Shown here: positions 1-39,805 of the stretch, in pieces
How positions within the stretch are numbered: position 1 is the stretch's first letter
Layout of the letters: each line of letters begins with the position of its first letter
Source: a virus
Reading direction: 5' to 3' (one strand)
Length of the DNA stretch: 39,805 nucleotides
Virus record (IMG/VR): IMGVR_UViG_3300005613_000170
Coordinates: 1-39,805 of that record
Translations under genes and position numbers: made by a program
The notes under the pieces: generated by a model
Databases searched by the model: none
What the model saw: the letters and a program-made list of their open reading frames with translations, nothing else
What the model was told of the DNA's origin: nothing

Positions 1-51
1 TGTGCGGTCGCGATCGCTTCCGTGTGGCTCCACAAAATTGGGGGTTGCATC

Positions 52-531
52 GTGGTAAAGGGCCGTAAACCGCTTTCTAACGCCACCAAAGAGGCTTCGG
101 GGGCATTTGCCAAGAACCCACAGCGACGCAACGCAGAAGAGCCGAAACCGAAGTTAGGCAGGCCAAGGATTCCCGATGCCGTCGAAGACGATCCGGTTGC
201 CAAGTCCCGATGGCACTGGGTTTGTGACCAACTCGAATCAATGAACTTGCTAGCCGTGACCGATCAGGGGCTAATTGCAGGCTATTGCCTTGATTACTCG
301 ATGATGCTGGCCCTGTGGGATGTCATTAAGGGCGGCCAGGTTTCGGACATGGACGAAAAAGGGCGGACCAAACTCAAGCCCGAGGCCAATCAGTTTCACA
401 CCTATTCCGACCGAATCTTAAAGCGTGAAGCGGAACTGGGCCTAACCCCATCGAGCCGATCGAGACTCAAGGCACCACAGACGGAAGAAGAGGACGAATT
501 TGCCCAGTGGCTAGCGAGGTCGACAAGTTGA
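52..531 (+). CDS. terS: Terminase small subunit, P27-like
   Basis: Probable DNA-recognition subunit of the packaging motor (159 aa). The N-terminus is basic and opens with KGRKPL, followed by a Pro/Lys linker with GRPRIPD, then a helical region with a WHWVCDQLE segment and an aromatic/Met-rich helix. This order is typical of the P27 family small terminases that precede HK97-like large subunits. I chose GTG at 52 because a GGGGG tract lies just upstream and family members start with this KGRKPL block; the frame is open to the left edge, so GTG at 22 is an alternative. The 3' end overlaps terL by 25 bases, which suggests coupled translation. Confidence 0.85.
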   Translation: MVKGRKPLSNATKEASGAFAKNPQRRNAEEPKPKLGRPRIPDAVEDDPVAKSRWHWVCDQLESMNLLAVTDQGLIAGYCLDYSMMLALWDVIKGGQVSDMDEKGRTKLKPEANQFHTYSDRILKREAELGLTPSSRSRLKAPQTEEEDEFAQWLARSTS

Positions 532-2228
532 TCGCAAGCGGAATCCCGCTACGAGTCGAGGACTACTGCCAAGCTGTCGAAGACGGTTCGATCGTTGCGT
601 GCGATCGCGTAAAGGATGCGGTGTTACGCTTTCGGCTGGACATGAAGCGGCAATCGTCGCAAGACTTCCCGTATTACTTCGATCCGGTCAAGGCCACTTC
701 AGTTTGCGAATTTTTCCCGCTCATCCTTCGTCACTCGATCGGCGAATATGCCGGCAAGCCACTGACGCTTGAGGACTGGCAGTTATTCGGGCTATCGAAC
801 ATTTTCGGATGGCGGCGCGACGAGGATCGAACCAGGCGATTCCGCAAAGTCTATTGGTCGATGGCACGCAAGAATGGCAAGACGACCTTTGTTGCGGGTC
901 TTTGCCACTACCTAGCAATGGCCGACATCGACCCGAGGACGGGTAAGCCCGAAGCTATTGGGCAGATTCTTTTGACGGCAACGAAAAAAGAGCAGGCAGA
1001 AATAGCCTACGGCGAATGCGAACGCATGGTCAACCAATCGTCAATGATGAAGAGACGGACCGACATCAAAAACGAAACGATAACCTACGAGCACAATCAA
1101 TCGTATATTCGCAAGGTGTCTTCCGATAAGCCTTTTGACGGGCTGAATCCTCACGGCGTGGTAATGGATGAGCTTCACGCATGGGGCCAGCACCACCGAA
1201 AATTCTACGACACGATGGTCACGGGCGGAGCTTCACGATCCCAACCGCTCCATATCATCATAACGACGGCGGGCGATGATAAGTCACAATTGTGGCTCGA
1301 AGAATACGACTACGCGGTCAATGTAGTCTCAGGCATCCACAAAGACGAAACGCTATTTGCTTTGATCTACGAACTAGACAAGGACGACGACTTTGAGGAC
1401 GAAAGCACCTGGCTAAAATCCAACCCGAATTTAGGCGTTTCGGTCAAGGCTGAATACCTTCGGGAGCAAGTCAATAAATTTCGCCATACCGCAATCGGGC
1501 GAAACCTACTTGATCGGTTCCACGGCAACCGAATTGTTTCATCGATCGAGAAAGCCTTCGACCTTGAGGACTTTGAGAAGTGTGTTAAGCCTTACTCGGA
1601 TTGGTCCCAGGCTGACGGCTACGGGGCCGGTATTGACCTTGGAGCACGCGACGACTTGGCAGCTTACGCTACTTGTGCCAGATTCCCAATTGACACCGAC
1701 GACAAAGGAAAGACCGTCTATCGATACGAAATCCGAACCAAGGCTTACATTGCATCGAACAGTAACCGCGACCTTACGGCGATGCCATTTTCGCAGTTCA
1801 TTTTCGACGAGGAAATAATCAAGGCTGACTACCCGATTGAAGAACTAACCGAATCACTACTAGCCGACCTTGAAGCTAACGACATCGGTGCAGCGGCTTA
1901 CGATCCGTACAACGGGCAGCAACTCGGAGAGAAGTTGACTAAGGCAGGCGTAACAGCGGCCCGGATGGCGCAGAACCAAGCCAACTTCAACGAGGCAATC
2001 CGCGACTTTATTGACCTGATGAAAAACGGGCGGCTAGTATTTGCCGATTCAAAACTACTGCGTTGGTGCGCGAATAACGCTATAATCTGCAAGGATCGCC
2101 AAGATCGGTGGATGTTCGATAAAGCGAAAAGCAAAGACAAGATTGACCCAATCGTTGCAGCAGTAATGGCCTATAGGATCGCAAGCCTACAGCCTGAGCG
2201 GTCTACCGGGAAACTTTACGTCATTTAA
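507..2228 (+). CDS. terL: Terminase large subunit (ATPase/nuclease)
   Basis: Motor and nuclease that packages DNA into the prohead (573 aa, normal length for the HK97-like Terminase_1 family). The Walker A-type motif ARKNGKTT lies at about residues 120-127, Walker B with the catalytic acidic pair (VVMDE) at 218-222, and an ITTAG segment near 251-255 fits the ATPase coupling motif. The C-terminal RNase H-like nuclease shows acidic residues at D377 (GIDLGARDD), D466 (AAYDPYNG) and D547 (KIDPIVA). The GTG start lies inside terS and has a purine-rich GAAGAAGAGG upstream. A portal gene follows 11 bases later. Confidence 0.96.
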   Translation: MASEVDKLIASGIPLRVEDYCQAVEDGSIVACDRVKDAVLRFRLDMKRQSSQDFPYYFDPVKATSVCEFFPLILRHSIGEYAGKPLTLEDWQLFGLSNIFGWRRDEDRTRRFRKVYWSMARKNGKTTFVAGLCHYLAMADIDPRTGKPEAIGQILLTATKKEQAEIAYGECERMVNQSSMMKRRTDIKNETITYEHNQSYIRKVSSDKPFDGLNPHGVVMDELHAWGQHHRKFYDTMVTGGASRSQPLHIIITTAGDDKSQLWLEEYDYAVNVVSGIHKDETLFALIYELDKDDDFEDESTWLKSNPNLGVSVKAEYLREQVNKFRHTAIGRNLLDRFHGNRIVSSIEKAFDLEDFEKCVKPYSDWSQADGYGAGIDLGARDDLAAYATCARFPIDTDDKGKTVYRYEIRTKAYIASNSNRDLTAMPFSQFIFDEEIIKADYPIEELTESLLADLEANDIGAAAYDPYNGQQLGEKLTKAGVTAARMAQNQANFNEAIRDFIDLMKNGRLVFADSKLLRWCANNAIICKDRQDRWMFDKAKSKDKIDPIVAAVMAYRIASLQPERSTGKLYVI

Positions 2229-2239
2229 GGGGTGAGTGA

Positions 2240-3823
2240 ATGGACATGCTTTCTCGATTGGTTCAGTGGGCTGGTTTCAACTGGGATGTTAATCCGGCCA
2301 GGGTTGGAATCAAGGACGCTATGGGCATCCCTCCAGCGTTCTTCGCGCACAACAAGCTGACCGGGGATTTTGCGAGATTGCCCATCGACGTTAAGCGGGT
2401 TGTAGGCGAAGGATCGAAAAACGATTTGACGCATGACGGCTACAGGCTACTCAGAGAGCAACCAAACAAGATTCAAAGCCCCACGGTTTTTAAGCAGCAG
2501 ATTTTAAGTCATGCGATTATGAAGGGTAACGGCAGGGCGGCAATCATCCGCAACGGCGACGGCATCGATGAGCTTATCCCTATGATGCCAGAGCAAACCT
2601 GGACAGTGATTCACGAGGGCGAAAAATACCATGCCTACAAGCCTGAAGACCAGACTAGGACCGAGCTATTTGATACTTTCGACACTGACAAGAACGGGTA
2701 TTTGGTCTATCACGATGAAGACGTATTGCACCTGAGTGGCTTTTCTTGGAACGGCATCGACGGGCTAGGCTTGCTAGATTTGGCGAATATCATTTTCAGC
2801 ACCTCCAAAGAGGCAGGCAGGTTTCAAAACCAGCAAATTGCCAAGGGGTTTCGCGGCAAGCTGTTTCTTGAAGCTCCTCAAGGAGCGTACCGCAAGGATG
2901 AAGACGCTAAAGCGTTTATCGATGGCTTTAACGCAGCGGAAGCGGGCAGCGAGAACGCAGGTAAGGCAGGCTTACTACGCGAAGGCGTAAAGGCTAACGC
3001 GGTGTCGATGAACAACAACGACGCTCAATTCGTTGAGCTTCAAAAGTTCAATCGCCAGGATATCGGGATGCTCTTCGGGCTGGAGGGAATGCCGGGCGAT
3101 GGCGAGACGGATTCCTATAGCTCCAGGGAGCAGACGCAGATTGCCTACCTTCAGTGCCTCGATCGATGGCTGGTCCAGTTCGAGGAGCAATGCGATATGA
3201 AACTCCGAACGCCGACCGAAAAGCGACTTCGCAAGGTCTATTTCAAATTCAACACGGGGGCGATTCTCAGAACGGCACTAAAGGAAACCATCGACGCATT
3301 CTCAATCGCTATTTCGTCGCGAATCATGAACCCGAACGAATGCCGATCAAAGCTAGACTTGAACCCCTACGCGGGGGGCGATGAGTTTATCAACCCGAAT
3401 ATCCAATCGGCTGGGGGCAGCAAGGGCGATTCTAGCGACGATGAAGACCCAAGCGACGATCAAGACGAAGACGACAGTGAAGGCGACACGCAAACCCAGG
3501 CTAGGAACGCTAGGGCGGTCGATGAGACGCTACGGAGCCTAATCCGAACTGAGGCCAACAACGCGACCAACGCGGCTGGAAAGGCACAATTTGTGGCCTG
3601 GATTGGCAAGAACTACCCCAAGTGGGAGGCTAAACTAGCGGACAAGATCGAAGCAATCGGACTCGACCGGGATTTAGCTCGGGTCCATTGCCAGGAATCG
3701 ACGCGGCAGCTAGCAGAACTTGCGGCCAAACATGGGCCGAAAGACCTACGAACTGCGGTAGAAAACACGGTTAAAGGCTGGGAAAACAGGCTATTTGCTT
3801 TGAAAGGGCAGAAGAATGATTGA
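2240..3823 (+). CDS. Portal protein, HK97 family
   Basis: Dodecameric portal at the unique head vertex, through which DNA passes (527 aa). The middle carries typical HK97-portal features: a GNGRAAIIRN strand, a DVLHLSGFSWNGIDG segment and the clip region, followed by DIGMLFGLEG and a YSSREQTQ motif near residue 300. Residues about 395-415 form a very acidic Asp/Glu/Ser linker, and a helical tail of about 100 residues follows. The linker plus tail is longer than in minimal portals and may be a scaffold-like extension. AAGGGGTGAG upstream is a good ribosome site. It overlaps the protease gene by 8 bases. Confidence 0.94.
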   Translation: MDMLSRLVQWAGFNWDVNPARVGIKDAMGIPPAFFAHNKLTGDFARLPIDVKRVVGEGSKNDLTHDGYRLLREQPNKIQSPTVFKQQILSHAIMKGNGRAAIIRNGDGIDELIPMMPEQTWTVIHEGEKYHAYKPEDQTRTELFDTFDTDKNGYLVYHDEDVLHLSGFSWNGIDGLGLLDLANIIFSTSKEAGRFQNQQIAKGFRGKLFLEAPQGAYRKDEDAKAFIDGFNAAEAGSENAGKAGLLREGVKANAVSMNNNDAQFVELQKFNRQDIGMLFGLEGMPGDGETDSYSSREQTQIAYLQCLDRWLVQFEEQCDMKLRTPTEKRLRKVYFKFNTGAILRTALKETIDAFSIAISSRIMNPNECRSKLDLNPYAGGDEFINPNIQSAGGSKGDSSDDEDPSDDQDEDDSEGDTQTQARNARAVDETLRSLIRTEANNATNAAGKAQFVAWIGKNYPKWEAKLADKIEAIGLDRDLARVHCQESTRQLAELAAKHGPKDLRTAVENTVKGWENRLFALKGQKND

Positions 3824-4445
3824 GATTCACAACGAAACCAACGAAATCATTTTAAGCGGGGTTGTCGGTGACGGATGGGGCGACGATCCGATCACCAAGG
3901 GCGGGGTGCGGAAGGCTCTAAAGTCTTTCGGCGATGGCCCTATTACGGTTCGGATCAACTCCCCAGGAGGCGCGGCCGATGAGGGGATCGACATCTTCAA
4001 CATCCTCAGAGACTACCCGGGGGAAGTGACTACGATCAACGACAGCCTAGCAGCATCGGCTGCTAGCGTCATTTTCCTGGCAGGATCCAAGCGGCTCATG
4101 AACGACGGATCTAGGGTAATGATTCATCGAGCGATGAGCATTGCATTTGGCAACCAGGAAGAGATCCGCAAGACGCTGCAGGCTCTTGAGTCTTACGACG
4201 CTTCGCTATTGGACATCTACAGCCAATACTTGACCGACGACAAAGCAGCAATCGAGGCCATGCTATCGGCAGAGACCTGGTTCGGTGTCGATGAGGCGAT
4301 TGCAGCCGGACTTGCGACGGCTCGATATGGCAAGGATACCGACAAGAAGAAAAAGAAAATGACCTCGCAATTCGACCAAGCGAAATCGAATTTGCTTCGC
4401 TCGAAGATGGCTCAGTTTACGCGGGGTCTTGACTCCGCGAAATAG
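3816..4445 (+). CDS. ClpP-like prohead maturation protease
   Basis: Serine protease that would cleave the capsid delta domain during head maturation (209 aa). ClpP-type signatures are clear: the oxyanion segment RINSPGG (residues 46-52), the nucleophile in SLAASAAS (Ser81) and the histidine in VMIHRA (His104). An Asp in the following helical region may complete the triad. The C-terminal 35 residues are Lys-rich and probably outside the fold. It sits between portal and capsid, the standard HK97-type order. Confidence 0.93.
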   Translation: MIEIHNETNEIILSGVVGDGWGDDPITKGGVRKALKSFGDGPITVRINSPGGAADEGIDIFNILRDYPGEVTTINDSLAASAASVIFLAGSKRLMNDGSRVMIHRAMSIAFGNQEEIRKTLQALESYDASLLDIYSQYLTDDKAAIEAMLSAETWFGVDEAIAAGLATARYGKDTDKKKKKMTSQFDQAKSNLLRSKMAQFTRGLDSAK

Positions 4446-4534
4446 CCATGCTAAGGTTTTAGAGCCTGAGCGAAAGTCTCACGCAACTTGCAACTGATTA
4501 GCGGCAAGACGATCACGGTTCAATTTTTTGTCCC

Positions 4535-4573
4535 GTGGCAGTCATGCCGCTACTTTGGTTTACCGACTGCCAC
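4535..4573 (+). promoter_or_regulatory. Hairpin in the capsid gene leader
   Basis: The 149-base gap between protease and capsid genes contains a perfect 9-bp inverted repeat: GTGGCAGTC at 4535-4543 pairs with GACTGCCAC at 4565-4573 around a 21-base loop, ending 8 bases before the AGGAG ribosome site. There is no U-tract after it, so it is more likely an mRNA processing or stability element for the capsid message than a terminator. I see no convincing promoter in this gap. Confidence 0.55.
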
Positions 4574-4594
4574 AACTCACAGGAGCAGTCGGAA

Positions 4595-5914
4595 ATGAAA
4601 ACTAGCAAGCAATTGCAAGCAGAGATCGAAACTTTACAGGCCAAAGTGTCGGCTATTCAAGCGGTAGCACAGCAAGACAACCGCGACCTTTTGGCAGACG
4701 AGCAAACCGAGATCGATTCGATCGTCGGCGACGACAAGAACCCCGGCCAGATCGCCAATCTTGCCAAAGAGCGAGAGCGGGCCATTCGCATCGAGACAGC
4801 GGTAAGCAACTCGGCTCGACAGGCCCGAGAAACTCAAGGGCTCCAGGGCTCTGATATTCGCGTTCCATCGGCTCATCGCCGAGGATCGGTCAAGAATTTC
4901 ACAGGGCCAACCGCCGAGGCTGACGCCTACACTAGCGGTCAATTCTTCCTCGCGACGACCGGCAACGTAAAAGCGGTCCAGTGGTGCCGAGACAATGGCA
5001 TCCCGGTGCAAAACGCGATGGGCGAAAACGATGACCTAAAGGGCGGTGCTTTGGTGCCCCCTCAATTTGAGTCGGCGGTTATTCGGCTGGTCGAGGACTA
5101 CGGCGTATTTGCACGCTACGCACGCAATTACCCTATGACCTCCGATAGCGTGACCATCCCTCGTAGGCTCAGCGGCTTGACTGCTTACGCCATCGGGGAA
5201 TCGGCTGAATTTACGGCGTCCGATATGACCGTCAACCAAGTCAACCTGGTCGCTCGAAAGTTCGGCACGCTTACCCGCGTTAGCTCGGAGTTGTCTGAGG
5301 ATGCAATCATCTCCATTGCCGACATGCTGGTGACCGAGATCGCATATCAACACGCAGTCAAGCAAGACGCTTGCGGTTTCCTTGGCGATGGACTGCCGAC
5401 ATACGGCGGTATCGTCGGGCTTGCCAACGTGCTGGCGGCTGGATCGGTTGCAACAGCGGGAGCAGGGCTCAACACGGCAGCGACCTTGACCGTAGCAGTG
5501 TTCCAAGATGCGGTATCGAAGCTTCCGCAGTTCCCAGGTATTCGCCCAGTATGGTTTGTTCACTCGGCGGTTTACTGGAACGTCATGGCACGACTCCAGT
5601 ACGCTCTCGGTGGCAATACCGTCATGGATCTAGCCGGGGCTCCGGTTCAGCAATTTATGGGCTATCCAGTGGTATTCAGCCAGACGCTTCCGAGCACAAT
5701 CAGCGGCTCGACCAAGTTTGCGTATTTCGGCGACCTCTCGATGGCTTGCACGCTCGGCAATCGTCGATCCTTGACGATCAAATCCGATGCTTCGCGTTAC
5801 GTCGAATACGATCAGATCGGGGTATTCTCCAATCTCCGTTACGACATCAACGTCCACGAAATCGGCGATGCAAACGTCGCTGGTCCAATCGTCCAACTCA
5901 AGGCAGCAGCCTAA
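4595..5914 (+). CDS. Major capsid protein, HK97 fold
   Basis: Main shell protein (439 aa). The first 70-100 residues form a charged helical delta domain, expected to act as an internal scaffold and be cut off by the upstream protease. The HK97 core follows: a GGALVPPQFESAVIRL segment (N-arm/E-loop start), then VTIPRRLSGLTAYAIGESAEF-like strands, an ARKFGTLTRVSSEL segment and the closing YVEYDQIGVFSNLRYD region typical of the family. I chose ATG at 4595 because AGGAG lies 9 bases upstream; an in-frame GTG at 4535 would run through the leader hairpin and is less likely. Confidence 0.95.
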   Translation: MKTSKQLQAEIETLQAKVSAIQAVAQQDNRDLLADEQTEIDSIVGDDKNPGQIANLAKERERAIRIETAVSNSARQARETQGLQGSDIRVPSAHRRGSVKNFTGPTAEADAYTSGQFFLATTGNVKAVQWCRDNGIPVQNAMGENDDLKGGALVPPQFESAVIRLVEDYGVFARYARNYPMTSDSVTIPRRLSGLTAYAIGESAEFTASDMTVNQVNLVARKFGTLTRVSSELSEDAIISIADMLVTEIAYQHAVKQDACGFLGDGLPTYGGIVGLANVLAAGSVATAGAGLNTAATLTVAVFQDAVSKLPQFPGIRPVWFVHSAVYWNVMARLQYALGGNTVMDLAGAPVQQFMGYPVVFSQTLPSTISGSTKFAYFGDLSMACTLGNRRSLTIKSDASRYVEYDQIGVFSNLRYDINVHEIGDANVAGPIVQLKAAA

Positions 5915-5941
5915 TTTATCCAATAGAAAGAAGGTGACATT

Positions 5942-6400
5942 TTGAACGTACTTCAACAGTCGAAATTCGTGACGGCGATCAAGCCAGCGGCTATTCTCGA
6001 TAACGCATCAGCTACCGCTGACGTTATCGACTGTCGAGGGTTTGACTACGCAACGATCATCGTCCAACTTGGAGCGACCGACATTGCGTTGACGGCCCTC
6101 AAGGTTCAGAACAGCGCGACCAGCGGCGGATCTTATGCCGACATTACCGGTGCAACCTTCGCGGGCGGATCGGGCATGGGTGACGCAACCCTGGCCCTGC
6201 CATCGGCAACGGACGACGGCCAAACATGCGTCTTTCAGATCGACCTCCGAGGCAAGAATCCATTCCTCAAGCTTGTCGTCACTTTTGGCGATGGGACATC
6301 GGGCGGATTTGTTGCGGCGGTGGCTGTACTGAGCAAAGCCAAGATCGCTCCATCGACCTCGACCGGCGCAGCAGACGGCGACGTTTGCCGAGTGGTCTAG
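5942..6400 (+). CDS. Small head protein of unknown fold
   Basis: 152-aa protein directly after the capsid gene. It has a beta-rich pattern with many Gly/Ser/Thr residues, including a CRGFDYATIIVQLGATD strand pair and a GKNPFLKLVVTFGDG segment. Proteins with this kind of composition in this position are often decoration or head-stabilising proteins, but I do not recognise a family, so that role is inferred from position. The TTG start is supported by AGAAAGAAGGTGAC just upstream. The stop is followed at once by an overlapping small frame at 6400. Confidence 0.8.
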   Translation: MNVLQQSKFVTAIKPAAILDNASATADVIDCRGFDYATIIVQLGATDIALTALKVQNSATSGGSYADITGATFAGGSGMGDATLALPSATDDGQTCVFQIDLRGKNPFLKLVVTFGDGTSGGFVAAVAVLSKAKIAPSTSTGAADGDVCRVV

Positions 6401-6603
6401 TGGTAGTCGATCTACTTGAAATGTGGCAAGGCTTCCCAGTCGGCTATAGGCTGGAAAGCTTGCAGGACGGCGTAGCGTTAATCTTGATTCAAAGGGGAAT
6501 AGCACGTGCGATTGATACCGGAGATTGTGACCGGGCCGACAGCCGAGCCGATCACCCTAAGCGAAGCCAAGAAACAACTAGAAATCGCAAGCAGCGACAC
6601 TAG
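6400..6603 (+). CDS. Possible small overlapping head-tail region protein
   Basis: 67-aa frame starting GTG at 6400 (or ATG at 6421) in the gap between the head protein and the connector. Its first 40 residues contain FPVGYRLESLQDGVALIL followed by RGIAR, resembling the short 'GxxxxLxDGvAxxLvxRGiAr' proteins often found beside phage connector genes. The last 98 bases overlap the connector gene in another frame, and that part looks like shadow sequence. It fills an otherwise non-coding 105-base gap, the main reason to take it seriously. There is no strong ribosome site. Confidence 0.45.
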   Translation: MVVDLLEMWQGFPVGYRLESLQDGVALILIQRGIARAIDTGDCDRADSRADHPKRSQETTRNRKQRH

Positions 6604-7075
6604 CCATGATGTTCACATCGCGGCGTTCATTCAAGCAGCAAGGGAGCAGTGGGAGCACGATACCGATTCGGCAACGTGCTTTCGGACGCTTCGGATCAGG
6701 ATCCCAGCCTGGACCGATGGGCTGACCTTGCCGAGATCGCCGATTCACTCGATTACCTCGATTCAATACTTCGACGGCGGCAACACGCTGCAGACATTGC
6801 CATCGTCGATTTATCAACTCCATGTTGATCAGATCCGTATCGCCTATTTGCAGGTGTTACCAGGGACCACGGCCAGATGGGACGCCTGGTCGATCAATTA
6901 CCAATGCGGCTACTCTAGCGACGGGTCAAAGGTGCCAGCAGTTGCGAAATCCGCGATGCTCATGCTGATCGCTCACTACTTCGAGAACCGGGACATGCTG
7001 ATGTCCGAAGCGATGCAAACGATGCGACCTTACGAAATGCTTGTACGTCGATTCATGAGGAGTAGCTACCCATGA
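6506..7075 (+). CDS. Head-tail connector, phiE125 gp8-like
   Basis: Adaptor that docks under the portal (189 aa). The pattern fits the phiE125 gp8 family: ITLSEAKKQLEI near the N-terminus, an IAAFIQAAREQWE helix, then LTLPRSPIHSITSIQYFDG, a tryptophan strand WSINYQCGYS and the C-terminal helix LMLIAHYFENRD. The family normally lies between capsid and head-tail joining genes, as here. The GTG start has AAAGGGGAAT upstream. The end overlaps the next gene by 4 bases (ATGA). Confidence 0.88.
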   Translation: MRLIPEIVTGPTAEPITLSEAKKQLEIASSDTSHDVHIAAFIQAAREQWEHDTDSATCFRTLRIRIPAWTDGLTLPRSPIHSITSIQYFDGGNTLQTLPSSIYQLHVDQIRIAYLQVLPGTTARWDAWSINYQCGYSSDGSKVPAVAKSAMLMLIAHYFENRDMLMSEAMQTMRPYEMLVRRFMRSSYP

Positions 7076-7416
7076 GCGGCAGGCCAAGAGACCTTCGGCT
7101 AGGTGCGTTGCGACATCGATGCACCATTCAGCAGCCAACAGAGACCCAGGACGCAGCCGGGCAGCCTATCGTCACTTGGACCCCTTACGTCGTCGACGAG
7201 CCTTGCGAATGGCAACCAACCGGCGGCTTCGAGTCAATGCGCGGTCGTCAACTTGAGGCAGGGACAAGGGCAGTATTCCGCGTTAGGTATCGATCCGGTT
7301 ACACGGTAAAAATGCGGGTCTCCTTCGATGGCGAACAGTACGGAATCACGGCAATCAATCCGGTTGACGGGCTACGAAAATACATCCTTTTGGTATGCTC
7401 GGCGGTGGTATCTTGA
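7072..7416 (+). CDS. Head-tail joining protein (SPP1 gp16-like)
   Basis: Small barrel-like stopper/adaptor at the head-tail interface (114 aa). It starts with the hallmark LRLGALRHRCTIQQPTETQD strand pattern, then GQPIVTWTPY, an 'RYRSGYTVKMRVSFDG' segment and a closing YGITAINPVDGLRKYILL strand. These match the phage_H_T_join family (PF05521). It is translationally coupled to both neighbours (ATGA before, TTGA after). Confidence 0.88.
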   Translation: MSGRPRDLRLGALRHRCTIQQPTETQDAAGQPIVTWTPYVVDEPCEWQPTGGFESMRGRQLEAGTRAVFRVRYRSGYTVKMRVSFDGEQYGITAINPVDGLRKYILLVCSAVVS

Positions 7417-7997
7417 GCACGAAAATTGAAATCAATCACAAGCTCATCGAAGCAGTGTCGGACATCCCGGTATTGCTTCGCAATGGCCCATTGGGTCGAT
7501 GCCTCGGGGCGTTTGGCAGGCCGATCGCAAGGCGAGCAGGGACGCAAGCAAGATCGTCTAGGGAATCCGGCTCTCGGCGCAAATGGTCGAAAAGATTCAA
7601 GAATGCGGCAAACTTTCAAAACGATTCAAAGCAGCACTTTTCCCACAAGGTAGGCAAGAGCGGCGTGGTAGTTTGGATCGGTGCGACTTACCCGAAGGGC
7701 AACAAACAACAGTTCGTCATGCCGTCGAAAAAGGGCGATAGATACACTCGCTACCATTGGGGTAAGCCTGGGCAGACGATCGTATCAACCAGCCGTCGAG
7801 GCACGTCATATACCTACACTCGCGGGCAATCGCAAAACACGAAGGCCAACGCAGAAAAAAGAAACAATCCAACGATCGCCAGATTCCCGGTCCAAGAGCG
7901 GGCAACGGTCCGAGCCTTCGACCAAACGCGATCAACCGCCGAGGCTGAATTTTCGGCCCAACTTCAAAAGGAAATCAAGGAGCTTCGACTTGGCTAA
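7413..7997 (+). CDS. Tail completion protein, HK97 gp10 position
   Basis: 194-aa basic protein in the slot usually held by the HK97 gp10-like neck/tail completion protein. An N-terminal helix (IEINHKLIEAV) precedes a long Arg/Lys/Ser-rich middle with GVVVWIGATYPKGN and a helical C-terminus that fits the gp10 layout. Sequence similarity by eye is weak, so the call rests on order. TTG at 7413 overlaps the previous TGA (TTGA); ATG at 7395 is an in-frame alternative. The end overlaps the next start. Confidence 0.65.
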   Translation: MSTKIEINHKLIEAVSDIPVLLRNGPLGRCLGAFGRPIARRAGTQARSSRESGSRRKWSKRFKNAANFQNDSKQHFSHKVGKSGVVVWIGATYPKGNKQQFVMPSKKGDRYTRYHWGKPGQTIVSTSRRGTSYTYTRGQSQNTKANAEKRNNPTIARFPVQERATVRAFDQTRSTAEAEFSAQLQKEIKELRLG

Positions 7998-8316
7998 AAA
8001 CATTAAACTGACCGACAAGGTGACATTTGCAAGCGGTACGACATCGACTGGGCTAAAGCTCCAAGGGACCATCCCGCTAGCGATCGTCACTCCAGCGGGA
8101 TTAGCTAGCACCTCCGTCGCGTTTCAGTGCTCACTAGACGACGGGGCTACCTTTTTCGACCTCTACAACGGATCGTCGGCGTACTCGCTGACAGTAGCAG
8201 CTAGTCGGTACATCGCATTAAATCCCGACGTTTTTGAAGGCGTTCGAACAATTCGGATAATCGCAGGATCAAGCGAAACCGCCAAGGATATTTTCATCGT
8301 TAGCGGGGAGCGCTAA
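7990..8316 (+). CDS. Small beta-rich virion protein
   Basis: 108-aa protein between the gp10-like and DUF3168 genes. Many hydroxyl residues, an AFQCSLDDGATFFDLYNGS stretch and a VRTIRIIAGS ending give a jelly-roll-like strand pattern, resembling small structural proteins seen near head-tail joints. I do not recognise the exact family. The TTG start at 7990 is supported by AAGGAG at 7976-7981. The frame extends far upstream inside the previous gene, but that part is shadow. Confidence 0.7.
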   Translation: MAKNIKLTDKVTFASGTTSTGLKLQGTIPLAIVTPAGLASTSVAFQCSLDDGATFFDLYNGSSAYSLTVAASRYIALNPDVFEGVRTIRIIAGSSETAKDIFIVSGER

Positions 8317-8319
8317 ACC

Positions 8320-8736
8320 TTGTCGGCAATCGGCGAAGCAATACGAACCAAACTGCTTTCCTACGGGACAGTATCGGCATTGATCGGGCAGCGAATGTAT
8401 CCCGATGCAATGGTCGAGGGTGCGCAACTTCCGGCGGTTGTCTACTACGTCACATCGACACAGCGGGACCACATGCTAAGCGGCGTAGGCAAGTCGGCTC
8501 ACGCTCGATTTACCCTTGATTGCTACGCAACGACGCGAAGCACATGCAACGCGATCGAAAGAGCGATTCGCGAAACCGGAATTGATTCATTTAGGGGGAC
8601 CGTTAGCGGCTATGACCTCGATGGAGTCGATTTCGATTCCGGGGATGAATACATGCAAGAACCACCTACCGATGGCAGCCAAGAGCATCGGTACATTGTT
8701 AGTTTCGACCTCTTGGTTCACTATGGAGAGCCTTAA
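8320..8736 (+). CDS. Tail terminator/completion protein, DUF3168-like
   Basis: 138-aa protein that would cap the tail tube beneath the head. It has the DUF3168 (PF11367) layout: N-terminal helix, TVSALIGQRMYPDAMVEG, LPAVVYYVTST, a GVGKSAHARFTLDCYA strand and an AIERAIRETG helix before the final DGSQEHRYIVSFDLLVHY strand. TTG start with GGGGAG 11 bases upstream. It lies just before the tail tube gene, the normal place for this family. Confidence 0.85.
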   Translation: MSAIGEAIRTKLLSYGTVSALIGQRMYPDAMVEGAQLPAVVYYVTSTQRDHMLSGVGKSAHARFTLDCYATTRSTCNAIERAIRETGIDSFRGTVSGYDLDGVDFDSGDEYMQEPPTDGSQEHRYIVSFDLLVHYGEP

Positions 8737-8738
8737 CT

Positions 8739-9161
8739 ATGGCAGCGTTGACGAAAGCGAGAACCGGACTCGGAGCGACCATTTCCGGTACTGGGTTGGT
8801 AACGACTCAAGTTACTCGGATCGGCAATATCAAGATCGGTGTTGATGTCCTCAACATTTCGCATCTCGGCACGACCGGATTTGAGGAAGACCGACCGGGA
8901 GACTTGCGAAAGAATCCCGATTTGGAAGTGGAGTTTAACTGGCTCGGGGCGGCTCCACCGCTTACAACCGCAATGATTCCATCTGCCGAGCCCTACGCGG
9001 GCATCGCCACTACGATCACACTGCCAGGTGCAGGATCGTACCAAGGAACGGCATTCGTCAAAGAAGTTGAATTCCCGTCAGCCGAGAAGGGCAACATTAT
9101 GAAGGGCAAGTACGTCTTGCAATTCGATGGTGCTACAGCAATCACCTTCACCCCTGCCTAA
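8739..9161 (+). CDS. Major tail tube protein
   Basis: 140-aa protein expected to polymerise into the tail tube around the tape measure. The NISHLGTTGFEEDRPG loop followed by LEVEFNWLG and the closing GKYVLQFDGATAITFTPA strand are typical of small siphovirus tube proteins with a gpV-like sandwich. Its place, after the terminator protein and before the chaperone genes, agrees. It starts two bases after the previous stop and is followed by a strong TTAGGAGG ribosome site for the next gene. Confidence 0.86.
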   Translation: MAALTKARTGLGATISGTGLVTTQVTRIGNIKIGVDVLNISHLGTTGFEEDRPGDLRKNPDLEVEFNWLGAAPPLTTAMIPSAEPYAGIATTITLPGAGSYQGTAFVKEVEFPSAEKGNIMKGKYVLQFDGATAITFTPA

Positions 9162-9174
9162 TTAGGAGGCTATT

Positions 9175-9489
9175 TTGTTCGCACTCAAACAACAATTTGG
9201 AATTAAGTTCGACGGTTCCGAAGTCAAGCTAAAGCAGTTCCAGATCCTTTTCGATGGGGCTTTGGTTGGCTATTTGCCATACGGCCAAGTCTCGCAGATT
9301 CAACCACTTTTGCAGTTCCCGCATGATGCCTTGACGCTTGAAGCGTTGGCAATGCTCGAGCTTGAGGCGGCTGAGGGTCAAGGCATTGAGTCGGTCAAGG
9401 TGGAAGGGCCTGAACAGCACTCGCGGCAATTCGTCGAAGCGGTTCAAAGGGCACTCGATGAGGAAGGGCAGGACGACGATGACGAGTAA
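9175..9489 (+). CDS. Unknown tail-region protein
   Basis: 104-aa acidic protein between the tube and chaperone genes. It opens with strand-rich LKQQFGIKFDGSEVKLKQF and ends in Glu/Asp-rich helices (DEEGQDDDDE). I do not recognise a family. The TTG start is supported by a full AGGAGG 8 bases upstream, one of the best ribosome sites in the window, in line with strong late expression. The end overlaps the gpG-like gene by 11 bases. Confidence 0.75.
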   Translation: MFALKQQFGIKFDGSEVKLKQFQILFDGALVGYLPYGQVSQIQPLLQFPHDALTLEALAMLELEAAEGQGIESVKVEGPEQHSRQFVEAVQRALDEEGQDDDDE

Positions 9490-9874
9490 GCGAGAAGCGT
9501 TCCTAGCGATGGCATCTAGGCCCTTGAGGACCAAGGATGTCACAATCGGCGATCAAGTGTTTACGGTTCGGGAAATCTCCGAGGCCGACGCTTCGGAAAT
9601 GGAAATCCGAATGCAAAGCAAGGGTGGGTCCTGGGAGGTTAATCGGCATCGTGCGTTGCTTGTCGCCTATAGCCTAATCGACGAAAACGGGGAGTTAATC
9701 CTTACCGATGACGTCGACGAAAACGGCAAGGTAGTCAAGCAAAATTGGGAGAAGATCCGAGGTTCTGTAAAGTCCCTGATCGCTCCCCTCTATGCGGCAT
9801 GCCTCGACCTCTCAGACTACGATGAGCGGGAGATAAACGACCTTGCAAAAAAATCCGAAAGAGCCGACGCCTAA
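9479..9874 (+). CDS. Tail assembly chaperone, gpG-like (short product)
   Basis: 131-aa product expected to coat the tape measure protein during tail assembly, as lambda gpG does. The first half has a VTIGDQVFTVREISEADASE strand-helix and a VNRHRALLVAYSLIDENGEL segment seen in such chaperones. A slippery A AAA AAA lies in frame near its end, and its stop TAA falls in the loop of a downstream stem-loop, so ribosomes that slip back one base make a longer gpGT-like fusion. ATG at 9479 has GGAAGGGCAGG upstream. Confidence 0.85.
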   Translation: MTSKREAFLAMASRPLRTKDVTIGDQVFTVREISEADASEMEIRMQSKGGSWEVNRHRALLVAYSLIDENGELILTDDVDENGKVVKQNWEKIRGSVKSLIAPLYAACLDLSDYDEREINDLAKKSERADA

Positions 9875-9891
9875 GAACGGCGTTCAGGCTC
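9847..9891 (+). promoter_or_regulatory. Programmed -1 frameshift signal
   Basis: Seven consecutive A at 9847-9853 are read as GCA AAA AAA in the chaperone frame, an ideal A_AAA_AAA slippery heptamer. After a 7-base spacer a stem-loop begins: GAGCC (9861-9865) pairs with GGCTC (9887-9891), and GACGCC (9866-9871) pairs with GGCGTT (9879-9884), with a 2-base bulge and a 7-base loop holding the zero-frame stop. The -1 frame is open from here to 10203. Confidence 0.92.
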
Positions 9892-10203
9892 GCAGAGCGG
9901 CTAGGTATCGAAGATCCGATGGCATGGCTTGCTAGCCTTCCGGCTGGCAAGCTAAATCAGTGGCTAGCATGGGAGCAAGTTGAGCCCATGGGCGAAGTGT
10001 GGATGCAAGTTGCCAAGGTGCTAGAGGCCCTTTATTTGCCCATTTACGCGAAGGCTGGCAGCGATGCACCCGAAGCAGTCGACTATATGCCAGAACGCTA
10101 CAGGCGGCCAAAGAAGAGCGTAGCAAGCGAGATCCGAGCGGCGATTGAAAACAGCGAAGCGATAGCCAGCCAGATGAAAGCAATGATGGGAGCTAAAAAG
10201 TAA
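9853..10203 (+). CDS. Tail chaperone gpT-like extension (-1 frame)
   Basis: Reached by -1 slippage from the gpG-like frame; the fusion would be about 241 aa. The -1 frame encodes RTAFRLAERLGIEDPMAW, then LNQWLAWEQVEPMGE, matching the 'helix, ...el.eWlay..iePfG' pattern of gpT-like domains that bind the tail tube subunit. An internal ATG at 9919 could start a shorter protein, but the gpT-like similarity begins upstream of it, which favours frameshifting. It ends TAATG, coupled to the tape measure gene. Confidence 0.85.
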   Translation: MRKSRRLRTAFRLAERLGIEDPMAWLASLPAGKLNQWLAWEQVEPMGEVWMQVAKVLEALYLPIYAKAGSDAPEAVDYMPERYRRPKKSVASEIRAAIENSEAIASQMKAMMGAKK

Positions 10204-12311
10204 TGGCCCAGACGATCAACATTGCGAATATCAAAGTCGGCATGGACATCGAGGAACTGCGCAAGGGCGGACAGTTTACTCGGGGCGAATTGTCGAATCT
10301 ATCGCGAACGATCAAAGCATCCGAAACGCCATTCCAGAAGTTAGCCAAAGATGTTGCGTTACTTGACAGGGCCTTTGCAGCGGGCGGTATCAATGCGGCT
10401 AGCTACAATGCAGCGGTTGATCAGCTAGCCAAGAAGCACGGCGTAGCGGCTATCTACGCCGATCGCCAAGCAGAGGCCAACCGAAAGCTAGCGGAGTCCG
10501 AGCGGGCAGCGGCAGAAGCGGCCAAGGTGCAAGCAGCGGCAGAGGCTCAAACGGCCAAGGTGCTAGCCGACAAGCAAGCCAAGATGGCAAAGTATCGAGC
10601 CGATGCGATGTCTAGGCAGCAACTAGGATCCGAAATACCTGACCCGTTTCGAGGCTGGGCCAAGGTCGACGTAACGACGCAAAACGTCAATGGCCTAGCG
10701 GGTGCTCTTGGTCGAGTGGGTGCGGCAGGGCTTGCGATAGGGGCCGTCAAGTCGATCGCCGACTTAGGGCAAGCCGGGTTGAAGGTTGCGATGGCACGCG
10801 AACAGATCCAAGCACAAATGGAGGTGCTGACAGGATCGGCAGCGGCGGCCAAAAAGCTGATCGATGCGACGATCGAGCTTGACCAAAAATCGGCTCTATC
10901 GGCTACGCAGTTTCAAGACTCATCAAAGGTGCTCTTGGGCTACGGGCTGAGCGTCAATGAGGTAATCCCGACGCTAAATAAGCTGTCCGAAATCTCGATG
11001 GGCAACAATGAGAAAATGCAATCGCTCACCCTGGCCTTTGGTCAAGTCAGGGCCAACGGGCGATTGATGGGCCAAGAAGTCCTGCAAATGATTAACGCAG
11101 GGTTTAACCCACTGCAAGAAATCAGCCGGACGACCGGCGAATCGATGGCATCGCTACGCAAGCGAATGGAGGACGGAAAAGTTTCCTTCGAGGAAGTCGC
11201 TAAGGCGATGGAAACCGCGACAAGTGCTGGCGGTCGATTCTACGGAATGAACGACAAGATGGCCGGAACTACGGCCGTAAAGATCGCCAAGCTGCAAACG
11301 CACTATCAAAGCTTCCTTGCGGGCATTGGCAGAGAGGTCACCCCGGGCGTCAATAAAGCTTTGGACCTAATCAACAAGACCATCGAGGACACGCCAAAAC
11401 GCGGCGAGGCTATGGCGGGTTGGTGGGCTACCCTGACCGGAAGCGCCAACAATTACTATCGCGAAATCGAAGCGGCGAACAAGGCCAAGAAAATCGCCGA
11501 AGAACTTGATAAAAAGGCCGTCGAGGCCGAAGCGACCAAGACCAAGTTAGCAAAAGAGCGGGCCGATGCAGAGGAACGAAAAGCCAAGGCTCAACAGGCG
11601 GCGATCGATGCCGATAACAAGCGAATCGATGCCGAGCGTTCAGCGTTTCAATCGCGGATTAAGCAGGCTACGGAAGATCGACGCAAGGCAGGGTTCGGAG
11701 GCAACGAAGAAGCATTCCGCAAGTCGCAATTGATGGACGATACATTCGGCATGACCGAAGGCGAAAAGCAGCAAGCTAAAGCGGCCATGATGGACATGGA
11801 CGAAACGCGGCGGCTCAACGAACTCAATGCGGCTCATGCTTCGATCGAGGCGGCAAACAAAGAGCTAGAAATCCAAAAGCGCGTTGCTGAAATGAAAGAC
11901 CAAGGATTCTTGGCTAGCGATTCGTTACGCAAGGAATACGCAGAGCTAGACGCAATGTTCAAACGCCAACTTGTCGAAGCCGGCAACAACGAAAAGCAGA
12001 AGGAAGGCATTCGCAAACGGGCAGCACTGGCCGAGCAATCAATCATGGCCCGAAGCGACTTTGCGACCATGCAAGAACGCAAGCAGAAGACCGAAGGCCG
12101 ATTTGGCGACCCTGGCGAAATGATCGCTAAATCGATCGCTCCATCAATGCGAGCCGGATCAAAAGAAGCGGCAGCATTCTTACTAAACCAGCGAGCCGAC
12201 GCAGCGGAAAAGGCCGAGCGGAAGAAATGGCAAAGCGACCTGCTAGCCGAGACACGCAAGGCCAACCAGATGAACGAAGCAGCCCCAAGACTCGCACTAG
12301 CAAGGAACTGA
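10203..12311 (+). CDS. Tape measure protein
   Basis: Sets tail length and is threaded through the tube (702 aa). N-terminal and C-terminal thirds are Ala/Lys/Glu-rich coiled coil. The middle carries the conserved tape-measure domain: LGRVGAAGLAIGAVKSIADL hydrophobic stretch, AAAAKKLIDATIELDQKSAL, then LTLAFGQVRANGRLMGQEV and MINAGFNPLQEISRTTGES, followed by MASLRKRMEDGKVSFEEV. The hydrophobic stretch could insert in the host membrane. At the usual 0.15 nm per residue this predicts a tail of about 105 nm. No lytic domain is visible. Confidence 0.95.
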   Translation: MAQTINIANIKVGMDIEELRKGGQFTRGELSNLSRTIKASETPFQKLAKDVALLDRAFAAGGINAASYNAAVDQLAKKHGVAAIYADRQAEANRKLAESERAAAEAAKVQAAAEAQTAKVLADKQAKMAKYRADAMSRQQLGSEIPDPFRGWAKVDVTTQNVNGLAGALGRVGAAGLAIGAVKSIADLGQAGLKVAMAREQIQAQMEVLTGSAAAAKKLIDATIELDQKSALSATQFQDSSKVLLGYGLSVNEVIPTLNKLSEISMGNNEKMQSLTLAFGQVRANGRLMGQEVLQMINAGFNPLQEISRTTGESMASLRKRMEDGKVSFEEVAKAMETATSAGGRFYGMNDKMAGTTAVKIAKLQTHYQSFLAGIGREVTPGVNKALDLINKTIEDTPKRGEAMAGWWATLTGSANNYYREIEAANKAKKIAEELDKKAVEAEATKTKLAKERADAEERKAKAQQAAIDADNKRIDAERSAFQSRIKQATEDRRKAGFGGNEEAFRKSQLMDDTFGMTEGEKQQAKAAMMDMDETRRLNELNAAHASIEAANKELEIQKRVAEMKDQGFLASDSLRKEYAELDAMFKRQLVEAGNNEKQKEGIRKRAALAEQSIMARSDFATMQERKQKTEGRFGDPGEMIAKSIAPSMRAGSKEAAAFLLNQRADAAEKAERKKWQSDLLAETRKANQMNEAAPRLALARN

Positions 12312-12312
12312 A

Positions 12313-13185
12313 ATGGCTAACGAACTGATCGGCGCCGAGCTACGCAAGGGGTCCGGCTTTTGCCGCAAGGGCGAAGGCTTCACGCTAGTCTTTGGCGAAA
12401 CTTGGAACTATCGGGTGAAGACCGACCAAGTAACATCGAGCCGTTTCAGTGTCCTCTACGATACCCCTGGATTACCTCGGGCCGGATTGCTCTATGGCCC
12501 CCTGCAATTGATTTGCGACGATGTAACTTGCGAACGGGAAGAAAAGCACGCTTTATTTTGGAATGTTGCGGCCAACTTCAAAACAGGCAGCGAGCAACAA
12601 AGGCAGAACGAAGAAAAAGACGACAACCCCGCTACTTGGATTCCAATTTTTAAGATCGACTCGTTTACTACAAAGGAAAAGGTTCTCGCCAAGGATCGCA
12701 CAACGCCGACGCCAAAGGCTGGGGTAAATTCGGCCGGAACTCCATTCGATCAGCCGCTAACGACGACCACCAGCCTTTGCCAATTCTCGTTCGTTCAGTT
12801 TGACAGCCCATCGCTAACGCTAAAGGATTTTCTAGACCGAAACGATACGGTGAATTCGTCGTCATTCGACACCGGAAGGGAAGTGCTTGCAGCGCGAACG
12901 ATGCTCATCGAAGTCCAAGAGGCTGAACTAGGAATCTACGCAGGCTACCAAGCATGGCGTGCAAAGTATCGCGTAACTTACGACCCCGATACCCATGACG
13001 ACATTCGGGCCGACATAGGGCCGTTTTACAAGGAAGGGGGTGTTCTGCAGCGATACATGGACGACACAAAAGCGTTCGGAATAGTCGGGGCTTTAAACGG
13101 TTCGGGGGCCAGGACAACGACCCCGGCCGAGCTATCGTTCAGGGTTAAAAAAGAAGATTCGCTAAGCTGGATCAGGGTGTCATAG
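12313..13185 (+). CDS. Tail protein after the tape measure, unknown family
   Basis: 290-aa protein that follows the tape measure by one base. It has beta-strand-rich ends and a Glu/Lys-rich polar insertion near residue 95. Position suggests a distal tail or baseplate-hub component, but I see no recognisable Dit or gp27-like motif. The gene overlaps the next by 1 base (TAGTG), so it is part of the tail-tip transcription unit. Confidence 0.75.
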   Translation: MANELIGAELRKGSGFCRKGEGFTLVFGETWNYRVKTDQVTSSRFSVLYDTPGLPRAGLLYGPLQLICDDVTCEREEKHALFWNVAANFKTGSEQQRQNEEKDDNPATWIPIFKIDSFTTKEKVLAKDRTTPTPKAGVNSAGTPFDQPLTTTTSLCQFSFVQFDSPSLTLKDFLDRNDTVNSSSFDTGREVLAARTMLIEVQEAELGIYAGYQAWRAKYRVTYDPDTHDDIRADIGPFYKEGGVLQRYMDDTKAFGIVGALNGSGARTTTPAELSFRVKKEDSLSWIRVS

Positions 13186-13514
13186 TGGCCGACGAAACGC
13201 TCTACAGCTTCAACTACGCCGACTCGCAGGCACTACTAGCCCAGATAGGCCCAAGCAAGTCCGGTGGAGGGTCAAAGAGCGACGCGATTTCAGACAACGC
13301 GATTTACATCGGGGTAGCCACCTCGATCATCACAGCAAGGGCAGGAACGACGCTAGGGACCGGGACGGCGATGCTAAAGCAAACAAGCGACGCCAACACG
13401 ATCAGCGACTTGCATTCTGTAAATGTCGTCAATGCAGGATCGCAGATCGGAAGCGGCAAGTTTATCAAGGTGTTCCGAATCGGTAATAAACTTTTCGCGG
13501 TGGAGATTTGCTAA
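13185..13514 (+). CDS. Small tail-tip protein, unknown
   Basis: 109-aa protein with a GTG start overlapping the previous TAG. Composition is Ser/Thr/Gly/Ala-rich with alternating hydrophobic residues (AIYIGVATSIITARAGTT), suggesting a beta structure, and it closes with a FIKVFRIGNKLFAVEIC strand. No family recognised. It lies between a tail protein and the Cys-rich protein and is probably a virion component. Confidence 0.7.
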   Translation: MADETLYSFNYADSQALLAQIGPSKSGGGSKSDAISDNAIYIGVATSIITARAGTTLGTGTAMLKQTSDANTISDLHSVNVVNAGSQIGSGKFIKVFRIGNKLFAVEIC

Positions 13515-14897
13515 ATGGGATGCTTCGGACAATGCGGTTGCCCATGTTGCTTGACAGGCGGCGAAATACCTTTTACCGGGGTAAAGCTAAAGACCCCCTA
13601 TGAGAATTGCGACGGATCGCCAGGAGACCCGGTATACCCTCAATTCGGAATCAATCCCAACCAGGAGGGGTGTTGCTTCGAAGGTCGATTCGTTCTTTTG
13701 TGCCAGCCTATTTCGGAGAACTGCAGCCTGTGGGCTAAGCGAGTTATTACGGATTCCTTCACGGTCAACTACTACCGAAAAGAAAACGCATTCTTAACGA
13801 CGACCGACCCAGAGCCGGAAGGATGTTGCGATTGCACTTTGGTTCAGTCCAAATCGGTTTCCGGTACGGCTACAGCAAGGCGATTCTTTGGTACTTGGAG
13901 GCAACTAACAGACATCAAGATCACGATCGGCAAGACGCTCATTCAATGCGAAGGCGATGAAGTTCCTACCTGCAAGTATTTCATAGCGGCGACCTATGAG
14001 TTTTTGGTCAAGGAAGGCATGAGCCCACAGATAGACTATTCGCAAGCTACGCAGTCTTGCACCGGGGTCTTTCGTCCAGGTGATTGCTCCGTCTCGGCAA
14101 GTTGGTCTAGCGAATTCGGCGACGATACCGACACTTGCCCAGAGGACGCAATCCAGTACACGGAAGAGAGCACGGTTGAAATTACGCGGGCTAAATTCTT
14201 CGATGAGTTGCCGACGGGCGAAATCGAAATTACAGCGGATGACGACACTCCGTTTTCATGTTGCGACGGTAAAACCAATTGCGACGTTTCGCAGATCCCT
14301 TGCGACCTTGCGATAGGCAATACCAACTGCTTCGGGAATGTGCCTTTGTACGACGAGGCGGAATACGGCTATCTGTCGGTTTGCAATCTCGAAGAGGGTC
14401 CGCTTTGGCTAGACGAGGAGACCGGCGAACTGAAATGCTTTGAGGTTCAAGCGAATGGAATGTACGAGCAAGGGCCGTTTATTTCAGGGTGCTTTGTTCG
14501 CACTGAAGGGTCTGGTTGTTTTTACGCAGGACCAGAGTGCGAGGGTCTTTTCTTGGGTGTTGATCGATTTGTTAAGGACGCTGACGACTACGACGAAGGC
14601 ACGCTAGGCAATGGCCTCGAAGGAGCTAGCATGTGTGGCGGTCTCGATGTCGATTATGTCAATCCCGGCAATGTTGCTGGTGTAGATTGCGACGGACAGG
14701 CTGGCGGGCTTTGCGTGGTCCCGAACTGCTGCTTTTCGTCTAACGAAGGCGTTTTTTCTATCGAAACTCCATGCAACTACCTTGGTCAGTTTTGCGGGCG
14801 AAAAATAACCGGCTACAATTGCGACCATATTAGGACCGACTACCCAGCGGGTGCGTTTTGCTTGTCGCTTCCAACCGTCACATTGGAGCTAGTCTAA
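13515..14897 (+). CDS. Cysteine-rich tail-tip protein
   Basis: 460-aa acidic protein with about 37 cysteines (8%), including CGCPCC at residues 6-11 and CC pairs at about 54, 105 and 247. The spacing is irregular, unlike a simple zinc-finger array, and the protein is rich in Gly, Asp, Glu and aromatic residues, so a disulfide- or metal-stabilised extracellular appendage is plausible. No signal peptide is present, as expected for a virion protein assembled in the cytoplasm, where disulfides would not form easily. The gene overlaps an Erv1/Alr-like gene by 1 base. I do not recognise a family; the receptor-binding role is inferred from position. Confidence 0.75.
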   Translation: MGCFGQCGCPCCLTGGEIPFTGVKLKTPYENCDGSPGDPVYPQFGINPNQEGCCFEGRFVLLCQPISENCSLWAKRVITDSFTVNYYRKENAFLTTTDPEPEGCCDCTLVQSKSVSGTATARRFFGTWRQLTDIKITIGKTLIQCEGDEVPTCKYFIAATYEFLVKEGMSPQIDYSQATQSCTGVFRPGDCSVSASWSSEFGDDTDTCPEDAIQYTEESTVEITRAKFFDELPTGEIEITADDDTPFSCCDGKTNCDVSQIPCDLAIGNTNCFGNVPLYDEAEYGYLSVCNLEEGPLWLDEETGELKCFEVQANGMYEQGPFISGCFVRTEGSGCFYAGPECEGLFLGVDRFVKDADDYDEGTLGNGLEGASMCGGLDVDYVNPGNVAGVDCDGQAGGLCVVPNCCFSSNEGVFSIETPCNYLGQFCGRKITGYNCDHIRTDYPAGAFCLSLPTVTLELV

Positions 14898-15298
14898 TGT
14901 TTCCAAGGGACACGCTCAAAGGCTTCAGGTTGTCCTCGGCGATAGGGGCAAGACCAAGGCCAGAGCCCAGAATAACGATTAGCGGCGTGGTAATCGAGCG
15001 AAGGCCAAACCCTTGGATCGCACTGCACAACGGCTCTATCGTCGATGCTGCGGGCCTTGCGTCTTGGGAATCAACCATTCCCCAATACGAATGCGGATGC
15101 CGAGCGTTCTACGCAAAATACAAGGCCGACATCCCCCCCGATCTCACTACCCCCGAAGCGTTCTTTCGATGGGGAGTCAACCTACACAACGCAGTCAACC
15201 GCAAGCTCGGAAAGCCTGAGCTGACCATTGAAGAGGCTCTATCGATTTGGAGAAAAGACGATGGGTCAACCGAAGACGGCAGCGAGATTGTATCTTGA
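14897..15298 (+). CDS. Erv1/Alr-like protein, possible thiol oxidase
   Basis: 133-aa protein. The C-terminal half shows the helical signature of Erv1/Alr sulfhydryl oxidases: Cys pair (YECGC, C66 and C68), PPDLTTPEAFFRWGVNLHN and AVNRKLGKPELT, with the HNxVN FAD-site motif at 97-101. Known family members carry CxxC; here the pair is CxC and the following spacing is one residue shorter, so activity is uncertain. It directly follows, with a 1-base overlap, a gene for a protein with about 37 cysteines, suggesting a possible disulfide-forming helper. It could instead be a non-catalytic structural relative. Confidence 0.6.
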   Translation: MFPRDTLKGFRLSSAIGARPRPEPRITISGVVIERRPNPWIALHNGSIVDAAGLASWESTIPQYECGCRAFYAKYKADIPPDLTTPEAFFRWGVNLHNAVNRKLGKPELTIEEALSIWRKDDGSTEDGSEIVS

Positions 15299-16262
15299 GG
15301 AGCTTTGCGCGAAGTTCCCTGACCACTCGAACATAGGGCTAGCCAAACGGGCCAAAGCCGAGCGACCCGAGAGCTTTACTTCGGTCGACGGGGCTAGGAG
15401 TCTCATCCGGGTCATTCGAGGGGCATCGGGCAACAAACTTCGCAGCACAGCAACGCAAGCAAGGCCCAAGGGCAAAGCGGGGCAAGTCCCGAAGATGCCC
15501 CCATCCCTCGCAGAGCCCTGGGAACCCTTTATAGTTGACGCGAAGCGAATCGGGATACTTTCAGACATTCACATCCCCTACCACTCGGAGGTAGCGTTCA
15601 AGGCGGCAGTAGATGCGCTCAAGAAAGAATCGATCGATACCCTTTTGCTTAACGGCGATGTAGCGGATTTCTACCAAGTCTCCCGGCACCAACGCGATCC
15701 TAAGAACCGGCGTTTTTCGGTCGAGCTTCAAGCGGTAATCGAGGGGCTAGAATGGCTACGGCACGAATTCCGCAAAAAACGGATCATTTACAAGTACGGC
15801 AACCACGAAGAACGATGGGATCATTTCATTTGGAATCGGGCCCCTGAGATTTACGACTTAGCGAACGTCCGAATTGACGAACTGACGCAGTGCAAGCGTC
15901 TAGGGATCGAGACGGTTGGCGATCAAAGGCCAATCATGCTAGGCAAGCTTCCGGTCCTCCACGGGCACGAATTAGGCAAGTCGATTTTTAGCCCGGTCAA
16001 TCCGGCTAGGGGGGCATTCCTTCGGACGCATCATACTGTCTTGGTGGGGCATAGCCACCAAACTTCATCGCACGCAGACACGGACATGTGGCATTCGGAA
16101 ACTTTTATCTGGTCGACTGGATGCCTATGTGACTTAACGCCTGGATATGCTAAAATAAACAGGTGGAATCACGGGTTTGCTTTAGTAGAAGTATCCCAAG
16201 ACAAGACGTTTAACGTTCGGAATATGAGGATCGCTAAAAATGGCGAAGTTAGAACCGCGTAA
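15261..16262 (+). CDS. Calcineurin-like metallophosphoesterase
   Basis: 333-aa predicted dinuclear metal phosphoesterase. All five family motifs are present: SDIH (101-104), NGDVAD (131-136), GNHE (180-183), HGH (234-236) and GHSH (263-266). An N-terminal region of about 95 residues with an SNIGLAKRA motif and basic linker may bind nucleic acid (helix-turn-helix-like). The substrate is unknown; phage relatives include protein, nucleotide and DNA phosphoesterases. ATG at 15261 has GGAGAAAAG upstream and overlaps the Erv-like gene by 38 bases. It is set among tail and late genes, an unusual place for a nucleic-acid enzyme. Confidence 0.88.
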   Translation: MGQPKTAARLYLEELCAKFPDHSNIGLAKRAKAERPESFTSVDGARSLIRVIRGASGNKLRSTATQARPKGKAGQVPKMPPSLAEPWEPFIVDAKRIGILSDIHIPYHSEVAFKAAVDALKKESIDTLLLNGDVADFYQVSRHQRDPKNRRFSVELQAVIEGLEWLRHEFRKKRIIYKYGNHEERWDHFIWNRAPEIYDLANVRIDELTQCKRLGIETVGDQRPIMLGKLPVLHGHELGKSIFSPVNPARGAFLRTHHTVLVGHSHQTSSHADTDMWHSETFIWSTGCLCDLTPGYAKINRWNHGFALVEVSQDKTFNVRNMRIAKNGEVRTA

Positions 16263-16818
16263 AAAATCTAGTCCAACTCCCGATAGCATGATCCTCGGGC
16301 GAAAATTTGGGCGGCTAACCGTCGTGGAAAAGGTTCGCGTCAACAAGGCCTGGAGGTGGCGTTGCCAATGCGAATGCGGAAAGGAGACGAAAACGACGGC
16401 GCATAAACTCCAAACGGGATGGACTAGCAGTTGCGGTTGCTTTGCTGCGGATCAAGCCAGGAATCGACGCGGGGACAGGCGATACAACTGGAAGGGAGGC
16501 AAGGCGATTGACAACGGCTACATTCGTTTGCTTCAACCAGATCATTCGAGAGCTAATTGCAGAGGGTACGTTTACGAGCATTTGGTGATAATGGAAAACA
16601 GCCTCGGAAGGCCTTTGGTTGAAGGGGAAAACGTCCATCATATAAACGGCGATCGAGGGGACAATCGAATCGAAAATCTTGAGCTGTGGTCAACTAAGCA
16701 GCCAAAGGGACAGAGGATTTCAGACAAGGTTAGTTTCGCAATCGAAATCCTGGCCCAGTACGCATCGTCCAGCGACATCGAAAGGCTTGTTGATTCCATT
16801 CGCCTTAGGGGTGCGTAA
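16240..16818 (+). CDS. HNH homing-type endonuclease
   Basis: 192-aa free-standing endonuclease, probably a selfish element. The N-terminal half has a four-Cys zinc-binding block (CQCECG ... SCGC, residues about 46-68) typical of phage HNH/AP2-like proteins, and the C-terminal half the HNH core: YVYEHLVIMENSLGRPL, VHHINGDRGDNRIENLELW, with His-His and the two Asn residues in place. The start lies inside the phosphoesterase gene by 23 bases. Its mobile character suggests this spot is an insertion point between the late block and the next genes. Confidence 0.92.
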   Translation: MAKLEPRKKSSPTPDSMILGRKFGRLTVVEKVRVNKAWRWRCQCECGKETKTTAHKLQTGWTSSCGCFAADQARNRRGDRRYNWKGGKAIDNGYIRLLQPDHSRANCRGYVYEHLVIMENSLGRPLVEGENVHHINGDRGDNRIENLELWSTKQPKGQRISDKVSFAIEILAQYASSSDIERLVDSIRLRGA

Positions 16819-17115
16819 ATGGACAAGGCTATCCCATGCGAGATTCGCGGGTCGAAGTGGACCTGTCTTTTCACTAGCGATAATCGAATCCTCGGGCCAT
16901 CGAACCTAGGCCGGTGTATCTACGATTCGCAGGTTATCGCCATTCGCAAAAGGCTAACTGGGACTGACGCGATTGGGACCACGATCCACGAATGGCTACA
17001 CGGCTTTTTTCCTGACGCGAGGGAAGAGGTGATTTTGCAGGCCGAATCGGAGCTACTTTCCCTGCTGGATTCGCTTGGAATGCTTGCCGATGAGTGGGCA
17101 TCGGACGAAATCTAA
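16819..17115 (+). CDS. Small HExxH protein, predicted metallopeptidase-like
   Basis: 98-aa protein with HEWLH at residues 57-61, a zinc-binding HExxH motif in a helix (AIGTTIHEWLHGFFPD), followed by EEVI at 69-72, where a third acidic ligand could lie. This helix-turn-acidic-helix layout resembles the minimal zincin core of ImmA/SprT-like proteins. It is shorter than most peptidases, so it may be a trimmed domain or a metal-binding virion protein. It abuts the HNH gene (stop TAA, then ATG). Confidence 0.65.
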   Translation: MDKAIPCEIRGSKWTCLFTSDNRILGPSNLGRCIYDSQVIAIRKRLTGTDAIGTTIHEWLHGFFPDAREEVILQAESELLSLLDSLGMLADEWASDEI

Positions 17116-17141
17116 ACACCCCCCCGGAAATCCAACCAACA

Positions 17142-17303
17142 ATGATCCTGTCGATCCCCAAAGAAACCCGCGAAAAGATCAGGCAATTGGCCGAGCGGTA
17201 TGACGAACTGCCTGACTGGAAAAAGGGCGTCTTGGCCTACCAGATGAAACCCAAAAACGACAAGCCAAGGCCCCCGATCGAGCAAAAAAAAGATAAGTGG
17301 TAA
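17142..17303 (+). CDS. Small basic helical protein
   Basis: 53-aa frame: a short helix with KETREKIRQLAERYDELPDW, then a Lys/Pro-rich tail ending KKDKW. The ATG at 17142 gives a tidy start with a strong hydrophobic N-terminus; the frame is open further upstream to 17094 but that overlaps the HExxH gene. The ribosome site is weak. Last gene before a probable terminator, so the 3' end of the late operon. No family recognised. Confidence 0.45.
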   Translation: MILSIPKETREKIRQLAERYDELPDWKKGVLAYQMKPKNDKPRPPIEQKKDKW

Positions 17304-17314
17304 AATTCTTTCCC

Positions 17315-17343
17315 TGCGTTTTCCTTGGCGAAACGCATCTTTT
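17315..17343 (+). terminator. Probable intrinsic terminator of the late operon
   Basis: TGCGTTT (17315-17321) pairs with AAACGCA (17331-17337) around a 9-base loop and is followed by TCTTTT. It sits just after the last gene of the head-tail block and just before a promoter-like region, a fitting place to end late transcription. The stem is AT/GC mixed and only 7 bp, so efficiency may be modest. Confidence 0.6.
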
Positions 17344-17347
17344 CGAG

Positions 17348-17403
17348 AAATCTTGCTAAGATTTTCGGATTCCCTATTGAATCTTGTTCGACAAGGCGAT
17401 AAT
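17348..17403 (+). promoter_or_regulatory. Promoter region P1 with upstream hairpin
   Basis: A hairpin AAATCTT-GCT-AAGATTT at 17348-17364 precedes a sigma70-like pair: TTGAAT at 17377-17382 and GATAAT at 17398-17403 with a short 15-base spacer. The region resembles the clear promoter at 30494-30521: both have an AAATCTT/AGATT hairpin upstream, a GACAA block, an ATAATCT -10 end, and the same GACGCACAACGCGA element after the start. It would drive the genes from 17468 onwards. Confidence 0.5.
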
Positions 17404-17419
17404 CTTTGTACATCAGTCG

Positions 17420-17446
17420 GACGCACAACGCGAACGACGCACAACG
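17420..17446 (+). repeat. Leader element GACGCACAACG, two copies
   Basis: GACGCACAACG occurs at 17420-17430 and again at 17436-17446, between promoter P1 and the first gene. Further copies lie at 18502-18512, inside the structured RNA region, and 30534-30544, just after the promoter at 30494. The first and last copies share 14 bases (GACGCACAACGCGA). The placement after transcription starts suggests an operator or an RNA-binding site, not a coding repeat. Confidence 0.65.
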
Positions 17447-17467
17447 CAAGACCGGGAACGATAGAAG

Positions 17468-17671
17468 ATGACGATCGCAGAAAAGCTCAACAACGCTCTT
17501 TCCAGTGGCAAAACGGTTTATGTTTCGACGTACACCAGAACAACCAAATACACTCGCAGGCACGCCGGAATGTTCTTTATGTCTTCCGACAGCCTCTGCG
17601 TAACCCACGGAAAGTCGAAGCTGCGATTGGCAATGGGCGACATCATGCTTGTCAAAATTCAGGTCGCCTAA
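17468..17671 (+). CDS. Small basic protein, unknown
   Basis: 67-aa protein, Lys/Arg/Thr-rich with a YVSTYTRTTKYTRRH stretch, then strands with SLCVTHGKSKLRLAMGD and MLVKIQV. The shape suggests a small beta-barrel or nucleic-acid-binding fold, but no family is recognised. It is the first gene after promoter P1 and its double GACGCACAACG leader, and its stop codon lies 3 bases before the hammerhead ribozyme, so the ribozyme would cut its message 44 bases beyond the stop. Confidence 0.65.
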   Translation: MTIAEKLNNALSSGKTVYVSTYTRTTKYTRRHAGMFFMSSDSLCVTHGKSKLRLAMGDIMLVKIQVA

Positions 17672-17674
17672 TCT

Positions 17675-17721
17675 AGCCCACTGACGAGCCGGGAACGGCG
17701 AAACCCTTCGGGGTCTGGGTT
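17675..17721 (+). ncRNA. Type I hammerhead ribozyme
   Basis: The full hammerhead core is present: CUGACGA at 17681-17687, GAA at 17700-17702, and the cleavage triplet GUC at 17713-17715. Stem I (AGCCCA 17675-17680 with UGGGUU 17716-17721, 6 bp with one G-U), stem II (GCCG/CGGC with a GGAA tetraloop, 17688-17699) and stem III (ACCC/GGGU with a UUCG tetraloop, 17703-17714) all form. Base pairs 10.1-11.1 (G-C) and 15.1-16.1 (A-U) match the consensus. Predicted cut after C17715, between two genes, leaving the downstream message with a 5'-hydroxyl and a 37-base leader. Stem I is open-ended, so type I. Confidence 0.93.
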
Positions 17722-17752
17722 TACTTCAACACACTAACGGAGATGATGAGAG

Positions 17753-18127
17753 ATGAAAACAGCAACCGAAATCACAAGGCAATCACTAGACGCAGGTAAG
17801 ATCGTACACACTGGCTGGACTCCAAACCGAGACGCAGCGGACCAGTGCGGGGTAAACGTGATAGATTATTTCGATGTCTCTGGTAAATTTCTCGGGCCAG
17901 ACGAAAACGGAGTAGAGCCAACATTTCAGGCAGAGGTCGACTACAGCACACTGGCCGAAAAGGTTCTTGAGTACCGCTTCGCAACCGACAGCGAGCAAGG
18001 CTCAATCATGGCTCGCGATTTTACGGAAGCTAAGCAAATGCTTTGCGACAAGATAGACGATACCGATGGCGGCGAGGGATGGGTCGAGGACCAAGACGGC
18101 TATCGCTTTACCTATGCGGCAGTCTAG
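17753..18127 (+). CDS. Acidic protein downstream of the ribozyme
   Basis: 124-aa protein with a mixed alpha/beta pattern: ITRQSLDAGKIVHTGWTP, CGVNVIDYFDVSGKFLGPD, then FTEAKQMLCDKIDDTDGG and a final WVEDQDGYRFTYA strand. No family recognised. ATG at 17753 has CGGAGATGATGAG upstream, an adequate ribosome site retained after ribozyme cleavage. The 5'-hydroxyl end made by the ribozyme would precede this gene, which could change message stability. Confidence 0.7.
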   Translation: MKTATEITRQSLDAGKIVHTGWTPNRDAADQCGVNVIDYFDVSGKFLGPDENGVEPTFQAEVDYSTLAEKVLEYRFATDSEQGSIMARDFTEAKQMLCDKIDDTDGGEGWVEDQDGYRFTYAAV

Positions 18128-18133
18128 CCTTCA

Positions 18134-18203
18134 GCCTCCGAAGTTATTGCGGTGGAACACGCTAGCACGCTAGCGGGCGCAGGTTCAAATCCTGCCGGGG
18201 GCT
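18134..18203 (+). ncRNA. tRNA-like cloverleaf A (no normal anticodon loop)
   Basis: Acceptor-like stem GCCTCCG (18134-18140) with CGGGGGC (18196-18202), 7 bp with one G-U; T-arm GCAGG-TTCAAAT-CCTGC (18179-18195) with a consensus T-loop; D-like arm GTT/AAC around a 10-base loop with GG. In place of an anticodon arm there is a perfect hairpin CGCTAG-CACG-CTAGCG (18160-18175): a 5-bp stem would leave a 6-base loop, a 6-bp stem a tetraloop, and no U33 is present. No CCA is encoded. It looks like a tRNA-derived RNA that cannot decode, or a decayed tRNA. Confidence 0.6.
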
Positions 18204-18313
18204 CTGGATTTTACTAGCTGACCGGGTTCGATATTTCGACTGAGTGGAACACTCAAGCCCGCTTAGGCTTTCATTGGCCCGCGATCGAATCGCAGAGCAT
18301 AAGGAGAGACAAC

Positions 18314-18325
18314 ATGAAAAACTAA
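18314..18325 (+). other. Three-codon micro-ORF with strong ribosome site
   Basis: AAGGAG at 18301-18306 lies 7 bases before ATG AAA AAC TAA (Met-Lys-Asn-stop). The spacing is ideal for initiation, yet the peptide has only three residues. It sits inside the structured RNA region between hairpins. It may be a ribosome-loading or leader element, or chance; function unknown. Confidence 0.35.
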
Positions 18326-18388
18326 CCGCAAGTTGGGCCGGGCTGGAGGCGAAACCAGCAAGGCGGCAACAGCCCCACTAAGTTGCGA

Positions 18389-18452
18389 GGATCGGATACC
18401 TATTAAGTATTACCCTTTTCACCCAGTAGCAGGTGAGACCCCTGCCCGATCC
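18389..18452 (+). ncRNA. Cloverleaf-like element B
   Basis: GGATCGG (18389-18395) pairs perfectly with CCGATCC (18446-18452). Directly inside the 3' strand is a 5-bp T-arm-like hairpin GCAGG-TGAGACC-CCTGC (18429-18445), with the 5/7/5 geometry of a tRNA T-arm but not its consensus loop. ATAC/GTAT (18396-18410) forms a D-like arm, and only a 3-bp arm remains for the middle. The element is 64 bases long, followed by TTTT and then element C. Shape is tRNA-like but sequence is not, so it is either a degenerate tRNA or part of a larger RNA. Confidence 0.45.
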
Positions 18453-18456
18453 TTTT

Positions 18457-18588
18457 GGACTGCAGCCAATAGGGGCTAGCGTGCAAGATCCTCGCAGAGG
18501 TGACGCACAACGACGCTAAAAGGCTTGCTCGGGGGTGTTTCGTTGACACCCGCAGCAAGCCAAGACGGTTCGATTCCGTCGCAGTCCT
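18457..18588 (+). ncRNA. Giant tRNA-like element C
   Basis: The top half is a perfect tRNA: acceptor GGACTGC (18457-18463) with GCAGTCC (18581-18587), T-arm GACGG-TTCGATT-CCGTC (18564-18580). The lower half is replaced by three arms: AGCC/GGCT (18464-18477); a 5-bp AGCGT/ACGCT stem (18478-18482 with 18513-18517) closing a 30-base loop that itself can fold (CCTC-GCA-GAGG); and a long arm GGCTTGCT/AGCAAGCC (18522-18529 with 18554-18561) topped by GGGTGT/ACACCC. Total about 131 bases. TTTT follows. It resembles a class II tRNA with an oversized anticodon loop and variable arm, or a tmRNA-like mimic. Confidence 0.6.
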
Positions 18589-18616
18589 TTTACCTTTTTC
18601 CTTTTACTTGGAGCGA

Positions 18617-18976
18617 ATGATGGACCCCATTTACTTACTAGCGATCGTCCGAAAGGCCCGCGACAAGTCCAGCAAAATGACGCGGATTGCGAAGTGTAGT
18701 TACGATCACGAAGCGAAAGCCGGAACGCTCAAAATCGGCGAATGGTGGAAGCTCGAAATTTACGATAACCCGATACCGGCATTGATGGACTTGGTGTTCA
18801 TCGGGTTATCAACGGACCCTGGCATCCGAGCAGCGGAGGCTCTAGCCGAGCGTTTGGTCTCGGGCCTGTCATTGGCTAGCGGGCAGAAGTGGGAAGTTGA
18901 GGCTTGCGGGCCTATTGACGCAGATGACGCGGTGTCGTTGCGAATTGAGTTGGAAGTTTTAGCGGAGGGTGAATAG
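18617..18976 (+). CDS. Unknown protein after the RNA cluster
   Basis: 119-aa protein starting ATG at 18617 (a second ATG follows at once), with TTGGAGCGA upstream. Strands such as TLKIGEWWKLEIYDNP and a helix EALAERLVSGLSLASG suggest a mixed fold. No family recognised. The frame stays open upstream into element C, but that segment is RNA, not protein. The next gene begins directly after its stop. Confidence 0.65.
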   Translation: MMDPIYLLAIVRKARDKSSKMTRIAKCSYDHEAKAGTLKIGEWWKLEIYDNPIPALMDLVFIGLSTDPGIRAAEALAERLVSGLSLASGQKWEVEACGPIDADDAVSLRIELEVLAEGE

Positions 18977-19213
18977 ATGAAGGGCGACAAGAAAATAGAT
19001 TTTTTGTGGAATCGAGAGTATCAGCTAGGCGATGCAGCTGCGCTCATTTCCTACAACGTCGACCGGTTCGCCGATCACGAAATGTACGCGACTGAGTTCA
19101 GCGACTTTACGAACCGGCTAGAAGCCTGCTTGCGGGAAATCAAGGCGATTCGCGCAGCGATCGGCGACAAAGCAGATGAACTGGGGGGGGTGAATCGTGA
19201 AAAACAAATTTGA
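18977..19213 (+). CDS. Small helical protein, unknown
   Basis: 78-aa protein directly following the previous stop (TAGATG). Mostly helical, with FTNRLEACLREIKAIRAAI and an amphipathic pattern that could form a coiled coil. No family recognised. The end overlaps the next gene by 17 bases, and a GGGGGGGG run at 19185-19190 region near its end may serve as the next ribosome site. Confidence 0.55.
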   Translation: MKGDKKIDFLWNREYQLGDAAALISYNVDRFADHEMYATEFSDFTNRLEACLREIKAIRAAIGDKADELGGVNREKQI

Positions 19214-19565
19214 GGCCCTGAAAGCCTTTCAATCCTGGCCTCGTGAGTGGCAGCAACTTTGCGCGGAATCCTGGGCGGAGGGCGATACGACCCAAGAGGT
19301 TCGATTCGACGGCGGCCGGTTGGCAATCGAGCCACCGCAAAAGACATGGGAAACAATTGCCATGCGAGGACGCAAGGCGATTTATCGCGGCGACTTTACG
19401 ATCAGCGAGCAAGAGTATCTTACGAAGTGCCATCATGAAACAAAGACCCGGAGGGGAGCGGCGAGCATGTTTCTCGATCGGTTCCCAGGTAGATCGGTTC
19501 GAGCGGTAGAAATCAAAATACGAAAGATGCTTGACGCTAACGGCGTGATGCACGTGAGGTATTAA
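19197..19565 (+). CDS. Unknown protein, possible DNA-binding helix region
   Basis: 122-aa protein with several Trp residues (FQSWPREWQQLCAESWAEGD) and a basic C-terminal helix pair: TRRGAASMFLDRFPGRSVRA then VEIKIRKMLDANG. The end resembles a helix-turn-helix of the 'sRst..avk.ki.kl' type, so DNA binding is possible but unproven. GTG start after a G-rich tract. Followed by a chain of tiny membrane ORFs. Confidence 0.6.
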   Translation: MKNKFEALKAFQSWPREWQQLCAESWAEGDTTQEVRFDGGRLAIEPPQKTWETIAMRGRKAIYRGDFTISEQEYLTKCHHETKTRRGAASMFLDRFPGRSVRAVEIKIRKMLDANGVMHVRY

Positions 19566-19566
19566 C

Positions 19567-19653
19567 ATGGAAATCCTACTTGTCCTAGCAGGCTTCGTCC
19601 TCGGGTGTTCCTTCGGCTGCGGAATGGTTCTATGGGGGCTGATGGATGATTAA
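19567..19653 (+). CDS. 28-aa membrane peptide
   Basis: Starts ATG one base after the previous stop: a single hydrophobic segment (ILLVLAGFVLGCSFGCGMVL) followed by WGLMDD. Two cysteines lie in or near the membrane segment. Its end overlaps the next tiny membrane ORF, and that one overlaps a lipoprotein start, giving a coupled chain. Too short for confident calling; the coupling and shared membrane character are the support. Confidence 0.5.
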   Translation: MEILLVLAGFVLGCSFGCGMVLWGLMDD

Positions 19654-19732
19654 CGAACTAATCAACCTCGGTGGCGTTTGTGCGGCGGTTCTAGTGTTCC
19701 TTTTAACGGTGGCGGCGTTATGCGATTCTTAA
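19646..19732 (+). CDS. Second 28-aa membrane peptide
   Basis: ATG at 19646 overlaps the TAA of the previous peptide. Sequence: short polar start (MINELINLGG) then a hydrophobic segment VCAAVLVFLLTVAALC ending DS. Its stop overlaps the start of a lipoprotein-like ORF. Such a pair of tiny membrane proteins could be holin-like or regulatory; nothing in the sequence decides this. Confidence 0.45.
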   Translation: MINELINLGGVCAAVLVFLLTVAALCDS

Positions 19733-20016
19733 TACTTTTGGCGGTGCTTGTCGGGTGCAAGTCGAGTCCGGTTCAATACGAAATGATTGAGGTCAATGGT
19801 GGCGAAAAAATGCAAGATATGTACGGATCAGCACTTAAACGCGGGGCAAGACAAGTGCCCGAAGTGCAGTTTGCTAAGCGGTTTTGGAGTCGATATCGTG
19901 AGCATTCTATCGTCGCACGCAAAGACGATTCCAAAGCGTCGCAAGCGTTACTTGGATCGGATCAAGTACTTTACGCCTTATGTAATCGAGCCGAAGAAAT
20001 TGCCAGAGGGCATTAG
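19720..20016 (+). CDS. Possible small lipoprotein overlapping the zinc-ribbon gene
   Basis: 98-aa frame opening MRFLILLAVLVGCKSSP, a textbook short lipoprotein signal with lipobox LVGC (Cys13 would be lipidated). After about 26 residues it runs under the zinc-ribbon gene in another frame, so its long tail may be shadow, with only the N-terminal part under selection. A nested lipoprotein next to membrane peptides recalls the Rz/Rz1 spanin arrangement, but the coupling partner differs, so this is only an analogy. Confidence 0.5.
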   Translation: MRFLILLAVLVGCKSSPVQYEMIEVNGGEKMQDMYGSALKRGARQVPEVQFAKRFWSRYREHSIVARKDDSKASQALLGSDQVLYALCNRAEEIARGH

Positions 20017-20149
20017 GGAACACAGGGCAAGGCTAAAGAATAGCGACAAGCACACTACGAGCGGTTATTGGTGCGATCGGTGCAACGTAGCACTGACCCG
20101 ACAGAGTTGTCTTAAATGCGAAATGGAAATTAAGGGGCTATCGAAATGA
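19796..20149 (+). CDS. Double zinc-ribbon protein
   Basis: 117-aa protein with two zinc-binding pairs sets: CKIC ... CPKC near the N-terminus (about residues 6-9 and 21-24) and CDRC ... CLKC near the C-terminus. The central region is basic (IPKRRKRYLDRIKYF), fitting a nucleic-acid-binding protein. ATG at 19796 is chosen because it is just before the first ribbon. Function unknown; regulator or RNA-binding protein possible. It overlaps the next ORF (ATGA). Confidence 0.72.
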   Translation: MVAKKCKICTDQHLNAGQDKCPKCSLLSGFGVDIVSILSSHAKTIPKRRKRYLDRIKYFTPYVIEPKKLPEGIREHRARLKNSDKHTTSGYWCDRCNVALTRQSCLKCEMEIKGLSK

Positions 20150-20667
20150 GCTATGTAGAAAAGTTTTGGCGTGACGCGAAGGTGGCGGATGTTGCGCGAG
20201 TGATGGAAGGGGAGACGGTTAAGGCGAGGTTTAGCGATGATGCCAGCGGCGACTGGAAATATCGCGCTCTTATTGGATGGAGTCGTGGTGGTGAGTCAGA
20301 CGAATTCGTTTGGGCGTCTACTGGTTTGATTTACCATCGTTACTGCCAAGTCTACGATCCCCCGCAATGGTACTTGGACAAGCCCGATCCGGGCGAAGGG
20401 TACAGGCTGCTTGAGAAGTTTCCTGATGAACCGGTACAGGGCGGTGATTTCATTCGCGGATTTGGTGGCTGGATCGAGTTAGCTAACGGGTGTAATCCCA
20501 AGCAAGGCGAAGGCATCTGGTACCGTCGCAAGATCGATCAGCCGAAGCCCGAGCCGAAGCACTACGTTTTGCAGGTCGGCGATACGGTCGAGCTTCCCGA
20601 CAAGGCGATAGTCGAGTGGCTAGAAAAAGGCGTGTTCATATTGCGTGAGTATCTTCGGTCTGCTTGA
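20146..20667 (+). CDS. Unknown 173-aa protein
   Basis: Acidic protein with repeated tyrosine/tryptophan-rich segments (FVWASTGLIYHRYCQVYDPP and GEGIWYRRKIDQPKP), followed by a strand LQVGDTVELPDKAIVEWLE that looks like a small domain end. No family recognised. The phrase PGEGYRLLEKFPDEPVQ is similar to small accessory proteins in other phages, seen as 'e..yr.lev.ge.i..GD', but this gives no function. Confidence 0.65.
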   Translation: MSYVEKFWRDAKVADVARVMEGETVKARFSDDASGDWKYRALIGWSRGGESDEFVWASTGLIYHRYCQVYDPPQWYLDKPDPGEGYRLLEKFPDEPVQGGDFIRGFGGWIELANGCNPKQGEGIWYRRKIDQPKPEPKHYVLQVGDTVELPDKAIVEWLEKGVFILREYLRSA

Positions 20668-20773
20668 CCCGTGGCGTCTGTTGGCCACAAAAAAGCGGTG
20701 AGCGGTACGAGCCGGGAATCATCCAGCCCAATCGACCGAAGCCAAGTCAGCTGGTACAGGCTGAGGCTAGCTA

Positions 20774-20851
20774 TCCGGCGTGGTGTAATGGCAACACAAC
20801 CTGCCCTCGTAGGGATCACAGGTCTTGCGGGTTCGATTCCCGTCGTCGGAT
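20774..20851 (+). tRNA. tRNA-like gene with enlarged anticodon loop
   Basis: Acceptor TCCGGCG (20774-20780) with CGTCGGA (20844-20850), 7 bp with one G-U; D-arm GTGT-AATGGCA-ACAC (20783-20797) with GG; T-arm GCGGG-TTCGATT-CCCGT (20827-20843) with consensus loop. The anticodon stem is a perfect 5 bp, ACCTG (20799-20803) with CAGGT (20819-20823), but its loop is 15 bases, not 7. The loop contains CCC-TCGTA-GGG; if TCGTA is the working loop the anticodon could be CGT (Thr). No CCA encoded. Either a real but unusual tRNA or a non-decoding one. Confidence 0.65.
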
Positions 20852-20887
20852 TTGTTTTGGGTTTGGTGCTTTTAGGAGGCTAGGAAG

Positions 20888-21109
20888 ATGGAAAAGATCA
20901 ACGACGGCGGGCCAGCGTTCCCATGCGTGGACGCGAGAGGGTTTGTTTCGACCGGCATGACCCTTCGCGATTGGTTCGCAGGGCAAGCATTGGCGGGGAT
21001 TATGGCTAATCCGAAAATGCTGCTTGCGATCGAAAGCATGAAGCAAGACCCGGCCACTTGCGCGTATGATGTCGCAAGTTTTATGATGGCGGAAAGGGAC
21101 GAGCGATGA
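20888..21109 (+). CDS. Small conserved phage protein (GGPAFP type)
   Basis: 73-aa protein of a type common in phages: starts with INDGGPAFPC, then a STGMTLRDWFAGQALAG segment. The short TLRDWFA segment is typical. Function unknown; it usually lies near recombination genes, as here. TTAGGAGGC 8-16 bases upstream is a strong ribosome site. The end overlaps the nuclease gene by 4 bases. Confidence 0.8.
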   Translation: MEKINDGGPAFPCVDARGFVSTGMTLRDWFAGQALAGIMANPKMLLAIESMKQDPATCAYDVASFMMAERDER

Positions 21110-21948
21110 GTAACTACCACGCAATCAAGGCCCTCTCGAATTCGTCGCTATCGGTCCTCAATCGCTCCCCGGCTGAGTTCTACAAGCGATTCGTGACGGG
21201 CGAAATGAAGGGCCAGGAAACCGACGCGATGCTCTTGGGCTCGGCGGTTCACATGCTGGCCCTAGAGCCGGAAAGGTTCGATGCGGAGTATGTTGTGCTC
21301 GATGGGCCGATCAATCCGACGACCAGGAAACCCTATGGGCGTGACACAAAGGCATTTGAAAGGTGGATGCTCGATCAGTTAGGGGCAGGCAACACTAACG
21401 GAATCGGGAGTCGCAAGATCCTCATTCGCGAAGAGTTCGCCGACTCCCTAGCAATCGCCAAGGCTTTCCAGTCCCATCCGACGATCGCGGCTATCATGGC
21501 ATCGAGGGCGGAGAAGCTTTTCGAGTCGGAATACGCGATGGAGTACGAAGGGTCTTGCAACTTTCGAGTCGATCTTAAATGCAAGATCGATTTTGTCTGC
21601 CCATCGGAGCGGCTGATTATCGACCTGAAAACATCGCACGAGCCTAGCCCCTATACTTGGAGTTGGCACGCCGAAGACTTCGGCTACCACAGGCAAGCGG
21701 CGATCTACAGCGACGCGATGGAGGCCAAGTACGGCGAACCGTTTCGATTCTATTTCGGGGTGGTTCGCTCGAAACAACCACACGAAGCGGCGGTTTACGA
21801 ACTGGATGCTGAGTCGATCAATCGAGGGCGATCGGAGTACGAAGCCCTCATCGAAGAGTACATCGATCGCAAGGCCGAGAACAATTGGCTAAGCGAATGG
21901 CAGCGAGGTGTTTTTCCAATCAATGTTCCAGCCAGGAGGCGAAAGTAA
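21106..21948 (+). CDS. RecE-like PDDEXK exonuclease
   Basis: 280-aa 5'-3' exonuclease partner of RecT. PD-(D/E)xK residues: D162 in KCKIDFVC, D173 and K175 in IIDLKTS, and Q197 in the YHRQAAIY helix. The N-terminal NSSLSVLNRSPAEFYKRF and GSAVHMLALEP segments are typical of exonuclease VIII-like phage proteins (PF12684). Chews a DNA end to leave a 3' single strand for annealing. Directly followed by the recT-like gene. Confidence 0.9.
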   Translation: MSNYHAIKALSNSSLSVLNRSPAEFYKRFVTGEMKGQETDAMLLGSAVHMLALEPERFDAEYVVLDGPINPTTRKPYGRDTKAFERWMLDQLGAGNTNGIGSRKILIREEFADSLAIAKAFQSHPTIAAIMASRAEKLFESEYAMEYEGSCNFRVDLKCKIDFVCPSERLIIDLKTSHEPSPYTWSWHAEDFGYHRQAAIYSDAMEAKYGEPFRFYFGVVRSKQPHEAAVYELDAESINRGRSEYEALIEEYIDRKAENNWLSEWQRGVFPINVPARRRK

Positions 21949-22593
21949 ATGAGTACTGATTTAACGACCGATATTAAGCCCGAGACGACGCAAGTCATCG
22001 AGGCAGGATTCAGCAGTTCCGATGGCTTTGCGTTGGCTCAGAGGGTTGCTACAGCCCTAAGCAAGTCGACGTTGATACCGAAGGACTACCAGAACAATCT
22101 ACCGAATTGCCTAGTGGCCTTGAACATGGCTCAGCGGCTCGATGCTGACCCGCTTATGGTGATGCAGAACCTATATGTGGTTCACGGTCGACCTGCCTGG
22201 TCGAGTCAATTCCTGATCGCGACGGCCAACAAGTCGGGCAAGTTTAGCCCGCTACGCTATCGCTTCACGGGCACGAAAGGCAAGGACGACTTTGGGTGCG
22301 TTTGCTCGGCGGTCGAACGCGAAACGGGCGAAGTCCTCGAAGGGACCGAGATTACAATCGGCATGGCAAAGGCCGAAGGCTGGCACGGCAAGAACGGCTC
22401 GAAGTGGCAGACGATGCCAGAGCAAATGTTGCGGTACAGGGCAGCGGCTTTCTTTGTGCGTTGCTACGCTCCCGAATTGTCGCTAGGTCTTTCGACCCGC
22501 GAAGAGGTCGACGACATTGTGGACGGCGAAGTTGTTTCGCGGTCGACCGGCAAATTGACGGTTAAGGAAAATAAGGAGGTGCAAGGTGAGTAA
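21949..22593 (+). CDS. recT: RecT family single-strand annealing protein
   Basis: 214-aa annealing protein. Family signature is strong: LVALNMAQRLDADPLMVMQN, LYVVHGRPAWSSQFLIATAN, then SGKFSPLRYRF, EGWHGKNGSKWQTMPEQM and LRYRAAAFFVRCYAPELSLG. It begins one base after the nuclease stop codon, forming a RecE/RecT-type pair that anneals strands during replication and recombination and might circularise or concatenate the genome. Confidence 0.93.
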   Translation: MSTDLTTDIKPETTQVIEAGFSSSDGFALAQRVATALSKSTLIPKDYQNNLPNCLVALNMAQRLDADPLMVMQNLYVVHGRPAWSSQFLIATANKSGKFSPLRYRFTGTKGKDDFGCVCSAVERETGEVLEGTEITIGMAKAEGWHGKNGSKWQTMPEQMLRYRAAAFFVRCYAPELSLGLSTREEVDDIVDGEVVSRSTGKLTVKENKEVQGE

Positions 22594-22966
22594 CATCGAA
22601 GGAATCCCAGAGGGCTGGGAGTTGGTGAGGGTGGGCAGGCCTGTTTTCAATGCTGACTGGGTTGTCGGCCCCGAAGGCAAACCAAGACTTTGCGATTACG
22701 ACTCGTATTACGTTAACAGGGTAATCATCCGCAAGATCGAGAAGCCCAAGCAGTATCGGGCATTTGCGAATGCGGCGGAGTTCGAGCCTCATCGGGATCG
22801 GTGGCTAATGCACCCAGGCGAACCAAACAAGCGATTTAAGCCAGGAGACTACAACGACCAGGGCGTCTGGGGGTTAGACAGGCGACACTACGATTACCAG
22901 CATCTTTTCGAGTCTGGCACGCAGTTCGACGACGGCAGCCCCTTTGGCGCGGAGGTGACATCATGA
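22586..22966 (+). CDS. Unknown accessory protein
   Basis: 126-aa protein, GTG start overlapping the recT end by 8 bases with AAGGAGG at 22572-22578. Opens with IPEGWELVRVGRPVF, a common opening for small phage accessory proteins. The rest is rich in aromatic and charged residues (RWLMHPGEPNKRFKPGDYND). Function unknown. Confidence 0.65.
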   Translation: MSNIEGIPEGWELVRVGRPVFNADWVVGPEGKPRLCDYDSYYVNRVIIRKIEKPKQYRAFANAAEFEPHRDRWLMHPGEPNKRFKPGDYNDQGVWGLDRRHYDYQHLFESGTQFDDGSPFGAEVTS

Positions 22967-23226
22967 GCGATCAATGGCAACCAACAACCAGGGCCGGGCA
23001 TCATGTGCGGAATGTTCGACGCGTCGGGGCAGGCTGGCGCGGTGAGGTCTGCTTGCGGACTGACGGACCCCGCAGAGGGCATCCGGAAGACTGGCACTGC
23101 GAGGTTTGGTGCGAGGATGGATCGTACTATGGGCATCAAGGCCCAAAGAGCGTTTTAGATCTGGTGGCGATCGACCCAGGGATCGACATCGGGCAATATC
23201 TACCGGGCGGCATTCACAACATTTAA
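22963..23226 (+). CDS. Small Trp/Gly-rich protein, unknown
   Basis: 87-aa protein overlapping its upstream neighbour by 4 bases. Many Trp, His, Gly and Arg residues with strand pattern (AGHHVRNVRRVGAGWRGEV). No family recognised. Followed by TTTAAGGAGCAATC, a strong ribosome site. Confidence 0.6.
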   Translation: MSDQWQPTTRAGHHVRNVRRVGAGWRGEVCLRTDGPRRGHPEDWHCEVWCEDGSYYGHQGPKSVLDLVAIDPGIDIGQYLPGGIHNI

Positions 23227-23235
23227 GGAGCAATC

Positions 23236-23598
23236 ATGAGTAACCCAAAATGGGAGATCGGACCGGTTAAGTTGGTGAATGGATGCGATGCTGTTATCCA
23301 TCGGTTTTGCGAAAAGCGACAGCGGTACATCGGGGAGTGGACTGGAAAATGCGGGGGTACTTACGCTACTGAATGGCGCAAGGGAGGCTCGAACACTTGC
23401 AATGGCATTGGCGACCCTATGCTGGACCTTACCCCTCCGCCAAAGAAAACGGTTCGGGTGCGGTGCTGGCTCAATGTTGACGCTTGCGGATCGGTCGGCT
23501 TATTTGAGGATCGCGAAGACGCAGGCAGGCTTGCTAGCGCGAATCGCATTGCCTGCATCGAAATCGATCGCGTTGTCGAGGAAGGGGAGGGGCTATGA
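23236..23598 (+). CDS. Cys-containing accessory protein, unknown
   Basis: 120-aa protein with seven Cys residues and two halves: an N-terminal strand region (KLVNGCDAVIHRFCEKRQRY) and a C-terminal VRCWLNVDACGSVGLFED segment with a helix. Some recombination-cluster proteins of phages look similar, but the function is unknown. Overlaps the next gene by 4 bases. Confidence 0.6.
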   Translation: MSNPKWEIGPVKLVNGCDAVIHRFCEKRQRYIGEWTGKCGGTYATEWRKGGSNTCNGIGDPMLDLTPPPKKTVRVRCWLNVDACGSVGLFEDREDAGRLASANRIACIEIDRVVEEGEGL

Positions 23599-23777
23599 CC
23601 GACCAGGAAATGATCGACGCGATCGATGCGGAAATCGAAGCGACGGAACGAGCGAACATTAGGATTAGGTACGGCAGCCCAGGTGCACCCGAGACGATTT
23701 GCGGCCATATCGGCTACGTCAACGGTCTATGCTTCGCTCGGGCGTTGATCGTCAAGCGGATGGAGGCAAGCCAATGA
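23595..23777 (+). CDS. 60-aa protein, unknown
   Basis: Short acidic helix (TDQEMIDAIDAEIEATERAN) followed by a Gly-rich turn and a second helix with VNGLCFARALIVKRMEA. ATG at 23595 overlaps the previous stop, and GGAAGGGGAGGGG upstream is a strong ribosome site. No family recognised. Confidence 0.6.
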   Translation: MTDQEMIDAIDAEIEATERANIRIRYGSPGAPETICGHIGYVNGLCFARALIVKRMEASQ

Positions 23778-23962
23778 ATCCATACGAACCACCACAGCCA
23801 TCAGAGCCGTCCCTTGAGGATCGCATCTCGAGGCTAGAGAAGAGGTACGGCGAATCTCATTACTCGATATTCCTCGAGGTAGTCGCAAGCGTCCTGGCGT
23901 TTGTGATGATTATGGCGGCCGGGGCGATGCTTTTTTACATAGCGACGAGGGCAGGACGATGA
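23774..23962 (+). CDS. 62-aa membrane protein with coiled coil
   Basis: Pro-rich start (NPYEPPQPSEPS), a short coiled coil SLEDRISRLEKRYGE, then one membrane segment (FLEVVASVLAFVMIMAAGAM). The layout, with a soluble N-terminus and C-terminal anchor, is also seen in tail-anchored phage proteins. No family recognised. Overlaps neighbours by 4 bases at both ends. Confidence 0.65.
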   Translation: MNPYEPPQPSEPSLEDRISRLEKRYGESHYSIFLEVVASVLAFVMIMAAGAMLFYIATRAGR

Positions 23963-25158
23963 CCTACACGCTACATCGCGGGGATTGCCTCGAAGTCTTG
24001 GCTACACTCCCCGATTGCTCGGTCGATGCGATTGTCACAGATCCCCCGGCGGGAATCGCCTTTATGGGTAAGGCTTGGGACCGGGACAAGGGCGGCAAAA
24101 CCGAATGGGTCCAATGGATGCAATCGGTAGCGGCTCAATGCCTTCGCGTTATCAAGCCCGGTGGACACGCTCTAGTTTGGGCGATCCCCCGAACTTCGCA
24201 TTGGACCGGAGACGCCTGGGAGGAAGCAGGCTGGCAGGTGCGCGAAAAAATTTACCATGTTTTCGGCTCAGGCTTTCCTAAGTCACTCGACGTATCGAAG
24301 CAACTCGACCGGATGGCAGGGGCAGAGCGGGAGGTTGTAGGGCCGAAAGTTTACGCGGGTGGGCATATCCAAAACCACAGCGGAGACGGCGGGCAGCCAT
24401 ACTCAGGCGGCTATTCTCAATGCAAGACCGGAGGGACTACGATGGACACCGCTCCCGCTACCCCTGAAGCTAAGCAATGGGCCGGATGGGGTACAGCACT
24501 TAAACCGGCGGCAGAGGAGTGGTGGCTATTCCGCAGGCCCCTAGAGGGTACGGTCGCGGCGAACGTGCTAAAGCATGGAACCGGGGCGATCAACGTGGAT
24601 GGGTGCAGGGTACCTACCGGCGACGAGTCGCCAAAGGGCTCTGGTAATCGCCTGGGCATTGGCAACGCATACCAGATGAAAGATTACGTATCGACCAATG
24701 GCGGCAACGAGACAAGTAGTCTAGGCCGATGGCCTGCCAACTTCACGCACGATGGCAGCGACGAGGTAACGGAGTTGCTAGGCGATGCGGCTAGGTTCTT
24801 CTACTCGCCGAAGGCCAGCAAGGCCGACAGGGATGAAGGGTGCGAGGGGATGGAGGCCAGGCAAACCCACGAAAGAAAGCCGGACGGTAAAAGCACGTTC
24901 GAGCGTAGTAATAGAGTGCCTACTAGCAATCACCATCCCACAGTTAAGCCGGTCGACCTAATGACCTACCTTTGCCGTCTAATCACACCCCCCGGCGGGA
25001 CGATCCTAGACCCCTTCACGGGCTCAGGTTCGACGGGCAAGGCGGCAATCCTAGAGGACTTTAAGTTTATCGGCATCGAACGCGAAGCCGAATACATCGA
25101 GATAGCACGGGCTAGAATCGACGCGGCAATCAAGTTTCGATCAGAGTTTTTGTTTTAA
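23959..25158 (+). CDS. Adenine/cytosine N-methyltransferase, beta-like
   Basis: 399-aa DNA methyltransferase of the N6_N4_Mtase family (PF01555). Motif IV is DPPAG (residues 28-32) and the SAM-binding FxGxG is in LDPFTGSGSTGK; HPTVKPVDLMTYLCRLI lies before it. Motif IV normally has an aromatic residue after DPP; here it is Ala, a variant I recall in phage relatives with the same AFMGKAWD context, so it may still be active. No partner endonuclease is visible, so it is probably an orphan enzyme that protects phage DNA. Specificity cannot be read from the sequence. Confidence 0.92.
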   Translation: MTYTLHRGDCLEVLATLPDCSVDAIVTDPPAGIAFMGKAWDRDKGGKTEWVQWMQSVAAQCLRVIKPGGHALVWAIPRTSHWTGDAWEEAGWQVREKIYHVFGSGFPKSLDVSKQLDRMAGAEREVVGPKVYAGGHIQNHSGDGGQPYSGGYSQCKTGGTTMDTAPATPEAKQWAGWGTALKPAAEEWWLFRRPLEGTVAANVLKHGTGAINVDGCRVPTGDESPKGSGNRLGIGNAYQMKDYVSTNGGNETSSLGRWPANFTHDGSDEVTELLGDAARFFYSPKASKADRDEGCEGMEARQTHERKPDGKSTFERSNRVPTSNHHPTVKPVDLMTYLCRLITPPGGTILDPFTGSGSTGKAAILEDFKFIGIEREAEYIEIARARIDAAIKFRSEFLF

Positions 25159-25167
25159 GGAAATACT

Positions 25168-25506
25168 ATGATTGATTTTTCAGCGATTAAGACAACCCCA
25201 TGCGGGAAGTCTTGCCATTACTTTGGGATGCGGATCGGGCTCGATGGCTCGCCCCTTCATTGCTTCGGCATCTGGACCGAACACGGGGTCTTCGAGTGGT
25301 GCTACAACAACGCAGGGCAGAGGATGTTTTTGATTGGTCGCAGTTGGGTTATCGACCAAGGGGCCGAGCCGATCGCACCTCCGCCGAAGCGGAAGGTGTG
25401 GGCGTATTATGCGGATAATGACCACTCGAGGGGCTTTTGGCTATCGGACAAAGGGCCAGAGAATCACGACAACTACGACGTTTGCCAAGAAGTTGAGGTG
25501 CCGTAA
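25168..25506 (+). CDS. Unknown 112-aa protein
   Basis: Soluble protein with Cys and His residues spaced near the N-terminus (CGKSCHYFG ... LHCFG), which may bind a metal, and strand pairs rich in Trp. Preceded by TAAGGAAATACT. Overlaps the SNase-like gene by 1 base (ATG on TAATG). No family recognised. Confidence 0.6.
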   Translation: MIDFSAIKTTPCGKSCHYFGMRIGLDGSPLHCFGIWTEHGVFEWCYNNAGQRMFLIGRSWVIDQGAEPIAPPPKRKVWAYYADNDHSRGFWLSDKGPENHDNYDVCQEVEVP

Positions 25507-25892
25507 TGTTTACCTACCAAGCCAAACTAATCGACGTGATCGACGGCGATACTGTCGACCTGTTGATCGACCTGGGGCTAAGTACGTTCGTTAAGGAGCG
25601 TTGCAGGCTCTACGGCATCGACGCACCTGAGATGCCGAGCGAAGCAGGCAAAATCGCCAAGGCCTACCTAGAGTCGCTCCTAGGGGCTACCAATGAGTTA
25701 TACGTCGCGACTCGAAAGATGATCCGCAAGCCGAAAGAGAAGACCGACAAGTACGGCCGGTATCTGGCGGTCCTTTATGATAACTATCACGACGTTGAAG
25801 CGGATGTTGACGAGACCAAAATCAACATGATGCAATCGTCGATCAACTTACGCATGGTCGAAGCGGGCCATGCTGAAGAGCGGTACTGGTAA
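25506..25892 (+). CDS. SNase-like nuclease
   Basis: 128-aa staphylococcal-nuclease-like protein (PF00565). Motifs: VIDGDTVDLLIDLG, RCRLYGIDAPEMPS (Arg and Glu catalytic candidates) and DKYGRYLAVLY (second Arg). Typical of phage-encoded thermonuclease-like proteins; could degrade host nucleic acid or trim ends. No signal peptide, so it acts in the cytoplasm. Follows the previous ORF with TAATG coupling. Confidence 0.88.
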   Translation: MFTYQAKLIDVIDGDTVDLLIDLGLSTFVKERCRLYGIDAPEMPSEAGKIAKAYLESLLGATNELYVATRKMIRKPKEKTDKYGRYLAVLYDNYHDVEADVDETKINMMQSSINLRMVEAGHAEERYW

Positions 25893-25910
25893 CTTAACTA
25901 AGGGGCAATC

Positions 25911-26147
25911 ATGGCATCGATCAGAGAAGTAGTTGAAGGCTTGGAAATACTCGCGAAGACAGCGGAGGTTCCAGCGGGTTTAGCCGAGCAGGGCCATACG
26001 GATCGGAGAGAGGCTGATTTAGGCGGTGCGGAGCACGATATCATTTTTGGGCCAGAAGCGGACCCAAGCGAAGAAGACAAGGAAAGGCTGGACGAACTGG
26101 GCTGGCATTTCGACGATGAGGCGGATTGCTGGGCGCGGTTTGTTTAG
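25911..26147 (+). CDS. Small acidic phage protein
   Basis: 78-aa protein matching a recurrent small phage type: EVVEGLEILAKTAEVPAG, AEHDIIFGPE, then LDELGWHFDDEADCWARF. No function known. Its leader TTAACTAAGGGGCAATCA is repeated almost exactly before the next gene, giving both the same ribosome site. Confidence 0.7.
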   Translation: MASIREVVEGLEILAKTAEVPAGLAEQGHTDRREADLGGAEHDIIFGPEADPSEEDKERLDELGWHFDDEADCWARFV

Positions 26148-26186
26148 CGCAGACATGGATCGAGTAATTTAACTAAGGGGCAATCA

Positions 26187-26438
26187 ATGGAATCGAAAAC
26201 ATGCGTAGTTAGAGGCGAGGGATTTAGGCTGAAGGGAACGCTGAAAAGCTATGGGTTTACCTTCGACTTAGAAGCAAAGGTTTGGTACAAGGCCGTTGAG
26301 GTCAATGACCAGGGCGTCGCTACGTTCGCTTGCGAGACATTTAAGAACGCACCAATGATGCTGACCGAGGAAGGCTTTCGGGCGTTGCTCCATTCGACAC
26401 TATGGAAGCCAAAGAAGATCGCGGTCGCTTTCGAGTAA
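26187..26438 (+). CDS. Small unknown protein
   Basis: 83-aa protein with strands CVVRGEGFRLKGTLKSYGF and FDLEAKVWYKAVEVNDQGVA, a tandem-like layout. ATG at 26187 uses the duplicated leader TTAACTAAGGGGCAATCA. No family recognised. Last gene before the replication promoter and pseudoknot leader. Confidence 0.6.
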   Translation: MESKTCVVRGEGFRLKGTLKSYGFTFDLEAKVWYKAVEVNDQGVATFACETFKNAPMMLTEEGFRALLHSTLWKPKKIAVAFE

Positions 26439-26468
26439 TCCCGCTATACCAATGGTTCGCAAAACGAG

Positions 26469-26474
26469 TATAAT
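26469..26474 (+). promoter_or_regulatory. Candidate -10 box of replication promoter
   Basis: TATAAT at 26469-26474, perfect -10 consensus, in the only gap upstream of the replication genes. No good -35 lies 16-18 bases upstream (TACCAA is the nearest), so activator dependence is possible. A start near 26481 would place the pseudoknot at the very 5' end of the transcript. The other promoter with a TATAATC -10 is at 30516. Confidence 0.5.
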
Positions 26475-26483
26475 CATGGCGTC

Positions 26484-26571
26484 AGGTTTGGCCGCCAGAC
26501 GAAAACACAACCCCCCTCGGTGCATCTTCGAGCGTTTCTACGCTAGGCGGCCAACCTGTGTACTGAGGGGG
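26484..26571 (+). promoter_or_regulatory. Pseudoknot leader of the replication operon
   Basis: Two helices interleave. Helix 1: AGGTT (26484-26488) plus GGCCGCC (26490-26496), with GGCGGCC (26546-26552) plus AACCT (26553-26557), 12 bp with a bulged T. Helix 2: CCCCCTC (26512-26518) with GAGGGGG (26565-26571), 7 bp. Since the first strand of helix 2 lies inside helix 1 and its second strand outside, they form a pseudoknot. A small hairpin AGCGT-TTCT-ACGCT (26531-26544) sits between. The ribosome site and ATG of the next gene follow within 26 bases. Role could be a metabolite sensor, protein-binding site or translation control. Confidence 0.7.
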
Positions 26572-26596
26572 ATTTTCAATCAACAGGGACGGCATT

Positions 26597-27343
26597 ATGC
26601 CAAGAGCTAGGAACATCAAGCCATCGTTCTTTACGAACGAAGTGCTATCCGAGGTCAGCCCATTAGCTAGGCTTCTATTCATCGGGCTATGGACCGTGGC
26701 CGATCGAAGGGGCCGATTGGAGGATCGACCAAAGAAGATCAAGGCGGAAGTCTTACCCTATGACAACTGCGACCCTGAAAAGTTGCTCAACGAGTTGGCA
26801 TCCAAGAAATTCATAACTCGTTACCAGATCAACGATTGCAGCTATATTTCGATTCCGAAATTCGAGAAGCACCAGAACCCGCACTGCAAAGAAACGGAAA
26901 GTTCTATACCAGCACCAGACGAGCCCGGTGCAAGTACGGTGCTAGCACCGAAAATTCCGGAACGAGCCCGGCTGATTCCTGATTCCGGATTCCTGATTCC
27001 TGAAACCCCATTAGGAAGCATGGCGTCAAAAGACTCCATTCTTCCGGAGCTTCGCACCGAGTTCGTTTTTTTACTCTCAGGCAAAAACGCTTGGATGCTA
27101 TCCGCGACCAAACTAGCCGAGTACCGGTCCAACTTCCCGGGCGTTCAGATCGACATCGAATTGCGCAAGGCGATGCAATGGATCAGCGACAATCCGACCA
27201 AGAGAAAAACCGAAGGCGGGATGCCAAGGTTCCTAACGGCTTGGCTTTCCAAGGTCCAAGATAGCAACCGTGGCTTGCCATTGTTCGCCCAAGACCCCAA
27301 ACGCAAACCACTAGAAGTCAGACCCGAAAGGCACTTCCGATGA
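26597..27343 (+). CDS. Replisome organiser / replication initiator
   Basis: 248-aa protein. The N-terminal winged-helix region is typical of phage replication initiators: RNIKPSFFTNEVLSEVSPLA, RLLFIGLWTVADRRGRLEDR, KKIKAEVLPYDNCD and YISIPKFEKHQNPH. The middle is a low-complexity Pro/Ser/Ile linker (PDSGFLIPE-like) encoded by tandem 7-base repeats, and the C-terminal part, with LRKAMQWISDNPTKRK and MPRFLTAWLSKVQD, resembles a helicase-loader interaction domain. A DnaB-like helicase gene overlaps its end, so it probably brings helicase to the origin, as lambda O with P. Confidence 0.82.
   Translation: MPRARNIKPSFFTNEVLSEVSPLARLLFIGLWTVADRRGRLEDRPKKIKAEVLPYDNCDPEKLLNELASKKFITRYQINDCSYISIPKFEKHQNPHCKETESSIPAPDEPGASTVLAPKIPERARLIPDSGFLIPETPLGSMASKDSILPELRTEFVFLLSGKNAWMLSATKLAEYRSNFPGVQIDIELRKAMQWISDNPTKRKTEGGMPRFLTAWLSKVQDSNRGLPLFAQDPKRKPLEVRPERHFR
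26973..27007 (+). repeat. Iteron-like 7-base repeats in the initiator gene
   Basis: Five tandem units: TGATTCC, TGATTCC, GGATTCC, TGATTCC, TGAAACC. Just upstream are two GAGCCCGG direct repeats and a GGTGC-TA-GCACC palindrome. Iterons inside the initiator gene mark the origin in lambda-like phages, so this is a candidate origin. The repeats also encode the linker sequence, so protein-level repetition could be the cause. Confidence 0.55.
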
Positions 27344-28641
27344 GCCTGAACCTAGAGCAAACCATCAAAGACGAAGAATCTCTTATGGGCGGCATCCTAT
27401 GCAACCCCGAGGCGATTTACCAAGCGTCTGAATTGATCGACTCGAAGTCGTTCGTTTCCGATGGGTTTGGCTTTGTGTTCCAGGCGATTCAAACGATGCT
27501 TCAAACGGGCACGCCGATAACCCGGTCAAACGTCTCGACGGAGTTGGTGCGGATCAAGGCGGTAGATGCGATCGGAGGGATCAAGAGGATCATCGAACTG
27601 CTTCACGAGGGCCAGCCTCAACACGTGGCTTACTACGCCGATTTGGTTAGCAAGCACGCCAAACGGCGAAACCTGTTGGCGTTCATCGATCAGATCAAAG
27701 CGAAGTCGCTAGACCCCTCTATGGACCCGATGGAACTAGCGGGCGAAATGTCCAAGGCGATCGGCATCATGGGCGGCGAAACAGATCAGCAAAAGCAAAT
27801 CGGGCAGCTAGTGATCGAGTTCCTAGAGGATTGTGAACGGATCAAGGCAGACGGCAAAGAGCTAGTTTTCGCTACAGGCATCGACCCGCTAGACCAGACG
27901 CTAGACGGCGGATTCCTGGCCGGGACGATTACCATCGGTGCCCGGCCGTCGATCGGCAAGTCGGCTCTAGGGTCGGAGATTTGCTACAGGGCGGCCAAGA
28001 CGCATTCGACCCCTACGCTATTTGTGAGTCTCGAAATGAACTTCCGGCAGATGGCATCAAGATTTGTCCTCAGGGCCTCGGATATGCGGGTGTCAGACTT
28101 GAATCGATTGACGTACACGCAAGGGCAGCTAGACGCGGCATTTTCTAGGGCATTGAAAGACTCGAACGTACCGATGGAATTTTGGCACAAACCAGGGGCG
28201 ACTATGGCAGCGATCGAAGGACGGATAAGGTCCGACGTTGCTAGACGAGGATGCAGGATGGTTGTAATCGATTACCTTCAATTGATTAGGGTGTCGGGCA
28301 TTAGCGATCCAGTATTGAAGGTTTCGCACGTAATGAAAGAACTGGTAAGACTCGGCAAGGAGCTTTGCATTCCGATCATCATACTGGCCCAGGTGGGCAG
28401 GCAATCCGAAGGGACTATGCCGACATTGAGCGACTTGAAAGGGTCTGGTTCGATCGAGGAGGATTCCGACACGGTTATCCTCTTGCATCGAGAGAAACGC
28501 GATAGCGAAGAGTTGCTTTGCGAAGTAGCTAAGCAGCGAAACGGTGAGGTTGCAAAGCTAGATTTGGCGATGCGCAAGGGTGTAGTAATGGCAGTTTCCG
28601 AAGTTTCTGCCGAGTTTCATAACGATTTTGGAGGTCGATAA
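27340..28641 (+). CDS. dnaB: Replicative DNA helicase, DnaB-like
   Basis: 433-aa hexameric 5'-3' helicase. N-terminal helical domain begins LEQTIKDEESLMGGILCNP. RecA-like core: Walker A GARPSIGKS at 200-208, catalytic region SLEM at 230-233, Walker B MVVIDYLQL at 307-315, sensor region ILAQVGRQSEG and KQRNG near 405 with the arginine finger. Overlaps the initiator gene by 4 bases. No primase is fused, so priming likely depends on the host. Confidence 0.95.
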   Translation: MSLNLEQTIKDEESLMGGILCNPEAIYQASELIDSKSFVSDGFGFVFQAIQTMLQTGTPITRSNVSTELVRIKAVDAIGGIKRIIELLHEGQPQHVAYYADLVSKHAKRRNLLAFIDQIKAKSLDPSMDPMELAGEMSKAIGIMGGETDQQKQIGQLVIEFLEDCERIKADGKELVFATGIDPLDQTLDGGFLAGTITIGARPSIGKSALGSEICYRAAKTHSTPTLFVSLEMNFRQMASRFVLRASDMRVSDLNRLTYTQGQLDAAFSRALKDSNVPMEFWHKPGATMAAIEGRIRSDVARRGCRMVVIDYLQLIRVSGISDPVLKVSHVMKELVRLGKELCIPIIILAQVGRQSEGTMPTLSDLKGSGSIEEDSDTVILLHREKRDSEELLCEVAKQRNGEVAKLDLAMRKGVVMAVSEVSAEFHNDFGGR

Positions 28642-28877
28642 TGGATTCAAAGCAGATAGCAGATCGAGCACAGTTTAGGCGGTACGCAGAGGCGGCGTTG
28701 AGCGGGGTGATTTTCGGTCGAAGCCCATTCGACACTGATCGCCAGGCGGCAGTCAGGGCTTTTGATCTAGCAACCGCCATGATGCTAGCCGAGGGTCAAG
28801 CATTCGAGCGGTATGAAATCCTAGCCCTTGAAGCAATCACAAGCGACGAAAGGGCACGCCATGAGCAAGGATCTTAA
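28641..28877 (+). CDS. Small helical protein, unknown
   Basis: 78-aa protein starting on the helicase stop (TAATG). Helical, Ala/Arg-rich (FRRYAEAALSGVIFGRSPFD, then AVRAFDLATAMMLAEGQAFE). Possibly a helicase partner or loader because of coupling, but nothing in it shows this. No family recognised. Confidence 0.6.
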   Translation: MDSKQIADRAQFRRYAEAALSGVIFGRSPFDTDRQAAVRAFDLATAMMLAEGQAFERYEILALEAITSDERARHEQGS

Positions 28878-29040
28878 ACAACCATTTTGCACGGGCCAAA
28901 GGGCGTCTACAATCGCCCTGGTCCGGCGTGAGGCTAGCTTGGCGGGTGTTTCGCTAAGTGCGTTTGTCGAGCAGGCTATCGCGGCGTACTGCGAGGCCAT
29001 CGAGCAAGTTAGAAAAGAGGAAAGAAAGGTGAGAAAATGA
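28861..29040 (+). CDS. Ribbon-helix-helix-like protein
   Basis: 59-aa protein with a strand followed by two helices: ASTIALVRREASLAGVSLSA, then FVEQAIAAYCEAIEQ. This resembles a small Arc/MetJ-type DNA-binding fold and a C-terminal basic tail (KEERKVRK). Probable regulator of phage transcription. Overlaps both neighbours. Confidence 0.6.
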   Translation: MSKDLKQPFCTGQRASTIALVRREASLAGVSLSAFVEQAIAAYCEAIEQVRKEERKVRK

Positions 29041-29369
29041 CGGAGTTCAAAATTGGCGATGTGGTTTGGGTGCGTGCAAAGGTCTGGGATCGCTCAAGGC
29101 ATCCGGATCGACTAATGCTGGAAGTCGGCAACGGCAAGGTTGTCGCGGGCGAGAGCGATTGCAAGCCGTATGCTGAAACCGACCTTGAGCAAGCGATCCG
29201 AAAGGTGCTGCTGTCGGATGAGTTTATGAAGGCGTTTGCGGCGGCGTTTATGAAAACGCCATTGCCGTTGTCGATGCCTTGCGAACCTAAAGAACCCACC
29301 AAGGCCCAGCAACTAGCCGAGCGAACGCTGAAAACTATTTGGCAGGCGAACGACGGAGGCAACCAATGA
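29037..29369 (+). CDS. Unknown protein with barrel-like start
   Basis: 110-aa protein. The first 45 residues (FKIGDVVWVRAKVWDRSRHP then LMLEVGNGKVVAGESDC) look like a small beta barrel of the KOW/SH3 kind; helices follow. No family recognised. ATG overlaps the previous stop (ATGA). Confidence 0.6.
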   Translation: MTEFKIGDVVWVRAKVWDRSRHPDRLMLEVGNGKVVAGESDCKPYAETDLEQAIRKVLLSDEFMKAFAAAFMKTPLPLSMPCEPKEPTKAQQLAERTLKTIWQANDGGNQ

Positions 29370-29596
29370 CCCAGCGTAAATTCGAGCCTTTCACCACAGG
29401 CGGCTACTGGGTGCGCAACATCGAGGACAGAGAAACCGATGGGCCTTTCGTCCTGCAAGCCGAGATCGGCAACCACACAGGCAATCCGCCGAGCGACGAC
29501 CCGCTAGACTGGCACCGGGAAACTTTTACGGCCAGCGGCAAGTATCAATCCGACAGCGACCAATCCCCTTTCGACTTAATCGAGGTAACAGAATGA
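29366..29596 (+). CDS. 76-aa protein, unknown
   Basis: Single domain with strands FTTGGYWVRNIEDRETDGPF and DWHRETFTASGKYQS, ending in DLIEVTE. The same EVTE ending occurs in the next gene. No function recognised. Overlaps neighbours by 4 bases. Confidence 0.6.
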   Translation: MTQRKFEPFTTGGYWVRNIEDRETDGPFVLQAEIGNHTGNPPSDDPLDWHRETFTASGKYQSDSDQSPFDLIEVTE

Positions 29597-30060
29597 ACGA
29601 CCCAATCAACCCATCGCACTACAAGCATTTGCCATCCGAGGCGATCGACATAATCATGGCAGCGATAGCCAATGCCCCATCGAATAAATCCGCGTACCTA
29701 CAAGGGCAGGTGCTCAAGTATCTTCTCAGGTGCTGGGAGAAAGGCGGAGTCGGCGATCTACGCAAAGCGAAATGGTATTTAGATCGACTGGTCAATGGGT
29801 CCAGCCATCCGCTGGCAGAAGGCCTAGTCGGCGTGTGGACTCCAAGCAAACCCAAGCGATACCGCGAACCGACGCCGGAAGACTTGAAGAACGGGCCGAT
29901 AGAGTGCGAGGTTCGAGAAGACGCGGTGGGTGCAGAATGGCAACCTAGAATTCTTTTTGGGATCGACGATCAGGCGGTTTACCCGTTCCGAGTGCTTTGC
30001 GCTAGGCATCCAGACAAGAAGAGCCGATGGCCCCTATGCAGAATCGAGGTGACAGAATGA
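29593..30060 (+). CDS. DUF3310 protein with extra C-terminal domain
   Basis: 155-aa protein. The first 70 residues are DUF3310 (PF11753): NPSHYKHLPSEAIDIIMAAI, LQGQVLKYLLRCWEKGG and DLRKAKWYLDRLV. Function is not settled; such proteins occur in phages beside nucleotide-metabolism genes. The rest, beginning YREPTPEDLKNGPIECEVRE, is a separate module with a RWPLCRIEV end, a small protein type also found alone in other phages. Confidence 0.85.
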   Translation: MNDPINPSHYKHLPSEAIDIIMAAIANAPSNKSAYLQGQVLKYLLRCWEKGGVGDLRKAKWYLDRLVNGSSHPLAEGLVGVWTPSKPKRYREPTPEDLKNGPIECEVREDAVGAEWQPRILFGIDDQAVYPFRVLCARHPDKKSRWPLCRIEVTE

Positions 30061-30464
30061 TATCCTTCACGGTTCCCGGCGATCCTATCGCGCAGCCACG
30101 GCATAAGGTTTCAACGCGGGGAGGGTTCGCAAAGGCCTACATTCCCAAGGAGCACCCAATCCACGGATACAAGCAAGCTATCCAGCTAGCGGCTAAAATC
30201 GCGATGGCCGGGCAGGCTCCGATGGAAGGTCCGGTATCGCTTCGCGTCTGGTTTTGCATCGCAAGGCCCAAGAGCCACAGCAAGGCACGCAGGGCCGACA
30301 ACAACCACACACAGAAACCCGATGCGTCCAATCTGCTGAAGGGATTGGAGGATGCGTTAAACGGCATTTGCTGGGCAGACGACAGCCAGATCGCGGAAGC
30401 CTGGGTATCGAAGCGGTGGACGGAGATCGAGCCGAGGACGATCGTCGAAATAAAATCCCCCTAA
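30057..30464 (+). CDS. rusA: RusA-like Holliday junction resolvase
   Basis: 135-aa resolvase that would cut branched DNA made by recombination or replication before packaging. Family features: FTVPGDPIAQPRHKVSTRGG, acidic residues in KPDASNLLKGLEDALNGICW and DDSQIAEAWVSKRW, with Asp in KPD, EDAL and DDS in the expected positions. Final EPRTIVEIKSP strand is also typical. End of the replication-recombination operon, followed by a promoter gap. Confidence 0.93.
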   Translation: MISFTVPGDPIAQPRHKVSTRGGFAKAYIPKEHPIHGYKQAIQLAAKIAMAGQAPMEGPVSLRVWFCIARPKSHSKARRADNNHTQKPDASNLLKGLEDALNGICWADDSQIAEAWVSKRWTEIEPRTIVEIKSP

Positions 30465-30493
30465 AAAATCTTTCCAGATTCTTTGATTCATGT

Positions 30494-30521
30494 TTGACAA
30501 ACGGATTGACGATCGTATAAT
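30494..30521 (+). promoter_or_regulatory. Consensus sigma70 promoter P2
   Basis: TTGACA at 30494-30499 and TATAAT at 30516-30521, both perfect, with a 16-base spacer, in the 112-base gap after the resolvase gene. A hairpin AATCT-TTCC-AGATT (30467-30480) lies upstream as at promoter P1. The leader holds GACGCACAACGCGA (30534-30547), then CCGGAGACGATGACAG and the next ATG at 30577. Probably a host-read early promoter. Confidence 0.88.
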
Positions 30522-30533
30522 CTAGGGACAAGC

Positions 30534-30547
30534 GACGCACAACGCGA
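30534..30547 (+). repeat. Leader element GACGCACAACGCGA, P2 copy
   Basis: Same 14 bases as the copy at 17420-17433. Located about 6 bases after the expected start site and 30 bases before the gene, so it is transcribed. A shared regulatory element of both promoters is the simplest reading. Confidence 0.65.
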
Positions 30548-30576
30548 CGCGGGGCACTAACCGGAGACGATGACAG

Positions 30577-30795
30577 ATGAACCACGACGCAACACGAGAT
30601 GCAAGGGCAGTAATCGCTAACCTTTTGGTCGAAATCTACGGCTACGAAGCTTCGATCCTGTTGCGTGACGTTGTTGCGTCTTCTCCCCGATACGCAACAC
30701 TGCTAGCACTCGCAGGAAACGCAAGCCAATCCGATCGACTCAAGTCGGCACTGCCGAAGTTTGTCAAGAACCCCAAGACAAAGGCCCAGGTCTAA
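30577..30795 (+). CDS. First gene of P2 operon, unknown
   Basis: 72-aa helical protein (ATRDARAVIANLLVEIYGYE, then VVASSPRYATLLALAGNASQ) with a Lys-rich tail. No family recognised. The leader with CCGGAGACGATGACAG provides a ribosome site. Overlaps the next start (TAATG). Being first after the strongest promoter, it may be an early host-directed factor. Confidence 0.65.
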   Translation: MNHDATRDARAVIANLLVEIYGYEASILLRDVVASSPRYATLLALAGNASQSDRLKSALPKFVKNPKTKAQV

Positions 30796-31220
30796 TGAAA
30801 TCCAAGCGCGGCGGCAAACGCAAAGGGGCGGGACCGATCTATCTTTGCGGCCCAATCAACGGGCGATCCGATGAGGACTGCAACGGATGGCGAACCAAGG
30901 CAAAAGCATTGCTAGCCGACTTTGATACCCTCGATCCGATGCGTCGAGACTATCGGAACATCGAGGGTATCGCGGCTCATCAAATCATCGAAAACGACAA
31001 GGACGATATTGACAACAGTGAAGGGATGCTAGTGTATTTCGATAAGCCAAGCTTTGGAACGGCGATGGAGATTTTCTACGCATTCCAAGAGGGGCTAAAG
31101 GTGGTTGCGGTTAATGCCTCTGGCGCTCCGCACTCTCCCTGGGTCGAGGTTCACACGCACGCAATCACAACCGACCTAGCCGAAGGATGCGAATTACTCA
31201 GGGGTCTAATATGCTCGTAA
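30795..31220 (+). CDS. Nucleoside 2-deoxyribosyltransferase-like protein
   Basis: 141-aa protein. From residue 15 it fits PF05014-type folds: IYLCGPINGRSDEDCNGWRT, a DFDTLDPMRRDYRN segment, DKDDIDNSEGMLVYFDKPSF and GTAMEIFYAFQEGLKVVAV with the catalytic Glu candidate at 92. Family enzymes move deoxyribose between bases or hydrolyse nucleotides. The first 13 residues (KSKRGGKRKGAG) are not part of the fold and are almost the same as the start of the protein at 32064, suggesting a recombination joint. Neighbour is a TGT-like gene. Confidence 0.8.
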   Translation: MKSKRGGKRKGAGPIYLCGPINGRSDEDCNGWRTKAKALLADFDTLDPMRRDYRNIEGIAAHQIIENDKDDIDNSEGMLVYFDKPSFGTAMEIFYAFQEGLKVVAVNASGAPHSPWVEVHTHAITTDLAEGCELLRGLICS

Positions 31221-31912
31221 TGCCAGCGAATTCGACGGGGTGGTTCTGGCACTGCCTCGCGCGGGAGACCGGGCGAATAGGACATTTGTTTTCCCCTGGT
31301 GCTCAGGTAGGGCCGTTTCCTTGGTTTCCTTACGCACTCGACAACGGCGCGTTTTCGTGCTGGGACCGAAAGAGCAATGTTTTTGATTTTGCGAAATGGG
31401 ACGCACTAGAACCGCGATGGCAGCGGCTCATTGAATGGGCTGGTAACGGAATCCAGAAGCCTCGATGGGCTATCGTGCCTGACGTTCCAGGCAATGCCGA
31501 AGCAACTTTGGAGCGATGGCATAAGTATGTTCAGCGGGTCCACGACTGCGAAATCAATGCAGCCATTGCAGTCCAAGACGGGATGACCGTCGAGGACGTT
31601 AAAGCACTCAGGCCAGGACCGGTTGTTATTTGCATCGGCGGCACGGATGAGTTCAAATGGGGCACGCTAAACCAGTGGGCTCAAAACTTTCGACGGGTTC
31701 ACGTTCTTAGGGTAAATCAGCCTAGCAAACTTGATGACCTTGAGGCGATGGGCGTTGAGTCTTGCGATGGGACCGGCTGGAATCGAGGCAATCGAGCACA
31801 GACCAAGGGCGTTGAGGAATGGGCCAGGAAGCGACCGACGGCAACACAGCAACATGCTTGGCGGTGGTGCTGCCGGAGCAAGGACTCTAGCGATCAACTT
31901 TTTGCGACATGA
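31211..31912 (+). CDS. TGT/DpdA-like TIM-barrel protein
   Basis: 233-aa protein. Features that recall phage tRNA-guanine-transglycosylase-like or DpdA-like proteins: ALDNGAFSCW (D44), WAIVPDVPGNAEATLERWHK (D91), IAVQDGMTVEDV (D123), ICIGGTDEFKWGT, HVLRVNQ, and GVESCDGTGWNRGN (D186). DpdA enzymes exchange guanine for a deazaguanine in DNA. No preQ0 synthesis genes are in the window, so substrate would be host-made. I recognise the pattern, not a proven function; a relative without catalysis is possible. Starts inside the end of the previous gene. Confidence 0.6.
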   Translation: MLVMPANSTGWFWHCLARETGRIGHLFSPGAQVGPFPWFPYALDNGAFSCWDRKSNVFDFAKWDALEPRWQRLIEWAGNGIQKPRWAIVPDVPGNAEATLERWHKYVQRVHDCEINAAIAVQDGMTVEDVKALRPGPVVICIGGTDEFKWGTLNQWAQNFRRVHVLRVNQPSKLDDLEAMGVESCDGTGWNRGNRAQTKGVEEWARKRPTATQQHAWRWCCRSKDSSDQLFAT

Positions 31913-31920
31913 GGGAACCA

Positions 31921-32067
31921 ATGAAAGACCCAGTTATAACCTTCCTCGAAGGCAAAATCGCCCAGATTGAAGCCTCTCGCTACGGAGAGGAAGAGCGGAC
32001 GACGCCAGGGCTTTTGGCCTGGCTGCATTGCCAGATCGAGGAAAGAAAAGCAAAGTCTAACCAATGA
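31921..32067 (+). CDS. 48-aa protein, unknown
   Basis: ATG at 31921 follows TGAGGGAACCA. Helical: VITFLEGKIAQIEASRYGEE then TPGLLAWLHCQIEERKAK. End overlaps the next start (ATGA). It fills an otherwise empty gap between two overlapping genes, which supports it. No family recognised. Confidence 0.6.
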   Translation: MKDPVITFLEGKIAQIEASRYGEEERTTPGLLAWLHCQIEERKAKSNQ

Positions 32068-32261
32068 CCAAATCCAAACGCGGCGGCAAACGCAAGGGGG
32101 CAGGGTCCAAGCCCAAGCCAATCGACCAAACCAAGCCGATCCAAAAGGGCTTTCGATGCTCATCGCAGGTAGGGGCGTTTCTCGCGGAAGTCGGAACGGG
32201 CGTGATCGAGGATGTGATTCGAGTATCCGAGGTTTTCAAGCGATGGAGCAAGGGCAAATGA
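32064..32261 (+). CDS. 65-aa basic protein with KRGGKRKGAG start
   Basis: N-terminus KSKRGGKRKGAGSKPKP is a basic, Gly-rich tail seen in many small phage DNA-binding proteins, followed by a helix VGAFLAEVGTGVIEDVIRVS typical of small ribbon-helix-helix-like or recombination proteins. The same tail begins the protein at 30795. Probable nucleic-acid-binding protein. Confidence 0.65.
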   Translation: MTKSKRGGKRKGAGSKPKPIDQTKPIQKGFRCSSQVGAFLAEVGTGVIEDVIRVSEVFKRWSKGK

Positions 32262-32518
32262 CCAGCTCCGCCGAGTACATCGACGAGCACGGCAATTCCG
32301 ACGACTATGAGCCAAGTCCAGCCGTCGAGCCATGCGGGCATCCGGCCGGATCGCTAGGGAGGCTAGAGGCGATGCGAATCAGAGCGGAGCGAGGGCAGAG
32401 CATTTGGCACCCAAAAGACTGCCAAGCGATGGCTAGCCCGGCAGAGAGTGAGGCGATGAGCGATTATGTGATTTTGCACGCCAGGGCGACGAAGTACGCG
32501 AATCGGCTCGGCTCTTGA
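32258..32518 (+). CDS. Unknown 86-aa protein
   Basis: Soluble protein with a PCGHPAGSLGRLEAMRIRAE segment and WHPKDCQAM; two Cys and two His could form a zinc site, as in a small phage protein type with 'g.lgRi..lraR.e.GE.lfhp.D'. No function known. ATG overlaps the previous stop. The 3' end contains the -35 of a promoter candidate. Confidence 0.6.
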   Translation: MTSSAEYIDEHGNSDDYEPSPAVEPCGHPAGSLGRLEAMRIRAERGQSIWHPKDCQAMASPAESEAMSDYVILHARATKYANRLGS

Positions 32519-32543
32519 CTTCGGGCCGGATTTGTGCGTTAAT
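32515..32543 (+). promoter_or_regulatory. Candidate promoter P3 for the lysis module
   Basis: TTGACT at 32515-32520 and GTTAAT at 32538-32543 with a 17-base spacer, 30 bases before the first lysis-module gene. The -35 is 5/6 and the -10 is 4/6, so a fair sigma70-like match. The leader after it contains GGCATCC and GGGGTGCC (partly complementary) around the ribosome site, so a weak hairpin could hide it. Confidence 0.45.
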
Positions 32544-32572
32544 TGGGCATCCATTTTTACAGGGGTGCCTTT

Positions 32573-32761
32573 ATGCGTTTTAACGACATTTTGAAATCCA
32601 AGCGAGTTTGGGCCGTTATTGGCACGATCGCGGTGGTAATTCTCAAAGACCGAACCAGCCTTTCCGAGCAACAGATTCTCGAAATTGTTGCTCTTGTCTC
32701 CGCTCTGATTGTGGGCGATTCTCTCCGCCCAGTCTCTCCGCCCGATGAGGTGGCAAAGTGA
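32573..32761 (+). CDS. Holin-like membrane protein
   Basis: 62-aa protein with two hydrophobic segments: RVWAVIGTIAVVILK (about 11-25) and EIVALVSALIVGDSL (about 37-51), a polar turn with LSEQQ, and a charged C-terminus. Small two-segment phage proteins with this turn are often holins. Good position, first gene of the module before a candidate lysin. Start ATG 32573; the frame is open upstream into the promoter area. Confidence 0.65.
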   Translation: MRFNDILKSKRVWAVIGTIAVVILKDRTSLSEQQILEIVALVSALIVGDSLRPVSPPDEVAK

Positions 32762-33135
32762 GCTTCCTCGAACGACTCCAGGCAGCGGCCAAGACTCACG
32801 AGCCACTATTTGCCGAATGCTACGCAGAGGCAGGCGGGCGGCCACTCAGGGCTAGGCTAAAGCTAGGCAAGCGGCTTTTCGCAGCGTTTCGCAGCGAGGG
32901 TAGCTACGCACTCGACCCCGCAACGATCGCCATGATTTTTGCTCTAATCAAACTAGCGATCGAGGTTTGGAAATGGGCCAAGGACAACGGCTATCTTAAA
33001 GCTTACGCTTACCAAGAGGCCCCAATTCAAGCCATGCTACTGCGAGCCTATGACGCAGGCGAATACCCTGAAACGATGGCAGTTCCGGCGATGCTTAACG
33101 ACATGCTGGACGATGCGATTGACGACGAAGAATAG
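32758..33135 (+). CDS. Unknown protein with amphipathic helix
   Basis: 125-aa protein overlapping the holin-like gene by 4 bases. A hydrophobic-amphipathic segment DPATIAMIFALIKLAIEVWK (about residues 58-77) suggests membrane association, flanked by Arg/Lys-rich and Asp/Glu-rich parts. No family recognised. GTG start. Confidence 0.6.
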   Translation: MSFLERLQAAAKTHEPLFAECYAEAGGRPLRARLKLGKRLFAAFRSEGSYALDPATIAMIFALIKLAIEVWKWAKDNGYLKAYAYQEAPIQAMLLRAYDAGEYPETMAVPAMLNDMLDDAIDDEE

Positions 33136-33136
33136 A

Positions 33137-33174
33137 CCCCTAGCCAGCCCGACCTTAACCGCGAAATTTAGGGG
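33137..33174 (+). other. Inverted repeat in a 76-base gap
   Basis: CCCCTA (33137-33142) pairs with TAGGGG (33169-33174) across a 26-base loop just after the stop of the previous gene. No U-tract follows, so not a clear terminator. The gap has no recognisable promoter. A processing or stability role is possible. Confidence 0.4.
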
Positions 33175-33211
33175 CTCGGTGAGTTGGCTCGGGGCTAAAA
33201 TGGAGTAGACG

Positions 33212-33595
33212 ATGGCAGATCCGAAACCAGCAGAGACAAACTACCTCCCGCTAATTCTCATCGGGGCGGTGTTGTTTTTTGCTCTACGTCAACCAGAGAA
33301 GGGGGGTGATCCATCTAGGCCGGTAGGGGTCGAATCCGTGGTCCGATCGACGATCCCGAACATTCGCCAAGCGTATCGCGATACCTTCATGGAGGCGGCT
33401 AAGCTCATCGAGTCCGGCGAGATCAAAGACCAAGAGGCTTGGACTGCATTCGTTAAGGAGAACGCAGGAGCGAAGCAAAAGGAAGCGATGAACGCGGTTT
33501 ATGCGGCCATCGATGAGTTAAAGCTCCCGGTATCGTTTGCCGGCAAGGAAAAGGAAATCGCGGAATTGAATCGAAGGATCGGAGGGGCGTGGTAA
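33212..33595 (+). CDS. Single-span membrane protein
   Basis: 127-aa protein with one N-terminal membrane segment (NYLPLILIGAVLFFALRQP) followed by a soluble helical domain that includes VRSTIPNIRQAYRDTFMEAA and KQKEAMNAVYAAIDELKLPV. The single-anchor helical layout is like phage i-spanins, but no lipoprotein partner is nested in it. No family recognised. Overlaps the next start (TAATG). Confidence 0.65.
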   Translation: MADPKPAETNYLPLILIGAVLFFALRQPEKGGDPSRPVGVESVVRSTIPNIRQAYRDTFMEAAKLIESGEIKDQEAWTAFVKENAGAKQKEAMNAVYAAIDELKLPVSFAGKEKEIAELNRRIGGAW

Positions 33596-33870
33596 TGAGC
33601 GACGCAAAGGCACCAATAACAAAACCAGCGACGGCAGAAAGCTTGGTTAAGAGCGAGTTAGACCGGCTCGAAAGGCGGGTTGATTCGCTTTGGGACGGCA
33701 ACCACGAAGCATTGCACAAGACCGGAACCCTAGCGTCAACTATGATCGCTCTGCTGGTTGGGCTGGTCGCAGCTTTTGCGGCTGGACTATACCACGCCGA
33801 AAAGACCAACGAACGACTAGACAGGCTCGAACGGATTAACGGAATCGACGAAATCGGAAGGCGGAAATAA
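33595..33870 (+). CDS. Membrane protein with two coiled coils
   Basis: 91-aa protein: coiled coil LVKSELDRLERRVDSLWDGN, then one membrane segment LASTMIALLVGLVAAFAAGL, then a second charged helix ERLDRLERING. Layout resembles phage holin or anti-holin proteins of the XhlA type (helix, anchor). Start chosen at ATG 33595, overlapping the previous stop. Confidence 0.65.
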   Translation: MSDAKAPITKPATAESLVKSELDRLERRVDSLWDGNHEALHKTGTLASTMIALLVGLVAAFAAGLYHAEKTNERLDRLERINGIDEIGRRK

Positions 33871-34115
33871 TGGACGAAATCGACGTTTTGGCGTGGTTTG
33901 TGGTCAAGCTGCTTTTCCTCATGGGCGGCGTCGGATTCGTCGCAATGCTCTTAGTCCTCGCGGGGCTAGTGTTCTGCGCAGGCTATGTCGTCGGCGGCTC
34001 GGGACGCAAGGAAAAGGCGTTCGGGGCCCAAAAACTCGACCACATCAAATACGACATCCTGCCCGATGGCTCGCTAGGCCCGGGGGATAACCGCAACTTG
34101 GAGGGGCCAGAGTGA
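33870..34115 (+). CDS. Membrane protein with hydrophobic pair
   Basis: 81-aa protein with a long hydrophobic region, VLAWFVVKLLFLMGGVGFVA then MLLVLAGLVFCAGYVVGG, probably two segments, and a polar C-terminus ending PGDNRNLEGPE. No family recognised. ATG overlaps the previous TAA. Contains one Cys in the second segment. Confidence 0.65.
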   Translation: MDEIDVLAWFVVKLLFLMGGVGFVAMLLVLAGLVFCAGYVVGGSGRKEKAFGAQKLDHIKYDILPDGSLGPGDNRNLEGPE

Positions 34116-34267
34116 AGACAGTAAGGCGGTATTTGGCATGGACTGTTTTTGTTGTGATCTGGCTTGCCTTTTTGCCTGTCGCTGTGATTAGAAAAGCAAC
34201 CGACTGGCTATACGATTCGCTGATTTGCCCGCTACTTGACAGCCTAGAGGCGATCATCCATGAGTGA
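34112..34267 (+). CDS. 51-aa membrane protein
   Basis: GTG at 34112 with GGAGGGG just upstream. Basic start (KTVRRYLAW), one membrane segment TVFVVIWLAFLPVAVI, then a helix DWLYDSLICPLLDSLEAIIH. Overlaps the previous gene by 4 bases and the protease gene by 8 bases, so it is coupled to the lysin candidate. No family recognised. Confidence 0.65.
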   Translation: MKTVRRYLAWTVFVVIWLAFLPVAVIRKATDWLYDSLICPLLDSLEAIIHE

Positions 34268-35084
34268 ATTCACCGGCTACGATCCAACAATCGAGAACCG
34301 CGACGAGCTAGCCAACACAGCAACCCCGCTAATGTTCGCAATGTCGGACGTTGACGCACCCGAAGAGGTCGACCCACGGTCATTGGTAAGGCACGACAAC
34401 CAATACAACATGGGCAGTTGTGGCGGCTTCGGGAATACGAATTGCGGCGAGTACCTTTGGGGTCTAGTCACAGGCCAGAAGTCCGACGAACGGCAATTCA
34501 GTCAGCTTTACGCTTACCTTGAGGCGCAACGACTCGATGGATTACTAGGGCAGGATCGCGGGTCTACGATTAGCAGCGGCTTGAAGGTGGCGAAAGCAGG
34601 CTACCTCGAACTAAAGCATCTGCCCTACAAGACACCTTACCCGGGCAACGCCAGGACGCTAATTACCGATGGGATGAGGACGATTGCCAATGGGCTAATG
34701 GGATTCAGGGTCCGGTCCCATGCGTGGCTAGAATCCTACGATGACATTTTTAAGTATCTCGCATCCCGTGCCGGTTCGGTCTACGTCGGGACAAGTTGGA
34801 ACAATTCTTTCTACGCCAAAAACGGCGTCTTGGAATCGATCAGTTTTGGGCGATCCGATGGGGGACATGCCTACGCTCTTCTAGGCTACTCCAAGAGAAA
34901 AGACCGAAGCGGCCGTAACTACATTTGGCGGCTCAACAGCCATAACGATTCATGGACGGAAGTAGCCCCATCGGTTGTCGACGCTCTTTGTCGGCATCAA
35001 TGGAGCTCCATCGTAGGGATGAGTGACCTACTTACCCCTGGGCCCCAGCGGGTCGAATGGAAGCAAGCGAGGCCATTGGAATGA
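34260..35084 (+). CDS. Papain-like cysteine protease, candidate lysin
   Basis: 274-aa C1-type peptidase. The catalytic set is present: Q48 and C54 in NQYNMGSCGGFGNTNCGEYL (Gln at -6 as in papain), H203 in SDGGHAYALLGYSK, and N226 in YIWRLNSHNDSW. There is no signal peptide and no cell-wall-binding domain. It lies directly after a chain of small membrane proteins and before an anchored thioredoxin-like gene, so it is the only lytic enzyme candidate in the window. In virion terms it could alternatively mature a structural protein. Family known to hydrolyse proteins, not peptidoglycan. Confidence 0.85.
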   Translation: MSEFTGYDPTIENRDELANTATPLMFAMSDVDAPEEVDPRSLVRHDNQYNMGSCGGFGNTNCGEYLWGLVTGQKSDERQFSQLYAYLEAQRLDGLLGQDRGSTISSGLKVAKAGYLELKHLPYKTPYPGNARTLITDGMRTIANGLMGFRVRSHAWLESYDDIFKYLASRAGSVYVGTSWNNSFYAKNGVLESISFGRSDGGHAYALLGYSKRKDRSGRNYIWRLNSHNDSWTEVAPSVVDALCRHQWSSIVGMSDLLTPGPQRVEWKQARPLE

Positions 35085-35293
35085 AAGAAACATACAAAGG
35101 CACGGTACGATACGAAACAAGCTTCGACCAGCCGACCGATAGCGATCGCATTGTCTACCGGACCGTTTGTCGCAAGCACACTCGATGGGTAGTCAATGGG
35201 CGCATCCTCGAACCGGGCGATCCGGCAGAACCAAAGCCCCAGCCTATTTTTGGTCGAAGTCGTCCTAGCCTGTTGTCGCTGGGGGTATCATGA
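35081..35293 (+). CDS. Small basic protein, unknown
   Basis: 70-aa protein with strands TVRYETSFDQPTDSDRIVYR and a linker ending in Pro/Gln-rich sequence. ATG at 35081 overlaps the protease stop. No family recognised. Followed by an overlapping start. Confidence 0.6.
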   Translation: MKETYKGTVRYETSFDQPTDSDRIVYRTVCRKHTRWVVNGRILEPGDPAEPKPQPIFGRSRPSLLSLGVS

Positions 35294-35736
35294 AAGAATC
35301 AGGAGGGCCGTTTGTTATGGTGCTAGGACTCTTTACGCTGTTGTTTCTGCTTAGCGAAAATCCACCTAAGATTGATCCGATCGATATGCCGGTCGACGGG
35401 TTGATTGAGGTCGTCGCAAGTGTCAAGGATTCCTTGACGGTTCAACCGGACCATATTGCCGAAGCCAACAAAATGGTCGACCCCCAGCCCAGCCCTAGTG
35501 ATCGACACGAAAAGGCACGGCGCGAGATCATCATCTTCACTCGGCCGAACTGCCCACCATGCGACCGATGGAAGCGTTGCGAACAGGCTAAGTTTGAATC
35601 GGATGGCTGGACGGTGGCGTATTGTTCGGAGCACAACTTCGGGCTAACCCCACACTTTTCTATCGAGAAAAACGGCAGGCAATACGATCACAAAGGCTAC
35701 CTTCCATTTGGCAAGATCGATGAGGTGACGCGGTGA
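35290..35736 (+). CDS. Membrane-anchored thioredoxin/glutaredoxin-fold protein
   Basis: 148-aa protein. An N-terminal membrane segment (FVMVLGLFTLLFLL, residues 8-21) is followed by a linker of about 55 residues and a thioredoxin-fold domain: IIIFTRPNCPPCDRW with C88-P-P-C91, then VAYCSEHNFGLTPHF with the cis-Pro motif T120-P121. Redox-active disulfide enzymes have this pattern. The anchor suggests activity at the outer face of the membrane. With the Cys-rich tail protein and the Erv-like protein, it may form or shuffle disulfides; it might instead be a structural protein. Confidence 0.78.
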   Translation: MKESGGPFVMVLGLFTLLFLLSENPPKIDPIDMPVDGLIEVVASVKDSLTVQPDHIAEANKMVDPQPSPSDRHEKARREIIIFTRPNCPPCDRWKRCEQAKFESDGWTVAYCSEHNFGLTPHFSIEKNGRQYDHKGYLPFGKIDEVTR

Positions 35737-35942
35737 ATTTCTTGGCTCAGTTGACAAGCAACGATACTTCGATCATTGCCATTGGGACAGCGATAGCCGG
35801 GGCCCTAACGTCGGCGAACGTCTATCAGTACCTTCTATCGCGCAAGGACTACGAGGAATGCCGATCAGACAGGCAGAGACTCGGGGAAAAGATCGAGTCC
35901 CTACAAGCGGAAATGGTCAAGCTAGTAAGAGGTCAAGAATGA
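35733..35942 (+). CDS. Holin-like protein with coiled coil
   Basis: 69-aa protein: one hydrophobic segment (SIIAIGTAIAGALTSANVYQ), then a charged coiled coil DRQRLGEKIESLQAEMVKLV. Typical size and layout of small phage holins or anchors. GTG start overlapping the previous stop. Last membrane protein of the module. Confidence 0.65.
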   Translation: MNFLAQLTSNDTSIIAIGTAIAGALTSANVYQYLLSRKDYEECRSDRQRLGEKIESLQAEMVKLVRGQE

Positions 35943-36385
35943 GCCAAGCACTTCTCGACGAGCTGCGCAAACCCGAATATCAGGGCCTCAGCGACCAAGC
36001 GGCAGCGGATGCGATCAATTCCAAGACGGTGACGGTACGCAAGCCGGTTGAGCTTTGGATGGTCGAGGAACACGCAAGCCGAAAGGGCTATCGGGCGAAG
36101 CTTGACAAAGCTGCGAGGAACGAAAACCACGATTGCCAGGAAATCGCAATTAATATCCTGGCCTATATTAATTCTGCTCGGCTCAATACGGTCGACATGG
36201 ACCTGCCTGACACGCAGTTGATGATTCAGGCTATGGTAGACTGCAAATTCGCAACGCAGGCAATGGCTGATGAACTGCTGGCCCTGGCTGATCAGACGGT
36301 CCTATGGGTCGACCATAACGGCATCGGTCTCGTAGGGCGAGGCGCAGTCCAAAACGCACGCAAGGAGATAAGCAATGCCCAATGA
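35939..36385 (+). CDS. Helical virion or tail-tip protein
   Basis: 148-aa protein. LDELRKPEYQGLSDQAAADA and VELWMVEEHASRKGYRAKLD precede helices up to the ELLALADQTVLWVDHNG segment. Similar helical proteins lie upstream of appendage genes in some phages. No family recognised. Start ATG 35939 overlaps the previous stop. Confidence 0.6.
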   Translation: MSQALLDELRKPEYQGLSDQAAADAINSKTVTVRKPVELWMVEEHASRKGYRAKLDKAARNENHDCQEIAINILAYINSARLNTVDMDLPDTQLMIQAMVDCKFATQAMADELLALADQTVLWVDHNGIGLVGRGAVQNARKEISNAQ

Positions 36386-36875
36386 CATCCTGACGAAATA
36401 CGGTTCACAGCAGACGATCACAGCGGCGGTCGCTTCGCTGGCGTTCGATGCCGATTTGCGAGCAGGCATTGAGTCCTCTGCAATTGACAACACAAGCGAC
36501 GGCTACGAGGACATGATCCTAAGCGGATTCATCACCACAGGCACGAGCCCACTAGCGGCCAAAGCAATTGAAGTTTGGGCGATTGCCTGGAATGGCTCAG
36601 GATGGCCGGATGTTTTTGACGGGACAACATCGGCGGAGACGATCACATCCGCCGACATAAAAAACTCAATCTGCAAGTCGGTTGCAAGCATTTCGACGAG
36701 CAACACTTCCGACCGGCGGTATGACTTTACTGGTGTATCGGCAAGGACTGTTTTTGGTGGTGTATTGCCGAGTAAATTCGTGCTTTTTATTACGCATTCA
36801 ACAGGCGTAAACCTTAACTCAACCGCAGGTAATCACGGATTTTTCTATGAGGGCGTAAAGCCACAGGTGCAATAA
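36375..36875 (+). CDS. Appendage-type structural protein
   Basis: 166-aa protein with Thr/Ser/Ala-rich strands (TSPLAAKAIEVWAIAWNGSG and GVSARTVFGGVLPSKFVLFI), typical of phage appendage or tail structural proteins. No family recognised. It begins an appendage module of three overlapping genes ending in a fibre-like protein. Confidence 0.65.
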   Translation: MPNDILTKYGSQQTITAAVASLAFDADLRAGIESSAIDNTSDGYEDMILSGFITTGTSPLAAKAIEVWAIAWNGSGWPDVFDGTTSAETITSADIKNSICKSVASISTSNTSDRRYDFTGVSARTVFGGVLPSKFVLFITHSTGVNLNSTAGNHGFFYEGVKPQVQ

Positions 36876-37606
36876 TGACAACGCGCGGTCTTGTCGGTGC
36901 TTGGTGTCCCTCCCTTGGAGCTACTGGCTTTCGTTTGCTAGATCGTAGTGGGCGAAACAATCACGGCACGCTGACCAATATGGATTCGACAGCATGGGCG
37001 ACCAGCGAAGGAAAGGTCGCGTTGGATTTTGACGGCATAGACGATTCCGTGCTCGCTGCTTTAATCACACCGGCAACGACTCAATTGACAATGTCTTGTT
37101 GGGCAAGATTGTTTTCCACGGGCGGCCAGGGAACTGGGTTTTCGCGGTTGTTTTCTCGGGCCAACGTTTCGCAATTCGCGATGTCTTATACTGTTTCCGG
37201 GCTAGCGATCGCTATAAATGGAGCCACGAGCAATTTCGCCTACACTGCGTCAGCAACAGCTTTCGCGCATTTGGTCGCGACGTGGGACGGGTCTACGATA
37301 CGAACGTTTGTCAATGGGTCTCAGATCGGAAGTGCAGCATATAGCGGCACCTTGGCCGCATCGGCGACAGTTCTTAATCTTGGCGGAGTGCTAGGATTAC
37401 AGCGTACGGTCGACGGATTCGTGGATGATTGGCGTCTTTTCTACAGAGCCGTAACGCATGCGGAAATAAGGCAAATGTATCAGCGAGGTAGAGGCTTTGG
37501 GCTGCTGCCAGAGGCACCAATGCAACGCGGTAAGGCGGCAACGGCAGCAGGATTCAGAGCATACTGGTCTCGACGGCAATCACAACTAATCGGAGGCGGT
37601 CTGTAA
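36875..37606 (+). CDS. LamG-like jelly-roll protein
   Basis: 243-aa protein with a concanavalin A/LamG-type domain: GLVGAWCPSLG at the start, RSGRNNHGTLTNM, VALDFDGIDDSV, MSCWARLFS, HLVATWDGSTIRTFVNGSQI and FVDDWRLFYRAVTHAEIRQM. Such domains bind sugars or surface polymers, so receptor binding is likely. The C-terminus is basic. Overlaps both neighbours by 1 base. Confidence 0.88.
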   Translation: MTTRGLVGAWCPSLGATGFRLLDRSGRNNHGTLTNMDSTAWATSEGKVALDFDGIDDSVLAALITPATTQLTMSCWARLFSTGGQGTGFSRLFSRANVSQFAMSYTVSGLAIAINGATSNFAYTASATAFAHLVATWDGSTIRTFVNGSQIGSAAYSGTLAASATVLNLGGVLGLQRTVDGFVDDWRLFYRAVTHAEIRQMYQRGRGFGLLPEAPMQRGKAATAAGFRAYWSRRQSQLIGGGL

Positions 37607-39378
37607 TGTACCCACGAAACGCAGCGAGCCCCGAGCGAATCGCCATTGGGCCAGTAGTATTGATCGCAGATGGCACCGTCCAGACTTCGGGCGTCACAGT
37701 TCGCATAATCCCCTTCGGCGGCTCAGAGGCTGACGGTCTAGGGATTGTAGCGTATTCGACCGATGGCGTGGTGCTTTACACGCCAACGCAAGCAGAGACG
37801 AACCATACGTCCTTCGTCCTAATCGCCAAGAAATCTGCGTCCATTCCGGCTAGCGTGACGGTGGTGACTTCGGCTCGATCAGTATCGGGAGAGGTGCAAG
37901 TAGGTGGCTATGCTTCCGGGCAGGTGCCATTGCAACCGACCACGGCAGGCAGGACGCTCGATGTTTCGGCAGGCGGTGAGGCTGGAATCGATTTAGCAAA
38001 CATTGGTTCGCCGACAACTACGGTCAATCTTTCGGGGGTGACCATCAAGACAGCGACCGACGTAGAGACTGACACGCAGGATATTCAGTCGAGAATCCCG
38101 GCCGCATTGGTCGATGGGCGAATGGTGGCGAATGCTCAAGTGGTTGGGGATAAGAGCGGCTACACGGCAACGGTATCGGATAAGACAGGGTTCAGCCTCG
38201 CTCCAACGACAGGCCTAGGCAATCAGACGGCGGACATTACGGGCAGCCTAAGCGGTTCGGTTGGATCGGTAACAGGGTCTGTCGGAAGCGTTACGGCAGC
38301 AGTGGCGGTTAGCGATAAAACGGGATTCAAGCTGGCTTCCGATGGCCTCGCGTTGGTTACATCGTGGACTGTTGGCATAACAGGCGACCTTACCGGAAAC
38401 GTAACCGGTTCGGTCGGTTCAATCAGCGGGGTGAGTTTTCCGGGTAACTTTGGAAGTCTTGGGATCGATCCAGGCGGCGAAATTCAATCGGTGCTGTTGG
38501 TAGATGAACTAGGTGAAGGGGCGTTGACGGCCAACGGTGCAGGCGATGCGATCCCGGTTTACGTTTGGGATGAGGCCTACAATACCCACACAACAGCAGG
38601 CACTTTCGGGAAGTTGATGGACATCCTGCGGAAGGCCAATACGCTGATTGAAGGCACGGTAACGAGTGCAGTCAGCCCAACATCGACAGCGTTTACCTCG
38701 AATGTCAATTACCCAACAGGGGCCTTTAAGCACGCTGTTTTACTTTGGGTGACGGGCAGCCTCAACGAGCAGAATAGCCCGATTCTCACGTACGCCAACA
38801 CAAACGGAGCAATCACGGTAGAAGAGGCATTTACGGCGGCTCCACAGGTCGGCGATGAGTTTGTAATCATCCCAACTACGCATGTTCATTCGGTGGCGGC
38901 GATAGCCCAGGGCGTTGCAGGGACGCAGGTTATGACTGACTTAGCAACCATGATAATCAACGACGGGACAGCGAACGCTAGGTACTCAGTTTCGGCATTG
39001 CAGAACGCTCCAGCGGGTGAGGGCGGAGGAGGGCAAACGATCAACGTCTATCCTGTTTCAGCCTCTACTCCAGAGCGTGTAGCAGGGACCACGATCACGT
39101 ACTACCGAAACGAAATCAGATCGGTATCGGTGGTAACCGACTTCACGCTGACAAGCTTAACGCTTTCGTTCACCATCGAGGACTCAGAAGGGACCGATCT
39201 ACTTACGATCGCCGATGGTTCGATCAGTCGATCGGATCAGACGTTCACAGTGTCGATCGGTACAGCGGTAACGGCCACAATAAGCAACTACCGATGGGCC
39301 TTGCGCGATCTAACCGGCGGGACCAACAGCGTCATTGCCAGAGGCGTCCTAGCGGTGCAGGAGGCAGCCAGTGCCTAG
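37606..39378 (+). CDS. Long fibre-like appendage protein
   Basis: 590-aa protein, mostly Ser/Thr/Gly/Val with short repeats of the type TGSLSGSVGSVTGSVGSV (about residues 200-235) and ITGDLTGNVTGSVGSISGVS, as found in phage tail fibres or appendages. VYVWDEAYNTHTTAGTF and the GTQVMTDLATMIINDGTANA segment are also typical. A triple-helical or beta-helical fold is likely. No catalytic motif seen. Last large gene; overlaps an HNH gene by 8 bases. Confidence 0.78.
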   Translation: MYPRNAASPERIAIGPVVLIADGTVQTSGVTVRIIPFGGSEADGLGIVAYSTDGVVLYTPTQAETNHTSFVLIAKKSASIPASVTVVTSARSVSGEVQVGGYASGQVPLQPTTAGRTLDVSAGGEAGIDLANIGSPTTTVNLSGVTIKTATDVETDTQDIQSRIPAALVDGRMVANAQVVGDKSGYTATVSDKTGFSLAPTTGLGNQTADITGSLSGSVGSVTGSVGSVTAAVAVSDKTGFKLASDGLALVTSWTVGITGDLTGNVTGSVGSISGVSFPGNFGSLGIDPGGEIQSVLLVDELGEGALTANGAGDAIPVYVWDEAYNTHTTAGTFGKLMDILRKANTLIEGTVTSAVSPTSTAFTSNVNYPTGAFKHAVLLWVTGSLNEQNSPILTYANTNGAITVEEAFTAAPQVGDEFVIIPTTHVHSVAAIAQGVAGTQVMTDLATMIINDGTANARYSVSALQNAPAGEGGGGQTINVYPVSASTPERVAGTTITYYRNEIRSVSVVTDFTLTSLTLSFTIEDSEGTDLLTIADGSISRSDQTFTVSIGTAVTATISNYRWALRDLTGGTNSVIARGVLAVQEAASA

Positions 39379-39805
39379 ACTTTGCAGGTGCGGAAAGATA
39401 GTAGCGGATCGGTGCGAATGTCACGGCGGAGCAAGCACGCAACGCAGAGACACAACCAGCGAGGGGCACGGTACGGATCATCGTAAGGCATCGGAGCGAT
39501 ACAGGGCCAACCATCCGCTATGCGAGCGGTGTGTTATGTTGTACGGTGTACTTGACGCCAAGCCTAGCAAGGACATGCACCATATACATTCGATCCGTTC
39601 AGCACCACAATTAAGAATGCAAGAGTCGAATTGGCTTGCCGTTTGTGGCCCCTGCCATGAGGCTATAGAGGGCCAACCGATTGAGGGTCAAAGGATCAAG
39701 GCTTGGAGTCGCGATTCGTATAACGCGATGCTAGAGGGGTTCAGCGGGTCAATAGTGGGGGTACCAATAATGTCTAAGACCCCCCTGGCCGATGGATCGG
39801 AAGAC
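39371..39805 (+). CDS. HNH endonuclease, cut by the window end
   Basis: 145 codons from GTG at 39371, still open at the right edge. HNH core: CERCVMLYGV, MHHIHSIRSAP, NWLAVCGPCHEAIEG, with the CxxC pairs, His-His, Asn and final His in order. HNH genes beside terminase genes assist packaging-site cleavage in HK97-like phages. Overlaps the fibre gene by 8 bases. If the window is joined end to start, the frame reads on into terS without a stop. Confidence 0.9.
   Translation, partial: MPRLCRCGKIVADRCECHGGASTQRRDTTSEGHGTDHRKASERYRANHPLCERCVMLYGVLDAKPSKDMHHIHSIRSAPQLRMQESNWLAVCGPCHEAIEGQPIEGQRIKAWSRDSYNAMLEGFSGSIVGVPIMSKTPLADGSED

Follow-up and report, generated by a model that had tools for sequence, protein, structure and literature searches.

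Hammerhead ribozymes have been found in phage genomes between small genes, where they were proposed to cut long transcripts into gene-length mRNAs, and the genes that flank them are not constant (Perreault et al. 2011, PMC3088659). What hammerheads do in prokaryotes has been described as an open question (PMC6155905). Another class of small self-cleaving phage RNA, the theta ribozymes, acts beside phage tRNAs (PMC10879173).

We analysed a stretch of 39,805 nt (IMG/VR record IMGVR_UViG_3300005613_000170, positions 1 to 39,805), here called the window, which comes from a tailed phage with all of its genes on one strand. No annotated phage relatives were found at the DNA level, and the window terminase is only ~31% identical to those of named phages. 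A first-pass annotation had placed a type I hammerhead at 17675-17721 (+ strand, as are its parts, the leader and the protein genes below), and its coordinates, letters, invariant core, stems, tetraloops and GUC triplet were all exact on inspection. The element begins with the 5' strand of stem I, AGCCCA (17675-17680), and ends with the partner strand UGGGUU (17716-17721), which together form 6 bp, five of them Watson-Crick pairs and one G-U. Between these strands lie the core CUGACGA (17681-17687; C3 to A9, with G8 at 17686), stem-loop II, GCCG-GGAA-CGGC, with a GGAA loop (17688-17699), the GAA with G12 at 17700 (17700-17702), and stem-loop III, ACCC-UUCG-GGGU, with a UUCG loop (17703-17714), which in relatives also occurs as a 5-bp variant with other loops. 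The stems are 6, 4 and 4 bp long; II and III are closed and I is open, giving a type I element. Hammerheads are recognised by C3 U4 G5 A6 N7 G8 A9, G12 A13 A14, the A15.1-U16.1 pair and H17 (PMC3088659), and the window element agrees at every position, with C as H17. By the hammerhead rule GUC|, cleavage is predicted between C17 (17715) and 17716.

As the first-pass annotation had it, the element is intergenic, with the predicted cut 44 nt past the TAA (17669-17671) of a small upstream ORF of 67 aa (17468-17671). A 107-aa frame that overlaps this gene and ends at TAG 17676 is non-coding by eye. Most relatives have a stop codon, TAA or TAG, embedded in stem I at -7/-8; a coupling of cleavage to termination through this stop was set aside and remains an idea, the likely real stop of the window being at -12. 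On the other side of the predicted cut, a leader (17716-17752) homologous to that of relatives would carry a 5'-OH and contains the Shine-Dalgarno GGAG (17739-17742). The distance from the predicted cut to the ATG at 17753 is 37 nt, which fits the placement of transcript-dicing phage hammerheads. This ATG opens a 124-aa ORF (17753-18127), an accessory cassette of family f11, whose product had no Pfam or PHROG match. Two further elements were seen nearby: an HNH endonuclease gene (16240-16818), a candidate homing-type element just 5' of the variable region, and a direct repeat, GACGCACAACGC/A, present twice ahead of the 67-aa gene, at 17420-17431 and 17436-17447 with a spacing of 16 nt, and once in the tRNA-like region, at 18502-18513.

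The earlier judgement that a chance match is very unlikely was borne out. The full hammerhead pattern matched once in the window and in 0 of 100 shuffles; a looser definition gave an expectation of 0.005 per window, with the chance of the actual element far lower, and a window-like definition yielded 0 matches in 48 million random strand-positions. Energy alone is no proof, because the whole-fold z-score against shuffles is unremarkable (-0.69), and folding stronger than that of shuffles was not seen for the window element. The native hammerhead fold, at -17.6 kcal/mol, lies 0.3 kcal/mol off the minimum, which belongs to an alternative at -17.9. Natural hammerheads are sped by a tertiary contact between loop II and stem I; a search, by Watson-Crick pairing only, for pseudoknots between loop II and either flank (5' or 3') gave no excess over re-dealt flanks.

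The first-pass annotation had also held that lack of a hit to the Rfam covariance model would speak against a hammerhead, and taken formally the result goes against it: neither hammerhead family, RF00163 or RF02275, matched at gathering score in the window, the best score being 18.8 bits with RF02275 against a cut-off of 52. This test is unsuitable as evidence against a hammerhead, because the cut-offs leave almost every other phage type I copy undetected. Across 14 array-bearing loci they recover 2 hammerheads (L016, L027, L113, L061 and L110 are among those poorly detected), and public annotation consequently undercounts phage type I hammerheads. Our covariance model R1, built from 45 diverse phage/viral hammerheads, scored the window element at 54.2 bits (E 6e-15), with no other convincing match in the window; the score is not fully independent, since one of the sequences behind R1, L005, closely resembles the window copy (94% identity over 17676-17751).

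A first scan of viral contigs, whose pattern combined the core with stem II and a portion of stem III, gave 38 loci and a looser one at least 119, which combine to at least 155 distinct complete hammerheads in at least 97 loci. A strict scan of named-host genomes found no match, and a looser scan of genomes found two MAG loci with candidate hammerheads. Because stem I was left out of the scan pattern, its pairing is a separate test: stem I reached at least 5 bp in 91% of the raw scan matches listed, compared with 11% when strands were re-dealt among loci. Over all three stems, stem II included, the 45 diverse sequences showed 159 double-change cells against 34 in shuffled and 12-29 in slid controls. 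Placement was assessed for the 140 viral hammerheads with enough flank among the matches listed, 67% of which had a Shine-Dalgarno and ATG 8-60 nt past the cut, compared with 10.5% of random same-strand positions; on the antisense strand a start followed the element in 0 of 138 among the matches listed. The stop of an ORF of at least 60 aa lay at -20 to +1 of the core in 76% of the listed hammerheads and 7% of random positions, although part of the 76% stems from a +1 class inflated by the UGA inside the core.

Some phage records contain 3-8 hammerheads each, often in successive gaps, and these arrays, together with the placement, fit the proposal that such ribozymes dice phage transcripts (Perreault et al. 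2011, PMC3088659). In one locus (L075, 3517-5251) six hammerheads, three of type II by Rfam and three of type I, occupy successive small gaps within 1.7 kb, and their A/T-rich leaders are near-identical. In keeping with the first-pass remark that hammerheads are known in phage genomes, the putative ribozyme of the window belongs to this intergenic kind (PMC3088659), with which it shares the consensus core, a site between small phage genes and variable flanking genes.

Of the first-scan loci, about 30 come from relatives of the window phage; where the genes are present, identities are 67% for the portal, 74% for the major head protein and 57-77% for the metallophosphoesterase. Some loci were assigned to this group by common ribozyme, leader and flanking genes only, and the set includes several near-duplicate loci (L001/L036, L007/L020) and many fragmentary records. 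One locus (L032) was dropped, having no neighbouring genes in common. In these ~30 phages the ribozyme, a 30-38-nt leader and a Shine-Dalgarno divide the structural genes from those for recombination and replication, with the ribozyme 0.6-1.6 kb past the metallophosphoesterase gene and the recombination genes downstream. The window has the same order, from the metallophosphoesterase gene (15228-16262; PHROG 221), the last conserved marker on the structural side, to genes for an exonuclease VIII-like protein (21106-21948; PHROG 412, Pfam DUF3799) and a RecT-like annealing protein (21949-22593; PHROG 561, E 1.2e-81). Model R1 matched exactly once in 24 of 25 related records, the exception (L023) adding a second, degenerate match. 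Among the sequences of this group, pair 2 of stem I is A-U in 17 and C-G in 6, and 2 show a mismatched intermediate. Anatomy, covariation and ~30 orthologues thus support well the first-pass reading of a type I hammerhead with a predicted intergenic cut that would leave a 5'-OH leader for the next gene, and the type I hammerhead noted at 17675-17721 is confirmed in the sequence.

The genes around this fixed element change. In 28 loci the genes directly behind the ribozyme fell into 15 unrelated small-gene families, their start codons lying 29-38 nt past the cut; the cassette proteins had no significant Pfam match and one weak PHROG match, to a family without known function. When 300 nt on each side were compared, at the ribozyme joint only, 50 phage pairs shared a flank: 25 on the upstream side only, 21 on the downstream side only and 4 on both. 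Phage mosaic breakpoints often lie at gene ends anyway. In L037 the upstream flank is 99% identical to that of L012 and the downstream flank 95% identical to that of L001, which places the junction within the ribozyme-leader. In L017 the 5' strand of stem I, C-C-C-A, faces the 3' strand U-U-G-G, the upstream side is like L002 and the downstream gene like that of L021; this combination fits a crossover inside the putative ribozyme.

A leader profile found one copy only in the window itself and extra copies 200-490 nt downstream in L004, L007/L020, L008, L011, L013, L026, L033, L034 and L035, as well as one upstream of the ribozyme in L006. The extra copies precede further small genes, and eight of them start with a core-less hammerhead 3' end (GGGGTC|TTGG, GCGGTC|TTGG and similar). 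Seven families (f01, f02, f03, f04, f07, f10 and f11) occur both behind an intact ribozyme and behind leader copies; the f11 member in L026, similar to the window gene in its C-terminal part, stands behind a remnant leader. In a reverse check the search began from two cassette proteins, with the ribozyme unused. All 11 relatives of f01 had an intact, broken or partial ribozyme or leader upstream, whereas for f07 this held in the closer relatives only. In two loci, L243 and L263, the hammerhead ~70 nt upstream of the cassette gene is broken: both show the core change CTAACCA, and their stem I strands are unpaired. Taken together, the comparative data establish, at the level of sequence, a complete hammerhead under structural selection, held at a fixed place before a Shine-Dalgarno leader while genes are exchanged on both sides.

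The ribozyme likely cleaves the message in which it lies, and we consider it probable that a functional hammerhead splits the transcript ahead of an accessory array while the DNA of ribozyme and leader acts as the joint for cassette exchange. Cleavage would divide a long message between the structural module and the downstream small accessory genes, giving a downstream product with a 5'-OH, the 37-nt leader and a Shine-Dalgarno, and an upstream product with a structured end bearing a 2',3'-cyclic phosphate. A 5'-OH end resists 5'-monophosphate-dependent decay, and a folded end that carries a 2',3'-cyclic phosphate is protected from 3' exonucleases; a possible benefit of the cut is to decouple stability and expression between the two pieces of the transcript. 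As DNA, ribozyme plus leader may provide a constant joint for exchange of small-gene cassettes, and the ExoVIII/RecT pair (21106-22593) could plausibly anneal through the ~85 nt of ribozyme-leader homology. A more specific version is quite conceivable, if still tentative: the ribozyme-leader would be the exchange joint of an integron-like small-gene array, any incoming gene would automatically gain its own ribosome-binding site on an insulated mRNA with a 5'-OH end, and one active copy per array would be kept by selection.

The main alternative is that the element, a ribozyme of the type already known in phages, does no more than process mRNA and that the turnover around it is ordinary mosaicism with no connection to it. 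The phages with 3-8 hammerheads in successive gaps agree with such an account, as does the 2011 proposal of transcript dicing between genes that are not constant (PMC3088659). Against it stand the remnant leaders ahead of additional cassettes and the families that occur in both settings, since these are what recombination through the ribozyme-leader would leave; we regard it as possible but somewhat doubtful. It is unlikely that the ribozyme is maintained for its DNA homology only, as a relic whose RNA cleavage is no longer of consequence. Remnants and broken copies do exist and the Rfam score is low, but the intact set retains an invariant core and covarying stems, and one intact copy is kept per record. 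Moreover, where the core is broken, pairing in stem I has been lost as well, which would be expected after selection on the RNA had ceased.

The first-pass annotation had further noted a tRNA-like cluster 412 bases past the ribozyme and hinted at a link. The distance is correct: a tRNA-like gene (18134-18203; Rfam tRNA, 33.5 bits) begins there, with the 124-aa gene between. Its anticodon arm is a perfect 7-bp hairpin, CGCTAGC-AC-GCTAGCG, that has no normal anticodon loop. At 18390-18590 are two further tandem tRNA-like folds, possibly degenerate tRNAs or decoys, the first with the acceptor GGATCGG/CCGATCC and a T-arm-like GCAGG-TGAGACC-CCTGC, the second with the acceptor GGACTGC/GCAGTCC, a canonical T arm, a long variable arm and an anticodon loop of ~30 nt. 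In L001, L008, L011, L013, L017, L025, L026, L035 and L037 the ends of the first of these folds are conserved and its middle varies. An untypable ARAGORN tRNA (anticodon 'ct', 20773-20852) overlaps the ORF 20664-20960 and is probably spurious. A ribozyme that served the cluster at 18134-18600 by processing its tRNAs would resemble the theta ribozymes of gut phages (PMC10879173) in being a small self-cleaving RNA in a region with tandem tRNA-like structures. Theta ribozymes have an HDV-like fold and cut at tRNA 3' ends (PMC10879173), whereas the window fold is a hammerhead at a gene-gene joint with no tRNA at the cut. The 124-aa gene intervenes, no tRNA gene adjoins the ribozyme in any of 40 relatives and hammerhead loci, seven longer regions contain only one, 5 kb from the ribozyme, and the conserved tRNA-like stretch of the relatives is 3.5-5.5 kb away. 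The hinted link is thus not supported: since relatives have no tRNA gene beside the ribozyme, the cluster is a neighbour and not the reason for it, and a tRNA-processing role is very improbable. Type I hammerheads are typical of eukaryotic retroelements, but a retrozyme, Penelope-like or circular-RNA remnant is scarcely credible for an element that is the sole hammerhead of the window and holds a position conserved in related phages, with no reverse transcriptase among the window genes scanned.

The reading that we prefer, a functional hammerhead whose DNA doubles as an exchange joint, has partial parallels in other systems. T4-type phages reportedly carry mobile regulatory cassettes (PeSL; Arbiol et al. 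2010, cited in PMC4177764) made of early promoters with stem-loops, likewise short stretches of repeated regulatory DNA that are set between small phage genes and go along with gene shuffling; the repeated unit here is instead a predicted self-cleaving ribozyme with its leader. Integron arrays stack small genes without known function behind a fixed site, with related repeats between them, and by analogy the present small genes also stand behind a fixed site and are separated by related repeats. In contrast to integrons, the repeats here are leader and ribozyme remnants, exchange is likely to be homologous rather than site-specific, and no integron integrase was seen among the window genes scanned. 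Relative to the set of Perreault et al. 2011, the differences are one orthologous copy in ~30 phages at the structural/replication junction, a conserved leader, partial copies before further cassettes, and a window copy that Rfam models miss. As far as the literature that we found shows, this cassette-joint setting has not been described.

With one copy at a fixed place, genes that change on both sides and broken natural controls, the role of a prokaryotic hammerhead becomes testable, and the broken hammerheads of L243 and L263 are useful as natural inactive controls. Small accessory genes are a usual source of the anti-host and counter-defence proteins of phages. The ribozyme-leader pair offers a search tag for hidden genes of this kind, one that is invisible to standard Rfam annotation.
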